DNA of 64,000 nucleotides from Flavobacterium psychrophilum DSM 3660 = ATCC 49418 (GTDB lineage Bacteria > Bacteroidota > Bacteroidia > Flavobacteriales > Flavobacteriaceae): assembly GCF_002217405.1 (NCBI RefSeq), contig NZ_MUHE01000013.1, forward strand, positions 1-64,000, read 5' to 3'. Position numbers and translations under genes: made by a program. Shown here piece by piece: positions 1 through 64,000 of the stretch; within the stretch, counting starts at the first letter, position 1; each line of letters begins with the position of its first letter. A model generated the notes under the pieces. That model saw nothing but the letters and a program-made list of their open reading frames with translations, was not told the DNA's origin and made no database searches.

Positions 1-106
1 ATTTTAAGTGGACACTAGTGATGTTTTTTATATAATTCGTTGGTACTAGTTGCGAACAGTTAGAAAAGATTAATATAATTTAAAAATTAGATTCCGTAAA
101 ATAAAA

Positions 107-136
107 AAGCCTTGAAAAAATTAATTTTCAAGGCTT
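107..136 (-). terminator. Terminator of the DEAD-box helicase gene
   Basis: Arms AAGCCTTGAAAA (107-118) and TTTTCAAGGCTT (125-136) pair over 12 bp around a 6-base loop. An A-rich run to the left reads as a U-rich tail on the minus strand. It lies about 30 bases beyond the helicase stop codon. Nothing recognisable lies in bases 1-106. Confidence 0.85.
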
Positions 137-168
137 TTAGCTTTAAGACATTTGTCTCTATGACTTAT

Positions 169-2103
169 TTAACTTCTTCTTGGTCTTTTAGGTCTTTCGG
201 AACTTGATTCTGAAGCACCACGTGGTGTAAAACCTGACCCTGAACGTCTTTCGTTTCTTGGCGCTCTATCTGAAGATTCGTTTCTTCCAAAACCACCTTC
301 TCTTGGTGCTGATCCTCTGCTGAATCCGCCTTCTCTTGGTGCTGAACTTCTTGGGCCAAAAGCACCACCACCAGATCTTGGTGCTGCACTTCTTTCGCCT
401 CTAAAACCGCCACCACCAGAACTTCTTCCACCACCAGATCTTCCGTTATGATCACGACGACCAGAACTTGAACCACCGTCATTTTTAGAAATTTCAACGT
501 TTATTCTTCGTCCGTTAAGGTCGAATCCGTTCAAAACTTGCATTACTTTATCAGTATGTTCTGCATCGGTATTAAAGAAAGAGAACCCTTCTTTTACATC
601 TACTTTAAATACATCATCACGACCTAAATCTAATGTTTCTTTTAAGAAGTCTTTTAATTGCATCCAATCGAAATCGTCTCTAGAACCAATATTTACAAAA
701 TAACGAGTTGCGCCATTGTTGTTATTTTCTCTTGGAGCACCATCTCTATCATCACGCTCACGTCTGTCTGAACCTGAAGATTGGTTGGCTATATCTCTAT
801 TTTTCTTGTAGTAAGCAATAAAACGGTTAAATTCTACAGATACCATTTTCTTAATTAGCTCTTCTTTAGATAAATCTTCGAGAACGCTATTTATAGCTGG
901 TAAATAGTTGTCAATTTCGTGATCAACTTCTGTATCTTTAATTTTGTTTGCTAAGTGTAATAATTGTATTTCGCAGATTTCTATTCCAGAAGGAATTACT
1001 TTTTCTTCAAACTTTTGTTTGATAATTCTTTCGATAGAAGAAATTTTTCGAATTTCACTTTTAGTTACAATAACAATAGAAGTTCCTAGTTTTCCTGCAC
1101 GTCCTGTACGACCAGAACGGTGATTGTAGGTTTCTATTTCGTCTGGCAATTGGTAATTTACAACGTGTGTAACATTATCAACATCGATTCCACGAGCAGC
1201 CACATCAGTAGCTACAAGCATTTGTATTTGACGACCACGGAAAGCTTTCATAACTCCATCACGTTGTGCTTGAGATAAATCTCCGTGCAAAGCAGCAGCA
1301 CTATATCCATCTTCGACTAATTTTTCAGCCACAGCTTGTGTATCACGTTTTGTTCTACAAAAAACTACTGAGAAAATGTCTGGATTAGCATCGGCTAAAC
1401 GTTTTAAAGCTTCGTAACGATCACGTGCATTTACTAAGTAATATTCGTGAGAAACTGTTGCAGAACCTGAGTTTTTAGCTCCCACAGTAATTTCTATTGG
1501 ATCGGTCATGAATTGTTTTCCAATTCTAGCTACTTCAGCAGGCATTGTAGCAGAGAATAACCAAGTGTTTTTCTCGTCTGGCGTTGTAGATAGGATATTT
1601 ACGATGTCTTCGTAGAAACCCATGTTTAACATTTCGTCTGCCTCATCAAGAATACAGTAGTTTATTTGAGAAATATCAACTAACCTTCTGTTAATCATGT
1701 CTTGCATTCTTCCTGGAGTTGCTACAATAATTTGTGCTCCTCTTTTGATGTCTCTTGCTTGTTCTGTGATACTTGCACCTCCGTAAACCGCTACTACATT
1801 GATACCTTTTTCGTATTTCGAGTAGTTTTTAAGTTCGTTTGTAATCTGCAAACATAGTTCGCGAGTAGGTGATAAAATTAACGCCTGTGTATTTCTATTG
1901 TTGGCATCAATTTTTTGAATGACTGGAAAACCAAAAGCTGCTGTTTTCCCTGTCCCTGTCTGAGCCAACGCAACTAAATCAATGTCTTTTTCCAATAGCA
2001 TCGGAATCGCTTTCTCTTGTACTTCGGTCGGATTCTCAAATCCTAGATCGATAATCGCACGTAGTAGCGATTCTGTCAATCCTAATTGTTCAAATTTGTT
2101 CAT
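169..2103 (-). CDS. DEAD-box ATP-dependent RNA helicase with RNA-binding domain and RGG-rich tail
   Basis: This is an ATP-dependent RNA helicase of the DeaD/CshA type, expected to act in the cytoplasm on structured mRNA or ribosome precursors. The 644 residues show a Q motif near residue 29, AQTGTGKT (47-54), PTREL, TPGR, DEAD (153-156), SAT, RGID and HRSGRTGRAG in normal order. A DbpA-type RNA-binding domain follows at about 470-545 (starting RYFVNIGS). The last 90 residues are low-complexity G/R/S with repeated SAPREGG-like units, as in RGG RNA-binding tails. It is transcribed alone, with a TACTTTTG promoter box upstream and a strong terminator downstream. The exact physiological substrate cannot be read from sequence. 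Confidence 0.95.
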   Translation of the reverse strand: MNKFEQLGLTESLLRAIIDLGFENPTEVQEKAIPMLLEKDIDLVALAQTGTGKTAAFGFPVIQKIDANNRNTQALILSPTRELCLQITNELKNYSKYEKGINVVAVYGGASITEQARDIKRGAQIIVATPGRMQDMINRRLVDISQINYCILDEADEMLNMGFYEDIVNILSTTPDEKNTWLFSATMPAEVARIGKQFMTDPIEITVGAKNSGSATVSHEYYLVNARDRYEALKRLADANPDIFSVVFCRTKRDTQAVAEKLVEDGYSAAALHGDLSQAQRDGVMKAFRGRQIQMLVATDVAARGIDVDNVTHVVNYQLPDEIETYNHRSGRTGRAGKLGTSIVIVTKSEIRKISSIERIIKQKFEEKVIPSGIEICEIQLLHLANKIKDTEVDHEIDNYLPAINSVLEDLSKEELIKKMVSVEFNRFIAYYKKNRDIANQSSGSDRRERDDRDGAPRENNNNGATRYFVNIGSRDDFDWMQLKDFLKETLDLGRDDVFKVDVKEGFSFFNTDAEHTDKVMQVLNGFDLNGRRINVEISKNDGGSSSGRRDHNGRSGGGRSSGGGGFRGERSAAPRSGGGAFGPRSSAPREGGFSRGSAPREGGFGRNESSDRAPRNERRSGSGFTPRGASESSSERPKRPRRS

Positions 2104-2124
2104 TATTTATTTTTAAATTCGGTG

Positions 2125-2132
2125 CAAAAGTA
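2125..2132 (-). promoter_or_regulatory. -7 box (TACTTTTG) of the helicase gene
   Basis: Read on the minus strand, TACTTTTG followed by CACC lies 22 bases before the ATG and fits the Bacteroidetes TAnnTTTG element. No clear TTG is present 17-19 bases upstream, so the -33 half is weak. The same 12-mer, TACTTTTGCACC, recurs in the rpsF promoter at 33657-33668. Confidence 0.6.
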
Positions 2133-2203
2133 CGTCGAATAAACGAAATAAACTAATGTTAAATGGAGAATTAAAAATTTATTAACAATTGAAAATCAAT
2201 ACG

Positions 2204-2776
2204 TTAATTTTTAAAGAAGTCTATAAGCGCTCTTGTTGCTTTGCCACGATGGCTAATATTTGCTTTTTCTTCGAGCGAAATTTGAGCAAAAGTATATTGA
2301 TAACCTTCTGGTTGAAAGATAGGATCGTAGCCAAAACCCTGATTTCCAATCTTATTTTTAACAATATTTCCTTTAGCAATTCCTGTAAATAAATGCTGTT
2401 TGTTATTAATATTTAAACAAATAACAGTTTTAAATTGGGCATTTCTATTGGTTTTATCATCTAATTCAGTCAACAACTTATCCATATTATCGTTGTCATT
2501 ACGTTGTTCGCCAGCATAACGAGCAGAAAAAACACCTGGTTGTCCGTTTAGTACTTCGACTTCAAGTCCTGTATCGTCAGCAAAACAATCGTAACCGTAT
2601 TTTTGGGTTACATAATTTGCTTTTAGAATAGCATTCCCTTCTATAGTATTAGCAGTTTCAGGAATATCTTCATGACATCCTATATCTGAAAGACTAAGTA
2701 TTTTGATGCTTTCTGGAAGCATACTTTGTATTTCTAGGATTTTATTTTTATTGTTTGAAGCAAATACGAGCTGCAT
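2204..2776 (-). CDS. rdgB: dITP/XTP pyrophosphatase (RdgB/HAM1 family)
   Basis: The enzyme hydrolyses non-canonical purine triphosphates (dITP, XTP) to monophosphates and keeps them out of DNA. The 190 residues match the family length. The N-terminus has the FASNNKNK nucleotide-binding motif; next come EGNA-LKA, the metal-binding DDTGLEV block, the PGVFSARYAG signature and near the C-terminus FGYDPIF and SHRGKA. The start ATG opens directly on the conserved strand (MQLVFASNN). It lies downstream of guaB on the same strand with 132 bases between them that contain a palindrome, so it may have its own promoter. Confidence 0.95.
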   Translation of the reverse strand: MQLVFASNNKNKILEIQSMLPESIKILSLSDIGCHEDIPETANTIEGNAILKANYVTQKYGYDCFADDTGLEVEVLNGQPGVFSARYAGEQRNDNDNMDKLLTELDDKTNRNAQFKTVICLNINNKQHLFTGIAKGNIVKNKIGNQGFGYDPIFQPEGYQYTFAQISLEEKANISHRGKATRALIDFFKN

Positions 2777-2798
2777 GATTGTATTGTTTTTTTTAACA

Positions 2799-2872
2799 GG
2801 ATTTTTACAGCAACATGTTTAATTTCTTAATTAATGTAAATCTGTAAAAATCCGTATTAATCTTTGGCTAAT
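2799..2872. repeat. Long-loop palindrome between rdgB and guaB
   Basis: GGATTTTTACAG (2799-2810) and CTGTAAAAATCC (2842-2853) are perfect 12-base inverted arms with a 31-base loop. They are followed by a tract ending TTTGGCTAA. The tract recalls the GCCACAG...CTGTGGC palindromic intergenic elements common in flavobacterial genomes, and it may be a decayed relative of the elements at 50358 and 56508. It could also act as a terminator for guaB, since it sits just past that stop codon. Confidence 0.45.
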
Positions 2873-2908
2873 TTTTCTTTTCGTATGAACAAAAGATGTG
2901 TGTTTTAA

Positions 2909-4381
2909 TTACCTCGAATAATTGGGTGCTTCCTTAGTAATGGTAACATTATGCGGGTGACTTTCGCCTATTCCGCTGGTGGTGATTCTTACAAAACGTC
3001 CTGTTTCCTGTAGCGTCGCAATGTCTTTGGCACCACAGTACCCCATTCCTGCACGAAGCCCGCCAATAAATTGTTGCATACTTTCGTTCAATTCTCCTTT
3101 ATATGGTACTCGCCCTACGATTCCTTCGGGAACTAATTTTTTGATATCGTCTTCTACATCTTGAAAATAACGATCTTTAGATCCTTCTTGCATGGCTTCA
3201 ACGGAGCCCATTCCTCGATAAGATTTAAATTTTCTACCTTCAAAAATAATGGTTTCACCTGGAGATTCTTTTGTTCCTGCTAAAAGCGATCCTAACATCA
3301 CACAGTCTGCTCCTGCTGCAATAGCTTTAGGAATATCGCCTGTGTAACGAATACCGCCATCGGCAATTACTGGAACTCCTGTTCCTTTTAGCGCTGCCGC
3401 TACTTCTAGTACTGCCGAAAATTGTGGAAAACCTACTCCTGCAACTACACGGGTGGTACATATAGAGCCTGGCCCTATTCCTACCTTTACAGCATCGGCA
3501 CCGTTTTCTACTAAATATAGAGCAGCTTCTGGTGTGGCTATATTTCCTACTATAACATCTAAATTGGGAAATTTTGCTTTTACTAATTTTAAAACATCTA
3601 CTACTCCTTTTGTGTGTCCGTGGGCTGTGTCTATAATTACTGCATCGACACCTGCATTTACAAGTGCAGTTGCTCTTTCAACTGCATCGGCGGTAACACC
3701 AAGCGCTGCTGCAACACGCAAACGGCCAAATTTATCTTTGTTGGCGTTTGGTTTTTGGGTTAATTTTGTAATATCTCTAAAAGTGATTAAACCTACTAAC
3801 TCGTTTTTATGATTTATTACAGGAAGTTTTTCTATTTTATGACCTTGTAGTACAACTTCTGCTTCTTGTAATGAAGTGCCTTCGGCAACGGTAACTAAAT
3901 TTTCTTTAGTCATTATTTCTACAATAGGTCTTGAGCCATTTTTTTCGAAACGCAAATCTCTATTGGTAACTATTCCTTTTAAGGTTTTATTTTCATCTAC
4001 TATTGGAATACCGCCAATACCAAACTCTTTCATTGCCATTTTAGCATCTGCAACTGTAGCGGTCATTAGTAAAGTAACCGGATCGATTATCATACCAGAC
4101 TCCGCACGTTTTACTTTACGTACTTTTGCTGCTTGTTGCTCGATGGTCATGTTTTTATGCAAAACACCTATTCCTCCTTCTTGTGCCATTGCTATTGCCA
4201 TAGCACTTTCGGTCACGGTATCCATGGCAGCAGAAACTATGGGGGTGTTTAGTGTTATATTTCGTGAAAAATGTGTTTTTATACTTACTTCGCGTGGCAA
4301 TACCTCTGAATAACTTGGAATAAGTAATACATCATCGTAAGTTAGTCCTTCTCCGATGATTTTAGAATTGTGTGCTTTCAT
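2909..4381 (-). CDS. guaB: Inosine-5'-monophosphate dehydrogenase
   Basis: It oxidises IMP to XMP with NAD+, the committed step of guanine nucleotide synthesis. The protein has 490 residues, the usual length. A TIM-barrel catalytic domain is interrupted at about 98-208 by two CBS domains. The catalytic loop reads GPGSICTTR with Cys at about 308, and the later NAD/K+ motifs ([16 protein letters not shown]) are intact. I take the ATG at 4379-4381 (MKAHNSK) as the start; an in-frame TTG two codons upstream is a weaker choice. A TATATTTG -7 box lies at 4413-4420 on the minus strand. Confidence 0.97.
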
Positions 4382-4499
4382 ATGCAATTTGAAGTTGTAG
4401 TTAAATTGCGTGCAAATATAGTGTTTTAATTTTAGATTTCAGATGTTAGATTTGAGATTTATAAAATCAAGTCAGTTTTGAATTGGGTTTATTCTAAAA

Positions 4500-4577
4500 T
4501 ATAGCTAAAAAAGGCTATAAATATAGTTTATAGCTAAAAAAGGCTATAAATATAGTTTATAGCTAATAAAAGCTATA
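4500..4577. repeat. Three 29-bp direct repeats, each holding a TATAGCT/AGCTATA palindrome
   Basis: A 29-bp unit repeats at 4501, 4530 and 4559. Each carries an inverted repeat: TATAGC...GCTATA at 4500-4519, the same at 4529-4548, and TATAGCT...AGCTATA at 4558-4577. The third copy has diverged outside the arms and its right arm overlaps the TATATTTG promoter box of the next gene. The spacing, close to three helical turns, puts the palindromes on roughly one DNA face. This looks like a set of operators. The neighbouring helix-turn-helix protein is the obvious candidate ligand, which is inference. Confidence 0.75.
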
Positions 4578-4583
4578 TATTTG
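4576..4583 (+). promoter_or_regulatory. -7 box (TATATTTG) of the SatD-like gene
   Basis: TATATTTG fits the flavobacterial -7 consensus and abuts the third palindrome. No TTG is seen at the normal -33 distance; the palindromic repeats occupy that place, which suggests regulated or assisted initiation. A start site some 5-7 bases downstream leaves only the ATG at 4605 usable and excludes the in-frame TTG at 4581. Confidence 0.65.
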
Positions 4584-4604
4584 TTTTCTTTAAAAGTAGA
4601 AAAG

Positions 4605-5297
4605 ATGAATGAGAAAATAGTTTTATCTGGAGATATTATTGCTTCTACTAGTTTAGCCAATGAAGCAAAATCGACTTTAGAATTGGAGTTAAAGACATTA
4701 ATTTTAATATTAGGAAATAATTTTTCTATTTATGGAAGAGTTATAAAAGGTGATTATTTAGAAATGGTAATCGAAAATCCTGAAGATGCTTTAGCTATTG
4801 CAATCATAATAAAAAGTTATATAAAATCGATTGTTTTAACTACAGATATTGATTCCTCAAGAAGTAAATACTTTAAAAATTATGGCATTCGATTGGCAAT
4901 TGGATATGGAGAACTGACTAGATATGACAAGCTAAACGGAGTTATAGATGGTGAAGCGATTTACTTTTCCGGAAGAAGAATAAGTGAAGAACGTACTACT
5001 TATGACAAAGAACGAATTGTAATAAAAAACACACTTTTTTTTAACTCTAATAACGAGAATTTAAATGAAAATATAAATTGTATTGTAGCTTTATTAGATG
5101 TTTTAATAAGTAATGCAACAGCTAAGCAATGTAAAATTTTATATCTTCGTTTATTGGGATTGAGCGAACAAGAAATTGCTACTCAAATTGGAGTGAAACA
5201 ACCAACAGTGAACAAACAACTAACGAGTATTGGCTGGAATGCAATTGAGAAATCTGTAGTTTATTTTAGTTCCCTTTTTAAAGAAATGAAATTATGA
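4605..5297 (+). CDS. SatD family protein with C-terminal helix-turn-helix
   Basis: The 230-residue protein belongs to the SatD family, whose biochemical role is unknown. The N-terminal two thirds show, in order, LSGDII near the start, a GDYLEM strand followed by a helix rich in Ala and Ile, RLAIGYGEL, then GEAIYFSGRRISEE. This succession resembles the class III nucleotide cyclase fold without a convincing catalytic set. The last 60 residues (LRLLGLSEQEIATQIG, then VKQPTVNKQL) are a sigma-70 region-4/LuxR-like HTH. It overlaps the following DUF3307 pseudogene by 4 bases, the usual family arrangement. Three palindromes lie in its promoter, so autoregulation is plausible. Confidence 0.8.
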   Translation: MNEKIVLSGDIIASTSLANEAKSTLELELKTLILILGNNFSIYGRVIKGDYLEMVIENPEDALAIAIIIKSYIKSIVLTTDIDSSRSKYFKNYGIRLAIGYGELTRYDKLNGVIDGEAIYFSGRRISEERTTYDKERIVIKNTLFFNSNNENLNENINCIVALLDVLISNATAKQCKILYLRLLGLSEQEIATQIGVKQPTVNKQLTSIGWNAIEKSVVYFSSLFKEMKL

Positions 5298-5737
5298 TGG
5301 TAAAAATGCTTATTTTACAAATAATAGCCCACATATTGAGTGATTATTTTTTTCAGACAGATGCTAGCGCAAAAGAGAAAAATGAAAATGATTTTAAAAG
5401 TCAATTTTTATTAAAAAATGCTTTTAATTACTTTTATCTGTTCGTGGTTATTTTCGTTTGATGTAAACTTAGAGAAACCTTTGTTGCGGGTAAAATTGAA
5501 AGTATTTCAGATACTATTATCGAACTTAAAAATGCTGGAAAACTAATTGGAATTTTAGAACGAATCTTAGTATTAACATTTGTAATTATTGGAAAACTGG
5601 AAATAGTAGGGTTTCTTATTGCTGCAAAATCTATTTTGAGATATAAAGATACTAATACAATTAAGACTGAATATGTGCTAATTGGAACAATGCTTAGTTT
5701 TGGGATTGCAATAATGATTGGATTGCTAATTGATTAA
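5294..5737 (+). pseudogene. Broken DUF3307 membrane protein gene
   Basis: The frame opens at 5294 overlapping the SatD-like stop and gives an N-terminal DUF3307-like segment (LILQIIAHILSDYFFQ, then TDASAKEKNE) that hits TGA at 5459-5461. The same frame then continues to 5737 and encodes the recognisable C-terminus (NAGKLIGILERIL, LIAAKSILRY, YVLIGTMLSFGIA). Intact family members have about 230-240 residues; here only about 145 codons remain, so roughly 90 central codons are deleted and a stop lies near the junction. The partner SatD-like gene is intact. Read-through or two separate peptides cannot be excluded, but a dead gene is most likely. Confidence 0.75.
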
Positions 5738-5765
5738 TTCTAGTATTTATTTATTACTGATGATT

Positions 5766-5910
5766 TAGCCCAGATTGTAGTGGAAAACATTTTGAAATAC
5801 AATTGTATTTTTTCTTGGCAAAAAACAACGACCAAAGGAAGTTCGTTTTTTGACTTAGAAAAAAATAATTGTATGAGAAATTTTGTAACGAAAAGCTGGA
5901 AATAGCTCCT
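5766..5910 (+). repeat. Dispersed hairpin element, copy A (diverged)
   Basis: Starts TAGCCCAGATTGTAGTGGAA and ends AAGCTGGAAATAGCTCCT, the two ends shared with the other copies in this window (7979, 18108, 37252, 49343 and 57914). The middle is longer than in the compact copies and holds a T/A-rich stem. It lies between convergent genes, the broken DUF3307 gene and HMG-CoA lyase. Confidence 0.65.
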
Positions 5911-5917
5911 AAAAATA

Positions 5918-6784
5918 CTAATGATATAAATTGAATATTTTTGATGCTTCGTTATAAGCACTTTCGAAGCTCATCGGGCTGGTGTTTGTGTTTTGTTTTT
6001 GAGTGGTAAAATAGGATAATATTTTTTCGGTTGGCATATTTCCCGTTAAATCGTCTTTTGCCATAGGGCAACCGCCAAAGCCCTGAATTGCTCCATCATA
6101 ACGGCGACAACCTGCTTTGTAGGCGGCGTCTATTTTTTCATGCCATTTGTTTGGGGTGGTATGCAAATGGGCACCAAACTCAATATTTGGGTATTGGGGT
6201 ATTAAATTTGAGAATAAATAACTAATTACTTCTGGTGTAGATGAACCCACGGTATCAGACAAGGAAAGGATTTTGACCCCCATATTGGCTAATTTTTCTG
6301 TCCATTCGCCTACAATTTCGACATTCCAAGGGTCACCATAAGGATTACCAAATCCCATAGAAATATAGGTTACGACTTCTTTATTTGTTCTATCGGCAAT
6401 GTGTAAAATTTCTTGTAAAGTAACTAGAGATTCTGCAATGGTTTTGTGGGTATTTCGCATTTGGAAATTCTCTGATATAGAAAACGGGAATCCTAGATAT
6501 TTAATTTCCTTGTAAATAGATGCGTTTTGGGCTCCTTGTGTGTTGGCAATAATGGCTAATAATTTGCTTTGAGTTTGCGATAAATCGAGTTGTGCTAAAA
6601 CTTCGACCGTGTCTTGCATTTGCGGAATGGCTTTTGGGGATACAAAACTTCCAAAATCGATGGTATCGAAACCTACTCGCAAAAGCGATTGAATGTAGGC
6701 TACTTTTTTCTCGGTAGGAATAAACGCTTTGATGCCTTGCATGGCATCACGAGGGCATTCGATAATTTTTATTGGTTGGTTCAT
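5918..6784 (-). CDS. mvaB: Hydroxymethylglutaryl-CoA lyase family protein
   Basis: It cleaves HMG-CoA to acetyl-CoA and acetoacetate, typically the last step of leucine degradation. The 288 residues form one HMGL-like TIM barrel. The opening IIECPRDAMQG supplies the Arg-Asp pair, ISMGFGNPYGDPW is conserved, GAHLHTT holds the metal His pair, and GFGGCPMAKDD matches the lyase signature with its catalytic Cys. An ATG at 6782-6784 (MNQPIKI) fits better than one four codons upstream. It follows pyrD on the same strand with a gap of about 22 bases and is probably co-transcribed. Related aldolases (isopropylmalate synthase type) lack the GGCP signature, so the call is fairly firm. Confidence 0.88.
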   Translation of the reverse strand: MNQPIKIIECPRDAMQGIKAFIPTEKKVAYIQSLLRVGFDTIDFGSFVSPKAIPQMQDTVEVLAQLDLSQTQSKLLAIIANTQGAQNASIYKEIKYLGFPFSISENFQMRNTHKTIAESLVTLQEILHIADRTNKEVVTYISMGFGNPYGDPWNVEIVGEWTEKLANMGVKILSLSDTVGSSTPEVISYLFSNLIPQYPNIEFGAHLHTTPNKWHEKIDAAYKAGCRRYDGAIQGFGGCPMAKDDLTGNMPTEKILSYFTTQKQNTNTSPMSFESAYNEASKIFNLYH

Positions 6785-6806
6785 GTATAAAGGCAAAGTG
6801 GTAAAG

Positions 6807-7859
6807 TTACAAACTTTTTTTAAGAATTTCTTTATTTATAGCTTTTACTAGTGCGGGGCCTTCGTAAATGAAACCGGTATAAAGCTGAATTAGGCTTGCT
6901 CCTGCTTCTAGTTTTTCGATAGCATCTTGTACGCAATGTATTCCTCCTACGCCTATTATTGGGAATGCTTTGTTGCTTTTTTGGGATAAAAAACGAATGA
7001 CTTCGGTAGATCGATTGGTGAGTGGTTTGCCTGATAATCCTCCCATTTCTATTCGATTTATAGATTGTAATCCTTCGCGAGAAATGGTGGTGTTTGTTGC
7101 TATTATACCTGCAATTTTTGTGGTTTTTACAATATCGATAATATCTAAAAGTTGCTCGTTTGTTAAATCGGGGGCAATTTTTAGCAAAATAGGTTTAGCT
7201 CCGCTCGATTGGGCTCCGTCTCGGGTTTGTTTTTGCTTGTTTTGGTTTTTATTTTGAAGTGTATTTAACAATTGTGTTAACGGCTCTTTTTCTTGTAGCT
7301 CACGAAGATTTGGTGTATTAGGCGAACTAACATTTACTACAAAATAATCGACATAATCATATAAAGCATCGAAACAAATTTCGTAATCGGAAGTGGCATT
7401 TTCGTTTGGAGTGAGCTTGTTTTTACCTATGTTTCCGCCTATTAGAACTCCGTTATTTTTCTTTAATCGTTCGACCGCTTCGAGAACCCCGCCGTTATTA
7501 AAACCCATTCGATTAATGATTGCTGAGTCTTCTTGTAAACGAAATAATCGTTTTTTAGGATTTCCTTCTTGCCCTTTTGGGGTTAGTGTACCTATTTCGA
7601 TAAAGCCAAATCCGAAATTGGATAATTCTTTATAAAGCTTGGCATCTTTATCGAAACCAGCGGCAAGTCCTACTGGATTTTTAAATTTTAACCCAAAAAC
7701 TTCTCTTTCTAATCGTTTGTCGTTTACCTCATACAAAGATTTGAAAATTGAGGTAAATCCTGGAATTTTAGCTATTGTTCTAATTAATGAAAAAGTGAAA
7801 TAATGCACTTTTTCTGGATCAAAGCAGAAAAGTATTGGTCTAATAATGAGTTTGTACAT
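6807..7859 (-). CDS. pyrD: Dihydroorotate dehydrogenase (quinone), class 2
   Basis: It oxidises dihydroorotate to orotate in pyrimidine synthesis and passes electrons to the quinone pool at the inner membrane. The 350-residue frame starts at the ATG 7857-7859 ([11 protein letters not shown]), with the N-terminal membrane-associating helix of class 2 enzymes. Visible motifs are [33 protein letters not shown] with the class 2 catalytic Ser, LLKIAPD and IGVGGI. The reading frame stays open 60 codons further upstream, but that stretch runs into dispersed element B and is not coding. A TATTTTTG box lies just before the start on the minus strand. Confidence 0.95.
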
Positions 7860-7978
7860 TTGTTGTTGTGTTGTGTTTTGCAAAAATATAAAATTGGTTT
7901 TAGATTTAAGGTTTGAAAACTTTAAAATTAAAAAAATTAAATATTGAAAGTTAAATACTTTAAAACACCGAAATGTAC

Positions 7979-8104
7979 TAGCCCCTGATGAAGTAGAAAT
8001 CATTTTTTGAGATTTTTTAAACAAAAAACAGAACTTCAATAAAATTTTATTTTAATAGCATTTTAGCAAACTTCCTTATGAAACTAATAGCAGGAAATAG
8101 CGCC
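7979..8104 (+). repeat. Dispersed hairpin element, copy B
   Basis: Starts TAGCCCCTGATGAAGTAGAA and ends AATAGCAGGAAATAGCGCC. It contains a stem of ATTTTTTGAGATTTTTTA with AAACAAAAAACAG and a longer insert than copy C. It fills most of the 322-base divergent gap between pyrD and the lipoprotein gene. The remainder of that gap holds AT-rich sequence and the lipoprotein promoter. Confidence 0.65.
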
Positions 8105-8136
8105 TTATTTTTTTTATCATAAAAACGGCATCTTTT

Positions 8137-8166
8137 TTGAAGTGCCATTAAAATAAAATACATTTG
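8137..8166 (+). promoter_or_regulatory. Promoter of the 8182 lipoprotein gene
   Basis: TTG at 8137-8139 is followed after 19 bases by TACATTTG at 8159-8166, a textbook Bacteroidetes -33/-7 pair. The ATG is 16 bases beyond. Confidence 0.75.
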
Positions 8167-8181
8167 TAAAAATTAAGAATC

Positions 8182-9366
8182 ATGCGAAAATTTACTTTAC
8201 TATTAGCTATATCACTCATTATTTATTCCTGTGGTGTAAAAAAAACACAGTCTTTACTGAGTGATGGCGATTATGATAGTGCTATAAATCGTGCCGTTAG
8301 TGCTTTACGAACTAAAAAAGAAGCCAAAGGAAAACAAGATTATGTATATTTGCTCGAAGAGGCTTTTGCCAAAGCTAAAGATCGTGATTTGCGCAATATA
8401 GACCTCCTTGCTAAAGATGCTAACCCTGCCAATTTAGAAAAAATATACAATACTTATTTGCAGTTAAATAATCGCCAGGAGCGCATTCGCCCTTTGCTTC
8501 CACTGCAATTACTAAGAGAAGGAAGAAGTGCTTATTTTCCTTTCGATAATTATTCTGACCCAATTATAAACAGTAAAAATGCGTTGTCTAAATATTTGTA
8601 TGACAATGCTACAAAGCTTTTGAAATCTTATAATAAAATAGATTTTAGAAAATCGTATGATGATTTGGCTTATTTAGAAAGCATAAATCCTGGCTATAAA
8701 GATGTAAAAAATTTAATGAGTGAAGCCTTACAAAAAGGCACTGATTTTGTGAGTGTTTATACAAAAAATCAGACCAACATGGTTATTCCTGATCGTTTGC
8801 AAAATGATTTACTAGATTTTAGCACTTTTAGACTCAATGACAAATGGACAGTTTATCATAGCAACAAACAAAAAGGAATTAGTTATGATTACGGATTAAT
8901 TGTTAATTTTCGTGAAATAAATATTTCGCCAGAACAACTAAAAGAAAAAGAATTTATTAAAGAAAAACAAATAAAAGATGGTGTAAAAACATTGTTAGAC
9001 TCTCGCGGAAATGTGATAAAAGACAGTTTAGGTCGTCCGATAAAGGTAGATAATTTTAAAACTATTCGTGTAGATATTTATGAAATGAAGCAGTTTAAAT
9101 CATGCCAAGTAACCGCAAAAGTTGATTATATAGATTTTAGAAACAACCAACTTATTGAAACCTTTCCTATAAGTAGCGAATTTGTTTTCGAAAATATTTA
9201 TGCTACCTATAACGGCGACAAAAAAGCGTGTGACGATAGTTATACACCATATTTTAATAAGCGTGCTGTTGCTTTTCCTACTAACGAACAAATGGTTTAC
9301 GATTCTGGCGAAGACCTAAAAGCGAAGTTAAAGGATATTATTGTTAGAAATAGGTTTAGGAGGTAG
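8182..9366 (+). CDS. Conserved flavobacterial lipoprotein of unknown function
   Basis: A 394-residue protein with a lipoprotein signal: hydrophobic segment LLLAISLIIYS followed by Cys at residue 17 in a plausible lipobox. Residues 25-180 are helical and repeat-like (DGDYDSAINRAVSALR and similar), compatible with TPR-type repeats. The C-terminal half is richer in beta strands, with conserved-looking KSCQVTAKVDYIDF and AVAFPTNEQMVYD segments. I do not recognise a catalytic motif. It has its own promoter, and the next lipoprotein gene follows after about 50 bases, so the two may be linked at the envelope. Function unknown. Confidence 0.8.
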   Translation: MRKFTLLLAISLIIYSCGVKKTQSLLSDGDYDSAINRAVSALRTKKEAKGKQDYVYLLEEAFAKAKDRDLRNIDLLAKDANPANLEKIYNTYLQLNNRQERIRPLLPLQLLREGRSAYFPFDNYSDPIINSKNALSKYLYDNATKLLKSYNKIDFRKSYDDLAYLESINPGYKDVKNLMSEALQKGTDFVSVYTKNQTNMVIPDRLQNDLLDFSTFRLNDKWTVYHSNKQKGISYDYGLIVNFREINISPEQLKEKEFIKEKQIKDGVKTLLDSRGNVIKDSLGRPIKVDNFKTIRVDIYEMKQFKSCQVTAKVDYIDFRNNQLIETFPISSEFVFENIYATYNGDKKACDDSYTPYFNKRAVAFPTNEQMVYDSGEDLKAKLKDIIVRNRFRR

Positions 9367-9419
9367 GATTGAGTTACATTTGTATGATTAATTACACAAA
9401 ACTTGAAGTATACACAATT

Positions 9420-10052
9420 ATGAAAAAACTGCTTAAAATAGCTTTTCTAAGTTTTGTACTTTCATCATGTACATTAGGTAAAAATATTTCAAAATCAGAT
9501 GTAACTAAAGTCTCTATTGAAGAAAGTGAAAGTGAAGAAAACCTGAATATTACTTTTCAAATTATTTCGGCTATAGGTAATTTAGCAACTTTTGGCGCTT
9601 TCATTTTTCTATTTATTAGAGATAAAGACAAGCAAAACCAAATTAACAAATTAACCAATTTAGTATCCGCTTTAAAAGATCTAAAAGATATAGAAAATAA
9701 AAAACTAAATCTTTCAGTAAGGCCTGATGTAAAAATAACAAGTACGATGAGTCAAGGTACTGATGGGGAATTACAAATCGAAATCGAAAATATTGGAGAA
9801 AGAACCACTTTAACAAAATTCGAACTTATATCAGAAGATTTAATACTTCATAATGAACATTTACCATTTGTTATGGAAAAAGGTACTAAAAGGAGAATTT
9901 TTTTAAGAATAATTGGTAAAAAACATATTCTAGCTTGTGAATATGAAATATACATACACCATAAAGACAAAATTGACAATTGTCATATTTCAATTGTAAA
10001 AGGGAAAGGCATCAATAATAAATTGACAGAAACCAAGTATAACTGTTCATAA
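9420..10052 (+). CDS. Putative membrane-anchored lipoprotein, unknown function
   Basis: I start this 210-residue protein at the ATG at 9420, giving a lipoprotein signal (KIAFLSFVLSSC, Cys near residue 17); an upstream GTG/TTG extension would destroy it. A TACATTTG box at 9375-9382 agrees. A second hydrophobic segment (IISAIGNLATFGAFIFLFI) at about 48-66 is followed by a coiled region (DKQNQINKLTNLVSALKDL) and a beta-rich C-terminal domain of about 110 residues. That layout resembles small hypothetical membrane proteins with an Ig-like outer domain. No family is recognised. Its coding sequence is poorer in G+C than that of its neighbours, hinting at an accessory gene. Confidence 0.65.
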   Translation: MKKLLKIAFLSFVLSSCTLGKNISKSDVTKVSIEESESEENLNITFQIISAIGNLATFGAFIFLFIRDKDKQNQINKLTNLVSALKDLKDIENKKLNLSVRPDVKITSTMSQGTDGELQIEIENIGERTTLTKFELISEDLILHNEHLPFVMEKGTKRRIFLRIIGKKHILACEYEIYIHHKDKIDNCHISIVKGKGINNKLTETKYNCS

Positions 10053-10097
10053 CAGCTGTTTCATGAAATTGGAATTTAAGGCATAATTAAACACTTT

Positions 10098-10484
10098 TCA
10101 CACAAATCTCCCTAAATCATTTGCATCAATACTTTCGTGAGATGCATTATAAACAGCAACGCCATTTTGTATCACAATAAGTTGTGGCGATTGGTGAACA
10201 ATACCAAAACTATTGGCAATTTCGTTCGAAATATCTCTATGTTCTAGCAAATCTAAAAAATATAATGCTAGCTTATTTTCTAATTTATATTCGTTTTCAA
10301 ATTGCTTCAAAACCATTCGGCTTACACTACAACGTGTGCTGTGCTTGAAAATAACAACTGTTTTTTCGTGCGATAAATCTTTAATCTCATTTAGCTGACC
10401 CAAATCCGAAAGTTGCACCCAATTTAATTTTGAAACCGTTTTTTCAACTTCGGAATGACCAAATATATTTTTAAATAAACTCAT
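10098..10484 (-). CDS. ytxJ: Bacillithiol system redox-active protein YtxJ
   Basis: A 128-residue thioredoxin-fold protein of the YtxJ (DUF2847) family, thought to act as a monothiol bacilliredoxin-like protein in bacillithiol-using bacteria. The motif FKHSTRCSVSRMVLKQFE holds a single Cys where the active site is expected; LYFLDLLEHRDISN and HQSPQLIVI follow as in the family. It implies that this organism makes bacillithiol, although no bsh genes are in the window. It is convergent with the lipoprotein gene to the left. Confidence 0.88.
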   Translation of the reverse strand: MSLFKNIFGHSEVEKTVSKLNWVQLSDLGQLNEIKDLSHEKTVVIFKHSTRCSVSRMVLKQFENEYKLENKLALYFLDLLEHRDISNEIANSFGIVHQSPQLIVIQNGVAVYNASHESIDANDLGRFV

Positions 10485-10504
10485 TTTTGTTATTGTTTTT
10501 AAAA

Positions 10505-10529
10505 AAAGCTTCGATTTTCTCGAAGCTTT
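10505..10529 (-). terminator. Terminator after the two-component operon
   Basis: AAAGCTTCGA (10505-10514) and TCGAAGCTTT (10520-10529) are perfect 10-base arms with a 5-base loop. The A run at 10501-10507 reads as a U tract on the minus strand. It ends the transcript of the response regulator. Confidence 0.85.
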
Positions 10530-10546
10530 CCTAATTTTTATACTGC

Positions 10547-11248
10547 TTATTTTTTTATCGCTAATCTAAATCCTTCACCGTGAATGTTGATAATTTCGAC
10601 ACCCTCATCTGGTTTTAGGTATTTACGGAGTTTGGCAATATACACATCCATACTCCTAGAAGTAAAGTAGTTATCGTCTCTCCAAATTTTTGTTAATGCT
10701 AATTCTCTTGGCATCAAATCGTTTTCATGAAGTGCTAACATTTTTAGCAATTCGTTTTCTTTTGGTGATAATTTTATGGTTTCTTGACCTGGAAAATCTA
10801 AGAAACGTAATTTTGAGTTTAAGTCGAATTTTCCAATTTTAAATTCAAATTTTGCAACATCTGCTTTTGTTTCTGAAGCTTTACGTTGAATAATTGCTTT
10901 AATTTTCATCAATAAAACTTCCGAATCGAATGGTTTATTTAAATAATCGTCTGCTCCTACTTTGTATCCTTTTAGCACATCTTCTTTCATAGATTTTGCT
11001 GTTAGGAAAACGATAGGCACTTCTTTATTTTTTTCACGTATTTCTTTGGCTAATGTGTAACCATCTTTGTAGGGCATCATAACGTCTAGAATGCACAAAT
11101 CGTAATTGTCTTTCTTAAATTTTTCGAAACCTTCCATTCCATTTTTTGCAAGTGTTACCTCAAAATCATTCATAGAAAGGTAATCGCGAAGTATCGAACC
11201 AAAGTTTGGATCATCTTCTACTAGTAATATTTTTTTATTTGCTTCCAT
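10547..11248 (-). CDS. OmpR-family response regulator (RprY-like)
   Basis: A 233-residue DNA-binding response regulator. The receiver domain (about 5-120) has the acidic pair at 11-13, phosphoacceptor Asp55 in CILDVMMP, the switch Thr in FLTAKS and Lys in NKPF. A winged-helix OmpR domain follows (about 135-231), ending NIHGEGFRLAI. It lies 3 bases after the sensor kinase stop and is certainly co-transcribed with it. The pair resembles RprX/RprY of Bacteroidetes, but no target or signal can be derived from the sequence. Confidence 0.92.
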   Translation of the reverse strand: MEANKKILLVEDDPNFGSILRDYLSMNDFEVTLAKNGMEGFEKFKKDNYDLCILDVMMPYKDGYTLAKEIREKNKEVPIVFLTAKSMKEDVLKGYKVGADDYLNKPFDSEVLLMKIKAIIQRKASETKADVAKFEFKIGKFDLNSKLRFLDFPGQETIKLSPKENELLKMLALHENDLMPRELALTKIWRDDNYFTSRSMDVYIAKLRKYLKPDEGVEIINIHGEGFRLAIKK

Positions 11249-11251
11249 AGT

Positions 11252-12835
11252 TTAATAAATTAGGGGTAATTTGATTATAAATGTGCTTCCTTTTCCTTTT
11301 TCGCTTTCTACCATTACTTCTCCGTGGTGATCGCCAACTATTCTTTTTACATAGGCTAAACCTAGTCCGTGACCTTTTACGTTGTGTATATCTCCTGTGT
11401 GTTCTCTATAAAACTTATCGAAAATCTTTTTTTGAGATGCTTTGCTTATTCCTAATCCTTGGTCTTTTATTTTAATAATAATAAAATTCTTAACATTTTC
11501 AGAAGTTACTTCTATAATTGGTTTTTCTGGCGAATATTTTATTGCATTTTCTAATATATTTACTAATACATTGGTAAAATGCACATCGTTTAGCAGCACA
11601 TTTGTCTGCTTTGCTTTTAGATTTATGCTTATTTTTCCTTCTCTGTCTTCAATTATTAAATTTACGTGCTCTATAGCTTCTTCGATAATATCGTTCATAT
11701 TATAAGCTTCTTTTGTAATATCGAGTTCTCTTTTTTCTAATTTAGAAATTTGTAACACGTTTTCTACTTGCGCATGCATTCGTTTGTTTTCGTCCTTTAT
11801 CATTTGCAGATATCGAAAAACTTTCTCTTTATCATCAATAACCTTAGGGTTTTTTATGGCATCTAATGCTAAATTGATAGTAGCGATAGGTGTTTTGAAC
11901 TCATGGGTCATATTATTTATAAAATCTGTTTTAATTTGAGAAATATGACGTTGCTTGTTCAACTGGTTTAATCCGCTATAATATGCCACAATAATTATGG
12001 CTGTAAACAAGAATGCAAGTATTGCAATCCCTATTAAATCAGAGATTAAGAATTCCTTTTTTTTAGGAAAACTAACCAACAACTGGTATTTACTCACGCC
12101 ATCATTGTCTGTAAAAACTGGAATGTCGTAAGTATTTTTCTTGTCATACTTAAATTTTTCCGATTTTACTTTTGTTGCTAAACCATTACTGTAAATACCA
12201 AATTCGAATGGCGTTTTTATACCATAACCGCTCAATTCATAAGCTAATAAACCGTACAATTGCTTGTTAGAAACTCGTTGGGTTATAGATCGTGTGGCTG
12301 CTATATCTTTAAAATACACGCCAAATGTTGCTTTGTCTAGAATATCCATTCGTCCAGATTTCTCTATTTTTTCGTCTGGTAATAATTTACTACTTAGGTT
12401 ATTATCATTAATAGTATTTCCGTTGTAAACTTCGGTAACACGTTTAGAAATGTAATTTTTAAGCTTTGCTGAATCTTTATTTTTATCAAAAAAAGATGAA
12501 GGTAGCGAATAATCTTCTGCAATCAAACTATTAGAATAAATAATTGTTTCGTTTGTTACTGCATTTTTTTCGACATAAAAAAACTTAAGTAATTCGCTTT
12601 GTTGCGGGTTTTTTCCTATACTATCTTTAAGTTTGTTGTATGTACTTAAAAAAGTGTAAGTTTCTTGCTCTTGTAATTTTTTAGACACATTGTCTATAAC
12701 TTGCTTTACTTGGTATTTAAACTGTTCGTCTTTATTTTTAAAAGATGCGTTTATCAAATAGCCTTGCACAACAACGATCCCCAACAAGGAAAGTGTCATT
12801 AAAATTACTACAATGCGAAACAATGTTTTATTCAT
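11252..12835 (-). CDS. Membrane sensor histidine kinase (RprX-like)
   Basis: A 527-residue sensor kinase. One membrane helix lies at about 5-27 and a second at 263-285, enclosing a periplasmic sensor domain of about 230 residues without a recognisable ligand motif. HisKA follows with the H box NNMTHEFKTP (His311), then HATPase_c with the N box (VLVNILENAIKYS), G1 (KDQGLGIS), F box and G2 (GHGLGLAYV). It phosphorylates the adjacent regulator at 10547-11248. It is the first gene of the pair; the 68-base gap to coaE holds no clear terminator. Confidence 0.92.
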   Translation of the reverse strand: MNKTLFRIVVILMTLSLLGIVVVQGYLINASFKNKDEQFKYQVKQVIDNVSKKLQEQETYTFLSTYNKLKDSIGKNPQQSELLKFFYVEKNAVTNETIIYSNSLIAEDYSLPSSFFDKNKDSAKLKNYISKRVTEVYNGNTINDNNLSSKLLPDEKIEKSGRMDILDKATFGVYFKDIAATRSITQRVSNKQLYGLLAYELSGYGIKTPFEFGIYSNGLATKVKSEKFKYDKKNTYDIPVFTDNDGVSKYQLLVSFPKKKEFLISDLIGIAILAFLFTAIIIVAYYSGLNQLNKQRHISQIKTDFINNMTHEFKTPIATINLALDAIKNPKVIDDKEKVFRYLQMIKDENKRMHAQVENVLQISKLEKRELDITKEAYNMNDIIEEAIEHVNLIIEDREGKISINLKAKQTNVLLNDVHFTNVLVNILENAIKYSPEKPIIEVTSENVKNFIIIKIKDQGLGISKASQKKIFDKFYREHTGDIHNVKGHGLGLAYVKRIVGDHHGEVMVESEKGKGSTFIIKLPLIY

Positions 12836-12903
12836 TAATACAAATCTAATATTTTAACATTTAAATCCTAAATACATTAACCAAATATTAACAAATGGCA
12901 CTT

Positions 12904-13488
12904 TTAATATAGATTTTTTAATTTTTTAAGAATTTCTTGAAATTGAAGTTTGGCTTCATTTAAGTTTTCGTTTTCAATAATATAGTTACTTTTTGAGGTT
13001 TTCTGGCTATCGGTATACTGGTTTTTTATCCTCTCTAAAACTGCTTCTTTAGTACACTTATCCCTTAGCATCACTCGATTTACACGTGTCTCTTCCGAGG
13101 CGATTACGGTAATAATTTGATCACAATATTTGTAACTTCCGCTTTCAAAAAGAATTGCGGTTTCTTTGATTATAAATGGTGATTTTTGTTTTTTTACCCA
13201 ATTATCGAAATGTTTTTTCACCAACGGATGAATGATTTTATTGAGTTCTTTTAGTTTTTCTGGGTGATTGAAAACAATTTCCGATAATTTTTTTCTATCT
13301 ATTTGATGGTTTACAATTACTTCTTGACCGAAACATTCTCTAACTAAATGAATTGTTTCTGGGAGAATCATTATTTTTTTTGCTTCATCATCGGCAATAT
13401 ATACAGGAATTCCTTCGGCTTCAAAAAGTCTTACAATGGTAGTTTTACCACTTCCTATTCCGCCAGTTAAACCTATAATTTTTGTCAT
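12904..13488 (-). CDS. coaE: Dephospho-CoA kinase
   Basis: It phosphorylates dephospho-CoA at the 3' hydroxyl, the last step of CoA synthesis. The 194 residues match the family. The P-loop GLTGGIGSGKT is at the N-terminus (8-18), followed by VYIADDEAKK, the substrate motif HPLVKKH, and a lid region with TRVNRVMLRD. It starts one base after the stop codon of the upstream glycosyltransferase, so the two genes share a transcript although their roles differ. coaBC lies at 22.9 kb in this window. Confidence 0.95.
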   Translation of the reverse strand: MTKIIGLTGGIGSGKTTIVRLFEAEGIPVYIADDEAKKIMILPETIHLVRECFGQEVIVNHQIDRKKLSEIVFNHPEKLKELNKIIHPLVKKHFDNWVKKQKSPFIIKETAILFESGSYKYCDQIITVIASEETRVNRVMLRDKCTKEAVLERIKNQYTDSQKTSKSNYIIENENLNEAKLQFQEILKKLKNLY

Positions 13489-13489
13489 T

Positions 13490-14488
13490 TTAAATTTTAA
13501 AAAACAATTCAGGAAACGCTTCTTGAGGTTTTTTCTTTAATATATTGATTTTAAAAAATGATTCTATAAAACCCAATCCGTAACCAAAAAACTGTTTCCA
13601 AACTGCTATTATTGAAAGATAACCAACATATATATTTTTATTTTTAATAGATGATATTATGAAGATTAAAACGGTATAAACAAAGTATAATTGTAAAATT
13701 ATATCATTATTTAAGAAAAAACTAATAATTCCGAGAAAAAAACCAATTACAAATATTGATGGCAAAAAGAAAGTTGGCTTTGCGTATTCTGGATACCAAT
13801 GATTAAGAATTGGTCTTGCTTTACCAAATTTATTAACTTGAATATAAAATTTTTCCCAATCTATTCTTCTTTTGTGGTACACAAATGCTGCTGTGATTAG
13901 TTTGGTTTCGAAACCCAATTGCCACAAACGAATACTCAAATCTGGATCTTCGCCCGGATGAATATTTGAAAACCCTTTTGAGGCTATGAATGCTTTTCTT
14001 GAAATTCCCATATTGAAACTTCGTGGCTGAAATTTTTCTATTTTTTCTGATCCCCCGCGAATTCCTCCAGTTGTAATAACAGAAGTCATTGTGAAGTTTA
14101 TTGCTTTTTGTACGGCCGAAAAACTAGGTAACATAGCATCTGGGCCACCGTAACAATCTACATATTTATCAGATAAGCTTTTAGACACTTCTGTTAAATA
14201 ATTTTCGGGAATAATGCAATCTGAATCTAAAATAATAAAATAATCTGATTTAGATTGGCTCATACCAAAGTTACGAGAATCACCTGGTCCTGAATTGTAT
14301 TTCAAGTAATATGTGATGTCTAATTTACTTTTATACTTATCTATAATATGCTCGCAAGGAATAGTAGAACCATCTTCAACGATAATAATATCGAAAGGTG
14401 CCTTATAGCTTTGTTTTGTTAAACTTTCTAAAAGTTCCTCGATTTCTTCTGGACGATTGTAAACTGGGATAATAAACGAAAAATTCAT
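13490..14488 (-). CDS. Family 2 glycosyltransferase with C-terminal membrane segments
   Basis: The 332-residue protein starts at the ATG 14486-14488 (MNFSFIIPVYNRPEE); an upstream extension of 23 codons crosses the terminator of the next gene and is rejected. The GT-A domain shows IIVEDGST, GDSRNFG, the DSD metal motif in FIILDSDCIIP, and GEDPDLSIRLWQLGF with an ED pair acting as likely base. Two or three hydrophobic segments occur at about 245-300 (FVIGFFLGIISFFL, VYTVLIFIISSI), so the enzyme is likely membrane bound and uses a lipid-linked acceptor. The sugar is unknown. It directly precedes coaE. Confidence 0.88.
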   Translation of the reverse strand: MNFSFIIPVYNRPEEIEELLESLTKQSYKAPFDIIIVEDGSTIPCEHIIDKYKSKLDITYYLKYNSGPGDSRNFGMSQSKSDYFIILDSDCIIPENYLTEVSKSLSDKYVDCYGGPDAMLPSFSAVQKAINFTMTSVITTGGIRGGSEKIEKFQPRSFNMGISRKAFIASKGFSNIHPGEDPDLSIRLWQLGFETKLITAAFVYHKRRIDWEKFYIQVNKFGKARPILNHWYPEYAKPTFFLPSIFVIGFFLGIISFFLNNDIILQLYFVYTVLIFIISSIKNKNIYVGYLSIIAVWKQFFGYGLGFIESFFKINILKKKPQEAFPELFFKI

Positions 14489-14529
14489 TGTTAAAAAATT
14501 TTGACAAAGGTACGTTTTTTTATAAAAAA

Positions 14530-14554
14530 AAGCCATTCGACTAGCGAATGGCTT
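14530..14554. terminator. Terminator hairpin between the T9SS protein gene and the glycosyltransferase
   Basis: AAGCCATTCG (14530-14539) pairs with CGAATGGCTT (14545-14554). A run of A lies to the left, reading as U on the minus strand, so it ends transcription of the secreted-protein gene that stops at 14576. Confidence 0.85.
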
Positions 14555-14575
14555 CAAAATTTAAAAAAAATATTG

Positions 14576-16819
14576 TTATTGTTTTACGACTTTCAATGTT
14601 TTTACCAATCCATCTACAGTAACTTTTACTAAATAAGTTCCGTTTGATAAGTTTGACATATCTATTTTAGATTGACTTGCATTAACAGCTTTTGCCATTA
14701 CTTCCTGACCTAATAAATTATGCACAGACACATTAGAAATTTCTTTCGTGTAAGACAAATTTAACACCTCGTTTACAGGATTAGGATAAGCTGAGAAACC
14801 TGCCATATCGAAAGATTGTGCACTTAATGAAGCATCGTAAGTTGAAACTTTAAATTGTCCAAAAGAATTATTACCATATTCCCAAACTCTATAATAAAGT
14901 ACTTCTCCAGGCGTTCTTGCAGTTACTGTAATTAACGGATGATCATTACCCGCTAAACTAGAACTATCATTACAACTAATTAAAGCTAACGATCCGCATG
15001 AGCCACTATATACGGCACCACCAGTATCTGTGATTCCTCCCAATTCTGTATTATTTTCAAAAGTTAACGAACCCGAGGCTGGCACTGTTACTGAATACCA
15101 AACATCTCCCCCTAAATAACTTGCACAACCTGGAGCAACTTCCCCTACAGATGTTGTAGCACCTACATTAGTACCTACAATAGAATTTGAAGAAAAATTA
15201 ACTCCCGGAACTAAAACTGTAGCTGTAGAACAATTATCATTTGATGGAGGTGTTGCAATAGTGGTAAACGAAACTGTTGACCAAGGACTATAAGTAGATC
15301 CCGCACAAACAGTTCTTACGTGAAAGTAATAAGTCGTAGACTGTGCTAACAATAAAGCATTGTAAGTCTCTACCGTTAATACTGTACCTGCTCCTGCAGG
15401 ATCTGTCGCAACATTATCTAAAACATATTCATAATTACCTGTGGTTGCAGCCCATGTTGTTGTAGCAGCCGAATTTGTTACCGCAGACACCACTAAACTA
15501 AGCGGATTGGGACATGCAGGGGTAACAGTTATAGAAATATCATCTAGAGATAGGTAAAAAGGAGTAGAATTCATTTTACCCTTTACTCCCACATAATAAG
15601 TTCCTGTAGTTGCAGGCGTAAATGACCCCACAATTTGCTGGTAATTACCATTTGTAATTCCTGTTGCAGCAACAACTGTATTTGTCATACTCACAGCATT
15701 AGCAGCTGTTCCGTAGCTAATAGACACATCAGAATCTGTAGTTGTAGCACCATCTTGACGTGTAAATAATGAAGCTGTATAACTAGTTCCGCCTACTAAA
15801 TTAATTGGCACAAAAATCCAATCCTCATTACCATAACCAAGAAAAGCATTCCAGCTACCTGTTCTAGGAGTCCTATTATAAGTTGTAAAAGAAGTATTGG
15901 CAGTCCAAACTCCTGATCCTGTTGTTGATTCTTGAATTAAACAACTTGTTAGCGGTGTATTGTGAGTATATCCAGCTTCGAAACCTTCAAAATAAGGAAT
16001 AGTATAGGCAGAACAAGTAGTAAATGAAGATTCTGTACAACCCGTAGCATTACCATTAGGATTATAAGGTATTACAGTTACATAGTACGTTGTACCTGCT
16101 AATAATGCTCCTAAATTGTAGCTTAATACATTTGAAACATCAAAATTATTTAAAACAGAGGTACCGCCTGGAGTGGTACCAACATTTAATTTATAGCCCG
16201 TTGGAGCGCCAGTAGCAGCCGCCCAAGACAATATACTCGAGTTTACACTTACCGCTCCGTTTGAAGGAGTAGATAAAACAGTACAGTTTGGTGGTGTAGC
16301 AGTAGCTTGTATGGCTATAATTTTATCTAAGTAAAAATAGCAATCGCCAGAGGTACGAGTTCCATTAAACTTTAATTTAAAATCTGAACCATTAGGAACT
16401 GTACCTGCAGGAATAGACCCAGTCCATGTAGCACATGTGGTCACAGCAGTTGTGGTAACATTTCCAAATGTAATCCAGCTAGTTCCATTATCTATTGAAT
16501 ATTGCACATCTACATTTATTCCTACACCTGAACCAACAGAAAATTCAGTTGATTTCCAATCGAATGAAACATTAATTTGAGTCCCGTTTGATACACCAGT
16601 ATAGTTCTGACTAGTAACAGAACCTGTTAGTCCTGAACTCCAGAAATTTTTTCGAACCGAAGCCAAACCAACACAAGGCGTGGTTGTAGATCTAGAAAAG
16701 GAGCTATAAGTCCAACCTACTGGGGTTGTAGCTCCTTCAAAACCTTCGTTTACTGATACCTGCGCATTTATTTGCCAGCTCACTGCTAGCAATAAAAGTA
16801 ATAAAGTAATTTTTTTCAT
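14576..16819 (-). CDS. Secreted multidomain protein with T9SS type A sorting domain
   Basis: A 747-residue exported protein. A signal peptide (LLLLLLAVSWQINAQ) is cleaved near residue 20. Two choice-of-anchor-J type beta domains (EGFEGATTPVGW; EGFEAGYTHNTP) alternate with fibronectin type III repeats (near 180-265 and 435-525), followed by a beta domain beginning SNDNCSTATVL. The final 75 residues (FSAYPNPVNEVLNL, then LSNGTYLVKV) are the type A C-terminal sorting domain, so type IX secretion should place it on the surface or in the medium. No peptidase or glycosidase residues are visible; an adhesin-like or matrix role is inference. Thr, Ser, Ala and Gly are abundant. Confidence 0.92.
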   Translation of the reverse strand: MKKITLLLLLLAVSWQINAQVSVNEGFEGATTPVGWTYSSFSRSTTTPCVGLASVRKNFWSSGLTGSVTSQNYTGVSNGTQINVSFDWKSTEFSVGSGVGINVDVQYSIDNGTSWITFGNVTTTAVTTCATWTGSIPAGTVPNGSDFKLKFNGTRTSGDCYFYLDKIIAIQATATPPNCTVLSTPSNGAVSVNSSILSWAAATGAPTGYKLNVGTTPGGTSVLNNFDVSNVLSYNLGALLAGTTYYVTVIPYNPNGNATGCTESSFTTCSAYTIPYFEGFEAGYTHNTPLTSCLIQESTTGSGVWTANTSFTTYNRTPRTGSWNAFLGYGNEDWIFVPINLVGGTSYTASLFTRQDGATTTDSDVSISYGTAANAVSMTNTVVAATGITNGNYQQIVGSFTPATTGTYYVGVKGKMNSTPFYLSLDDISITVTPACPNPLSLVVSAVTNSAATTTWAATTGNYEYVLDNVATDPAGAGTVLTVETYNALLLAQSTTYYFHVRTVCAGSTYSPWSTVSFTTIATPPSNDNCSTATVLVPGVNFSSNSIVGTNVGATTSVGEVAPGCASYLGGDVWYSVTVPASGSLTFENNTELGGITDTGGAVYSGSCGSLALISCNDSSSLAGNDHPLITVTARTPGEVLYYRVWEYGNNSFGQFKVSTYDASLSAQSFDMAGFSAYPNPVNEVLNLSYTKEISNVSVHNLLGQEVMAKAVNASQSKIDMSNLSNGTYLVKVTVDGLVKTLKVVKQ

Positions 16820-17102
16820 TTTTAAAATATTTTAGTTTAGAGATGCAATATATAAATTATATCAATAAATTGTTAAAATATTAATAATATATCTAAAAAA
16901 GTATCTAAAAAAAATACTAAACGTTTTTATGTTTTTATCAATATTAACACCATACCGCCTAAAATAACACAAAAAAGACTGTACAAAGAAGTACTACAAT
17001 GACTATATGACCTATTTTAAATTGCATATTGCTTCTTAAATAACAACTTCTCGAAAAGTTTTTTTACAAAGCCATATATTCCCTTTACAGAAGGAATCCT
17101 AA
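16820..17102. other. AT-rich intergenic region, no intact gene seen
   Basis: Contains the promoter region of the T9SS protein on the minus strand (a TATATTG box near 16850) and AT-rich DNA without an open frame of note. It opens the degenerate stretch that runs to about 18310. Confidence 0.5.
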
Positions 17103-17180
17103 GACCTGCTCAAAGTTACCGGATATGCGACTTCGCCAGAACGCAATAGAAAACGAGAATATTTAGTTTCAAAATTTTAA
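17103..17180 (+). pseudogene. C-terminal coding scrap of an unidentified protein
   Basis: An open stretch of 25 codons between two stops reads DLLKVTGYATSPERN followed by RKREYLVSKF. The pattern looks like the extreme C-terminus of a real protein, perhaps a winged-helix tail of the kind seen in Fic-like or transposase-related proteins, but I cannot assign it. No start is present. It lies just upstream of the methyltransferase relic. Confidence 0.3.
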
Positions 17181-17305
17181 AAAATAAATTGCAATTTTGT
17201 ATAAACTAAAAAAGTAAATGATAGCAGTAAAGGAAAATAAGTATCGAGGGATTTGATGGTAAAAACTATTAAATAAAACTTATTAAACATTACAACAAAG
17301 CACTG

Positions 17306-17627
17306 ATTACAAATTACTTACACAATAACAGAAACGGAGTTTCAAAGCATTATAAAAAAGATGCTGTAAAAATTTTAAACAACTTTGTTGCATACAAACA
17401 AGAGGAAGAGAAAATAAATATTGTTGCAAAAGATGCTTTGTAACAATTACTTTTTGAGGTTGAAAAATGTTCCGTTTCCAACACCCGAAAATTATGCTTT
17501 TAAATTTATTAACCTATTGGCAGGTATTGGCGGATTTAGATTGGCAATGCAAAATGTTGGCGGAAAATGTGTATTTACTAGCGAATGGGAAACATCAGCT
17601 CAAAAAACTTATAGAGAAAACTTCGGA
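17306..17627 (+). pseudogene. Decayed C5-cytosine DNA methyltransferase (5' part)
   Basis: One frame (17306-17440) reads NYLHNNRNGVSKHYKKDAVK and on to VAKDAL, stops at TAA 17441-17443, and continues as QLLFEVEKCS. One extra G near 17473 then shifts to the frame FPTPENYAFKFINLLAG and IGGFRLAMQNVGGKCVF, the motif I region of C5 methyltransferases (usual F-AGIGGFR). Homology stops after TYRENFG at 17627; the catalytic PC motif and target-recognition domain are absent. A nonsense mutation, a frameshift and a 3' deletion leave no functional enzyme. It is the remains of a restriction-modification locus. Confidence 0.75.
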
Positions 17628-17648
17628 ATTTATTTTTTGGCTTAATTT

Positions 17649-17720
17649 ATGGAACAAAAAAGAAATAAACACCAACATTATGAAATTCTGAATTTACTTG
17701 GATTGTTACTTTGGTTTTAA
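17649..17720 (+). pseudogene. Possible N-terminal fragment of a restriction endonuclease
   Basis: A 23-codon frame starting at an ATG encodes KRNKHQHYEILNLLG and ends soon after. The HYE-LNLIG pattern recalls the first residues of type II restriction enzymes that accompany C5 methyltransferases in Bacteroidetes. That comparison is from memory and not verified. Position directly after the methyltransferase relic supports it. Confidence 0.3.
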
Positions 17721-17722
17721 AT

Positions 17723-17842
17723 ATGAATGATTTACCAAATTTCTTAACTATTGAAAATCCAATACATAACTTAAAATTTGATAAAAGGACAATAAAATCA
17801 AAAGAAACCAAAGAATATCATTTATCAAAAGACATATGCTGA
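17723..17842 (+). CDS. Small ORF, 39 codons, doubtful
   Basis: An ATG-initiated frame encodes MNDLPNFLTIENPIHNLKFD and a lysine-rich tail. It ends 7 bases inside the next small frame. No family is recognised. It may be another fragment of the decayed locus rather than a gene. Confidence 0.25.
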   Translation: MNDLPNFLTIENPIHNLKFDKRTIKSKETKEYHLSKDIC

Positions 17843-18104
17843 CTTTTGAAGAAAAAATAATTTATTTAGAAAACCGTTTGAGCAAAACTGAAGGGAATTA
17901 TTATGATAATTTCAAAGAAGATATTGTTGTTTTTTTGATGAATTTAATGTCAAAAACGAACGCTTATTTTTTTTAACTAATTTTGTTTCATTTACTGAAA
18001 TTGACAATTGGCTTGAAAAAATATCATCAAGAATTGTTTTAAAATTTGATGAAGAATGCGAACAAATTAATGATTTTATCTATGATTTCATAGAAAACGG
18101 TTAG
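17836..18104 (+). pseudogene. Small acidic protein gene broken by a one-base slip in a T tract
   Basis: From ATG 17836 the frame reads MLTFEEKIIYLENRLSK and stops at about 17976. Adding one T to the run of seven at 17930-17936 joins it to a second open stretch (FFDEFNVKNERLF, EIDNWLEKISSRI, DEECEQINDFIYDFIENG) that ends at TAG 18102-18104, giving about 89 residues. The reconstructed product is acidic, helical and soluble-looking, like an immunity or antitoxin-type small protein, but no family is recognised. The stop codon lies at the left end of dispersed element C. A sequencing error or phase-variable tract is possible. Confidence 0.55.
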
Positions 18105-18107
18105 CCC

Positions 18108-18190
18108 TAGCCCCGATAGAAGTGGAAATCCTTTTTTGGCGATTTTTCTTCGCCAAAAAAGATTGGAACGTATAGCGGGAAATAGCTCCT
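18108..18190 (+). repeat. Dispersed hairpin element, copy C (compact)
   Basis: Starts TAGCCCCGATAGAAGTGGAA and ends GCGGGAAATAGCTCCT. The centre is a perfect 12-base stem, CTTTTTTGGCGA with TCGCCAAAAAAG. This copy and copy E are the most regular. The TAG of the upstream frame at 18102-18104 belongs to a duplicated TTAGCCC at the element edge. Confidence 0.75.
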
Positions 18191-18309
18191 AAAAAACTTC
18201 TTTCAGTAGTTTCAAAGCTTTCGGGTTTGTTTAGCGAAAGTGTTGTTCCTTTCAATAAATTATTGCAATTTGAAGATGGCAACAATTTTTACTCTTTCAA
18301 TTATTTATA
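18191..18309 (+). pseudogene. C-terminal coding scrap after element C
   Basis: In one frame the tail of the element runs open into KKLLSVVSKLSGLFSES and LLQFEDGNNFYSFNYL, ending at a stop near 18309. The composition looks coding, but there is no start: the only upstream sequence is the repeat. The most economical reading is that the element lies at the break of an older gene whose 5' part is gone. Confidence 0.35.
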
Positions 18310-18321
18310 AATACTAATAAA

Positions 18322-18492
18322 ATGAGTTTTTGGTTGCTAATAAGTTCTATGTTATTTGGCTTTATTCAGTTTATAATTACAATAAAAATGTATTATATTA
18401 GGATGCCTATTTTCCAGTCTATTGCAATGGTACTTTATGCTGTTGCGCAATTTTCGTTTTATAAATTCATGATTTTATCGGAGAAAGATTAA
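18322..18492 (+). CDS. Small two-helix membrane protein, unknown
   Basis: A 56-residue frame from ATG 18322 (MSFWLLISSMLFGFIQFIIT) with two hydrophobic segments (about 3-22 and 31-51) and a short acidic-basic tail SEKD. No family is recognised. Its stop codon overlaps the stop of the convergent metallophosphatase gene by 4 bases, a tight fit that argues for a real gene rather than chance. The preceding AATACTAATAAA holds no strong promoter. Confidence 0.45.
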   Translation: MSFWLLISSMLFGFIQFIITIKMYYIRMPIFQSIAMVLYAVAQFSFYKFMILSEKD

Positions 18493-19406
18493 ACAATAAT
18501 TTTTCTCCCACCAGCTGCAGCAACATTTTTTTGGCTATCTAAATAAAAATCTATTCGGCCTAGGTTTATTCCGTAGCACCCTACTTGGTTTATCAAAACT
18601 TCTTTGCCATCAATATTTTTTTCGATAACAGGTTTGTCTAAGAAAGTATGGGTGTGTCCACCAATTATCAAATCGATATTTTTAGTTTTTCTGGCCAAAT
18701 TTATATCTGATGCTTTTTCAGGTTCATTTTTATAATTAAAACCCAAATGCGATAGGCATATTACAATATCACATTTTTCATTTTCTTTTAAAATATGTGA
18801 CATATCTTGTGCAACTTCAATAGGATTGTTGTATTTGGTTTCTTTATATAATTTTGCGTCAACAAGGCCTTGTAATTCGACTCCAAGACCAAAAACTCCT
18901 ATTTTTAGTCCAGCTTTCTTAAAAATTTTATATGGTTTTATAAAAGTATCAAGTATGGTGTTTTTAAAATCATAATTTGCTGAAACAAAATCGAATTCTG
19001 CATGAGGCATTTGTGCTAATAAGCCATCTATTCCGTTATCGAAATCATGATTTCCTATTGTTGCTAAATCATATTTCATCATGCTCATTAGCTTAAACTC
19101 AAGTTCTCCTCCATAATAATTAAAATAAGGAGTTCCTTGAAAAATATCTCCAGCATCTAGTAATAATACATTTTTTTCTTCCCTTCTTATTTGTTCTACA
19201 ATAGCGGCACGCCTAGCTACACCACCCATATTTGGATTTTTAGGGTCTGTTGCGGGAAAAGGGTCTATATGACTGTGCACGTCGTTTGTATGCAGAATTG
19301 TTATTTTTTTAATATTATTTGTTGTAAAACTGCTTAAAGACAATCCTCCAAGTGTTAGTAACGTTGCGCTTGCTGCTGTTTTCTGAATAAAATCTCTTCT
19401 TTTCAT
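18489..19406 (-). CDS. Metallophosphatase, catalytic half of a split 5'-nucleotidase (UshA type)
   Basis: The 305-residue protein carries the dinuclear metallophosphatase domain of UshA-type 5'-nucleotidases: ILHTNDVHSH, DAGDIFQGTPYFN, GNHDFDNG, SHLGFN and GGHTHTF. The N-terminus MKRRDFIQKTAASATLL has a Tat-like RR before a hydrophobic stretch, suggesting export to the periplasm. It ends before a nucleotidase C-terminal domain, which is encoded by the separate gene 37 bases upstream (19444-20223). The two products probably act together on nucleotides or related phosphoesters. Confidence 0.9.
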   Translation of the reverse strand: MKRRDFIQKTAASATLLTLGGLSLSSFTTNNIKKITILHTNDVHSHIDPFPATDPKNPNMGGVARRAAIVEQIRREEKNVLLLDAGDIFQGTPYFNYYGGELEFKLMSMMKYDLATIGNHDFDNGIDGLLAQMPHAEFDFVSANYDFKNTILDTFIKPYKIFKKAGLKIGVFGLGVELQGLVDAKLYKETKYNNPIEVAQDMSHILKENEKCDIVICLSHLGFNYKNEPEKASDINLARKTKNIDLIIGGHTHTFLDKPVIEKNIDGKEVLINQVGCYGINLGRIDFYLDSQKNVAAAGGRKIIV

Positions 19407-19443
19407 TTGTGTCTTTTATTTGTAGTACAATATAATTGTATTA

Positions 19444-20223
19444 TTATTTTTGATTTACCTTAACTTTTTTAGTGATAGGAATTGTATCTACATCTTTAAA
19501 ATAGTCAATCAATATATTTCTAAGTTTATAATCTAAATCGTATGTTTTTGTATTTTTCTTAAAAAAATTCATGCTATCACCACCATTGGAAAGGTAATCG
19601 GAAGTAACCACATAATATATTTTAGTAAGGTCTAACGGTTTTTCGCCAACCATAATATCTGTCGCTTTATTTTCGGTGTCAATTGTAAAGGTTATACCAG
19701 AAATAGGATGTGGTTTTTTCTCTTTGATAAAGTAATCTACAAATTCAGCAATTTGTTCTCCAAGTAAGCCAACTACTACGGTTGTATTTTCAAACGGCAT
19801 GATTTCGAAAGCAGTTCTTGTAGTTACCTCGCCTTGTGGAAGAATAGATCTTATTCCGCCATGGTTCAAGATGCAAATATCAATATCTAATTTTTCACGT
19901 TTTTTGAAAATAGGATTGGTTTTTTTTAGTGTAATGTCAGCAAGAAAATCGCCAATATTGGTTTGCCATTTTCCTTTACTTTTGTCTAAAGTTTCTGGGC
20001 AAATTGCTAGAACGGTGTTCAATTCACTGTCAATGTGTGCTTTATAAGGAGAAATATAAGCATTGTATTCTGCAAGGGAATATGTTTTTTCATTTATGTT
20101 TATTTGTTTTCCTTCTATTTTTGAAATAGCTAATTGCGCAGCACAATTACTCCCAAATGCGATTAACGTTAAAATTAAAACAAAATGTTTTAAAACAAGG
20201 GCACTCTTTTTTACATTTACCAT
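19444..20223 (-). CDS. 5'-nucleotidase C-terminal domain protein
   Basis: A 259-residue exported protein consisting of the substrate-binding 5_nucleotid_C domain alone. A signal segment (FVLILTLIAFGSNCAAQ) precedes LNHGGIRSILPQGEVT, a hallmark of that domain; MPFENTTVVVGL and VTSDYLSNGGDSM follow. The metallophosphatase domain is absent here and is supplied by the next gene on the same strand. Cys27 in the signal region could be a lipobox variant, but the Ala-Gln site after it fits signal peptidase I equally well. Order in the operon is C-domain first, then catalytic domain, opposite to the fused proteins. Confidence 0.88.
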   Translation of the reverse strand: MVNVKKSALVLKHFVLILTLIAFGSNCAAQLAISKIEGKQININEKTYSLAEYNAYISPYKAHIDSELNTVLAICPETLDKSKGKWQTNIGDFLADITLKKTNPIFKKREKLDIDICILNHGGIRSILPQGEVTTRTAFEIMPFENTTVVVGLLGEQIAEFVDYFIKEKKPHPISGITFTIDTENKATDIMVGEKPLDLTKIYYVVTSDYLSNGGDSMNFFKKNTKTYDLDYKLRNILIDYFKDVDTIPITKKVKVNQK

Positions 20224-20280
20224 GACATTTGAATCTTATTTGATTAAATTTGTTTTTCAAGATTAATATGTAAAAGTAAT

Positions 20281-20799
20281 ATGTTTATAAAGTATATAAA
20301 AGAAATTTCTTTAAAAAAAATATTAAAAAGAAGTTTACATAACGTAAAGCCTAGTTTGTTAACAACGCCAATACTAACGGTGGGGTTGGTAATAGATGAA
20401 AGTTATTTCTCAGATAAAGAACAGCTTACAAAAGAATTAGTGGCTTGCGGAGTTAAAGAAAGTAACATAAAAATGATTGTTTTTAGAGATAAAATAAAAA
20501 AAAATGAAACTTTCTCTCAGCCCACATTTAGTAATAATGATATGAGTTGGAAAGGAACTTTAAGCCCAATTTTCGTTAAGGATTTTATAAATATACCTTT
20601 CGATATGTTAATAAGTTATTATGATACCGAAAAAGCACCATTATTGCTTATTACAAACCATTCGAAAGCCTTGTTTAAAGTAGGTTTTTCAACTGTCGAT
20701 AAAAGATTGAATCATTTAATGATTAATACCAATGCCGAAAATTATAAAGTTTTTGTTCACGAACTATTTAGATATTTAAAAATTTTAAACAAAATATAA
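20281..20799 (+). CDS. DUF6913-like conserved hypothetical protein
   Basis: A 172-residue soluble protein found next to dapA in Flavobacteriaceae (DUF6913 by my recollection). The N-terminal helix is very basic ([20 protein letters not shown]); then come a Rossmann-like start ([19 protein letters not shown]), NDMSWKGTL, and [19 protein letters not shown]. No catalytic motif is visible. dapA starts 4 bases after its stop, so the genes are co-transcribed. Function unknown. Confidence 0.75.
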
Positions 20800-20803
20800 A
20801 ACC

Positions 20804-21685
20804 ATGCAAGCATTTATTGGAACAGGAGTTGCACTTGTAACGCCATTTAAAAAAGATTTTTCTGTAGATACCCAAGCCTTAAAACGTATCGTAAATTATG
20901 TTATTGATGGAGGTGTCGAATATCTAGTAGTTTTAGGAACAACTGCAGAATCTGCAACGCTATCTCAAGACGAAAAAGAACTCGTAATTGCAACAATAGT
21001 AGATGCTAACAACGGAAGGTTACCTTTGGTTTTAGGTATTGGAGGAAACAATACGATGAAAGTAGTTGAAGAACTAAAAACAAGAGATTTTTCTAAATTT
21101 TCGGCCGTACTTTCAGTTTCTCCTTATTATAACAAACCAACTCAAGAAGGTATTTACCAACATTTCAAAATGGTTGCCGAAGCTTCGCCAATTCCAGTTA
21201 TTTTATACAATGTACCAGGAAGAACAGCAAGCAATATGCTACCAGAAACAGTTTTAAGACTGGCAAAAGATTTCAAAAATCTGATAGGAATAAAAGAAGC
21301 AGCAGGAGATATTGTACAAGCCATGAAGCTAATACAAGGAAAACCAAAAGATTTCTTGGTTATTTCTGGCGATGATATGATTACACTTCCTATGATATTA
21401 GCAGGAGGATCAGGAGTAATATCAGTAATAGGTGAAGGTTATCCAAAAGAATTTTCGCAAATGGTTCGTCTTGGTTTACAAAGAAAAGTAGATGAAGCTT
21501 ACATATTACATTATAAACTAATGAACAGTATCGACATGATTTTTGAACAAGGAAATCCAAGTGGTGTAAAAGAAATCTTCAAATCATTAGGCTTATCTGA
21601 AAACACAGTTCGTTTGCCTTTAGTTTCCGTTAATGAAGATCTATCAAATAGATTAGATTTGTTTACAAAACAGCTGTCAAAATAA
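20804..21685 (+). CDS. dapA: 4-hydroxy-tetrahydrodipicolinate synthase
   Basis: It condenses pyruvate with aspartate semialdehyde, the first committed step to lysine and diaminopimelate for peptidoglycan. The 293 residues give a complete TIM barrel: GTTAESATL near residue 45 (catalytic Thr), [11 protein letters not shown], Tyr135 in ILYNVPGR and the Schiff-base Lys164 in IGIKEAAGD. It follows the DUF6913 gene with a 4-base gap; a 100-base gap with the bamD promoter follows. Confidence 0.97.
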
Positions 21686-21701
21686 GAACTAAAATAAAGT
21701 T

Positions 21702-21730
21702 TTGTATATAAGAATTAATAACTAAATTTG
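21702..21730 (+). promoter_or_regulatory. Promoter of the bamD operon
   Basis: TTG at 21702-21704, an 18-base spacer, then TAAATTTG at 21723-21730, followed by a 55-base leader to the ATG of bamD at 21786. It drives the run bamD, omega-like, coaBC, porD-like, recN. Confidence 0.75.
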
Positions 21731-21785
21731 CAGTTCGATTTTCAGAACTCAGAAAGTCAATAAAATCGATAGTTTTAAAATAAAT

Positions 21786-22580
21786 ATGAAGAAAATACTA
21801 TACACATTCCTAATAATTGCTTTATTTTCGTCATGTAGCGAATATCAAAAAGCAATTAAATCTGAAGATGTAGCCGTAAAAACCGCTGCAGCTACAAAAA
21901 TGTATGAAAAAGGCAAGTATGCAAAAGCAATTCGCCTATTCGAACAAATTTCTCCCGTATTAAAAGGAAAACCAGAAGCTGAAAATGTATTTTATATGTT
22001 TTCCCAATCTTATTATAAGACAGGACAGTATTATTTATCAGGATATCAATTCGAAAGTTTTGCAGCTTTATATCCAAAAAGTAAAAATACAGAGGAAGCA
22101 GCTTTTTTAGGTGCAAAATCATATTCAGAATTATCACCTACTTATTCGCTAGATCAAACAGATACCGATAAAGCAATTAACAAGTTGCAGAATTTTATAA
22201 ATAAATATCCAAATTCTAAATACCTAGCAGATGCAAACGTAGTGGTAAAGGATTTAAGAGAAAAATTAGAGAAAAAAGCATTTGAAATTGCAAAACAATA
22301 CAATACAATTTCAGATTTTAAACCCGCAATTAAAGCTTTAGATAATTTTATCGCAGATTATCCAGGAACACCATACAAAGAAAAAGCATTGTTTTATAAA
22401 CTAAATGCAAGTTACCAATTAGCAATAAACAGTGTGCCATCTAAAATGCAAGCAAGGTTAAATGTTGCAAAAGAAGCGCAGGAAGCTTTGCTTAATTTTA
22501 ATCCCAATACAGAATTTAAAAAAACAGCTGACGAAATGTTGGTTAGAATTGATAAAGATTTACAACAATTTTCTAAATAA
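21786..22580 (+). CDS. bamD: Outer membrane protein assembly factor BamD
   Basis: A 264-residue lipoprotein of the BAM complex that inserts beta-barrel proteins in the outer membrane. The signal ends in a lipobox at about residue 18 (LIIALFSSC). The rest is TPR helices: KYAKAIRLFEQISP, FSQSYYKTGQYYLSGYQF, FAALYPKSKNTEEAAF, ALDNFIADYPGTPYKEKAL. Length and repeat layout match YfiO/BamD. It is followed after 9 bases by the omega-like gene. Confidence 0.93.
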   Translation: MKKILYTFLIIALFSSCSEYQKAIKSEDVAVKTAAATKMYEKGKYAKAIRLFEQISPVLKGKPEAENVFYMFSQSYYKTGQYYLSGYQFESFAALYPKSKNTEEAAFLGAKSYSELSPTYSLDQTDTDKAINKLQNFINKYPNSKYLADANVVVKDLREKLEKKAFEIAKQYNTISDFKPAIKALDNFIADYPGTPYKEKALFYKLNASYQLAINSVPSKMQARLNVAKEAQEALLNFNPNTEFKKTADEMLVRIDKDLQQFSK

Positions 22581-22589
22581 AAAAAAGTC

Positions 22590-22904
22590 ATGGATTTAAA
22601 AAAGACTACAGCTCCAGTAAACACAGTTACTTACAACAAAACAGTAATTGAAGAGCCAACTGGAAATGTTTATGAAGCGATTACCATAATGGCTAAAAGA
22701 GCAAGTCAGATTAATGCTGAAATAAAAAAAGAACTAATCGAAAAATTAGAGGAATTTGCTACTTATAACGACAGTTTAGAAGAAGTTTTCGAAAATAAAG
22801 AACAAATTGAAGTGTCTAAATTTTACGAAAAATTGCCAAAAGCACACGCCTTAGCAGTCGAAGAATGGTTAGATGATAAAATTTATTACAAATCAACAAA
22901 ATAA
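22590..22904 (+). CDS. RNA polymerase omega-like protein (RpoZ family, Bacteroidetes type)
   Basis: A 104-residue protein located between bamD and coaBC, the usual place of the Bacteroidetes omega-subunit homologue. The segment NVYEAITIMAKRASQINAEI matches the omega core (N-YE---I-AKRA--I); the rest is acidic and helical. It should bind the beta' subunit and help assembly of RNA polymerase. The position agrees with omega genes lying next to coaBC in other phyla. coaBC starts 7 bases later. Confidence 0.85.
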   Translation: MDLKKTTAPVNTVTYNKTVIEEPTGNVYEAITIMAKRASQINAEIKKELIEKLEEFATYNDSLEEVFENKEQIEVSKFYEKLPKAHALAVEEWLDDKIYYKSTK

Positions 22905-22911
22905 AACAACC

Positions 22912-24120
22912 ATGTCTGTTTTAAGCGGTAAAAAAATAATACTAGGCGTTTCTGGTGGAATTGCTGCTTACAAATCAGCCTCGTTAGTCAGATTATTCAT
23001 AAAAGCAGGAGCGCATGTCCAAGTGGTCATGACTCCTGCTTCTAAGGATTTTGTAACCCCACTAACCCTATCTACACTCTCTAAAAACCCTGTTCATTCT
23101 TCTTTTTTTAATGAGCATGACCAAGATGCAGTTTGGAATAATCATGTCGATTTAGCACTTTGGGCAGATTATATTGTCATTGCGCCAGCAACAGCAAACA
23201 CCATGTCTAAGATGGTTTCTGGTAATTGCGATAATTTACTTATTGCTATCTATCTTTCGGCAAAATGCCCTGTATATATTGTACCAGCTATGGATTTAGA
23301 TATGTACAAACACCCATCTACAAAAATAAATTTCGAGGCTTTCGCCAAATTTGGAAACACCATTATTCCTGCAGAAAGCGGCGAATTAGCCAGCGGACTT
23401 TCTGGAGAAGGGCGTATGGCAGAACCAGAAAATATCATTTCATTTTTAGAAAAAGATATCGAAAATAAATTACCACTAAAAGGAAAAAAAATTCTCATTA
23501 CAGCAGGGCCAACTTATGAAGCAATAGATCCTGTTCGATTTATAGGAAACCATTCTTCAGGGAAAATGGGCTTCGATATTGCTATGGTCGCTGCAAATTT
23601 GGGCGCACAAGTTACTTTGGTTTCTGGACCAACACATTTTCAGGTAAAAAATTCATTAATAAATCTAGTCAGTGTAACCTCTGCCGAAGAAATGTATAAT
23701 GCTTGTCATCAGTATTTTAATGATGCCAATGTTATGATTGCTGCTGCTGCTGTGGCAGATTATCGTCCGAAAAATGTTGCCCTTCAGAAAATAAAAAAGA
23801 ATGAAGCTACGTTTACTATCGAATTAGAAAAAACCAAAGATATTTTATCATCATTGGGTCAAATTAAGAAAAAGCAGTTTCTTATAGGTTTTGCTTTAGA
23901 AACCGAAAATGAAATTGAAAATGCAAAGCTAAAAATTCAGAAAAAAAACCTAGATTTGATTGTTCTTAATTCTTTAAATGATTTGGGTGCTGGTTTTGGA
24001 AAACCAACAAATAAAGTTACATTTATAGACAAAAATTTTAAGATAGAACCACAAGAACTAAAATCGAAAGAAGCCGTAGCTATCGACATTGTAAATAAAA
24101 TTGTTTCTTATTATGCGTAA
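22912..24120 (+). CDS. coaBC: Bifunctional phosphopantothenoylcysteine decarboxylase / phosphopantothenate-cysteine ligase
   Basis: The enzyme joins cysteine to 4'-phosphopantothenate and decarboxylates the product to 4'-phosphopantetheine. The 402-residue protein starts at ATG 22912 (MSVLSGKKIILGVSGG). The N-terminal flavoprotein (CoaC) has GVSGGIAAYKS, the active-site His in WNNHVDLALWAD, PATANTMSKM and VPAMDLDMY. The C-terminal CoaB begins near 200 with ITAGPTYEAIDPVRFIGN and has AAAVADYRP and IGFALETEN. It overlaps the next gene by 8 bases, which points to translational coupling. Confidence 0.96.
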   Translation: MSVLSGKKIILGVSGGIAAYKSASLVRLFIKAGAHVQVVMTPASKDFVTPLTLSTLSKNPVHSSFFNEHDQDAVWNNHVDLALWADYIVIAPATANTMSKMVSGNCDNLLIAIYLSAKCPVYIVPAMDLDMYKHPSTKINFEAFAKFGNTIIPAESGELASGLSGEGRMAEPENIISFLEKDIENKLPLKGKKILITAGPTYEAIDPVRFIGNHSSGKMGFDIAMVAANLGAQVTLVSGPTHFQVKNSLINLVSVTSAEEMYNACHQYFNDANVMIAAAAVADYRPKNVALQKIKKNEATFTIELEKTKDILSSLGQIKKKQFLIGFALETENEIENAKLKIQKKNLDLIVLNSLNDLGAGFGKPTNKVTFIDKNFKIEPQELKSKEAVAIDIVNKIVSYYA

Positions 24121-25000
24121 AATAATTGTTTTTTTATTTCTTTTATTTTTTGGGTTTACACAAGCTCAGGAGCTTAATTGTGCTGTAAATTTCAATACAG
24201 ATCAGGTTGCTGCTACAAATCAGCAAGTGTTTAAAACGCTCAAAAAATCTCTAACCGAGTTTGTAAATAATACAAAATGGTCTGATAAGACTTACAAAGG
24301 TATCGAAAAAATAGAGTGTTCATTCTTTTTTACCATCGCTACATATAATGCAGATCAGTTTACAGGAACCCTGCAAGTTCAGGCATCAAGACCTATTTAT
24401 AACTCAAATTATTTGTCACCAATTTTAAATATAAATGATAAAGATATCGATTTTAAATATTTAGAATTTCAAAACCTAACTTTCGATGCTAACTCTTTCG
24501 ATTCTAATTTACTCTCTATAATGGCATTTTATTCTAACCTAATTGTAGGTCTAGATGCCGATACTTTTTCGTTAGAAGGAGGTTCTAAATCGCTCGAAAA
24601 TGCTCAGAATATTGCAACCCTTGCCCAACAAAGTCAAATAAAAGGCTGGAGTCAATCTGATAAAACTCAGAACAGGTATTTTCTTATAAACGATATGCTT
24701 TCACCTACTTTTGTAGCCTTTAGAAAAACGATGTACGAATACCATTTGAAAGCTTTAGATAAAATGGCAGACAATCCCAAAGAAGCAAAAGAAAATATAA
24801 AAATTGCTTTAAAAACATTATCAGAAATAGCAGATACAAGACCAAATGCTTACTTAACTAGAGTTTTTTTTGATGCAAAAGCTGATGAAATACTCAGTAT
24901 TTATGCCGATGGTCCAAAAGTAGATGTCACAGAAGTTATTAATTCACTCAACAGATTATCTCCTACAAATTCCAGCAAATGGGGAAAAATTATTTATTAA
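24113..25000 (+). CDS. porD: PorD-like protein (DUF4835 family), type IX secretion associated
   Basis: The 295-residue protein starts at ATG 24113 inside the end of coaBC. A signal peptide (IIVFLFLLFFGFTQAQ) is followed by ELNCAVNFNTDQV, VASRPIYNSNYLSP-like QVQASRPIYNSNYLSP and FMAFYSNLIVGLDAD-like MAFYSNLIVGLDAD, all hallmarks of the DUF4835 family, which is annotated as PorD in type IX secretion. It should be periplasmic. Its presence agrees with the T9SS-sorted protein at 14.6 kb. The biochemical role of PorD is not well defined. Confidence 0.82.
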   Translation: MRKIIVFLFLLFFGFTQAQELNCAVNFNTDQVAATNQQVFKTLKKSLTEFVNNTKWSDKTYKGIEKIECSFFFTIATYNADQFTGTLQVQASRPIYNSNYLSPILNINDKDIDFKYLEFQNLTFDANSFDSNLLSIMAFYSNLIVGLDADTFSLEGGSKSLENAQNIATLAQQSQIKGWSQSDKTQNRYFLINDMLSPTFVAFRKTMYEYHLKALDKMADNPKEAKENIKIALKTLSEIADTRPNAYLTRVFFDAKADEILSIYADGPKVDVTEVINSLNRLSPTNSSKWGKIIY

Positions 25001-25009
25001 TTTCTTACT

Positions 25010-26662
25010 ATGTTAGCTTCATTATCTATAAAAAATTTCGCATTAATAGAACAGTTAGAAATAAATTTTTCTGATCAATTCTCTATTATTACAGGTGAAA
25101 CAGGTGCAGGAAAATCGATACTTTTAGGCGCTTTAGGATTGGTATTAGGCAAACGTGCCGATTTAACATCTCTAAAAGACAAAGAGCAAAAATGTATTAT
25201 CGAAGCACAATTTCAAATTTCAAAATACAATTTACAAGATTTTTTTGCTACAAACGATTTAGATTATGAAGAGATAACAATCATTCGTCGTGAAATTTTA
25301 CCTTCAGGGAAGTCTAGGGCTTTTGTAAATGATAGCCCAGTAAATCTTACCGAATTGCAAGATTTGAGTGAGTATTTGCTAGATATTCATTCGCAACATC
25401 AAACCCAAGAATTGTCTAGCGAAGCCTATCAAATACAAATTATTGATGCCATTGCAAACAATCAGCCTTTGTTGTTAAATTACAAACAAAATTTAGCCCA
25501 ATATAAATCTGCAAAAAGCGAATTAAAGAAATTGCATGCTGAAAAAGAAGCATTATCAAAAGAACAAGATTATAATTCCTTTTTGTTAGAAGAATTGCTT
25601 TTGGCAAACTTAAAAACTGGCGAGCAAGAAGAATTAGAAAGTGTTTCCGAGAAACTAAATAATGTCGAATTTATTAAAGAATCTCTAGATAAATCTTTAG
25701 CTTTAGCTAATGATGAGCAATTGGGTATCATACAAAATCTGAAAGAGGTTAAACTTTCGTTGCAAAAAATTTCAGGATTATCTTCGGAATTTCAGGATTT
25801 TTTTGAGAGAGTTTCAAGCACATTAATCGAATTTGAAGATGTTTTTATCGAACTCTCACAACAAGCAGAGAAATTAGTTAACGATCCGGAAAAATTAGAG
25901 TTGGTAAATCAAAAACTACAAACTATTTATTCCTTACAAAAAAAACACCAAGTAGAATCGGTTGCAGATTTGTTAGTCATTCAAACTAATTTAGACAATA
26001 AATTAGTTTTGGTAGATGATTTAGAAAATAAAATTCTGAAGATAGAAAACACCCTAAACGAAAGTATATTAATTTTAGATAAAATAGCGTCTCAAATTTC
26101 CCAAAATAGAAGCAAAGCCATTCCGGTTTTAGTTACTCAAATTAATGAGATTCTTGTACAATTGGGAATGCCAAATGCCAGATTCCAATTCGAAATAAGT
26201 AACACAAAAAGCTACTTGCCATTAGGTAAAGATGAAGTACAATTGTTGTTTTCAGCAAATAAAGGTACTGATTTTGGATTGCTAAAAAAAGTAGCTTCTG
26301 GCGGAGAAATGTCTAGGATTATGCTAGCTGTTAAAGCAATTTTAGCAAATTATTCGAAACTCCCAACTATTATTTTTGACGAAATAGATACGGGTGTTTC
26401 TGGAGAAATAGCCCATAAAATGGGTGATATAATGAAAAGAATGAGTAGCAAAATGCAAGTTTTTGCTATTACGCATTTGCCACAAATTGCTGCAAAAGGA
26501 AACCAACATTATAAAGTTTTTAAATCATCAGAAGGCGAAAATACGATTTCAGAACTTAAATTACTCTCGCAAGATGAGAGGGTTATAGAAATTGCCGAAA
26601 TGCTGTCAGGAAAAGATATTTCAGATTCAGCGCTTAATCACGCAAAAGCATTATTAAATTAG
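25010..26662 (+). CDS. recN: DNA repair protein RecN
   Basis: An SMC-like ATPase for recombinational double-strand-break repair. The 550 residues show an N-terminal Walker A (ITGETGAGKSILL, about 29-41), DIHSQHQTQEL, a central coiled coil (about 160-370) and the C-terminal half with SGGEMSRIMLA signature, FDEIDTGVSG Walker B and AITHLPQIAA. Length is normal. It starts 9 bases after the porD-like gene and ends about 90 bases before fabV. Confidence 0.96.
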   Translation: MLASLSIKNFALIEQLEINFSDQFSIITGETGAGKSILLGALGLVLGKRADLTSLKDKEQKCIIEAQFQISKYNLQDFFATNDLDYEEITIIRREILPSGKSRAFVNDSPVNLTELQDLSEYLLDIHSQHQTQELSSEAYQIQIIDAIANNQPLLLNYKQNLAQYKSAKSELKKLHAEKEALSKEQDYNSFLLEELLLANLKTGEQEELESVSEKLNNVEFIKESLDKSLALANDEQLGIIQNLKEVKLSLQKISGLSSEFQDFFERVSSTLIEFEDVFIELSQQAEKLVNDPEKLELVNQKLQTIYSLQKKHQVESVADLLVIQTNLDNKLVLVDDLENKILKIENTLNESILILDKIASQISQNRSKAIPVLVTQINEILVQLGMPNARFQFEISNTKSYLPLGKDEVQLLFSANKGTDFGLLKKVASGGEMSRIMLAVKAILANYSKLPTIIFDEIDTGVSGEIAHKMGDIMKRMSSKMQVFAITHLPQIAAKGNQHYKVFKSSEGENTISELKLLSQDERVIEIAEMLSGKDISDSALNHAKALLN

Positions 26663-26749
26663 AAAATTAGAACACTAGACTTCTTACTATTGTTAGATTT
26701 TTAGTATTTTTGAATAGCAAAAAAAAAATAACCGAGTAAAAAAAATAAA

Positions 26750-27940
26750 ATGATTATAGAACCAAGAATGCGAGGATTTATTTGTCTTACAGCACATCCT
26801 ACAGGTTGTGAGCAAAATATAAAAAATCAAATAGCTTACATAAAATCTAAAGGACATATCGAAGGAGCAAAGCGAGTTCTAGTGATTGGAGCTTCAACAG
26901 GTTTCGGATTGGCTTCAAGGATTACAAGTGCTTTTGGTTGCGATGCTTCTACAATTGGGGTTTTCTTCGAAAAACCTGCAAGCCAAGGCAAAACAGCTTC
27001 ACCAGGTTGGTACAATTCTGCAGCTTTCGAAAATGAAGCTAAAAAAGCAGGTTTGTATGCAAAAAGTATCAATGGCGATGCGTTTTCTAACGACGTAAAG
27101 CAACAAACTATCAATTTAATAAAAAAAGATTTAGGTCAGATAGACTTAATTATTTATAGTCTAGCATCACCAGTTCGTTTGCATCCAACAACTGGAGTTC
27201 TGCATCGTTCAGTTCTAAAACCAATAGGCGCAACATTTACCAACAAAACTGTCGATTTTCATTCAGGGAAAGTTTCAGAAATTTCTATTGCACCTTGTGA
27301 GGGCGATGATATCGAAAACACAGTAACTGTAATGGGTGGCGAAGACTGGTCTATGTGGATCGATGCGTTAAAAAAAGAAAACTTGTTAGCTAATAATGCC
27401 ACTACAATTGCATATTCATATATAGGACCAGAAGTTACCGAAGCAGTTTATCGCAAAGGAACAATTGGTAAGGCAAAAGACCATCTTGAAGCGACCGCTT
27501 TTTCTATTACAGATAGTTTGACAGATTTAGGCGGAAAAGCCTATGTATCAGTAAATAAAGCATTGGTAACACAAGCGAGTTCGGCAATTCCAGTCATACC
27601 TTTGTATATTTCATTATTATATAAAATTATGAAATCCGAAGGTATTCATGAAGGTTGTATCGAGCAAATGCAACGATTGTATGCGCAAAGATTATATACG
27701 GGAAATGAAATTCCTACCGATGATAAAGGCAGAATTCGTATTGATGATTGGGAAATGCGAGCTGATATTCAGGAAAAAGTAGCCAAACTTTGGTTAGAAG
27801 CAACTACCGAAACATTACCAGAAATTGGTGATTTAGAAGGATACAGAAGTGATTTTCATAATCTTTTTGGATTTGGGTTTGAGGGTGTAGAGTATAAAGC
27901 AGATACTAACGAAATGGTAAATGTTTCGAGTATAATATAA
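26750..27940 (+). CDS. fabV: Trans-2-enoyl-CoA/ACP reductase FabV
   Basis: It reduces the enoyl intermediate in fatty acid synthesis with NADH; FabV is the triclosan-resistant type. The 396 residues start MIIEPRMRGFICLTAHP, with the Rossmann motif GASTGFGLASR at about 47-57, then SLASPVRLHP, and YSYIGPEVTEAVYRKGTIG with the Tyr-(8)-Lys catalytic pair. LFGFGFEGVEY closes it. A TATTTTTG box lies at 26705-26712, so it may have its own promoter, and a terminator follows. Confidence 0.95.
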   Translation: MIIEPRMRGFICLTAHPTGCEQNIKNQIAYIKSKGHIEGAKRVLVIGASTGFGLASRITSAFGCDASTIGVFFEKPASQGKTASPGWYNSAAFENEAKKAGLYAKSINGDAFSNDVKQQTINLIKKDLGQIDLIIYSLASPVRLHPTTGVLHRSVLKPIGATFTNKTVDFHSGKVSEISIAPCEGDDIENTVTVMGGEDWSMWIDALKKENLLANNATTIAYSYIGPEVTEAVYRKGTIGKAKDHLEATAFSITDSLTDLGGKAYVSVNKALVTQASSAIPVIPLYISLLYKIMKSEGIHEGCIEQMQRLYAQRLYTGNEIPTDDKGRIRIDDWEMRADIQEKVAKLWLEATTETLPEIGDLEGYRSDFHNLFGFGFEGVEYKADTNEMVNVSSII

Positions 27941-28043
27941 TTATAACAATAGTAATAAGAAAGAAGCTGTTCGAAAAGTAATTCATCTATACAAAATTCT
28001 AGTATGATTTTTTTTTTGAATAGGTATCTAAATATTTTAGTAT

Positions 28044-28081
28044 AAAAAGAGGCGGTCTATGTTTTATGGCGGTCTCTTTTT
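28044..28081 (+). terminator. Terminator after fabV
   Basis: AAAAAGAGGC (28044-28053) pairs with GGTCTCTTTTT (28071-28081) with one G-U pair, and the right arm runs into an extended T tract. It lies about 100 bases after the fabV stop. Confidence 0.7.
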
Positions 28082-28084
28082 TTT

Positions 28085-28255
28085 ATTCTCTAGACGATGT
28101 AACAGGTTATAAATTTTCATTGCAATTTTATCATTCATTCATTACCAAACTTTTTTTTACAGGATTCAACTCTAGACAATACGGCGTAATTGTCATTAGT
28201 ATAATGTTTAGGATAAGTCTATATCTTTCATCAAATGAAAGGTAGCATGATCACG
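28085..28255 (-). pseudogene. IS630-type transposase relic, C-terminal part
   Basis: On the minus strand one frame reads KIIVRDHATFHLMKDIDLS and, after stops and a shift, LMTITPYCLELNPVKKSL and KIAMKIYNLLHRLEN. This matches the C-terminal DDE region of IS630 transposases (D-A--H, then PPY-PELNPAE). Several stops and frameshifts break it; no inverted ends or start were found. It is a decayed end of an old insertion. Confidence 0.7.
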
Positions 28256-28267
28256 AACTATAATTTT

Positions 28268-28546
28268 TTAGTTCCTGATGTTTATATTTACTTGATTTAA
28301 ACCACTACGCTCAAAAATAAATTTCTCGTTTTTATGAATACCGTAAAGTGGCAAAATCACATAATTTTCGCCTTTTACAAGTTTGTCGGTTGCAGTTTTT
28401 AAATTTTTGTTTTCTTCAAAAAATTCAAGCAACAAAGAATATGTATCTTCAATTATATCAATTGGTAAACGAAAATCATTTTTAGGAATTATAAACTTTC
28501 TAAAAAGCGTACTATTTATAATATAATCTGCCAGCGGAAAAACCAA
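28268..28546 (-). pseudogene. ORF fragment of unknown origin
   Basis: A 92-codon open stretch without any ATG (the first usable codon is TTG right after a stop) encodes a soluble, charged segment including DFRLPIDIIEDTYSLLLEFF and KLVKGENYVILPLYGI. It ends at the edge of the transposase relic. It looks like real protein but has no recognisable family or start, so it is probably the 3' remnant of a gene cut during the rearrangement that truncated the neighbour at 28555. Confidence 0.4.
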
Positions 28547-28554
28547 CTAAAAAA

Positions 28555-28959
28555 CTAATAAATACTACCTGCATTATATATATACAAACCACTCCCTAGC
28601 TCGTCTATTGCTAAAGTAGTAACATATAAAAAAATAATTGCAAAGGGAATAGTTGCCAAAATAACTGGTAAATAATTTGGCATAGAAACAATTTTTACAA
28701 CAAGATAAATAATTAATATCCGGTAAAACATAAAAAAGAGTGACCCTAATAGTATCGAGTTAAAATCTTTTGCTACAAAAAATATATTTGCAATTAATCC
28801 AAAAATTAAAGCAAGGATAAAACAATTATTCCTCTTAACCGATGATTTCCAGCATATAAGAATTAGCAACGGACAAATTAATGCTTTTAAAAAATAAATA
28901 AAACTCACAAAACAAAAAAATTCTGCCACAACTTCTGTCAAAGTAACACCAAAAAACAA
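28555..28959 (-). pseudogene. Truncated YhhN-like membrane protein, second copy
   Basis: A 134-residue hydrophobic frame (FILALIFGLIANIFFVAKDF, FFMFYRILIIYLVV) resembles the first 150 residues of the YhhN-like protein encoded directly upstream. It has no ATG: the frame begins at TTG, and upstream codons stay open back to the stop of the neighbour at 29005-29007. The C-terminal third is missing. Either it starts at an unusual codon or it is a dead paralogue; I favour the latter. Confidence 0.5.
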
Positions 28960-29004
28960 TAAAATAAGAATATTAACTTCGTTTGCCGCTTTAATATTTA
29001 TGTT

Positions 29005-29700
29005 TTATTTTTCATTTTGCAATAATATTTCCTTCTTAGAATTACTAGTTATATATTTTACCATATAATAATAAGATATAAACTGAATCGTTACATTTAA
29101 AAACATAAAAATTACTAAATTTAAATAGAAATTATATATAACAAAAAAAACATCAGAAGTAATAAAACAAATACACATAAGCAATGCGTAAAATGTTTTT
29201 TCGTTTTCTTGGTTTAAATAATTAAACCCAATAATAGAGGCTAATATAGATAATAAAATTCCGTAAATAGTATATAAATTATTAGTAAAACCATCTATAC
29301 CAGGCATTAAATCTAATACAACATGCAAAATTAGAACACAACCCATTACAATTAATACAAAATATAAAAAATTTAAATTAGATAGGTTTTTTAGTGAAAT
29401 ATCCTTTACCGAAAGATATATAAATATCAAATAACCAAACATATTTAGTAATGCAATTGGGAAATTTCCCTCTGGAAGTTCGAATAAAACTAACATATCC
29501 GAAATAAAATTACTTAATAATATTATTAGAAATAGGCAATTAACCTTTTCAGTTCTTATTTGGATATAGTAGAATAAAATAGCTGGTATGATCATAGGCT
29601 TCATTAAAAGTATCATAAGCTCATTCCCTATAAAAATTCCTATACTTGCAAATATACTTGCAAATAAATATAAAAACAATGATGAATTATTTATTTGCAT
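29005..29700 (-). CDS. YhhN-like (lysoplasmalogenase family) membrane protein
   Basis: A 231-residue protein with seven or eight hydrophobic helices. LLMKPMIIPAILFYYIQ near residue 31 and IILLSNFISDMLVLFE match the KP and F-SDD-type segments of the YhhN/TMEM86 family, members of which hydrolyse lysoplasmalogens; other members have unknown roles. Phe, Ile, Leu and Asn are unusually frequent and the coding sequence is very AT-rich. A related but truncated copy follows in the same frame. Fold-level match only, so activity is not established. Confidence 0.65.
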   Translation of the reverse strand: MQINNSSLFLYLFASIFASIGIFIGNELMILLMKPMIIPAILFYYIQIRTEKVNCLFLIILLSNFISDMLVLFELPEGNFPIALLNMFGYLIFIYLSVKDISLKNLSNLNFLYFVLIVMGCVLILHVVLDLMPGIDGFTNNLYTIYGILLSILASIIGFNYLNQENEKTFYALLMCICFITSDVFFVIYNFYLNLVIFMFLNVTIQFISYYYMVKYITSNSKKEILLQNEK

Positions 29701-29786
29701 CTTATACTAAAAAATAACACGCTAGAAGTAAAATAACATAACATATTAATCTATTTTTAAATATTAATAACCCTTTAACAACAACT

Positions 29787-31808
<2,022 letters not shown>

Positions 31809-31859
31809 CTAGTTTCTGAGCACTAAAATAACCAATTTTATCGAATTTAAACCCTAAAA

Positions 31860-32333
31860 TTAGGAATTCATTATACCATTTATTTGTTTAAATAATTCGC
31901 CATCGCTCAAAAAAGCACCTTGTTTGATTAATTCGAAAAGAGAGGTGTTTCTTTCTTCGGTAAATTCTTTTTTACCTACTTTCATTTCAATATTATCGGT
32001 AAACATGTTGTCGCTTAACCATTGCAAACCTTCTTTGGTTAGAAAGTTTGTTTCCGGAACCACCGATTTCAAAACTATCGATTGCACATGAGTATCGAAA
32101 CAATGAAAAAGAAAAATATAATTTTTAGAGAAGTGTTCTAAATATACTGCCCTTGTTAGCACACCTTCCCAAATTAAATCCGAGAAAACATCTAATTCTT
32201 GTTCGGCTACTTCTGGTTTTTCTAGTTTAATTTTGTCCCATTCTCCTTTATCTATAGATTGAGTTGAAAGAAAATTTATAAATTCTGGATGCAATTCTTC
32301 AAATTGCTCTTTGGTTAGTCTGTCGTATTTCAT
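31860..32333 (-). CDS. DUF6495-like conserved flavobacterial protein
   Basis: A 157-residue acidic soluble protein beginning MKYDRLTKEQFEELHPEFIN. It has no signal or membrane segment. VLTRAVYLEHFSKNYIFLFH and LTKEGLQWLSDN are the most conserved-looking parts. I recall the family as DUF6495, restricted to Bacteroidetes; role unknown. It stands alone between ligA and the ribosomal operon. Confidence 0.75.
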   Translation of the reverse strand: MKYDRLTKEQFEELHPEFINFLSTQSIDKGEWDKIKLEKPEVAEQELDVFSDLIWEGVLTRAVYLEHFSKNYIFLFHCFDTHVQSIVLKSVVPETNFLTKEGLQWLSDNMFTDNIEMKVGKKEFTEERNTSLFELIKQGAFLSDGELFKQINGIMNS

Positions 32334-32385
32334 TTTAGACTTCTTAGATTTGTTAGATTTTTAGACTTCTTAGATTTCAAAATCA
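32334..32385. repeat. Degenerate TTAGACTTCTTAGATTT repeats
   Basis: TTAGACTTCTTAGATTT occurs twice within 45 bases, with a partial third copy (TTAGATTT). Similar tracts occur at 4431-4455, 26660-26703 and 34496-34520. These are simple intergenic repeats without visible coding. Confidence 0.5.
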
Positions 32386-32431
32386 AAAATGTTGAATGTT
32401 GAAAAACGAATTTTGAATTTTGAAATAAAAA

Positions 32432-32459
32432 AAAAGCCTTCTTTTACAAGAAGGCTTTT
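32432..32459 (-). terminator. Terminator of the rpsF-rpsR-rplI operon
   Basis: AAAAGCCTTCTT (32432-32443) and AAGAAGGCTTTT (32448-32459) form a perfect 12-base stem with a 4-base loop; the A run to the left gives a U tract on the minus strand. Confidence 0.92.
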
Positions 32460-32474
32460 AATATTTGTTAGAAA

Positions 32475-32918
32475 TTATGCTTGTTCAGCAACAATTTCGT
32501 AAGCTAATTCTACAATTACATCACGGTGCAAACGAACTGAAGCATTATATTTTCCTGTTCTTTTCACGATACCAGAAGTAATAAATTTTCTGTCTATAGA
32601 TTGACCACCTTTAGCTAAAGCTTCAGCGATATCTATATTAGTGATAGAACCAAAAAGTTTTTCACCACCTGCTTTTGCAGAGATTTTAATTTCGATAGCT
32701 TTAAGAGCATCTCCTAATGTTTTTGCATCTGCAACAACTTTAGCTTCTTTATGAGCTCTTTGTTTCAAATTTTCAGCTAATACTTTTTTCGCAGAAGAAG
32801 TTGCCATGTGAGCAAATCCTTGAGGAATTAAGTAGTTACGACCGTAACCTGCTTTTACAGATACGATATCGTCTTTAAAGCCTAGATTTTGTACGTCTTG
32901 TTTTAATATAAGTTCCAT
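32475..32918 (-). CDS. rplI: 50S ribosomal protein L9
   Basis: The 147-residue protein has the N-terminal RNA-binding domain (MELILKQDVQNLGFKDDIV, GYGRNYLIPQGFA), a long helix and the C-terminal domain (GKLFGSIT-like EKLFGSITNIDIAEAL). Last gene of the S6-S18-L9 operon, ended by a strong terminator. Confidence 0.98.
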   Translation of the reverse strand: MELILKQDVQNLGFKDDIVSVKAGYGRNYLIPQGFAHMATSSAKKVLAENLKQRAHKEAKVVADAKTLGDALKAIEIKISAKAGGEKLFGSITNIDIAEALAKGGQSIDRKFITSGIVKRTGKYNASVRLHRDVIVELAYEIVAEQA

Positions 32919-32983
32919 GTTGATGTCCTTTTAGAGAAGTTAGGTTTTCATTTTAGAAAAACCAACAACTTTTAGTTTTAAAA

Positions 32984-33280
32984 TTATTTTAATAAATCGG
33001 CAACGTATGGCATAAATGCTAAGTGACGCGCTCTTTTTACAGCTACTGACACTTTACGTTGGTATTTTAATGAAGTTCCTGTAAGACGACGTGGTAAAAT
33101 TTTACCTTGCTCGTTTACGAATTTCAATAAGAAATCTGCATCTTTATAATCGATATATTTGATTCCAGATTTTTTAAAACGACAATACTTTTTAGTTTTG
33201 TTCGTATCAATGTTTAAAGGCGTTAAATATCTAATATCTCCGTCTTTTTTTCCTGAAGCTGATTGTTGTAATGTTGACAT
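32984..33280 (-). CDS. rpsR: 30S ribosomal protein S18
   Basis: A 98-residue S18 with [20 protein letters not shown] and [18 protein letters not shown]. It pairs with S6 in the 30S platform. It starts 5 bases after rpsF; rplI follows after 65 bases. No ssb lies between S6 and S18, as is usual in this phylum. Confidence 0.98.
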
Positions 33281-33285
33281 AATAA

Positions 33286-33627
33286 TTACGCTTTAGTTGC
33301 TTTTAGTTTTGCTCTTCTTCTCTCAGCCCATGATATTGCATGTTTGTCTAAACTTACAGTTAAGAAACGCATAACACGTTCGTCACGTCTAAATTCAGTT
33401 TCAAAACCGATTAACACTTCTCCTGGAACTGTAAATTCGAATAAATGGTAAAAACCACTTTTTTTGTTTTGAATTTCGTAAGCCATTTTTTTCAAGCCCC
33501 AATCCTCTTTGGATACCATTGTAGCTCCTTTTGAAGTTAAATAATCTTCAAATTTGCTTACTGTTTCCTTTACCTGAGTTTCAGATAAAACGGGATTCAA
33601 GATGAAAACAGTTTCATAATGATTCAT
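33286..33627 (-). CDS. rpsF: 30S ribosomal protein S6
   Basis: A 113-residue S6 ([46 protein letters not shown]). First gene of the operon, behind a clear promoter. It binds S18 and 16S rRNA; in other bacteria the S6-S18 pair can regulate this operon through its leader. Confidence 0.98.
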
Positions 33628-33660
33628 AATATAAAATTTTATTTGTTAAAAATATGGGTG

Positions 33661-33690
33661 CAAAAGTAGTGTTTATATTTTAATATACAA
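33661..33690 (-). promoter_or_regulatory. Promoter of the rpsF operon
   Basis: On the minus strand TTG (33690-33688), a 19-base spacer, then TACTTTTG (33668-33661) followed by CACC. It leaves a leader of about 27 bases to the ATG. Confidence 0.8.
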
Positions 33691-33739
33691 GGGAAATATA
33701 TAAATAATAGACAATTATGCCTTTTTTTACTAAAAATAT

Positions 33740-33769
33740 TTGATTACTAAATAAAAAAAACTATATTTA
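33740..33769 (+). promoter_or_regulatory. Promoter of the LytTR regulator gene
   Basis: TTG (33740-33742), 19 bases, TATATTTA (33762-33769); the ATG is at 33796. It stands back to back with the rpsF promoter, 50 bases apart. Confidence 0.6.
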
Positions 33770-33795
33770 TTGTACCAATGTATTAAAATGATATT

Positions 33796-34488
33796 ATGAA
33801 ACTGAATTGTATTGTTGTAGATGATAGTGCTATACAAAGAATTTTGGTAAACAAACTAGTAGAATCCCATCCTAACTTAAATTTGGTTGACGATTTCTCT
33901 AATGCTATTGAAACTAAAAATTGCTTAATAACCAAGCCTATAGATTTACTTTTTTTAGATGTAGAAATGCCTATAATAAACGGTTTTAATCTCCTAGATG
34001 GTCTAAAAGAAAAGCCTCAAACCATATTTATTACCTCAAAAGCCGAATATGCAGTTAAAGCTTTTGATTATGATGCTACAGATTATTTGCAAAAACCAAT
34101 TACAAAAGAACGTTTCAATGCCGCTGTAAAACGGGCGTTAGATATGCACCAACTTCGCAGAGATAACCTTGAGGAAGAAGGCGATCATATTTTTATAAAA
34201 AGCAATTTAAAGAAACTAAAAATATATACTGCAAAAATAAAATGGATTGAAGCTTACGGTGATTACGTAAAAATAGCTACCGAAGATGACAACCATCTTG
34301 TTTTGTCGACGATGAAATCCTTTGAACAAGATTTACCTAAAGAAAAGTTTATCCGTGTTCACAAGTCGTATATCATTAATATTGAAAAGATTGAAAAATT
34401 TAATAGCAAATTTGCCGAAATAGGAGTTACTAAAATCCCGTTAAGTCGAAACAAAAAAGAAGATTTAACAAAAGCTTTAAATTATTAA
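33796..34488 (+). CDS. LytTR-family response regulator
   Basis: A 230-residue DNA-binding regulator. The receiver domain has the acidic pair Asp9-Asp10, phosphoacceptor Asp55 (LFLDVEMP), ITSKAEYA and the Lys in LQKPIT. The LytTR domain (about 130-228) contains IKWIEAYGDYVKI and FIRVHKSYIIN. No 7TM or LytS-type kinase adjoins it, so it is an orphan here and its partner must be elsewhere. Confidence 0.92.
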   Translation: MKLNCIVVDDSAIQRILVNKLVESHPNLNLVDDFSNAIETKNCLITKPIDLLFLDVEMPIINGFNLLDGLKEKPQTIFITSKAEYAVKAFDYDATDYLQKPITKERFNAAVKRALDMHQLRRDNLEEEGDHIFIKSNLKKLKIYTAKIKWIEAYGDYVKIATEDDNHLVLSTMKSFEQDLPKEKFIRVHKSYIINIEKIEKFNSKFAEIGVTKIPLSRNKKEDLTKALNY

Positions 34489-34554
34489 TTTAACTTTTAG
34501 ACTTCTTCTTTTTTTAGATTACAGTATTATCATGGCTGAAAAAGCAAATTATAA

Positions 34555-37005
34555 TCAATAAAAATCGACATTTACCCCTACTTTGATAGCTCTAAATTGC
34601 GAAACAGACTCGAAACTATTCAGAATTTTCTGAATGGTTTTTTTTGTATTTCCTAATGATTTTTCTTGCGGGATTTTTATCAAAATTGTTCGAATATACT
34701 CGTTTCGAATACGATTTATAGCTGGTTCTTCTGGTCCAAGAACTGGAATATCAAACTGCTGTTTCAAAACTTGGTACAACCACATAGAGCCTTCTTTTAG
34801 CTTATCGAAGTCTTTTTGTTTTAAGGTTAATTTAATTAACTTGAAATAAGGCGGATAATGGTATATTTTTCTCTCATACAATTGCTCATTAAACATAGAC
34901 AAATAATCATTTTGCACTACTTGCTGAATCGTATTGTGATTAGTATTATAGGTTTGAATAATCACTTTTCCTTTCTTATCAGACCTTCCTGCCCTACCCG
35001 ATACTTGTGTCATCATCTGGAAACTACGTTCGAAAGCCCTAAAATCTGGAAAATATAGCATCGAATCGGCATTAAGGATTCCTACAAGCGATACATTATC
35101 AAAATCTAAACCTTTGGCAAGCATTTGTGTGCCTACTAGAATATCTATTTCTCTATTTTTGAAACTACCAATCAATTTTTCGAAAGCATATTTACCTCGA
35201 GTAGTATCTTGGTCCATTCGTTTGATGTTTTTTGTTGGAAAAAGTGAAGCCAATTCTAATTCTATTTGCTCGGTTCCAAACCCTTTAGAAGTTAAATCGA
35301 TACTAGAACAAGCATGACAATTAGTGGGTTTGGCAATACTATACCCACAATAATGACAACGCAATTGGTTTTTGAACTTATGATATGTTAAACTCACATC
35401 ACATTGCGGACATTGTGGTACATGACCACAAGTCATACACTCGATCACTGGCGAATAACCACGACGGTTTTGAAACAAAATAACTTGTTCCCCGTTAGAT
35501 AATGCTTCTGCAATAGCATCTATTAGGTTTTGACTAAAATGCCCTGTCATTTTTTTGCGGAAATAGCTATCTTTTAAATCGACCAATTCTATTTCTGGTA
35601 AAACAGCATTTCCGAAACGTTCGTGCAATTCGACCAATCCGTATTTGTCGTTTTTAGTATTAAAATAAGTTTCAATGCTTGGTGTTGCGGAACCTAACAA
35701 CACTTTGGCTTTATGAAAATTTGCCAAAACAATTGCTGCATCACGAGCATGGTATCTTGGTGCGGGGTCAGTTTGTTTAAATGTTTGTTCGTGTTCTTCA
35801 TCGACAATAATGAATCCTAAATCTTGAAAAGGCAAGAATAGTGCCGAGCGGGCTCCAATAACAATTTGAGCTTTTTCGGACGAATTTAAAACCTGATTCC
35901 AAACCTCAACACGCTCATTATTGCTATATTTCGAATGAAAAACAGCTACTTTATTCCCGAAATGTTTGGTTAATCTAGAAACCAATTGTGTGGTAAGCGC
36001 AATTTCTGGCAACAAGTACAAACACTGTTTTTTTTGCTCTAAAAATTTTTCAACTAGCTTGATATATACTTCTGTTTTTCCCGAAGCGGTGATTCCGTGG
36101 AGCAAGCAAACTTCTTTTGAAGTAAAAACTGTTTCAATTGCCGATAAAGCTTTGTTTTGTGGTTCGCTTAATACAATCTGACTTATGTTTACATCATCAA
36201 ACGAAACTCGATCTTCTTGGATATAATATTCTTCGAAAATTTCTTTATCGATTAGTGCTTTTATAACTGCCAAGGTTCCTCCAGAAAATTCAGTCAATCC
36301 TTTAACCGAAATAGGCTTTTTTGTAGTAGCTTGCAACTGAAAATAACTTAATAATATTTCTTTTTGTTTTTGTGCATTTTTTAGAACCAATAATAATTCT
36401 TCCAATTTATCATTAGAATTAAACTGGGAAAACAACCGAATATAACGCACCAATTTGGGTTTGTATTCTTCAATCATTTCTTCTTGAAGTGTAATAACAT
36501 TTTTAGCCAAAAGTTGCTGAATGATGGGTAAAACTTTCTTTTTGTTTAATACCGAAGTAACCTCGCTAATTTTTAGAGAGCTTTGCTGTTTTAAGGCTTC
36601 TACTAATAAATATTCCTCGTCCGAAAGCTCGTTTTCATTAATAATAAAATCTTTTTTGGCAGAAATAATTGTTTCGCTTTCTAATTGCAATGCCGATGGC
36701 AAAGCGCACCTAAAAACTTCGCCCAACGTACACATATAATAGGATGCAATCCATTGCCAATGTTGCAATTGTACCTCGGTTACAATAGGTTTCTGATCTA
36801 CAATTTGATGAATTTCTTTGGCCTCATATAAAGTTGGCGCATTGTGATGTAGCTCCAAAACCAAACCTGTATAAAATTTACTTTTACCAAAAGGAACTGC
36901 TACCCGCATACCTATTTTCAGGTACTCGAATTCTGCCTCCGAAACGCTATATGTAAACGTTTGCGGAAGTGTAAGTGGTAAAATAACTTGAATGAAGAAT
37001 GGCAT
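34555..37005 (-). CDS. priA: Primosomal protein N' (replication restart helicase)
   Basis: The 816-residue superfamily 2 helicase reloads the replisome at collapsed forks. It has the N-terminal 3'-DNA-binding domain (FFIQVILPLTLPQTFTYSV), Walker A GITASGKTEVY, DEEHEQ, GSATPS, the Zn-binding Cys pairs (CMTCGHVPQCPQC and CHYCGY...CHAC), and motifs QMLAKGLDF and QVSGRAGR. All eight Cys appear present. It is monocistronic. Confidence 0.97.
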   Translation of the reverse strand: MPFFIQVILPLTLPQTFTYSVSEAEFEYLKIGMRVAVPFGKSKFYTGLVLELHHNAPTLYEAKEIHQIVDQKPIVTEVQLQHWQWIASYYMCTLGEVFRCALPSALQLESETIISAKKDFIINENELSDEEYLLVEALKQQSSLKISEVTSVLNKKKVLPIIQQLLAKNVITLQEEMIEEYKPKLVRYIRLFSQFNSNDKLEELLLVLKNAQKQKEILLSYFQLQATTKKPISVKGLTEFSGGTLAVIKALIDKEIFEEYYIQEDRVSFDDVNISQIVLSEPQNKALSAIETVFTSKEVCLLHGITASGKTEVYIKLVEKFLEQKKQCLYLLPEIALTTQLVSRLTKHFGNKVAVFHSKYSNNERVEVWNQVLNSSEKAQIVIGARSALFLPFQDLGFIIVDEEHEQTFKQTDPAPRYHARDAAIVLANFHKAKVLLGSATPSIETYFNTKNDKYGLVELHERFGNAVLPEIELVDLKDSYFRKKMTGHFSQNLIDAIAEALSNGEQVILFQNRRGYSPVIECMTCGHVPQCPQCDVSLTYHKFKNQLRCHYCGYSIAKPTNCHACSSIDLTSKGFGTEQIELELASLFPTKNIKRMDQDTTRGKYAFEKLIGSFKNREIDILVGTQMLAKGLDFDNVSLVGILNADSMLYFPDFRAFERSFQMMTQVSGRAGRSDKKGKVIIQTYNTNHNTIQQVVQNDYLSMFNEQLYERKIYHYPPYFKLIKLTLKQKDFDKLKEGSMWLYQVLKQQFDIPVLGPEEPAINRIRNEYIRTILIKIPQEKSLGNTKKTIQKILNSFESVSQFRAIKVGVNVDFY

Positions 37006-37479
37006 TTTTAGTTTGAATTTTAAAAATTAAAATATTACACCTATTTTAGTAATCCTTATTAATAACAAGTTCCTTTGTAACAATAAATATAGGTATGATA
37101 TAAATTTAAGATAAATACAACTTTAATTAGAGTTGTAGCTATTCGTTTTGCATTAAATACTTAATTCTAGAAACAACATTTTTTTTAATCTCATCTTCAG
37201 AGGTTGCCACATGGATTAGAATTTACGCTACAAACGAAGTTTACGGAACTCCTAAATATAATGAAGTAATCTTTTTGAGGCAGAAAAAGCCTCAAAAAAG
37301 ATTTTTACTTCAATTCCTAATGCAAAATACTGTAATTAATAGCGTTAATCTATGAATGAAAAAAAAAATGAAGGAATCCTAAGGCAAAATGGAATAACAA
37401 ATAAAATTGAGTGCTATATTTTACCTTTTTACTTTAGCGGAATTCATTATATGGTTTTATAATTCTTCAGACTAAATTA
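37006..37479. other. Long intergenic region before priA
   Basis: 474 bases without an intact gene. On the minus strand at 37143-37215 a short open stretch reads HVATSEDEIKKNVVSRIKYL and ends at a stop, possibly the tail of a lost gene. Element copy F with a near-perfect stem lies at 37252-37325. GAAGGAATCCTAAG (37370 region) also occurs at 17090, which may be chance. Confidence 0.45.
37252..37325 (+). repeat. Dispersed hairpin element, copy F (core only)
   Basis: GAAGTAATCTTTTTGAGGC (37263-37281) pairs almost perfectly with the segment GCCTCAAAAAAGATTTTTAC running to 37310. The core matches the GAAGTGGAAATCC-stem-AAAAAAGATT centre of copies C and D, while the conserved TAGCCC and AGCTCCT ends have drifted. 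I treat it as a decayed member of the same family. Confidence 0.5.
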
Positions 37480-37908
37480 CTACTTCACTCTAACCCAAGT
37501 TTGCGAACGTCCTATTAAGGAAAATCCCATATAACCACGAACTTCGAGTTTGTCTTTACCCGCTAGTTTTATAAAACATTTGTAAATGTTCCCAGTTTCG
37601 GGATCTAGTATTTTTCCGCCATTGTATTCGTCATCTTCTTTCTTAAGGCCTTTTATAATTACTAGCCCTAAAACGGGTTTGTTTTTATCTAGACCTTCAC
37701 ATTTTTCGCATTTCCTATTGCGTCTAGAAGGATCTATAATTTCGATAACTTCTCCGTAAACTTTTCCGCTGTTTTCGTAAACTTCTACAATAGATTTTGC
37801 TTGTCCCGTTTTATCATCGATGGTTTTCCATTTTCCGAAAACAGTTTGGGATTGCATTTGAAAAGATCCAATAAGTAAAAGCAAAAGTGTCATTTTTTTA
37901 ATCATCAT
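37480..37908 (-). CDS. DUF2147 exported protein
   Basis: A 142-residue secreted or periplasmic protein: signal peptide (MTLLLLLIGSFQMQSQ), then VFGKWKTIDDKTGQAKSIVE, YEGEVIEI-like YGEVIEIIDP, and ILDPETGNIYKC..RGYMGFSLIGRSQTW, the DUF2147 pattern. Two Cys in KCEKCEG could bind metal or form a disulfide. Family members are small beta-rich proteins of unknown function. Its start overlaps the BrkB-like stop by 4 bases (translational coupling). Confidence 0.88.
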   Translation of the reverse strand: MMIKKMTLLLLLIGSFQMQSQTVFGKWKTIDDKTGQAKSIVEVYENSGKVYGEVIEIIDPSRRNRKCEKCEGLDKNKPVLGLVIIKGLKKEDDEYNGGKILDPETGNIYKCFIKLAGKDKLEVRGYMGFSLIGRSQTWVRVK

Positions 37909-38852
37909 AAATGTGGGTTTTTAGTTGGGTGGTGTTTTAATTTATATATAGACGCATCTAATTCGAAACCTAAAAGCAGTACCATACAGTTTAGCCAAAG
38001 ATAAAACATTACGATGAGTAATGTTCCTATCGAGCCGTATAATTCGTTATATTTTGAGAATCTTACTACCCAAATCCCGAAAAAATACGAAGACAAAATA
38101 ATTAAAATAGTGGTAAATACAACACCTATTGTTATAAAAGCACGCTTTCGTGTTTGTCGTATTCCGAATTTAAAAAGTATTCCTATTGACATGATTATCA
38201 TGATAATGATAAAGGAATATCGACCAAATTCTATTAGCGAAATTTTGTCGGAAATTCTACTAGAAAGTACGTCTTGAATGATGGTTCTTTGTATAAAAAC
38301 TTCAAAAATAATAATCGCAGAAACGGTAATTAGTAGGATAAATGTAAGCAACATCGATATAAACAATGCTACAAAATATTGCCTAAAATAGGCTCTTTTT
38401 TCTACAATATGTTGCGAGGTTTCGAAACCACTCATTACAGCATTTACGCCATTTGTCATTAGAAAAACAGACAAAATACCCCCTGTAGACAATAATCCTG
38501 AATGACTATTATGTAGAATATCGTTTATAATATTATCTATCGCATCGAAAGTGGTTGGTGGCACATTTGCTCGTACAAATCCTAAAAAATCTTCTTGAAA
38601 ACCTGTTATTGGAATGTAAGGAATAAGATTTAAAATAAATAACATAAACGGAAATAGCGCCATAAAAAAGCTCCATGCTACGGCTGCTGCCCTATAACTT
38701 AAGGCACCTTGAACAATTCCTGAAAGATAAAAATCGATTAATTCATATAAAGAAATTCCTTGTAACCAAGGGAGTTTTATGTTTTGTAAAATAATAATTA
38801 ATTGCTTAATTACTGGGATTTTTTTTAATATTTCTTCTGTAGTTTGACTCAT
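37905..38852 (-). CDS. YihY/BrkB-family membrane protein
   Basis: A 315-residue integral membrane protein with six hydrophobic segments. LSYRAAAVAWSFFMALFPFM and YIPITGF are typical of the YihY family. Members were once called ribonuclease BN in error; the transport role remains unproven. The C-terminal segment LYGSIGTLLIVMFYLWLNCM is highly conserved. It lies 15 bases after nadC and is coupled to the DUF2147 gene. Confidence 0.9.
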   Translation of the reverse strand: MSQTTEEILKKIPVIKQLIIILQNIKLPWLQGISLYELIDFYLSGIVQGALSYRAAAVAWSFFMALFPFMLFILNLIPYIPITGFQEDFLGFVRANVPPTTFDAIDNIINDILHNSHSGLLSTGGILSVFLMTNGVNAVMSGFETSQHIVEKRAYFRQYFVALFISMLLTFILLITVSAIIIFEVFIQRTIIQDVLSSRISDKISLIEFGRYSFIIIMIIMSIGILFKFGIRQTRKRAFITIGVVFTTILIILSSYFFGIWVVRFSKYNELYGSIGTLLIVMFYLWLNCMVLLLGFELDASIYKLKHHPTKNPHL

Positions 38853-38867
38853 AATTTAGGTTGCAGG

Positions 38868-39725
38868 TTAAATTGCTTTCAAACTCAAATCTATATTATA
38901 AACTGAATGCGTTAAAGCACCTGATGAAATATAATTGACACCACATAATGCGTAATCACGAATGGTTTTCTCGTTGATATTTCCTGAAGATTCTGTTAAA
39001 CATTTATTTCCAATTAATTTGACAGCTGTTTTTGTGTCTTCAAAATTAAAATTATCGATTAAAATTCGATAAACGCCTTCGGATTGTAATATTTCTTCTA
39101 TTTCGGCTATATTTCTAGCTTCGACAATAATTTTTAAATCGAGATTATTCTCTGCAAGGTATTGTTTTGTTTTGGCTATAGCCAAAGTTATTCCGCCAGC
39201 AAAATCATTATGATTATCCTTAAGCATAATCATATCATATAAAGCGAAACGATGATTTTCGCCACCGCCCATTTTTACTGCCCATTTTTCGGCAGCACGA
39301 AAACCTGGAGTTGTTTTTCGAGTGTCTAAAATTTTGGTATTTGTACCTTCAAGTAATTGTACGTATTTATTAGTTTTTGTAGCAATAGCACTCATTCTTT
39401 GCATCGAATTAAGGACTAATCTTTCTGCTTTTAGGATAGATTGTGAACTGCCAGAAACATGAAAAACTACGTCACCATACGCTACCTGGCTTCCGTCTTG
39501 TATAAAAGTTTCAACAATTAGATTAGAATCTACATGATTAAAAATCATTTTTGCAAATTCGACACCCGCAATAATTCCTGTATCTTTTACTAATAATTTG
39601 GCTTTTCCCATTGCTGAAACAGGAATACAAGCTAGCGAACTATAATCGCCAGATCCTATATCTTCCCGAATACCATTTGTAATAATTAATTCTAATTCTT
39701 GGTTAAACTGTGTTTCTGAAATCAT
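38868..39725 (-). CDS. nadC: Nicotinate-nucleotide pyrophosphorylase (carboxylating)
   Basis: It converts quinolinate and PRPP to nicotinate mononucleotide in NAD synthesis. The 285-residue frame starts at the ATG 39723-39725 (MISETQFNQ); an upstream in-frame start adds 11 residues with no family match. LNSMQRMSAIAT, DTRKTTPGFRAAEKWAVK, GGGENHRFALYDMIMLKDNH and the final ISSGALTHSV are intact. Confidence 0.96.
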   Translation of the reverse strand: MISETQFNQELELIITNGIREDIGSGDYSSLACIPVSAMGKAKLLVKDTGIIAGVEFAKMIFNHVDSNLIVETFIQDGSQVAYGDVVFHVSGSSQSILKAERLVLNSMQRMSAIATKTNKYVQLLEGTNTKILDTRKTTPGFRAAEKWAVKMGGGENHRFALYDMIMLKDNHNDFAGGITLAIAKTKQYLAENNLDLKIIVEARNIAEIEEILQSEGVYRILIDNFNFEDTKTAVKLIGNKCLTESSGNINEKTIRDYALCGVNYISSGALTHSVYNIDLSLKAI

Positions 39726-39872
39726 ATTGTATAAAATTATGAGGCTAAAATAATACATATTTAAAACAATTGTAGTCTTTAAAAAAGATAAAATTACGCA
39801 AAGGCATAATTATTTAGCTTTTGTATCAAATTGAAGTAGATTTATTTTTTTAAAATTAATTGTTTCATTTTA

Positions 39873-39903
39873 AATACAACTTATAAAAAATGTATTAGTT
39901 TTG
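39873..39903 (+). promoter_or_regulatory. hmp promoter box with overlapping inverted repeat
   Basis: AATACA (39873-39878) and TGTATT (39891-39896) form 6-base inverted arms, 12 bases apart, and the right arm runs into TAGTTTTG (39896-39903), a likely -7 box 24 bases before the ATG. This layout suits a repressor site, most simply for the NsrR-like protein of the same operon. The site assignment is inference. Confidence 0.45.
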
Positions 39904-39927
39904 TATAAAATTTTTAAAAACAATAAA

Positions 39928-41133
39928 ATGACAAGTACACAAAAAGACCTAATAAAAGCTACTATTCCTATTTTAAAATCTAATGGGGAAGACTTGGTTA
40001 AATATTTTTACAATCGCATGTTTATACATAATCCAGAATTAAAAAATCTTTTTAATATGGGAAATCAATCAAGCGGAAAACAACAAAGCGCATTAACAGG
40101 TGCGGTACTAGCTTATGCAGAAAACATAGACAATCCAACGGTTTTAATAAACACCTTAAAATTAATTGGAAACAAACACGTGAGTCTTCAGGTAACTGCA
40201 AAACAGTATGATATAGTAGGAAACCATCTAATTGCATCTATCAAAGAAGTTTTAGGAGCTGAAACAGCCACAGAAGAATTACTGCATGCGTGGACTATTG
40301 CTTATACACAACTAGCACAAATAATGATCGATATTGAAGAAGGTATGTATAAAGAAAATATCGAAAAAGAAGGCGGTTGGAATGGATGGAGAGATTTTAA
40401 AATTTCAAAAATAGTTACCGAAAGTACTGAAATAAAATCTTTTTATTTAGAGCCTACAAATGGAGAAAAGTTACCTTCATTTAAACCAGGGCAATACCTA
40501 TCTATAAAAACATATATCGATGCTTTAGGACATGAACAACCTAGACAATATAGCTTATCATCTGCAAATAGTGACAAATGGTATCGCATTTCGATAAAAA
40601 AAGAAATGGGAAACCAAAACAAACCAAACGGTATTTTTTCGCATGCCATGCATGACAAAAAAATAGGCGATATAATACAAGTTAGCGCTCCCTCTGGAGT
40701 ATTTCATATAGATAACGAAAATAAAAACCCCTTAGTTCTTATTAGTGGCGGGGTAGGAATTACCCCACTAATGAGCATGTTAGAAGCTAATACTCACGAA
40801 CTAAAACAACATAAAACAGTCTGGATACATAGTTGTAGAAACAAAGAGGTACATGCCTTTAAAGAAGATATTAAAAAATTAGAGCAAGCAAACCAATGGC
40901 TAACCACGCATCTTTACTACGAAACCAATACAAGTGGTGAGCATGATGCAAAATTAGGTCGAATTAATATCCCCGAATTGCAAAAAGAGATTTTAGTAAA
41001 CGATGCAAAATATTATATTTGTGGCCCAGAACTTTTTATAAAAGCACAATACACTGCATTATTAGAAATAGGCGTAAAGGAAGAATTTATTTCTTTTGAA
41101 GAATTTGGACCACAATTACTTAATTTGAATTAA
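39928..41133 (+). CDS. hmp: Flavohaemoprotein, nitric oxide dioxygenase
   Basis: It oxidises NO to nitrate using O2 and NAD(P)H. The 401-residue protein starts at ATG 39928; an upstream in-frame TTG lies inside the promoter. The globin domain (1-140) has YFYNRMFIHNPELKNLFN and the proximal His in NKHVSLQVT; the FAD domain has RQYSLSS; the NAD domain has SGGVGITPLMSML. The last residues FEEFGPQL match the family. It is followed after 7 bases by an NsrR-like regulator, which agrees with an NO-defence role. Confidence 0.96.
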   Translation: MTSTQKDLIKATIPILKSNGEDLVKYFYNRMFIHNPELKNLFNMGNQSSGKQQSALTGAVLAYAENIDNPTVLINTLKLIGNKHVSLQVTAKQYDIVGNHLIASIKEVLGAETATEELLHAWTIAYTQLAQIMIDIEEGMYKENIEKEGGWNGWRDFKISKIVTESTEIKSFYLEPTNGEKLPSFKPGQYLSIKTYIDALGHEQPRQYSLSSANSDKWYRISIKKEMGNQNKPNGIFSHAMHDKKIGDIIQVSAPSGVFHIDNENKNPLVLISGGVGITPLMSMLEANTHELKQHKTVWIHSCRNKEVHAFKEDIKKLEQANQWLTTHLYYETNTSGEHDAKLGRINIPELQKEILVNDAKYYICGPELFIKAQYTALLEIGVKEEFISFEEFGPQLLNLN

Positions 41134-41140
41134 AACAAAA

Positions 41141-41560
41141 ATGAAACTGAACCATTTTACTGATTTTAGTATGCGTATTTTAATGTATCTTAATCATCAA
41201 AAAGAAGGAAAAACAACTTCTTTAGATGAGTTATCAGATCAGTTTAAAATATCAAGAAATCATTTAATTAAAGTGGTTCAGTTTTTATCTAAAAACCAAT
41301 ACATACACACCAAAAGAGGTAAAAATGGAGGAATTCATATTTCAAACGAAACAAAAACCATACCCTTGGGAAATTTAATAAATATCCTAGAGCAAGACAA
41401 TTCTCCTATCATAAACTGCGATAGCAAGCCTTGCGTTTTAGCACCTCATAATTGCAAATTAAAATATATTTTCCAATTAGGATACCAATCATTTATAAAC
41501 ACACTTAATCAATTTACGCTATCCGATTTAACATTTGAAAATTGGGATAAAATTTTTTAA
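41141..41560 (+). CDS. Rrf2-family NO-responsive regulator (NsrR-like)
   Basis: A 139-residue Rrf2 protein starting MKLNHFTDFSMRILMYLN. The wHTH covers 1-80 (FKISRNHLIKVVQFL). Three Cys in NCDSKPCVLAPHNC match the Fe-S ligands of NsrR. NO would destroy the cluster and release the DNA. Its place after hmp makes it the probable repressor of that operon, including itself. Confidence 0.88.
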   Translation: MKLNHFTDFSMRILMYLNHQKEGKTTSLDELSDQFKISRNHLIKVVQFLSKNQYIHTKRGKNGGIHISNETKTIPLGNLINILEQDNSPIINCDSKPCVLAPHNCKLKYIFQLGYQSFINTLNQFTLSDLTFENWDKIF

Positions 41561-41561
41561 A

Positions 41562-41777
41562 ATGAAAAACAAAATAGCAAAAAGTTTTATAACCACTTTG
41601 TTTATAACATTTGTACTAACCATTGTAAACACAAACACTTTCGGAACGCTACCTTTTTTTTTCATCTGGATTCGCTCTTGGTGCATTGCAGGAACAATTG
41701 CCAGCTTCTTTAATGTTTTTATCTTTTCGAAAACCAATACGCATTTAAAAACCGTATTCTCCTACTTTAACAAATAA
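41562..41777 (+). CDS. DUF2798 small membrane protein
   Basis: A 71-residue protein with two hydrophobic helices (FITTLFITFVLTIV; WCIAGTIASFFNVFIF), matching DUF2798. The start ATG is 1 base after the Rrf2 gene stop, so it is the third gene of the NO unit. DUF2798 proteins have no known biochemical function. Confidence 0.8.
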   Translation: MKNKIAKSFITTLFITFVLTIVNTNTFGTLPFFFIWIRSWCIAGTIASFFNVFIFSKTNTHLKTVFSYFNK

Positions 41778-41851
41778 AATTTATTTTTTTGCCAAAATAA
41801 ACAAACCCTTAATTGTACTTTATTAAATTTGTATTCATTTATACAAATAAT

Positions 41852-42325
41852 ATGAATATCAAACTTATTGCCATTGGTAAAACCGATAATAAAAATTTGC
41901 AAACCCTAATTGATGATTACACAAAGCGCTTGTCATTTTATATTAAATTTGATTTAGAAATCATTGCCGATATTAAAAACGTAAAAAACTTATCCGAAAC
42001 GCAGCAAAAAGAAAAAGAAGGCGAGCTTATTTTGTCTAAAATTACGCCAACAGATCAGTTAATTTTGTTAGACGAAAACGGAAAAACCTTTTCCAGTGTT
42101 GCTTTTTCTGACCAATTACAAAAAAAAATGAACTCAGGAATTAAAACATTAGTTTTCGTAATTGGCGGACCGTATGGATTTAGTGATGACGTTTATAAGA
42201 AAACTTTTGGCAAAATTTCGCTTTCTCAAATGACTTTTTCGCACCAAATGGTTCGGCTATTTTTTATCGAACAATTGTATCGTGGATTTACAATTTTGAA
42301 GAACGAACCATATCATCATCAATAG
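41852..42325 (+). CDS. rlmH: 23S rRNA pseudouridine-1915 N3-methyltransferase
   Basis: A SPOUT methyltransferase modifying helix 69 of 23S rRNA. The 157-residue protein starts at ATG 41852 (MNIKLIAIGKTDN). FVIGGPYGFSDDV is the SAM-binding loop and MTFSHQMVRLFFIEQLYRG with the C-terminal NEPYHHQ are diagnostic. Confidence 0.96.
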   Translation: MNIKLIAIGKTDNKNLQTLIDDYTKRLSFYIKFDLEIIADIKNVKNLSETQQKEKEGELILSKITPTDQLILLDENGKTFSSVAFSDQLQKKMNSGIKTLVFVIGGPYGFSDDVYKKTFGKISLSQMTFSHQMVRLFFIEQLYRGFTILKNEPYHHQ

Positions 42326-42359
42326 AAATGATTATATTTGGATTTTTAAAACTTAATTG

Positions 42360-43247
42360 ATGCTTTCAATATTAATTCCTACTTATAATTACAATGCTTT
42401 TTCATTGGTTGAAGAACTAAATAATCAAGCTTTGGCAACTGGAATTAAGTATGAAATAATTGTTTTAGATGATGGGTCAAATTATTTTTTAAAAGAAAAT
42501 CAAAAAATAAACGAGCTAGATAATTGTAGTTTAAATGAGCTTTCTCAAAACATCGGATATAGCAAAATAAGAAATGTACTCGCTAAAAAAGCTAAATATG
42601 ATTGGCTCCTTTTTTTAGATAGCGACACTTTTCCAAGGTCAAGTAGTTACATTTCAAACTACATCAAACTCATCACAAAAAATAAAAAAGTGGTGTTTGG
42701 AGGAATAGAATACCCTAAAAACAAACCAGAAAACGATAAACTACTTCGTTGGAAATATGGAAAAAAAAGAGAAGTTAGTTCATTAAGTAATAGAATCAAA
42801 AAACCATACAATTCCGTTTTTGTTTATAATTTTTTGATAGAAAAAACAATATTTAGTTCCATTTTGTTTGATGAGAAAATAAAAAAATATGGATATGAAG
42901 ATTTTATGTTTATTCAAAATTTAAAGCTAAAAAACATAAATATTTATCACTGTGAAAATACCGTATTTCACTTAAATTCAGACACCTCAGATGTTTTTTT
43001 AACAAAAACACGTACCGCCTTAAAAACACTTCAATTCCTTTTTGAAAATCAGAATATTTTTTACATTGAGACAAAAATTACGAAAACTTACAACATATTA
43101 TATCGCCTGAAATTAGTTGCAACTATTTCTAGATTATTTCAAAAACATCAAAATAAACTAGAAACAAATTTAAAATCAAAAAAACCTTCTCTTTTTATTT
43201 TAGACTTATACAAAATCGGTTATTTTTGCTTGATAAACACTAAATAA
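42360..43247 (+). CDS. Family 2 glycosyltransferase
   Basis: A 295-residue GT-A enzyme. I use ATG 42360 (MLSILIPTYNYNA) rather than the adjacent TTG. EIIVLDDGSN, SQNIGYSKIRN and the DSD motif in WLLFLDSDTFP are present, followed by KYGYEDFMF as the acceptor-side acidic motif. No membrane helix is evident. It is followed immediately by a second GT2 gene and is part of a surface-glycan group. The sugar and acceptor are unknown. Confidence 0.88.
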   Translation: MLSILIPTYNYNAFSLVEELNNQALATGIKYEIIVLDDGSNYFLKENQKINELDNCSLNELSQNIGYSKIRNVLAKKAKYDWLLFLDSDTFPRSSSYISNYIKLITKNKKVVFGGIEYPKNKPENDKLLRWKYGKKREVSSLSNRIKKPYNSVFVYNFLIEKTIFSSILFDEKIKKYGYEDFMFIQNLKLKNINIYHCENTVFHLNSDTSDVFLTKTRTALKTLQFLFENQNIFYIETKITKTYNILYRLKLVATISRLFQKHQNKLETNLKSKKPSLFILDLYKIGYFCLINTK

Positions 43248-44174
43248 ATGCCTTTTTTTTCGATAATAATTCCGCTTTACAATAAAGAAAATTATATAGA
43301 GTACACTCTAAAAAGTGTTCTCAATCAATCTTTTATTGATTTTGAAATTATTATAGTAAATGATGGATCTACCGACAATAGTGAACAAATAGTGTTTCAA
43401 TTTAATGATAAACGAATACATTATTTTCATAAAAAAAATGAAGGTGTTTCTATTGCTAGAAATTTTGGAATTGAACAGGCAAAATCAGATTTTATTTGTT
43501 TTTTGGATGCCGATGATTTTTGGTATGAAAATTATCTAGAAATAATGCAAACTTATATTGAAAAATTTTCAACATATAAAGTGTTTTCTAGCGCCATAGA
43601 AATAGAAACTTCTAAAACAATTTTCCCTGCACAATACTCGATAAAGAAAAATGCTGATTTTGAAATTATAAACTTCTTTGAAGCTAGTGAAAAAGAATGT
43701 GCCATTTGGACATCTAGCTCCGTTTTTCATAAAAGTATATTTAAAAAAACTGGTGTTTTTGATCCAAATATAAAAATTTCAGAAGATACTGATTTATGGA
43801 TTCGTATTGGTTTGCAATATCCTATTGTATTTATCTGGAAAACAATAGCACGATATGTATATGATGAGCAAAGTGTATCTAGAACTTCTAATTATATTTT
43901 TGAAGAAAGTAGTTTTCTAAAATATGTAGAAAAAGAAAAAACCAATAAAGAGTTAAAAAAATATTTAGATTTAAATCGTTTCTCTGCTGCAATAAAAAAC
44001 AAATTAAATGATAATTATGCAAGCTTTGAGAAAGTAATAAAAGAAATTAATTTAACTAATTTGAGCTTCAAAAAAAGGCTTTTACTTAAATTACCTACTC
44101 CCATTTTAAAAAAATTAATCCTCCTAAAATTATTTTTAGCTAATTTAGGAATTGGAAATTCTATTTTTAAATAA
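43248..44174 (+). CDS. Family 2 glycosyltransferase
   Basis: A 308-residue GT-A enzyme starting one base after the stop of the preceding gene (MPFFSIIIPLYNKENYIE). IIIVNDGSTDNSEQI, GVSIARNFG, DADD in FICFLDADDFW and SEDTDLWIRIGL are canonical. The C-terminus is basic and amphipathic. Its 3' end overlaps the convergent FdtA-like gene by 30 bases. Specificity is unknown. Confidence 0.9.
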   Translation: MPFFSIIIPLYNKENYIEYTLKSVLNQSFIDFEIIIVNDGSTDNSEQIVFQFNDKRIHYFHKKNEGVSIARNFGIEQAKSDFICFLDADDFWYENYLEIMQTYIEKFSTYKVFSSAIEIETSKTIFPAQYSIKKNADFEIINFFEASEKECAIWTSSSVFHKSIFKKTGVFDPNIKISEDTDLWIRIGLQYPIVFIWKTIARYVYDEQSVSRTSNYIFEESSFLKYVEKEKTNKELKKYLDLNRFSAAIKNKLNDNYASFEKVIKEINLTNLSFKKRLLLKLPTPILKKLILLKLFLANLGIGNSIFK

Positions 44175-44564
44175 TTTAAATTCTTCAAGATCTCTTATAT
44201 AATCCTCTTCATCAAAAACATCTGAAGAAACAACTAAACATACAGAACCAGATGAAAAATTAGCTAATTCCCTCCAAATTCCGTTTACGATTAACAATCC
44301 GAAATTAGGTTTATTAAGTGTTATTTTTTTTTGCTTATAACCATCTTTTAATATAACATCAAAACTACCACTTAGCGCAATTAAAATTTCATGTTGATGT
44401 ATATGACAGTGCCCTCCTCTTTCAGCGCCACTAGGCACATCATATAAGTAGTAAACTCTCTTAATTTCGAAAGAGATTGTACTGCCCTCAATAACTGAAA
44501 GATTCCCTCGAGGGTCTTCAATTTTAGGGATTTCAATAAGTCTAACGTCGTGTATTGTTGTCAT
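44145..44564 (-). CDS. FdtA/WxcM-like dTDP-sugar 3,4-ketoisomerase
   Basis: A 139-residue cupin. DVRLIEIPKIEDPRGNLSVI, VYYLYDVPSGAERGGHCHIH and HQHEILIALSGSFDVIL match FdtA/TylM-type ketoisomerases, with the conserved His triad in GHCHIHQHE. The family turns dTDP-4-keto-6-deoxyglucose into the 3-keto sugar used by FdtB aminotransferases; a matching aminotransferase lies at 52.4 kb. It is coded 1 base downstream of a GT4 gene on the same strand. Confidence 0.88.
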   Translation of the reverse strand: MTTIHDVRLIEIPKIEDPRGNLSVIEGSTISFEIKRVYYLYDVPSGAERGGHCHIHQHEILIALSGSFDVILKDGYKQKKITLNKPNFGLLIVNGIWRELANFSSGSVCLVVSSDVFDEEDYIRDLEEFKLFKNRISNS

Positions 44565-45662
44565 TTAACTTTCTAATAATTTATTCCACTCTTTACTAAT
44601 ATTTTCTAAAGATAAATATTCTATACTATCTTTGGCGTATTTTTTACAAAGACTATACAAATCGTGATCTAAAACCATTTTATTCATGGCTTCACTAAGT
44701 AATTCTATGTTATTATTATCTACTAAGAGCCCGTTTTTTTTGTTAATAATAATTTCTTCAGGACCTGATTTGCAATTAACAGAAATTACTGGCGTATTTA
44801 GAGCAAGGGATTCGATAACAACCCTAGGAAACCCTTCAAATTTACTTGTTAATACCGTACAAATTGCTTGTTTAACATACGGAAATGGGTTTACCTGTTT
44901 GTCACAAAACTTAACTTTATCTGATAATTTTAGTTTTACTACTTTATCTTTCAATTTTTTTAAATCTTTCCCATCGCCTAATATATAAAGAAAAATATTG
45001 TTTTTAGGCAATTCGGAAAAGCTATAAGCGTCTATTAATAAAGAATAATTTTTTACCTCATCATCTATTCGCCCATAGGCTAATATATATTTTTCAGAAA
45101 TTTTGTATTTTAGAGCTAATTCATTAATATTTTCAAAATCAATCGGATTATAAATACTTCTTACATTATTGTATTGATAAGTTTTTTCGATTTCATTTTT
45201 AATCTCTTTTGACACACCTATAATATATTTTGCTGATTTATAAATATTCTTAGCTACTATTTTATTTTTAGGAAAATACCAACTAATATTAAAACTTCGA
45301 ACCATATAAATCAGATTAGATTTTTTAGTGTAAAATAATTTCGAGAAAATAATTTCTACTAATGTTCTATATCTTGTTCGGCTGTCTATAATCCAATCAA
45401 ATTTATGTGTTTTTATGTATTTTTTATAAATTAAAAATCTTTTTATACGTCCCAAAAAAGTATTGTTAGCCTCTTTTAGTTTGCCCATATTAAAAAGTAC
45501 TCCTTCATATCGAAACTCAACTTTGTCTAGAAAAGTAACAATATGAACTTTATAGCCCATCTCCGACAATAAAACTGATAACAAACCCGTAGATCTTTCA
45601 GCTCCACCTTCTGCCAATGAAGTAGTAACTAGTAGTATTTTTTTTTTAGGTGTGATACTCAT
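44565..45662 (-). CDS. Family 4 glycosyltransferase
   Basis: A 365-residue GT-B enzyme. The N-terminal Rossmann domain starts KKILLVTTSLAEGGAERST (the usual GGAE motif), and the C-terminal domain has ILGDGKDLKKL, SKFEGFPRVVIESLA (E-x7-E) and CKSGPEEIIINKKNGLLV. It should transfer an NDP-sugar to a lipid-linked glycan. Start overlaps a perfect-palindrome divergent promoter with the GT at 45707. Confidence 0.9.
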   Translation of the reverse strand: MSITPKKKILLVTTSLAEGGAERSTGLLSVLLSEMGYKVHIVTFLDKVEFRYEGVLFNMGKLKEANNTFLGRIKRFLIYKKYIKTHKFDWIIDSRTRYRTLVEIIFSKLFYTKKSNLIYMVRSFNISWYFPKNKIVAKNIYKSAKYIIGVSKEIKNEIEKTYQYNNVRSIYNPIDFENINELALKYKISEKYILAYGRIDDEVKNYSLLIDAYSFSELPKNNIFLYILGDGKDLKKLKDKVVKLKLSDKVKFCDKQVNPFPYVKQAICTVLTSKFEGFPRVVIESLALNTPVISVNCKSGPEEIIINKKNGLLVDNNNIELLSEAMNKMVLDHDLYSLCKKYAKDSIEYLSLENISKEWNKLLES

Positions 45663-45680
45663 TAATATTATAAATAGTAA

Positions 45681-45708
45681 ATATATTTGTTGAATATAAC
45701 AAATATAT
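45681..45708. promoter_or_regulatory. Palindromic divergent promoter between two glycosyltransferase genes
   Basis: ATATATTTGTT (45681-45691) and its exact reverse complement AACAAATATAT (45698-45708) flank a 6-base centre. Each arm holds TATATTTG reading outward: 45682-45689 on plus, 45707-45700 on minus. The plus-strand ATG (45707-45709) lies inside the right arm, implying a leader of only about 12 bases. Confidence 0.6.
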
Positions 45709-46843
45709 GAAAATATTATTAGTAGGAGAATACAGTAGGCTACATAATACCTTGAAAGAAGGCTTAGAAAAACTTGGCCATCAAGTATTCGTAAATGGAT
45801 TAAATGATGGTTTTAAAGATTACCCTGTAGATTTTAAGATTTATCGCAAATATAATAAAGGAATTATAAGTAAAATTAAAAACCTGGTTTTTGTACTAAC
45901 TGGTTTTGACATTTCTTCCTACGCAACATACAATCAGGTAAAACATAATGCCTCTAGATTTTCTGGGTTTGATGTGGTACAACTAATTAACGAGAATAGT
46001 TTTATGTGCCAGCCAAAACATGAAATTAAAATCATAGCATTTTTAGTAAAAAACAATACAAAATTATTCCTACTTTCTTGTGGTGATGATTATGTTAATG
46101 TGGATTATAATTTTAAAAATCCGTATAGAAAATCAGTTTTAAATCCGTATTTCGAACAATCAAGTATTAAGAAAAACTTTATTAATTCATTAAAATTTAG
46201 AAAAAAATCATTTAAAAAGTTACACGAATATATTTACGAAAACTGTAATGGTGTTATAGCTACTGATTTTGACTACCATTTACCATTACTTAAGAATTCT
46301 AAATATTTAGGATTAATTCCAAACCCAATAAATAGTACTCATTTAAAGTACATAAATTTAGCCATTACAGATAAAATCATGATATTTTTAGGTCTAAACA
46401 ATCAGAATTATTACAAAAAAGGAGGGAATCATTTTGAAGAAGCTTTAAGCATAATTAAAGCAAAATATTCTGAGAAAGTTGCCATAATTATAACCCAAAA
46501 TATTCCTTACAGTACTTATATAAATCTATATAATAATTGCCATATTTTATTAGATCAAACCTATGCAAACGACCAAGGTTATAATGCACTAGAGGCTATG
46601 GCAAAAGGAAAAGTTGTTTTTACTGGTGCCGAAAAGGAGTTTAGCGATTATCATAATATTCAGGAAAGGGTTTGTATAAATGCAAAGCCTGACATTAATT
46701 ATTTAGTAAATGAATTGTCTTTCTTGATAGAAAATCCTAAAGAAATTCTTGCCATTAGCAAACGTGCTAAAGCTTTTGTAGAAAAAGAGCATAATTATAT
46801 AAAAATTGCTGAAAGATATTTAGAAGTTTGGAGCAATAATTAG
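45707..46843 (+). CDS. GT-B type glycosyltransferase
   Basis: A 378-residue protein with a Rossmann-like start (MKILLVGEYSRLHNTLKEGL), a central region with VVQLINENSFM and a C-terminal donor-binding part (LLDQTYANDQGYNALEAMAKG, an E-x7-E-like arrangement). The fold and context in the polysaccharide cluster support a glycosyltransferase, although the family assignment (GT4-like) is less sure than for its neighbour. Followed by a 182-base gap with no gene. Confidence 0.75.
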   Translation: MKILLVGEYSRLHNTLKEGLEKLGHQVFVNGLNDGFKDYPVDFKIYRKYNKGIISKIKNLVFVLTGFDISSYATYNQVKHNASRFSGFDVVQLINENSFMCQPKHEIKIIAFLVKNNTKLFLLSCGDDYVNVDYNFKNPYRKSVLNPYFEQSSIKKNFINSLKFRKKSFKKLHEYIYENCNGVIATDFDYHLPLLKNSKYLGLIPNPINSTHLKYINLAITDKIMIFLGLNNQNYYKKGGNHFEEALSIIKAKYSEKVAIIITQNIPYSTYINLYNNCHILLDQTYANDQGYNALEAMAKGKVVFTGAEKEFSDYHNIQERVCINAKPDINYLVNELSFLIENPKEILAISKRAKAFVEKEHNYIKIAERYLEVWSNN

Positions 46844-47025
46844 ATTGCAAGACTAAATATCTTATTTGTCTTCTTTTTAATAAATTTAAAATCTCGCTCT
46901 AATTATTAACATCTAGTTTAATAAAAATCTGATTCTTAAATTTCAAATCAAAAATTGATGTGTGTGTTTTGTAATATTACAAACTAAGATAATTTCTATT
47001 ATAGTTGTATTTTTTAGTTTTTGAG

Positions 47026-49245
47026 TTAATTATTATATACTCTAGCAACCCTATCTAGTCCATCAATCTTTCTGATATTATCTATTAGTTTTTTAAGAAT
47101 TGTATTATTAGGAACAACAACAGTTAGCGTTCCTTTGAAAATTCCTGCATCACCGCTTAAGGAAATACTCTGAATATTTACGTGCATATTGTTTGAAACT
47201 ACTCGGGTAATTTCGTTAGTTAAACCTATACTATCCATACCTGTAATTTCGAGAATGGCTTTAAATTCTTGTTGTGAGGAATCTATCCATTTGGCTTGCA
47301 TGATTCGGTAAGCATAATTAGATTGCATACTTATTGCGTTTGGACAGTCACGTTTGTGCACTTTGATACCTTCATTAATAGTAACAAAACCAAAGACTGA
47401 ATCGCCAGGAATTGGATTGCAACAAGCAGATAATTTATAATCTAATTTGTCTTGTTCTACTCCAAAAACGAGCATATCATAATTACTAGACAACTCATTT
47501 TTGTGAATTATATCGGTATTGGTAGATGGGCTTCTTTTTATTTTATTTTTAAAGAAGTTCATAAATGCGTTACTTCTTTGTGCGGCAAAATCACGCAATT
47601 GTTGGTTGTCTATTGCGCCAATTCCTACTCTGTAAAACAAATCTAAACTGGTTTTTAGTTTAAAATAATTTACTAGTTCGTTTACTGTGGCTTCGGTTAG
47701 TGATAGTTTTAATTGCTTTAGTTTTCTAACTAGGGTTTCTTTTCCGTCTTCGGCAATTTTCTTAATATCCTCATTAAGGAAATTTCTAATTTTATTTTTG
47801 GCTCTCGATGTGGTTACATAATCGAGCCAGTTTATAGTAGGCTTTTGGTTTTGAGAAGTAATAATCTCAATTTGATCACCACTTTTTAATACATGATTTA
47901 GTTGAACTAATTTTCCGTTAACTCTAGTTCCTCTGGTTCTAATTCCTATTTCGGAGTGAATACTAAAGGCAAAATCTAACGATGTGGCGCCTTTGGGCAA
48001 AGATTTTATTTCGCCTTTGGGCGTAAAAACATATATTTCTTTGGCATATAAATTCATTTTAAAGTCTTCTACAAAATCGACTGCGTTTGTTTCGGAATTT
48101 TCGAGTGCTTCTTTTAGTAAATTTAACCAAACATCTAGTCCGCTTTCTTCGGTTGCGCCTTGTTTGTATTTGTAATGGGCTGCGTAGCCTTTTTCGGCAA
48201 TTTCGTTCATTCGTTCGCTACGAACCTGTATTTCTACCCACCGCCCTAAAGGCCCCATAACGGTAATGTGCAAGGCTTCGTAACCCGTAGATTTGGGTGA
48301 CGAAATCCAATCTCGCAAACGACTCGGACTGGGACGATAATGGTCTGTTACTATCGAATATATTTTCCAGGCTAAGAATTTTTCGTCATTCGGATTTGAT
48401 TTGTAAACGATGCGTAGGGCAAATTTGTCGTAAACCTCATCGAAAGTTACGTTTTGTGCGGCCATTTTGCGGCGTATGGAGTAAATAGATTTAGGCCGAC
48501 CTTTTATAACATACTCTACTCCTTCTTTGTCTAGGGATTCTTTTAAGATGTCTGATATGTTTCTAATATACTCGTCTTGTTCTTCTTTAGTTTCTTTTAT
48601 TTTACTTACAATGTCGTTATAAACTCCTGGTTCTGTATATTTTAAACCTAAATCTTCGAGCTTTGTTTTTATATTATATAATCCTAATCTGTGGGCAAGG
48701 GGTGCGTATATGTATAAGGTTTCTGATGCAATTTTAACTTGTTTGTGATCTACCATAGATTCCATGGTTTGCATATTATGCAATCGGTCTGCGAGTTTTA
48801 TGATAATTACACGAACATCATCGTTTAGTGTGAGTAACATTTTTCGGAAGTTTTCGGCTTGCATCGAAATGTTCATGTCTTTTTTTACTTGAGAAATTTT
48901 AGTTAATCCTTCTACAAGTTGTGCTACTTTGGGATTAAACATTTGCTCAATTTCTTTGATGGTAATATCAGTGTCTTCTACCACGTCGTGCATTAATGCT
49001 GCGGCAATGGCTGTTGCGCCCAAACCTATTTCGCCTGCTACAATTTTTGCCACAGCGATGGGATGAAAAATATAGGCTTCGCCAGATTTTCGGCGTTGGT
49101 CTTGGTGGGCTTCGACGGCAACATCGAATGCTTTGCGGATTAGTTTTTTGTCTTCGGGTGTAAGGGTTTGATAACTTATTCTAAGTAACTCCTTGTACTC
49201 CTGAGCAATAGCTTTATTTTCCTTTTCGATATCTATTTCTACCAT
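47026..49245 (-). CDS. Bifunctional (p)ppGpp synthetase/hydrolase (Rsh)
   Basis: The 739-residue RelA/SpoT homologue sets (p)ppGpp levels. HD hydrolase domain with HPIAVAKI and LMHDVVEDTDI (His-Asp pair intact), synthetase with RPKSIYSIRRKM, TGS domain (VFTPKGEIKSLPKGATSLDF), zinc-finger CC domain (ACCNPIPGD) and ACT at the C-terminus. Both catalytic halves look active, so it is bifunctional. It is a single-gene unit; TrmH lies upstream beyond element D. Confidence 0.95.
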   Translation of the reverse strand: MVEIDIEKENKAIAQEYKELLRISYQTLTPEDKKLIRKAFDVAVEAHQDQRRKSGEAYIFHPIAVAKIVAGEIGLGATAIAAALMHDVVEDTDITIKEIEQMFNPKVAQLVEGLTKISQVKKDMNISMQAENFRKMLLTLNDDVRVIIIKLADRLHNMQTMESMVDHKQVKIASETLYIYAPLAHRLGLYNIKTKLEDLGLKYTEPGVYNDIVSKIKETKEEQDEYIRNISDILKESLDKEGVEYVIKGRPKSIYSIRRKMAAQNVTFDEVYDKFALRIVYKSNPNDEKFLAWKIYSIVTDHYRPSPSRLRDWISSPKSTGYEALHITVMGPLGRWVEIQVRSERMNEIAEKGYAAHYKYKQGATEESGLDVWLNLLKEALENSETNAVDFVEDFKMNLYAKEIYVFTPKGEIKSLPKGATSLDFAFSIHSEIGIRTRGTRVNGKLVQLNHVLKSGDQIEIITSQNQKPTINWLDYVTTSRAKNKIRNFLNEDIKKIAEDGKETLVRKLKQLKLSLTEATVNELVNYFKLKTSLDLFYRVGIGAIDNQQLRDFAAQRSNAFMNFFKNKIKRSPSTNTDIIHKNELSSNYDMLVFGVEQDKLDYKLSACCNPIPGDSVFGFVTINEGIKVHKRDCPNAISMQSNYAYRIMQAKWIDSSQQEFKAILEITGMDSIGLTNEITRVVSNNMHVNIQSISLSGDAGIFKGTLTVVVPNNTILKKLIDNIRKIDGLDRVARVYNN

Positions 49246-49342
49246 AATATTGCTGTTCGATTCCTAAAGTTAGGTTAAATAAATGAATTATGAAAGTTTT
49301 TTTTTGTTTTTGAAATTGAATTGTGTGCTGTGCAACATTTTG

Positions 49343-49415
49343 CGTTAGGGATAGAAACGGAAATCCTTTTTTGAGGCTTTTTTGCCGATAAAAAAGATTG
49401 AAGTGTATAGCCCGA
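49343..49415 (+). repeat. Dispersed hairpin element, copy D
   Basis: GTTAGGGATAGAAACGGAAATCC followed by a TTTTTTGAGGC stem and AAAAAAGATTGAAGTGTATAGC. The 5' end and the last 12 bases have drifted, with GGTAACGCCC after it. It sits between the TrmH gene stop and the rsh start. Confidence 0.6.
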
Positions 49416-49470
49416 CCCTTGTGGTAACGCCCAACAGAGGCTGAAAGTGAGAACTGCTCAGGCTTTTTTT

Positions 49471-50259
49471 TTAGAATCCTCTTTGTCGTTTGGCTTCAAA
49501 AATTAAAATAGCGGCTGCAACTGAAACATTCATGCTGTCTATTTCGCCTTGCATGGGGATAATGATGTTTTGTGTTGCGTTGTTGCGCCATTCTTGGGTT
49601 AGTCCTGTGGCTTCTGTGCCTACAACTAGTGCGGTTGGTGGGGTATAGTCTTGAGTGTGATAGGGGGTTGCGTTTTGTAAGGTAGCGCAGTAAAAATTAA
49701 TTTTGTTTTCTTTTAGGTAGGTTATGATTTCTTGTGTTGTGCCGGTTGCGATTTGTGTTGTGAATAGGCATCCTACGCTAGAGCGAACGATGTTTGGGTT
49801 GTATAGATCTGATTTTGGATTGGCAATAATTACGGCATCGAGATTTGCAGCATCGGTGGTGCGAAGTAATGCGCCTATGTTTCCTGGTTTTTCGGGTGCT
49901 TCGGCAATGAGTATTAATGGGGTTTGGGATAATTTTAAATCTGTTAAAAGGAAGGGTTTTGTTTTGGCTACGGCTAAAATTCCTTCGGTGGTGTCTCGAT
50001 AGGCTAGTTTTTGATAGACTTCTTTCGAGATTTCGATTATATCGTGTGCTTGATTTGTGATTTGTGTGATTTGTTTTTGGGATATTAAATCGGGTAAAAA
50101 CAAGATGGTTTCTATTACAAACGCGCCTTTTTGCGCTAATTCTATTTCCCGTTGTCCTTCTATAAGGAAGGTTCCTGATTGTTTTCTGGCTTTCGATTTT
50201 TCTTGTAATAGAACTAACGATTTTATGTACGGATTTTGTGAGGAAGTTATTTGTTTCAA
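49471..50259 (-). CDS. TrmH-family RNA methyltransferase (SpoU)
   Basis: A 262-residue SPOUT enzyme that adds 2'-O-methyl groups to rRNA or tRNA. An L30e-like N-terminal domain precedes EAPEKPGNIGALLRTTDAAN (motif 1), LVVGTEATGLTQEW (motif 2) and IIPMQGEIDSMNVSVAAAI (motif 3). The exact target is not deducible. No terminator is evident before element D. Confidence 0.92.
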   Translation of the reverse strand: MKQITSSQNPYIKSLVLLQEKSKARKQSGTFLIEGQREIELAQKGAFVIETILFLPDLISQKQITQITNQAHDIIEISKEVYQKLAYRDTTEGILAVAKTKPFLLTDLKLSQTPLILIAEAPEKPGNIGALLRTTDAANLDAVIIANPKSDLYNPNIVRSSVGCLFTTQIATGTTQEIITYLKENKINFYCATLQNATPYHTQDYTPPTALVVGTEATGLTQEWRNNATQNIIIPMQGEIDSMNVSVAAAILIFEAKRQRGF

Positions 50260-50330
50260 GGGAAAAGTTTCTGAGTTTTTGAGTTGCTAAGTTACTAAGT
50301 TTTTTTAAGTTTAAAATAAATATTTATAAA
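50260..50330. repeat. Short direct repeats AGTT(T/G)CTAAGTTACTAAG
   Basis: TTTCTGAGTTTTTGAGTTGCTAAGTTACTAAG is a run of degenerate 9-10 base units (CTGAGTT, CTAAGTT, CTAAGTT), a simple repeat type seen in flavobacterial intergenic DNA. No coding is visible. Confidence 0.5.
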
Positions 50331-50357
50331 CTGTTGGCTAAGCAGGTTATTTTTTTT

Positions 50358-50429
50358 TTGCCACAGTTTTTTACATATTAATGAAATGTAGATTTATATT
50401 TACAAAAAAAATCTGCAGCAAAATCATTA
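50358..50429. repeat. Dispersed TTTGCCACAG element, copy 1
   Basis: TTTGCCACAGTTTTTTACATATTAATGAAAT and, farther on, AAAATCTGCAGCAAAATCATTATTAG align with 56508-56590 over about 85 bases, and the alignment extends about 30 bases leftward (AACTGTTGGCTAAG). The ends are imperfect palindromic arms. It lies in the 290-base gap before the TRIC-type gene. Confidence 0.55.
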
Positions 50430-50552
50430 TTAGTCTTACTTACCGATGGTCTTAAATATTTAACAACTTAAAATAGGTTTTTTAATGCAATAGGTTTTAG
50501 CGTATTTTATGTAATTTTGCACAACTTAATTATAAAAAATTATAACTTTACC

Positions 50553-51158
50553 ATGTTTTACCTTTTAGATATTATAGGAACAATGGCTTTTGCTATGTCT
50601 GGTGCGCTTACAGCGATGAACAAAAAAATGGATCCTTTTGGTGTTTTTATTATAGCCTTTGTAACAGCGCTTGGTGGTGGTACCTTGCGTGATGTTATGA
50701 TTGGCAATACACCCGTGGGTTGGATGAAGGATTTGAAAGGAGTTTATGCTATTATCGTAGCCTTTTTATTAGCCTTTCTTTTTAGAAATAGGTTTGACAA
50801 ACTAAGAACGTCCTTGTTCTTATTTGACACCATCGGATTGGGGGTTTTTACTCTAATTGGCATTCAAAAAGGAATTAATATTCACTTACACCCTGTTATT
50901 TGTGTTGCTGTTGGAACAATGACAGCTTGTTTTGGTGGGGTTATACGTGATATTTTGTGCAACGAAATTCCTGTAATTTTTAGAAAAGAGATTTATGCAA
51001 CCATTTGTATTATTGGAGGAATCTTTTTCTTTGTTTTAAAAAAATTAAATTTTGAAGATGACCTAATTTATATAATGACTTCATTAATAATTGTAATTAT
51101 TAGATTGATGGCTGTAAAATTTAAATGGAGTTTAAAACCAATTGTAAACAAATCCTGA
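50553..51158 (+). CDS. Trimeric intracellular cation (TRIC) channel homologue, YicG/UPF0126
   Basis: A 201-residue membrane protein with seven helices. Two homologous halves carry GTMAFAMSGAL..FVTALGGGTLRDVMIG and VGTMTACFGGVIRDILCNEIP, the GGG-LRD / GG--RD motifs of TRIC/UPF0126. ATG 50553 (MFYLLDII) is the start; a TAATTTTG box lies at 50512-50519. Bacterial members form K+/Na+-permeable trimers. A long-loop stem (AACAATAGC/GCTATTGTT, 51181-51222) lies downstream. Confidence 0.9.
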   Translation: MFYLLDIIGTMAFAMSGALTAMNKKMDPFGVFIIAFVTALGGGTLRDVMIGNTPVGWMKDLKGVYAIIVAFLLAFLFRNRFDKLRTSLFLFDTIGLGVFTLIGIQKGINIHLHPVICVAVGTMTACFGGVIRDILCNEIPVIFRKEIYATICIIGGIFFFVLKKLNFEDDLIYIMTSLIIVIIRLMAVKFKWSLKPIVNKS

Positions 51159-51180
51159 TTATTATTGCAGAAAACCAAGT

Positions 51181-51222
51181 AACAATAGCCATTTAAAAAA
51201 CACTTAGACGATAGCTATTGTT
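51181..51222 (+). terminator. Possible terminator stem after the TRIC gene
   Basis: AACAATAGC (51181-51189) and GCTATTGTT (51214-51222) are perfect 9-base arms with a 24-base loop, followed by ATTAATTT rather than a strong T run. Weak as a Rho-independent terminator. Confidence 0.4.
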
Positions 51223-51382
51223 ATTAATTTGAGAAAAAAACAACCCTATTAATTCCCTTTATTTGCAACACGTTTTTCTCTGGTATAAAAATTAAAAAAA
51301 GATAGTATTTTTCTAATTTGGTGCTTCTAAATTAGAAAAATTTATAAAAAATGTGTATTTTGCCGAAATTTAAACATATTAG

Positions 51383-52360
51383 GTGATAGATTACTCAGTT
51401 AGACCATACCAAACAAAAGATTATACGCTTTGGAATACTTTTATTAATGAAGCAAAAAATGCTACTTTTTTGTTTCATCGTGATTTTATAGAATATCATA
51501 AAGACCGATTTGATGATTTTTCCTTGATGGTATTTTGTAAAGAAAAACTTGTAGCTGTTTTGCCAGCAAATAAAATAGAAGACGCTGTGTTTTCTCATCA
51601 AGGGCTTACTTATGGCGGGTTAGTATATTCTGATAAATTAAAATTAGCTACGGTTTTAACGATTTTTCAGACGGTTTTAAGATTTCTTAAAAATAGCAAT
51701 ATAAATACTGTTAATATAAAAACAATTCCAGCTATTTACCATACAAAACCAGCCGAAGAACTTTTGTATGCTTTGTTTTTAGTTGATGCAAAACTGCACA
51801 GACGAGACAGCTTATCGGTAATTAATTTGCCAAACAACAGCCATTATTCAACAATTAGAAAAAGAGGAATTCAAAAAGGTTTTTCGAACGATTTAGTTAT
51901 AAAAGAAGTTAATCTTTTTACCTCTTTTTGGGAAGAAATATTAATACCCAATTTAGAACAACGACACAGTGCAAAACCAATTCACACTTTGACAGAAATA
52001 GAAAGTTTACAAGCTAAATTCCCAAAAAATATTCGTCAGTTTAATGTATATTATGATAACAAAATAGTAGCAGGAACAACTATTTTTGAAAGTAATCAAG
52101 TAGCCCACGCACAATATATCTCGGCAAACGAGCGCAAAAATGAACTAGGAAGTTTAGATTTTTTGTTTCATTATTTAATTACTACTGTTTTTAAGAATAA
52201 AAAACATTTCGATTTTGGTATTTCAAACGAAAACCTAGGAAAAAAATTAAATAACGGATTGTCGTATTGGAAAGAAAGTTTTGGCGCAAGCACAATTGTT
52301 CAGGATTTTTATGAAGCAAAAACAAGCAACTATATTTTATTAGATAATGTAATGATATGA
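51383..52360 (+). CDS. FemAB-like GNAT acyltransferase of the glycan cluster
   Basis: A 325-residue GNAT/FemAB-type (Acetyltransf_6-like) protein. The start is the GTG 51383 ([17 protein letters not shown]); no ATG is available. [20 protein letters not shown] and [20 protein letters not shown] give the C-terminal acyl-CoA half. It overlaps the aminotransferase start by 4 bases, which suggests it N-acylates the amino sugar made by that enzyme, standing in for the hexapeptide acetyltransferase FdtC usual in such clusters. That role is inference. Confidence 0.72.
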
Positions 52361-53460
52361 TTCGATTTTTAGATTTAAATAAAATTAATAAACCTTATGA
52401 GGTAGCTTTTCAAGAAAAATTACAATTTGTGATGAACTCTGGTTGGTATATTTTAGGCAATGAAGTAAAAACTTTCGAAGAAAATTTTGCTAAATATTGT
52501 GACAGTAAATATTGCATAGGAGTTGGCAATGGTTTAGATGCCTTGGTACTCCTATTTAAAGCGCATATTATATTAGGAAAATTGCAAAAAGGAGACCAAG
52601 TTATTGTACCCGCAAATACTTATATTGCTAGTATTTTAGCTATTTTACAAGCGGATTTAATTCCAGTATTAGTCGAACCAAAATTAGAAACCTACAATAT
52701 AAATCCAGATTTAATTACATCGAAAATCACATCGAAAACCAAAGCGATTCTGGCCGTACATCTTTACGGACAATTAGCTGATATGAATGCTATAAACGCA
52801 ATTGCAAATCAGCATAATTTATTGGTTATAGAAGATGCAGCACAAGCACATGGAGCGTCATTAGAGGGTAACTTTAAAAAAGCAGGAAATCTTTCTAACG
52901 CTGCTGCTTTTAGTTTTTACCCGGGCAAAAACCTAGGAGCTTTGGGCGATGCAGGAGCAATAACTACAAATGACCACGAGTTAGCTAAAACCATAAAATC
53001 ATTGCGAAATTATGGCTCAGAAACTAAATACTATAATGATTATATTGGTGCAAACTCTAGACTAGACGAACTTCAAGCGGGATTTTTGAATGCGAAATTG
53101 CCTCATTTAGATTCTGATAATAAAAGAAGAAAAGCAGTCGCAAAACGCTATCTTTTAGAAATAAAAAACAATAAAATCACTTTACCTTTTTGGGATAATA
53201 GTACCAACCATGTTTTTCATTTGTTTGTAATTAGAACAGAAAACCGCAATAAATTACAACAATATTTATTAGAAAACGGAATTGAAACCCTCATACATTA
53301 TCCAGTGGCACCACACAAACAAAAGGCCTTATTAAACTATAACAACCTATCGCTTCCGATCACCGAAAAAATACACCATGAAGTTTTAAGCTTACCCATA
53401 AGCCCCGTAATAACAGATCATGAAGTTAGTTTTATTATCGAAATTTTAAACCAATACTAA
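52357..53460 (+). CDS. DegT/DnrJ/EryC1 sugar aminotransferase (FdtB-like)
   Basis: A 367-residue PLP enzyme of the DegT family: [35 protein letters not shown] and [18 protein letters not shown] with the PLP Lys, then [12 protein letters not shown]. With an FdtA-like ketoisomerase at 44.1 kb it most likely transaminates a dTDP-3-keto-6-deoxyhexose to a 3-amino sugar. The exact configuration is unknown. The upstream acyltransferase and downstream flippase are within one operon (overlap 4; next gene starts 1 base after). Confidence 0.92.
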
Positions 53461-54735
53461 TTGAGTTCTTTTAAAAAAATAACTTCCTCACAATTATTTA
53501 AAGTCAGTTCTTTAAATAGTATTAGTGTATTAATTAAGATAGGAATAGGACTAATTACATCTAAAATTTTAGCTGTCTTTCTTGGTCCGTCAGGAATGGC
53601 TTTGATAGGAAATTTACGTAATTTTTTAACAACCGTAGAATGCATTTCGACTTTAGGATTTCAGAACGGAATTGTCAAATATATTACAGAAAATGGAAAA
53701 AAAAACATTCAATTCAAAAAAATATTTTCTACTTTATTTTTTAGCCTGCTTACTGTTACTCTTGCTATAAGTAGCGCTTTGTTTATATTTTCAAATTATT
53801 GGAATCAAGTTGTTTTTGGCGATAATTTAGATTATTCTCATGTGTTTAAAGTCTTGGCAATTGCACTACCACTATACGCTTCTTCTATATATTTATTGGC
53901 AATTATAAACGGTTTAGGTCTATTTAAAACAGTTATTTATATTAATATTTCAGGAAATATTATAGGATTTTTTGTTTCCCTATTATTTATTTGGAAGTGG
54001 TCTATTCTCGGGGCTTTGTTAGCAATTATCATAACTCCTTCTTTATTATTTTTCATCACATTATACTACATTAATAAAGAGGTTTCAATAAAAAACGCTA
54101 TAAAATTAAGTTTATTTGATTTTAAAATCATAAAAGAACTATTGCATTATTTCCTAATGACTTTGGTTTCCGGAATTCTTGGCCCCATAGTTTTTTTAGC
54201 TATTCGGAATCAAGCTATAACTATTGTTGGTCTAAAAGAAGCCGGTTTTTGGGAAGCAATGACAAGAATTTCTACTTATTATTTACTTTTCATAAACACT
54301 TTACTTACGATATATTATTACCCTAAATTAATATTAGCAAAGACAACCGAAGAAACAAAATTAATATTTTGGAGTTATTATAAAAATGTACTTCCTTTAT
54401 TTGCACTCGGGTTATTTATCATTTATTTATTCCGAAGTCTTATGATAAGAATACTCTTTACCCAAGATTTTGAACCAGTTGGTGATTTGTTTATATGGCA
54501 ATTGGTTGGTGATTTTTTAAAAGCAACTTCTTGGATTTTGGGTTTGCAATTTTTCGCAAAAAAAATGACAAAAGCATTTATCGCTACCGAAATTTTATCA
54601 TTAACAATTCTCTATATATCTAGTGTTTATTTTATTGGTATATTTAAAATAGAAGGAGTTATCATAGCTCACGCATTTACTTATGGAATCTATTTATTGG
54701 TTTTAGTAATTTATTTTAGAAAATGTTTGCTTTAA
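53461..54735 (+). CDS. O-antigen translocase (Wzx-like flippase)
   Basis: A 424-residue protein with about 12 hydrophobic helices (MATE/Wzx fold): GLITSKILAVFLGPSGMALIGN at the N-terminus is characteristic. It uses a TTG start directly after the aminotransferase stop; no ATG is nearby. It should flip a lipid-linked oligosaccharide across the inner membrane. Last gene of the unit, followed by the icd terminator region. Confidence 0.85.
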   Translation: MSSFKKITSSQLFKVSSLNSISVLIKIGIGLITSKILAVFLGPSGMALIGNLRNFLTTVECISTLGFQNGIVKYITENGKKNIQFKKIFSTLFFSLLTVTLAISSALFIFSNYWNQVVFGDNLDYSHVFKVLAIALPLYASSIYLLAIINGLGLFKTVIYINISGNIIGFFVSLLFIWKWSILGALLAIIITPSLLFFITLYYINKEVSIKNAIKLSLFDFKIIKELLHYFLMTLVSGILGPIVFLAIRNQAITIVGLKEAGFWEAMTRISTYYLLFINTLLTIYYYPKLILAKTTEETKLIFWSYYKNVLPLFALGLFIIYLFRSLMIRILFTQDFEPVGDLFIWQLVGDFLKATSWILGLQFFAKKMTKAFIATEILSLTILYISSVYFIGIFKIEGVIIAHAFTYGIYLLVLVIYFRKCLL

Positions 54736-54936
54736 AGTGTTTTGTCTTTTCCTCTTTTTAGCATTCCTATGTCACCTTTTCTGTTTCGTAAATAATACAT
54801 GATCGAATACATTTAGATCTAACACTTTATTTATTTTTGTATTCCGAAACAAATTTTTTAGTTTTTTTATTTCAACTAAGAATTAAATTATTGCTAATCA
54901 AATTGATGGCTCTAAAACTTGAATCCGCCACTATAT

Positions 54937-54978
54937 AAAAAAGGGGCTAACTTTTATTAAAAAGAAAACCCCTTTATT
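54937..54978. terminator. Convergent terminator between the flippase and icd
   Basis: AAAAAAGGGG (54937-54946) pairs with CCCCTTT (54969-54975), with T-rich tail on the right. Bidirectional use is possible since icd ends at 55029 on the minus strand. Confidence 0.65.
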
Positions 54979-55028
54979 TTTAAAATTGAAACGTTTTGAG
55001 TAAATATTTTGTAATCCTTACTAAAGGA

Positions 55029-56255
55029 TTAAGCTAATTTCTTATCTAAATTTTCTTTTATTGCGGCTAAGAAATCTTCGGTAGTTAAATAATCAGCATC
55101 GGTTAGTCCTTCAGGTTTTACTAATGTAGCTAGATCTTTAGTCATTTTTCCGCTTTCTACAGTTTCTATACAAACTTGCTCTAGTTTTAAACAAAAATCT
55201 ATTAATGCTTGATTATTGTCTAGTTTCCCTCTATGCTCTAATCCTCTTGTCCAAGCAAAGATAGAAGCAATTGGGTTGGTAGAAGTTGCTTTTCCTTGTT
55301 GGTGCATACGGTAATGACGAGTCACTGTTCCGTGTGCTGCTTCTGCTTCAACCGTTTTTCCGTCTGGAGTTACAAGCACAGAAGTCATTAATCCTAATGA
55401 ACCAAATCCTTGTGCCACGGTGTCTGATTGAACATCGCCGTCATAATTTTTGCAAGCCCAAACAAAACCACCATTCCACTTCATTGCCGAAGCTACCATG
55501 TCATCTATAAGTCTGTGTTCGTAAGTAATTTTTAGTGCTTCAAATTTAGATTTATAGTCACTTTGATATACTTCTTCAAAAATATCTTTAAAACGTCCGT
55601 CGTAAGCTTTTAAGATTGTGTTTTTTGTAGATAAGTATAATGGCCATTTTTTTGTTAATGCCATTTGAAATGATGAATGTGCAAATCCGTAAATACTCTC
55701 ATCAGTATTGTACATAGACATAGCAACTCCGTCTCCTTCAAAATTATATACTTCCCAGTTTTGAGTTTCTCCTCCGTTTTCTGGAACAAAAGTCATGGTA
55801 AGTTTTCCTTTTCCTTTTATAACGGTATCGGTAGCTTTATATTGGTCTCCAAAAGCATGACGACCTATTACGATTGGTTTTGTCCAACCTTGCACATAAC
55901 GAGGAACATTACTCATGATAATAGGCTCACGAAAAACTGTTCCGCCTACAATATTACGAATAGTTCCGTTTGGCGATTTCCACATTTTAGAAAGGTTAAA
56001 CTCCTTAACACGTTCTTCATCTGGGGTAATGGTAGCGCATTTTATACCTACATTGTATTTTTTAATTGCTTCTGCAGAATCTATTGTAATTTGATCCTTC
56101 GTAGCTTCACGACTTTCTATCCCTAAATCGTAATATTTGATATCTAATTCAAGATATGGAAGTATTAATTTCTCTTTAATAAATGTCCAAATAATTCTTG
56201 TCATTTCATCGCCATCTAGTTCTACAACTGGATTGGCTACTTTAATTTTTGCCAT
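55029..56255 (-). CDS. icd: NADP-dependent isocitrate dehydrogenase
   Basis: The 408-residue enzyme oxidises isocitrate to 2-oxoglutarate. Start ATG 56253-56255 ([20 protein letters not shown]). Homodimeric, eukaryote-like type: [63 protein letters not shown] and [11 protein letters not shown]. An upstream in-frame extension of 20 codons is not supported; a TATATTTG box at 56306-56299 lies in that extension. Confidence 0.95.
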
Positions 56256-56507
56256 TATAATGTGTGTTAGTTTATTGTGTATAAAAAAATTATGATAGCA
56301 AATATAAGAAATCAAATTTTAAAATAATTACTTTAAATAACTATATCTATTGATTTATGATTTTCTTAATTTTGTAACTTGTTATTATTGAATCCGTAAT
56401 TTTGAAAAACTAAAATACAAACTATTTAATAAACCCTATAAGTTCATCTAAGCCGTTTGCCCTATACAAACTTAAATAACTGTCTGGTAAGGGTGCTAAA
56501 TTTATTA

Positions 56508-56590
56508 TTTGCCAGAGTTTTTTGCATATTAATAAAATTTGGATCCAAATTTTATTCAAAAAACCTTTTAAATCTGTGTGCAAAATTATT
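56508..56590. repeat. Dispersed TTTGCCAGAG element, copy 2
   Basis: Aligns with 50358-50429: TTTGCCAGAGTTTTTTGCATATTAATAAAAT, then AAATCTGTGTGCAAAATTATTACTAAT. The 433-base gap between icd and rplS also holds the icd promoter at its left end and the rplS terminator at its right end; nothing else is seen there. Confidence 0.55.
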
Positions 56591-56641
56591 ACTAATACTA
56601 GTAGCAAACAGCCTATAAACTTATATAATTTTGCAATAAAA

Positions 56642-56668
56642 AAGCCCCAAATTTCTTCGGAGCTTCTA
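56642..56668 (-). terminator. Terminator of rplS
   Basis: On the minus strand AGAAGCTCCGAAG pairs with GGGGCTTTTTT with a mismatch (AAGCTCC/GGGGCTT), followed by T-rich sequence. It ends about 20 bases after the rplS stop. Confidence 0.6.
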
Positions 56669-56688
56669 TAATATAAGAAAATATTTGA

Positions 56689-57039
56689 CTATCTTCTTTT
56701 ATCTCTAATTTTTGCTTTTTTACCAGTAAGCTCTCTGAAGTAGAAAATTCTAGCTCTACGAACTGCACCTTTTTTGTTGATTTCAATTTTCTGTAAAGCT
56801 GGCAAGTTTACAGGAAAGATACGCTCTACTCCTACTGCACCTGACATTTTACGAATTGTAAAAGTTTCAGTATTACCTGAACCTCTTCTTTGAATAACAA
56901 CTCCTTTAAAAAACTGAGTTCTTGTTTTTTCACCCTCTTTAATTTCGTAGAAAACTGTGATTGTGTCTCCAGCTCCAAATACAGGGAAATCTTTTCTTGT
57001 TACAAATTCGTCTTGAACGAATTTCATTAAATCTGCCAT
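56689..57039 (-). CDS. rplS: 50S ribosomal protein L19
   Basis: A 116-residue L19: FPVFGAGDTITVFYEIKEG, QFFKGVVIQRRGSGNTETFT, GVERIFPVNLPALQKIEI and YFRELTGKKAKI. It lies 150 bases downstream of trmD on the same strand, a common neighbour arrangement. Confidence 0.98.
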   Translation of the reverse strand: MADLMKFVQDEFVTRKDFPVFGAGDTITVFYEIKEGEKTRTQFFKGVVIQRRGSGNTETFTIRKMSGAVGVERIFPVNLPALQKIEINKKGAVRRARIFYFRELTGKKAKIRDKRR

Positions 57040-57188
57040 GATAATTATTTAATTATGGTTGTAAATCAGAGCAACATTCACGGATCTCGCCAGAGGTTGG
57101 TCTAATAGCCCACAAAAGTAAGAAATTATTAATAATTTACAATGAATAATTGATAATTTTTATAACTGTAAAGTTTCATTGTAAATTA

Positions 57189-57866
57189 TTAATTATCTAA
57201 TAAATCTGGTCTTCTATTTTTAGTATGTTCGTAAGCCATATCTTCACGCCATTTGTCAATTTTAGCAAAATGCCCGCTAGTAAGAACCTCAGGAACTTTC
57301 CACCCTTTATAATCTGCAGGGCGAGTATATATAGGACCCGACAACAAATTATCCTGAAAACTATCTGTTAATGCCGAAGTTTCATCGCTTAAAACACCAG
57401 GTATTAATCGTATTAAAGCATCACATAAAACCAAAGCACCCAATTCGCCACCAGACAACACATAATCACCTATAGAAATTTCTCGAGTAATAAAATGATC
57501 TCTCACACGCTGATCTACACCTTTATAATGACCACATAAAATAATAATATTACCTAATAATGACATCGAATTAGTCATTTTTTGATTTAAAGTTTCGCCA
57601 TCTGGCGTCATATAAATCACCTCATCGTAAGTCCTTTCAGATTTCAAATGAGTAATACAATCATCAATAGGTTGCACATTCATCACCATACCTGCCCCAC
57701 CACCAAACGGATAGTCATCAACAGATTTTTGTTTGTTTGTCGTATAATCCCGTAAATTATGAAAATAAACTTCGACCAAACCTTTGTCTATAGCGCGTTT
57801 CATAATCGAAGCTTCAAAAGGGCTTCGCAATAATTCTGGTAAAATGGTAATAATATCTATTCGCAT
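57189..57866 (-). CDS. trmD: tRNA (guanine-37-N1)-methyltransferase
   Basis: It methylates G37 next to the anticodon to prevent +1 frameshifting. The 225-residue enzyme starts at ATG 57864-57866 ([13 protein letters not shown]). [24 protein letters not shown] and [25 protein letters not shown] form the trefoil-knot SAM site; [15 protein letters not shown] is the C-terminal tRNA-binding part. Ten upstream residues in frame are not included. Confidence 0.96.
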
Positions 57867-57913
57867 AATTTGAGTATCAAAGTTACAAAGATACAAAGTT
57901 GTAAAGATTTTTT

Positions 57914-57994
57914 AGGAGCTATTTCCTGCTATCCGTTACAATCTTTTCTTTTTTAAAGAAAAAAAGAAAAGGATTTCCACTACTATCAGGGCTA
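57914..57994 (-). repeat. Dispersed hairpin element, copy E (compact)
   Basis: On the minus strand it reads TAGCCCTGATAGTAGTGGAA, a stem of CCTTTTCTTTTTTTC with GAAAAAAGAAAAGATTG, and ends GCAGGAAATAGCTCCT. Its first TAG (57994-57992) is also the stop codon of the DUF1569 gene. With copy C it defines the consensus. Confidence 0.75.
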
Positions 57995-58435
57995 AACCCC
58001 AAACTGACGCAAATGATGATCTACATGATTCCACATCAATTTATTCCAATCATCATCAGTCATTTTTCCCCAAAACGGATGATCTGTAATTTTTATCGAC
58101 TGATGTCCTTGCGCAAAACGACTAAAATTCCTAATTAATTCATTTCTAGAAGCATCAAAGTCGTATTTATCAGCAAAAATAAATTCCTTAGCCGTTGGGC
58201 TATTCTTTTTAAACTCAGAATTAAAAACTTTATTTTTCATCATCCTTCCTAAAAATCTAAAAACAAAATTTACTTTAACCTCATTTTCACCAAAAGCAAC
58301 AATTATCGCCTCATTAGCATGCTTTAGCATCTGATCTATACTCATTTTCCCCCAAACAGCTTGGCTTGTTGGGGTTAACTTATTAATTCGGGCAACTATC
58401 ATTACATTACTAGAAGGATCAAAAATAGAATTCAT
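57992..58435 (-). CDS. DUF1569 protein (DinB-like four-helix fold)
   Basis: A 147-residue protein starting MNSIFDPSSNVMIVARINKL, with SIDQMLKHANEAI and a C-terminal MWNHVDHHLRQFGV His cluster; the His residues could bind a metal as in DinB/YfiT folds. Function unknown. The stop codon is provided by the left end of element E, so the native C-terminus may have been altered. Confidence 0.8.
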   Translation of the reverse strand: MNSIFDPSSNVMIVARINKLTPTSQAVWGKMSIDQMLKHANEAIIVAFGENEVKVNFVFRFLGRMMKNKVFNSEFKKNSPTAKEFIFADKYDFDASRNELIRNFSRFAQGHQSIKITDHPFWGKMTDDDWNKLMWNHVDHHLRQFGV

Positions 58436-58709
58436 TAGTTTGTTTTTTTTTTTAGAAAGCAAATATAAACATAATTATAAGCGTAATGAGATTTAAAAAA
58501 ATGCTTTTTTATTACAAAATGAAGCGACTATAACTAAAAACATCTCGGCAAAAAAAAACAATAAAACGTATGGTTCTATGCTGTTTCAAACAAATAAAAT
58601 TACAACCAATAAGTTAATTATATTGTAATTATTTCTAATTTTTAACAACATTATTTTCTAATTTGTTTTTTTAGATTACTTTTATAACCATCAAATAAAA
58701 GATATTATT

Positions 58710-60842
58710 ATGCAAATTTTTTTAAAAATAATTAAGGCAAGTACCTTTTTTGTCTTGATTTTTTCATTACAAAACCAATCGCTTCAAGCGCAAAAAAAAA
58801 CCATCAAAATGACCAATCCGCTTTTGCAAAAAAGTACATTGCAGTACCAAGTACCACCCTTTAACCTTATTAAAGACGAACATTTTAAACCCGCTTTCGA
58901 CTATGGTCTAAAAATACATGACCAAGAAATTACAACTATTGCAAATAATCCTGCCAAACCAACTTTTCAAAATACAGTTTTGGCATTAGAAATTTGCGGT
59001 GTCGATTTAGGGAGGGCCACAGGTGTTTTTTACAACCTAACAGGCTCTAACACAAACCCAACCCTACAAGCTATCGAAGCAGAATATGCGCCTATCTTCT
59101 CTGCACATAATGATAAAATTTATTTAAACAGCAAATTATACAGTCGTATTAAATCACTGAATTTAAATATTTTAAAAAACGAAGACAAAAAACTCACACA
59201 ATATTATTTGCAACAATTCGAATTAGCAGGTGCTAACTTATCTGATGCTGATAAAGAGAAAATGAAGAAAATAAATGAAGATTTAGCAACTTTAGGAACA
59301 CTCTTTACAAACAAATTATTAATAGCTCGAAAAAACGGAGCTGTTTTGTTTGATAACCCTTCAGATTTAGACGGCTTAACTACCGATGAAATTGCTGCCG
59401 CAAAAAGCAAAGCAACCGAAACTGGTCATGACGGAAAATATCTAATAGGATTGCAAAACACAACCCAACAACCCTTATTGCAAAGCCTTAAAAATAGAGC
59501 TACAAGAGAAAAAATATTTAAAGCATCTTGGTCTCGTGCCCAAAAAAATGATGACGGAGATACTCGTGAAGTACTAGAAAAAATGGCAAGATTGCGTTTG
59601 CAAAAAGCAAATTTAATGGGCAAAAAAAGTTTTGCAGAATGGAGATTGCAAGACCAAATGGCTCAAATACCAGCCAATGCCATGAATTTATTAGCAAAAA
59701 TTGCAACACCAGCAGTAGAAAAAGCAAAAGCAGAAGCACAAGAAATTCAAAATTTAATCGATGCCCAAAAAGGCGGATTCAAACTAGAACCTTGGGATTG
59801 GAATTTTTATTCTGAGCAAGTACGCAAAGCAAAATATGATTTAGATGAAAGTCAAATAAAACCGTATTTCGAATTGACTTCTGTTTTAGAAAAAGGCGTG
59901 TTTTTTGCAGCCAAACAAATGTACGGTATCACATTTAAAGAAAGACATGATTTGCCAGTGTACCATCAAGATGTGAAAGTATATGAGGTTTTTGACAATG
60001 ACGCAAAATCGATTGCTATTTATTATTTAGATTTTTATACCAGAGATAATAAAAACGGAGGCGCTTGGATGAATAATTTTGTGAGTCAGTCCCATTATTT
60101 AAAACAAAAACCAGTAATTGTAAACGTTTATAATTTTGCAAAACCAGCAAATGGTAATCCATCATTAATTAGTTTTGATGATGTAACGACTATGTTTCAT
60201 GAGTTCGGACACACTTTACACGGCTTGTTTGCCAATCAGCAATATGTTACACTTTCTGGAACAGCAGTACCAAGAGATTATGTAGAATTTCCATCTCAAA
60301 TTAATGAACATGCCGCATTAGACCCTATTGTTCTAAGAAATTACGCCATTCATTATCAGACCAAACAACCTATTCCACAAGAATTAATAAACAAAATTAA
60401 AAAAGCAGAAACTTTTAATAAAGGATATGATGTAACCGAATTATTGGCTGCTGCGACTTTAGACATGGCTTGGCATAGTGTAGAAAATGAAGCTGATTTT
60501 AAACCCGCTTTGCAGTTCGAAAACGAAGCCTTACAAAAATACGGTTTATTAGTAAATGAAGTACCTACAAGATACCACACCCCTTATTTTGCACATATTT
60601 GGGGAGGCGGTTATTCAGCAGGATATTATGCTTATACTTGGTCTAAAACATTAGATTATAATGTATATGATTGGATGCAATCGCATGGCGGAATGACTAG
60701 AGAAAACGGAGATCGTTTCCGAAAATATATTTTATCTGTAGGAAATAGTGTCGATCTTAATCAAGCATTTAAAGATATGATAGGCCATGATATGCAAATA
60801 GAACCATATCTAAGAATTTCAGGTTTATCTGATAAAAAATAA
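58710..60842 (+). CDS. M3-family metallopeptidase (peptidyl-dipeptidase, Dcp-like)
   Basis: The 710-residue zinc peptidase has a signal peptide (FFVLIFSLQNQSLQAQ), a long helical N-terminal part and the catalytic motif TMFHEFGHTLHGLF at about 496-509, with downstream Glu in EFPSQINEHAAL. PTRYHTPYFAHIWGGGYSAGYYAY is the M3 substrate-binding signature. It should cut dipeptides from the C-terminus of oligopeptides, here in the periplasm. Strong terminator downstream. Confidence 0.95.
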   Translation: MQIFLKIIKASTFFVLIFSLQNQSLQAQKKTIKMTNPLLQKSTLQYQVPPFNLIKDEHFKPAFDYGLKIHDQEITTIANNPAKPTFQNTVLALEICGVDLGRATGVFYNLTGSNTNPTLQAIEAEYAPIFSAHNDKIYLNSKLYSRIKSLNLNILKNEDKKLTQYYLQQFELAGANLSDADKEKMKKINEDLATLGTLFTNKLLIARKNGAVLFDNPSDLDGLTTDEIAAAKSKATETGHDGKYLIGLQNTTQQPLLQSLKNRATREKIFKASWSRAQKNDDGDTREVLEKMARLRLQKANLMGKKSFAEWRLQDQMAQIPANAMNLLAKIATPAVEKAKAEAQEIQNLIDAQKGGFKLEPWDWNFYSEQVRKAKYDLDESQIKPYFELTSVLEKGVFFAAKQMYGITFKERHDLPVYHQDVKVYEVFDNDAKSIAIYYLDFYTRDNKNGGAWMNNFVSQSHYLKQKPVIVNVYNFAKPANGNPSLISFDDVTTMFHEFGHTLHGLFANQQYVTLSGTAVPRDYVEFPSQINEHAALDPIVLRNYAIHYQTKQPIPQELINKIKKAETFNKGYDVTELLAAATLDMAWHSVENEADFKPALQFENEALQKYGLLVNEVPTRYHTPYFAHIWGGGYSAGYYAYTWSKTLDYNVYDWMQSHGGMTRENGDRFRKYILSVGNSVDLNQAFKDMIGHDMQIEPYLRISGLSDKK

Positions 60843-60862
60843 TCTTAGCAATGAATAAATAA

Positions 60863-60892
60863 AAATGGTGTCTAATAGCAGACACCATTTTT
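60863..60892 (+). terminator. Terminator of the M3 peptidase gene
   Basis: AAAAATGGTGTCT and AGACACCATTTTT form a perfect 13-base stem with a 6-base loop and a T-rich tail. Confidence 0.9.
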
Positions 60893-61183
60893 ATTTATTT
60901 TAACTATCTGTTACTAATAACAAGTATTTAAAAAACAAAATAAGGATAGGAAAGATTACAAGAATTCTGTTTGTAAGTCTTAAAAAATTTGTATTAATCG
61001 CAGTTGAAAAGCATAACTCGTTACAAATTACGATAGTCCTCTTTTTAGTTATTATGCCATAAATCGATTGCTGTATCTGCAAGCCACTGCTCTCACTTTG
61101 AGTTTCATGTAAGTTTCTCAATAGTATTTTCGTATTACAACTACCTGCTTCAATACAAATTGAGCCTTGATTAATAAAAAAAC
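60893..61183. other. Intergenic region before smpB; uncertain ORF scrap
   Basis: About 290 bases without an intact gene. A minus-strand open stretch (60900-61121) lacks an ATG and encodes NLHETQSESSGLQIQQSI and a hydrophobic tail; I cannot relate it to a family and suspect a remnant or chance. No tmRNA-like structure was recognised beside smpB. Confidence 0.35.
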
Positions 61184-61636
61184 TTAAAATTCTTTTTTAA
61201 TTCGGTCTAAATCACGCTTATTATCTCGGTCTTTTATAGTTTCTCGCTTGTCGAAAGTTTTCTTTCCTTTACAAAGAGCAATGTCTAATTTGGCCATTCC
61301 TTTTTCGTTTGTAAATAAACGCAAAGGAATAATTGTAAGTCCTTTATTCTGAACATCTTTTAGTAATCCCTTTAGTTCTCTCTTGTTTAAAAGGAGTTTG
61401 CGTTCGCTTTTTGGCTTGTGATTGTATTGATGACCAAAAAGATATTCTTCGATATGAGAGTTAATAACAAAAAGCTCGTCACCTTGAAACTCACAAAAAC
61501 TTTCGGCAATATTAGCTTTCCCTAACCGTATCGATTTTATTTCGGTACCAGTTAAAACCATACCAGCAGTGTATCGATCGATGATTTCGTATTCGAATTT
61601 GGCTCTTTTATTTAGTATGTTAACTGTTTTTAGCAT
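61184..61636 (-). CDS. smpB: SsrA-binding protein SmpB
   Basis: The 150-residue tmRNA partner for rescue of stalled ribosomes. NKRAKFEYEIIDRYTAGMVLTGTEIKSI and NSHIEEYLFGHQYNH, KGLTIIPLRLF, then a basic tail KGKKTFDKRETIKDRDNKRD are diagnostic. A TACATTTG box at 61651-61644 lies only 8 bases before the ATG. Confidence 0.97.
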   Translation of the reverse strand: MLKTVNILNKRAKFEYEIIDRYTAGMVLTGTEIKSIRLGKANIAESFCEFQGDELFVINSHIEEYLFGHQYNHKPKSERKLLLNKRELKGLLKDVQNKGLTIIPLRLFTNEKGMAKLDIALCKGKKTFDKRETIKDRDNKRDLDRIKKEF

Positions 61637-61688
61637 AGGATTGCAAATGTAATAACAAATATATGAAGTGCAAAACTTAGAAATGATT

Positions 61689-61696
61689 TATATTTG
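61689..61696 (+). promoter_or_regulatory. -7 box (TATATTTG) of the VF530 gene
   Basis: TATATTTG ends 4 bases before the ATG at 61701. With normal start-site spacing transcription would begin at or inside the start codon, implying a leaderless mRNA. Confidence 0.5.
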
Positions 61697-61700
61697 CAAA

Positions 61701-61925
61701 ATGGAAAATAATAAATCTAAAGATCCTTTACACGGAATCACATTGCAACAAATTTTAGAAAAACTAATTGGTTTTTATGGTTTTGATACTTTGGGAGAAC
61801 TCATAAATATAAAATGTTTTAGAGAAAACCCAACAATAAAATCTAGTTTAACTTTTTTGCGCAAAACCGATTGGGCAAGAAAAAAAGTAGAAGAATTGTA
61901 TGTAAAAACGTTACCTAAGTTTTAA
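61701..61925 (+). CDS. VF530 family DNA-binding protein (DUF2132)
   Basis: A 74-residue protein from ATG 61701 (MENNKSKDPLHGITLQQILEKL). DPLHG-TL and FRENPTIKSSLTFLRKTDWARKKVEELY are the VF530/DUF2132 signature, a small fold reported to bind DNA. Upstream in-frame codons are not used since the promoter box overlaps them. It is divergent from smpB and convergent with a GNAT gene. Confidence 0.9.
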   Translation: MENNKSKDPLHGITLQQILEKLIGFYGFDTLGELINIKCFRENPTIKSSLTFLRKTDWARKKVEELYVKTLPKF

Positions 61926-61933
61926 TAAAAAAA

Positions 61934-62485
61934 TTATTCTTTCTTTAGAAGAGAATAAATAACCGTGTCTAAAAACTTACCATCATAAAATTCATTTTGC
62001 AAAAGATGGGCCTCTTTTACAAAATTATTTTTTTCTAAAACCTTTGCCGAAGCTGTATTTTTAGGATCTATAATAGCTTCTAACGAATGCATCTTCATCT
62101 CATCAAACCCATAAGAAACAATGAGCTGTATGGCTTGAGTAACAATACCTTTTCCGTGATATTCTGGCAATAACATATACCCTATTTCAGACCTAAAATG
62201 CTCCCATTTTATTCTGTAATGTCCTATAATACCTATCATTTTCGGGTTTCCTTTTAAGGTAATTGCCCAATTTATCCCTTCGTTAGTTTCTATTTTGTCT
62301 TGAATCATTTTTACATGACCCATCGCTTCATCTATTGTAGTAATTAATGGTCGGGGAATATATTTCATAGTTTCGGGATTCCTTCTAAGCTCAAAAACTT
62401 CGTTTATATCGTTAGATGTTATTTGCCTTAATAACAATGTTTCCGATTCTAAATTAGTAAATGGTAAAAATGAAAATGAAGTCAT
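61934..62485 (-). CDS. GNAT N-acetyltransferase (RimJ/RimL type)
   Basis: A 183-residue acetyltransferase: LETETLLLRQ-like LESETLLLRQITSNDINEVFEL, IGIIGHYRIKWEHFRSEIGYML, PEYHGKGIVTQAIQLIVSYGF (acetyl-CoA loop) and KNTASAKVLEKNNF. RimJ-like members acetylate N-termini or small molecules; substrate unknown. Confidence 0.9.
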   Translation of the reverse strand: MTSFSFLPFTNLESETLLLRQITSNDINEVFELRRNPETMKYIPRPLITTIDEAMGHVKMIQDKIETNEGINWAITLKGNPKMIGIIGHYRIKWEHFRSEIGYMLLPEYHGKGIVTQAIQLIVSYGFDEMKMHSLEAIIDPKNTASAKVLEKNNFVKEAHLLQNEFYDGKFLDTVIYSLLKKE

Positions 62486-62564
62486 GATAAATTTTAAATT
62501 AAATATAAATACTAAATGTAATATTTATTCTCTAATTTACTACTATTTTTATTTAAAATATCGA

Positions 62565-62798
62565 TTACACAAACCTCATCAATAAATAAAAAGCCAAAAA
62601 AAGTGGTTTAGCACAAGAAATACATATTTGTAGGAATAAAATTATAGTTATAATAGCAAAAAAATAGGTTTTTTTTGCTTTATCATTTTTAAAATCATTA
62701 ATTTTATAGTGTATCAAAAAAAAAATTAATAAAATAACAATAAAATTATGAATACAAATTATGAAGTTATAGAAAAAGAAGCTATTGAAAATCTTCAC
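62565..62798 (-). CDS. Possible small two-helix membrane protein
   Basis: An open frame of up to 77 codons with a GTG at its 5' end, or about 58 if it starts at a downstream non-ATG codon. It encodes IVILLIFFLIHYKINDFK, then YFFAIITIILFLQICI, two hydrophobic helices around a charged turn. There is no ATG and the first 50 bases overlap the divergent gene at 62748. It may be chance in AT-rich DNA. Confidence 0.25.
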   Translation of the reverse strand: MKIFNSFFFYNFIICIHNFIVILLIFFLIHYKINDFKNDKAKKTYFFAIITIILFLQICISCAKPLFLAFYLLMRFV

Positions 62799-63029
62799 TT
62801 TCCAGAGATAGATGTCTTAGATGACATTGAAGCTATTAACCAAAGAAATTCTGATTTAGAAAGAGCACTTTCCTTAGGAAATCTAGAGCACTCTAAAATT
62901 AAGATTTATTTTGAAGATAATAAGTCTAAAAAAATGGTAGAAACTACTATTTGGGGCGTAACAGACAAAAGAGTTATCCTAAAAAAAGGAGTTGTAATAC
63001 CTATAAATAGAATATATAAATCTATTTAA
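62748..63029 (+). CDS. Conserved flavobacterial hypothetical protein
   Basis: A 93-residue acidic protein (MNTNYEVIEKEAIENLHFPE) ending KKMVETTIWGVTDKRVILKKG and VVIPINRIYKSI. The conserved-looking C-terminal half resembles small proteins seen in other Flavobacterium genomes. No signal, membrane helix or motif; function unknown. Terminated by the hairpin at 63053. Confidence 0.7.
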   Translation: MNTNYEVIEKEAIENLHFPEIDVLDDIEAINQRNSDLERALSLGNLEHSKIKIYFEDNKSKKMVETTIWGVTDKRVILKKGVVIPINRIYKSI

Positions 63030-63052
63030 AGACATTATTTGAAAATATAAAT

Positions 63053-63081
63053 AAAAGGCGTCAAATATATTGATGCCTTTT
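63053..63081 (+). terminator. Terminator after the 62748 gene
   Basis: AAAAGGCGTCA (63053-63063) pairs with TGATGCCTTTT (63071-63081) with one G-U pair, followed by ATTTT. Confidence 0.8.
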
Positions 63082-63149
63082 ATTTTAACATTTATTTGTA
63101 ACTAAAACGAAAAAAAATATTCTATTTTTAACGCTCAAAAAAATAAAAT

Positions 63150-64000
63150 ATGAAATCAAACATGATTAAAGGATTATTTGTTACCGCAATATTTTTAGGC
63201 AGCAATATAATCTCTGCTCAGCAAGTTACAAATTATAATTACCATGATGCGTTTGCTCCTGGTTTTTATACAAAAAACGCTACCGAAACTCGTTCGGCAA
63301 GCGGTCAGCCAGGTGCAAAATATTGGCAAAACAGAGCAGATTATTCGCTAACAGCATCACTTAATGAAGTTAAAAACGAAATCTCAGGATCCGCAATAGT
63401 AACTTACACAAACAATAGCCCAGACAAATTAGATTTTCTTTGGATGCAAGTAGACCAAAACCTTTTCAAAAAAGAGTCACGAGGTAATGCTATTATTCCA
63501 CTTAAAGGAAGTAGAAACGGGGCAAAAGGAGAAGATTTTGATGGCGGTTACAAAATAAAATCGATCAAAATCATTACGACATCTAACGGAAAACCGACCG
63601 AAAGCGAAGCAAAATTTACCATTGTAGATACCAGAATGCAAGTAGATTTACCACAAGAACTAAAAGGAAATGGAGCAAGTATAAAACTTAAAATAGATTA
63701 TTCATTCGTTTCCCCTTTTTACGGTTCAGACAGAATGGGTGTGCTAGAAACAACAAACGGAAAAATATACACCGTAGCACAATGGTATCCTAGAATGTGC
63801 GTGTATGACGATGTAAAAGGCTGGAATACTTTACCTTACTTAGGCGCAGGTGAGTTTTATTTAGAATACGGAGATTTAGAGGTAGCCATTACAGCGCCAG
63901 CAAATCATATTGTGGTTTGCTCGGGAGAATTGCTAAATCCATCAGAAGTTTATACCACAGAACAGCAAAAAAGATGGGCTACCGCAAAACTGAGCGATAA
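63150..64000 (+). CDS. M1-family metallopeptidase, N-terminal part (runs off the window)
   Basis: ATG 63150 opens a frame that stays open to the right edge (284 codons). A signal peptide (LFVTAIFLGSNIISAQ) precedes YHDAFAPGFYTKNATE, ARKYWQNRADYSL-like AKYWQNRADYSLTASLN, YTNNSPDKLDFLWMQVDQN and AQWYPRMCVYDDVKGWN, the layout of the N-terminal beta domain of Bacteroidetes M1 aminopeptidases. The HEXXH zinc site is expected beyond the window, so activity cannot be judged. Confidence 0.88.
   Translation, partial: MKSNMIKGLFVTAIFLGSNIISAQQVTNYNYHDAFAPGFYTKNATETRSASGQPGAKYWQNRADYSLTASLNEVKNEISGSAIVTYTNNSPDKLDFLWMQVDQNLFKKESRGNAIIPLKGSRNGAKGEDFDGGYKIKSIKIITTSNGKPTESEAKFTIVDTRMQVDLPQELKGNGASIKLKIDYSFVSPFYGSDRMGVLETTNGKIYTVAQWYPRMCVYDDVKGWNTLPYLGAGEFYLEYGDLEVAITAPANHIVVCSGELLNPSEVYTTEQQKRWATAKLSD

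Follow-up and report, generated by a model that had tools for sequence, protein, structure and literature searches.

A conserved array of alternating half-sites at the promoter of satD-like genes of Bacteroidota as a probable autoregulatory operator

Three palindromes of the same type lie directly upstream of a satD-like gene in the window, i.e. the whole stretch of 64,000 nucleotides of Flavobacterium psychrophilum DSM 3660 (contig NZ_MUHE01000013.1) that was analysed here. This raises the question of which protein recognizes the palindromes, and what its binding would do to the adjoining promoter. An earlier note on this DNA had proposed cooperative binding by the SatD-like protein itself. 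With a probability of roughly 0.8, we regard the array as the autoregulatory operator of the satD-DUF3307 operon, at which SatD would bind the half-sites and repress transcription under the control of a nucleotide. The features of the locus are collected in Table 1.

Table 1. Features of the satD-like locus, in positions of the window
Feature	Position	Strand	Description
Operator 1	4500..4519		TATAGC-N8-GCTATA, exact sequence match; half-sites 4500-4505 and 4514-4519
Operator 2	4529..4548		Same as operator 1 across the full 29-bp unit; half-sites 4529-4534 and 4543-4548
Operator 3	4558..4577		TATAGC-N8-GCTATA with diverged spacer; half-sites 4558-4563 and 4572-4577
Putative -7 promoter box	4576..4583	+	TATATTTG, flavobacterial type TAnnTTTG; 2-bp overlap with operator 3
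satD-like gene	4605..5297	+	230 aa; N-domain of predicted class III nucleotidyl-cyclase fold and C-terminal HTH
DUF3307 N-terminal remnant	5294..5461	+	Overlaps the stop of satD (ATGA); open for 55 codons
DUF3307 C-terminal remnant	5462..5737	+	Other frame; identified by eye against intact relatives and their alignment

All three palindromes were found to be exact, at the positions and in the 29-bp register that the earlier note had described, and the direction of the half-sites alternates every 14–15 bp. The description of this register as three helical turns was not borne out, because 29 bp corresponds to 2.76 turns at 10.5 bp per turn. The first two 29-bp units are identical and the third is 79% identical; units 1 and 2 are thus not independent evidence, and one has probably been copied from the other recently. 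Tandem Repeats Finder gave a period of 29 with 2.7 copies and a score of 142. Outside the array, the 2,638,051-base genome contained no copy of TATAGC-N8-GCTATA without mismatches, and copies with one mismatch were found at 4 places, compared with 5 for the reversed-pattern control. A CRISPR-like repeat was rejected by eye, as the gaps are of 9 bp and long unique spacers are lacking. A separate, perfect 7-bp inverted repeat (GCAATTT/AAATTGC, 4384-4390 and 4403-4409) was observed just before the start of guaB (minus strand), and by eye also in L006–L008; it is possibly a leader hairpin or a regulator site of guaB.

The identity of units 1 and 2 means that the copy number can change by duplication, as would be expected of a neutral tandem repeat without function. 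The upstream regions of satD relatives were compared. Such relatives were found in 73 of 199 genomes of the same genus (own genome included), and matches in 241 of 397 genomes at the family level and in 101 of 395 at the phylum level. The gene starts were located by HMM search; an earlier regular-expression start finder had lost 14 of 30 loci. The sample comprised 70 of the 76 places from the genus search (left out were G028 twice, G077, G145, G084 and the second of G003), the best 30 loci of the family search, 25 new best and 40 further places of the phylum search, and 8 named loci. From these 173 rows, L001–L004, identical proteins and two proteins shorter than 185 aa were dropped, leaving 163, and three loci with less than 120 nt of upstream sequence were dropped in turn. 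The resulting 160 loci represent distinct satD-like proteins from Bacteroidota with enough upstream sequence and are not a random sample. A chain was defined as alternating half-sites, taken as 7-mers with one mismatch allowed, 12–17 bp apart. Exact-spacing counts and this chain were used; an array statistic with a jitter of ±2 was discarded as too permissive (shuffle means of about 13–16 of 18).

Four or more half-sites in such a chain, with steps of about 14 bp, were found in 126 of the 160 loci. Dinucleotide shuffling (15 shuffles for each locus) gave an expectation of 2.8, and within the genes the count was 0 of 160. Chains of at least five were present in 104 loci, against 0.2 in shuffles and none in-gene. 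The unit period in the relatives was 28 in 377 of 500 cases and 29 in 101; the commonest period of 28 bp corresponds to 2.67 helical turns, and the commonest array length was six half-sites, i.e. three operators (46 loci). In 66 upstream regions from the same genus, 270 perfect 6+8+6 palindromes were counted; the coding region gave 4, and random pieces taken from the window gave 8.4. The distances between these palindromes lock on 14, 28, 42 and 56 bp, which implies that the half-sites flip direction every 14 bp. In a later, separate set of 40 held-out family loci, a chain of at least four was found in 27. No chain of four was detected in 34 of the 160 loci and 13 of the 40 held-out loci, among them the distant homologues L154, L155 and L157–L162 and loci such as L021 and L022. 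In the latter two the array is displaced upstream by about 200 nt, with an intervening stretch before satD that in L021 contains a GTCCCGA/TCGGGAC palindrome; L108, viewed over 135–160 nt, has a similar intervening sequence and no array there.

The letters of the half-site differ by lineage, while the layout is shared by most of the 160 loci. The TATAGCT palindrome, whose presence upstream of satD orthologues the earlier note had put forward as a check, and whose absence there as a refutation, was in its literal form confined to a few relatives and absent from most of those sampled; the architecture was what had been kept. That a layout should be common to 126 of 160 sequence-diverged loci, where 2.8 are expected, leaves the neutral repeat hardly credible.

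In its TATTAC version the array was also found to accompany satD closely. This commonest version, TATTAC-N8-GTAATA-N8-TATTAC, matched in 51 of the 199 genus genomes, and the reversed control in none. By comparison by eye with the places of satD, nearly all positions of this pattern, among the matches listed, were upstream of satD, in G004 and G175 at about 260–300 nt. There were three exceptions among the matches listed. G114 had its match at a contig end and satD at the end of another contig, G185 (contig C85) had one and a half chance-like sites, and G179 (L189) had two TATTAC operators with an adjoining DUF3307 end remnant and no satD found beside them, which looks like an operator scar where satD is gone. 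In G120, which was checked further, satD is present. G155 has two satD genes (L009 and L035) with two different arrays and half-sites, indicating that an array goes with its gene rather than with its genome. By eye, the arrays follow satD across genomic positions, whether beside guaB or beside an HMG-CoA lyase gene. The window SatD had no match in the phage and plasmid collections, and no relatives were found in viral contigs.

The letters of the half-sites were compared with the recognition helix of SatD, which in the window protein spans about residues 198-208 (KQPTVNKQLTS). For the correlations and the column ranking, four loci with half-sites not starting with TA were omitted (126 to 122), and the half-site of L052 and L113 was changed manually from TAACAT to TGTTAC to bring it into phase. 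The TA rule sets the phase of the half-site blind to the protein, and it leaves bases 1 and 2 nearly untestable. Half-sites and helices fell into corresponding groups: TATTAC occurred with NQAAVSRR in 49 of 50 cases, TATTAG with TQGN(I/V)SQG in 8 of 9, TATAGC with KQPTVNKQ in 5 of 6 and TATCTG with SQSN(I/V)SE in 5 of 5. Given the N-domain, half-site similarity correlated with helix similarity with a partial r of 0.44 (0 of 999 permutations); the correlation with the N-domain given the helix was 0.09. For the rest of the C-terminal domain (151-195) the uncorrected r was 0.65, against 0.67 for the helix, and it dropped to 0.17 given the helix.

Among 199 alignment columns, columns 199, 200, 201 and 204 had median ranks of 1, 2.5, 3 and 4 for association with the half-site (30 thinned draws of 34–38 proteins each, below 60% N-domain identity). 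The strongest pairing of column 199 was with base 3 and that of column 201 with base 5; columns 200 and 204 each paired most with bases 4 and 6. L052 and L113 combine N198K/Q199R with TGTTAC, and relatives at 87–88% N-domain identity combine NQ with TATTAC; the switch in the two loci is probably one shared event. E204 accompanied TATC.. half-sites in 15 of 17 cases, and the QSAVSQ helix occurred with TATAAG or TATTAG. K204 accompanied TATTCC in three separate lineages, and also occurred with TATAGC (5) and TAAATC (1). Three of four held-out K204 proteins had TATTCC as the best word, of which L203 is 91% identical to a training protein; L216 was the exception. When a code of the four residues was applied to the 40 held-out loci, the half-site it predicted was first of 30 in 14 and among the top three in 29. 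Permuted predictions for the same loci gave a mean of 5.7 firsts and a maximum of 13 in 2000, which argues that the residue code is real but incomplete.

The assignment of the sites to SatD comes from comparing sequences, and a different regulator might own them. This was considered very improbable: the residues that best track the half-site are four in SatD's own recognition helix, the two satD genes of G155 go with two different half-sites, and the arrays stay with satD at differing places. SatD is therefore very probably the binder of the array. The proposal of the earlier note that the protein binds at its own promoter thus gained comparative support from the layout in 126 of 160 loci and from half-sites that track the helix.

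Inspection of the protein indicated what kind of regulator SatD might be. The C-terminal HTH matched Pfam Sigma70_r4_2 with an E of 8e-5, below the cut-off, and PADLOC gave one weak match, over the HTH (E 0.008). The AlphaFold model of the window SatD had a pLDDT of 84.4 and a pTM of 0.86, and nearly all of its best structural matches were class III adenylyl and guanylyl cyclases. The modelled N-domain resembled these cyclases (Rv1625c, Rv1264, Ma1120) in fold, with a VIA Z of 10.4 and 3.3 Å over 143 residues to 7yz9; Foldseek gave a probability of 1.0, but the best E was 4e-3 and none was at or below 0.001. It differs from them in its fusion to an HTH and in sequence, with identities of 9–21% in the rows listed. 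Near-equal structural scores were obtained for Cas10-type Cmr2 (Z 9.6) and a GGDEF domain (Z 9.1), so that the wider palm superfamily is possible too. D10 was conserved in 161 of 163 proteins and D50 in 162 of 163; we take both to stand at the places of the cyclase metal ligands, and the catalytic Asn and Arg positions were assigned by motif. In this motif-level mapping, the Asn position was mostly I or V among the 163 proteins and Y in the window protein, and the Arg position was E in 109 of 163 and R in the window protein. The predicted fold together with the two aspartates suggests that the N-domain is probably nucleotide-binding, perhaps without cyclase activity.

The gene looks to be under constraint, with a dN/dS of 0.145 against L170 (NG86) at a dS of 1.04, which is near saturation. 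Within the SatD family (PF16264, from the sat operon of streptococci), 15 of 24 wider relatives matched at E≤0.1, the best at 2.5e-9. L170, which is 76% identical to the window protein, matched weakly (21.2 bits against a cut-off of 29) over residues 87-210, including the HTH. The window protein had no match to PF16264 at E≤1, and its own genome gave 0 matches, but 14 control genomes gave 0 too. As the window protein has no match above the cut-off, the name 'SatD-like' was used.

The effect of binding was judged from the position of the promoter. The flavobacterial -7 consensus TAnnTTTG spans -12 to -5 (PMC9723704, in excerpt), which would place the array upstream of the transcription start, a position deduced from the box. 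Operator 3 shares two bases with TATATTTG, in line with the contact between palindrome and box reported earlier, and by eye no TTG -33 element was seen at the usual distance upstream of the box, again as reported. A sigma-70 promoter scan stayed at shuffle level (11 found, 10.4 expected). Among the 126 array loci, a TAnnTTTG box started in the last operator or at most 3 nt after it in 46, spread over 13 half-site words with TATTAC in 20 of the 46. Random placement gave a mean of 19.6 and a maximum of 29, and the box density an expectation of 25.2. No TAnnTTTG was found within 160 nt in 35 of the 126. Some TATTAC-type loci (e.g. L034 and L041) have one TATATTTG inside the last operator and another some 11 nt ahead of the satD ATG, which suggests a second promoter, possibly leaderless.

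Since the last operator overlaps the -7 box and its occupancy would cover the core promoter, autorepression of satD is suggested as the best guess. SatD could instead act at the array like a class I/II activator. The lack of a -33 element at the promoter studied would suit a promoter in need of activation, and at eight TATTAC loci the nearest TAnnTTTG lies 25–26 nt beyond the array, where activation is also possible. The box overlapping or inside the last operator in the 46 loci occupies a position that would normally block the polymerase, and activation was accordingly judged unlikely.

The same geometry bears on whether the array works as RNA. The units are inverted repeats and might form an attenuator or processing hairpins in a transcript. 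As the array stops at the -7 box here, transcripts from this promoter should not include it. Rfam found nothing over the array, and the covariation observed is with the HTH; an RNA element is thus highly improbable.

Autorepression would extend to the gene behind satD. A DUF3307-like frame was found 3' of satD on the same strand in 158 of the 160 loci, with its first ATG within -20 to +14 nt of the satD end in 143 of the 158 and at -4 in 83. The partner is intact in 8 of 8 named relatives (230–245 aa). The window copy is broken, with a change of frame, and lacks a middle section of roughly 80 codons that is present in relatives (Pfam E of the remnant 2.6e-8); the satD gene and operators of the window look intact. 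The AlphaFold model of DUF3307 had a pLDDT of 62.2. An Rfam Flavo-1 RNA (RF01705) was matched at 5763-5906 (+), in the interval that separates the DUF3307 remnant from the HMG-CoA lyase gene; its score of 42.3 bits compares with a gathering score of 42.

In the favoured mechanism, the C-terminal sigma-region-4/LuxR-like HTH of SatD would recognize every half-site (in this locus TATAGC). As neighbouring half-sites are inverted and 14–15 bp apart, dimers of the protein could line up in a chain over the full array, for which we infer cooperative binding. With the last operator reaching into the -7 box, bound SatD should exclude RNA polymerase and thereby repress both satD and the gene that follows. 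The N-domain would probably bind a nucleotide that sets the affinity or the oligomeric state; the predicted class III cyclase fold implies that a nucleotide may be the signal. The number of operators would shift by tandem duplication, and recognition helix and half-sites would change together in evolution. A bolder proposal, which we consider doubtful, is that SatD is a cyclase-derived nucleotide sensor that forms a helical filament on the half-site lattice, silences a DUF3307 partner that would do harm once released, and is dissolved by the signal nucleotide, the switches of half-site representing a readable recognition code. Geometrically, three 14-bp steps amount to 42 bp, i.e. four helical turns.

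The arrangement was compared with known systems. The closest is that of hipBA of Escherichia coli, where HipB binds cooperatively to four spaced TATCC-N8-GGATA palindromes in its own promoter region (PMC3376134, PMC3920265, both in excerpt). In the same excerpts HipB is described as an antitoxin of the Cro type whose toxin is a kinase. HipB is the autoregulator of a two-gene operon, as SatD would be, and the TAT..N8..ATA geometry of its sites is very similar. SatD differs in combining a predicted cyclase-like domain with a sigma-region-4/LuxR-like HTH and in its partner, DUF3307. The match of HipB chains to the SatD profile was weak and over the HTH only (E 0.04). To our knowledge, hipBA is not known to have a lattice of evenly alternating half-sites whose letters vary by lineage. 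In the literature searched, which covered few subscription papers, no report of SatD DNA binding or operators was found. With several palindromic operators found at the promoter of the gene itself, sites and boxes being recognized by their sequence, the satD array appears to be a new variant of multi-operator autoregulation.

In Streptococcus pyogenes, satD was essential in the strains tested and present in 178 of 249 genomes (PMC11323703, in excerpt). Losing a repressor would do damage only as long as the target gene is present, so that such a gene could be essential where found and missing elsewhere. The essential yet patchy satD would hence suit a repressor or antidote that has no target in the other strains, a hint that is our own and lies outside that paper.

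Taken by its sequence, the SatD operator lattice appears conserved, gene-specific and rapidly re-lettered. A role as DNA-binding autoregulator would be the first testable one for the widespread SatD family, and would link the predicted nucleotide-cyclase fold and the near-obligate partner gene to it. The lineage-specific half-sites, each with its own helix, may serve as a natural test case for the joint evolution of specificity in an HTH and a multi-copy operator.
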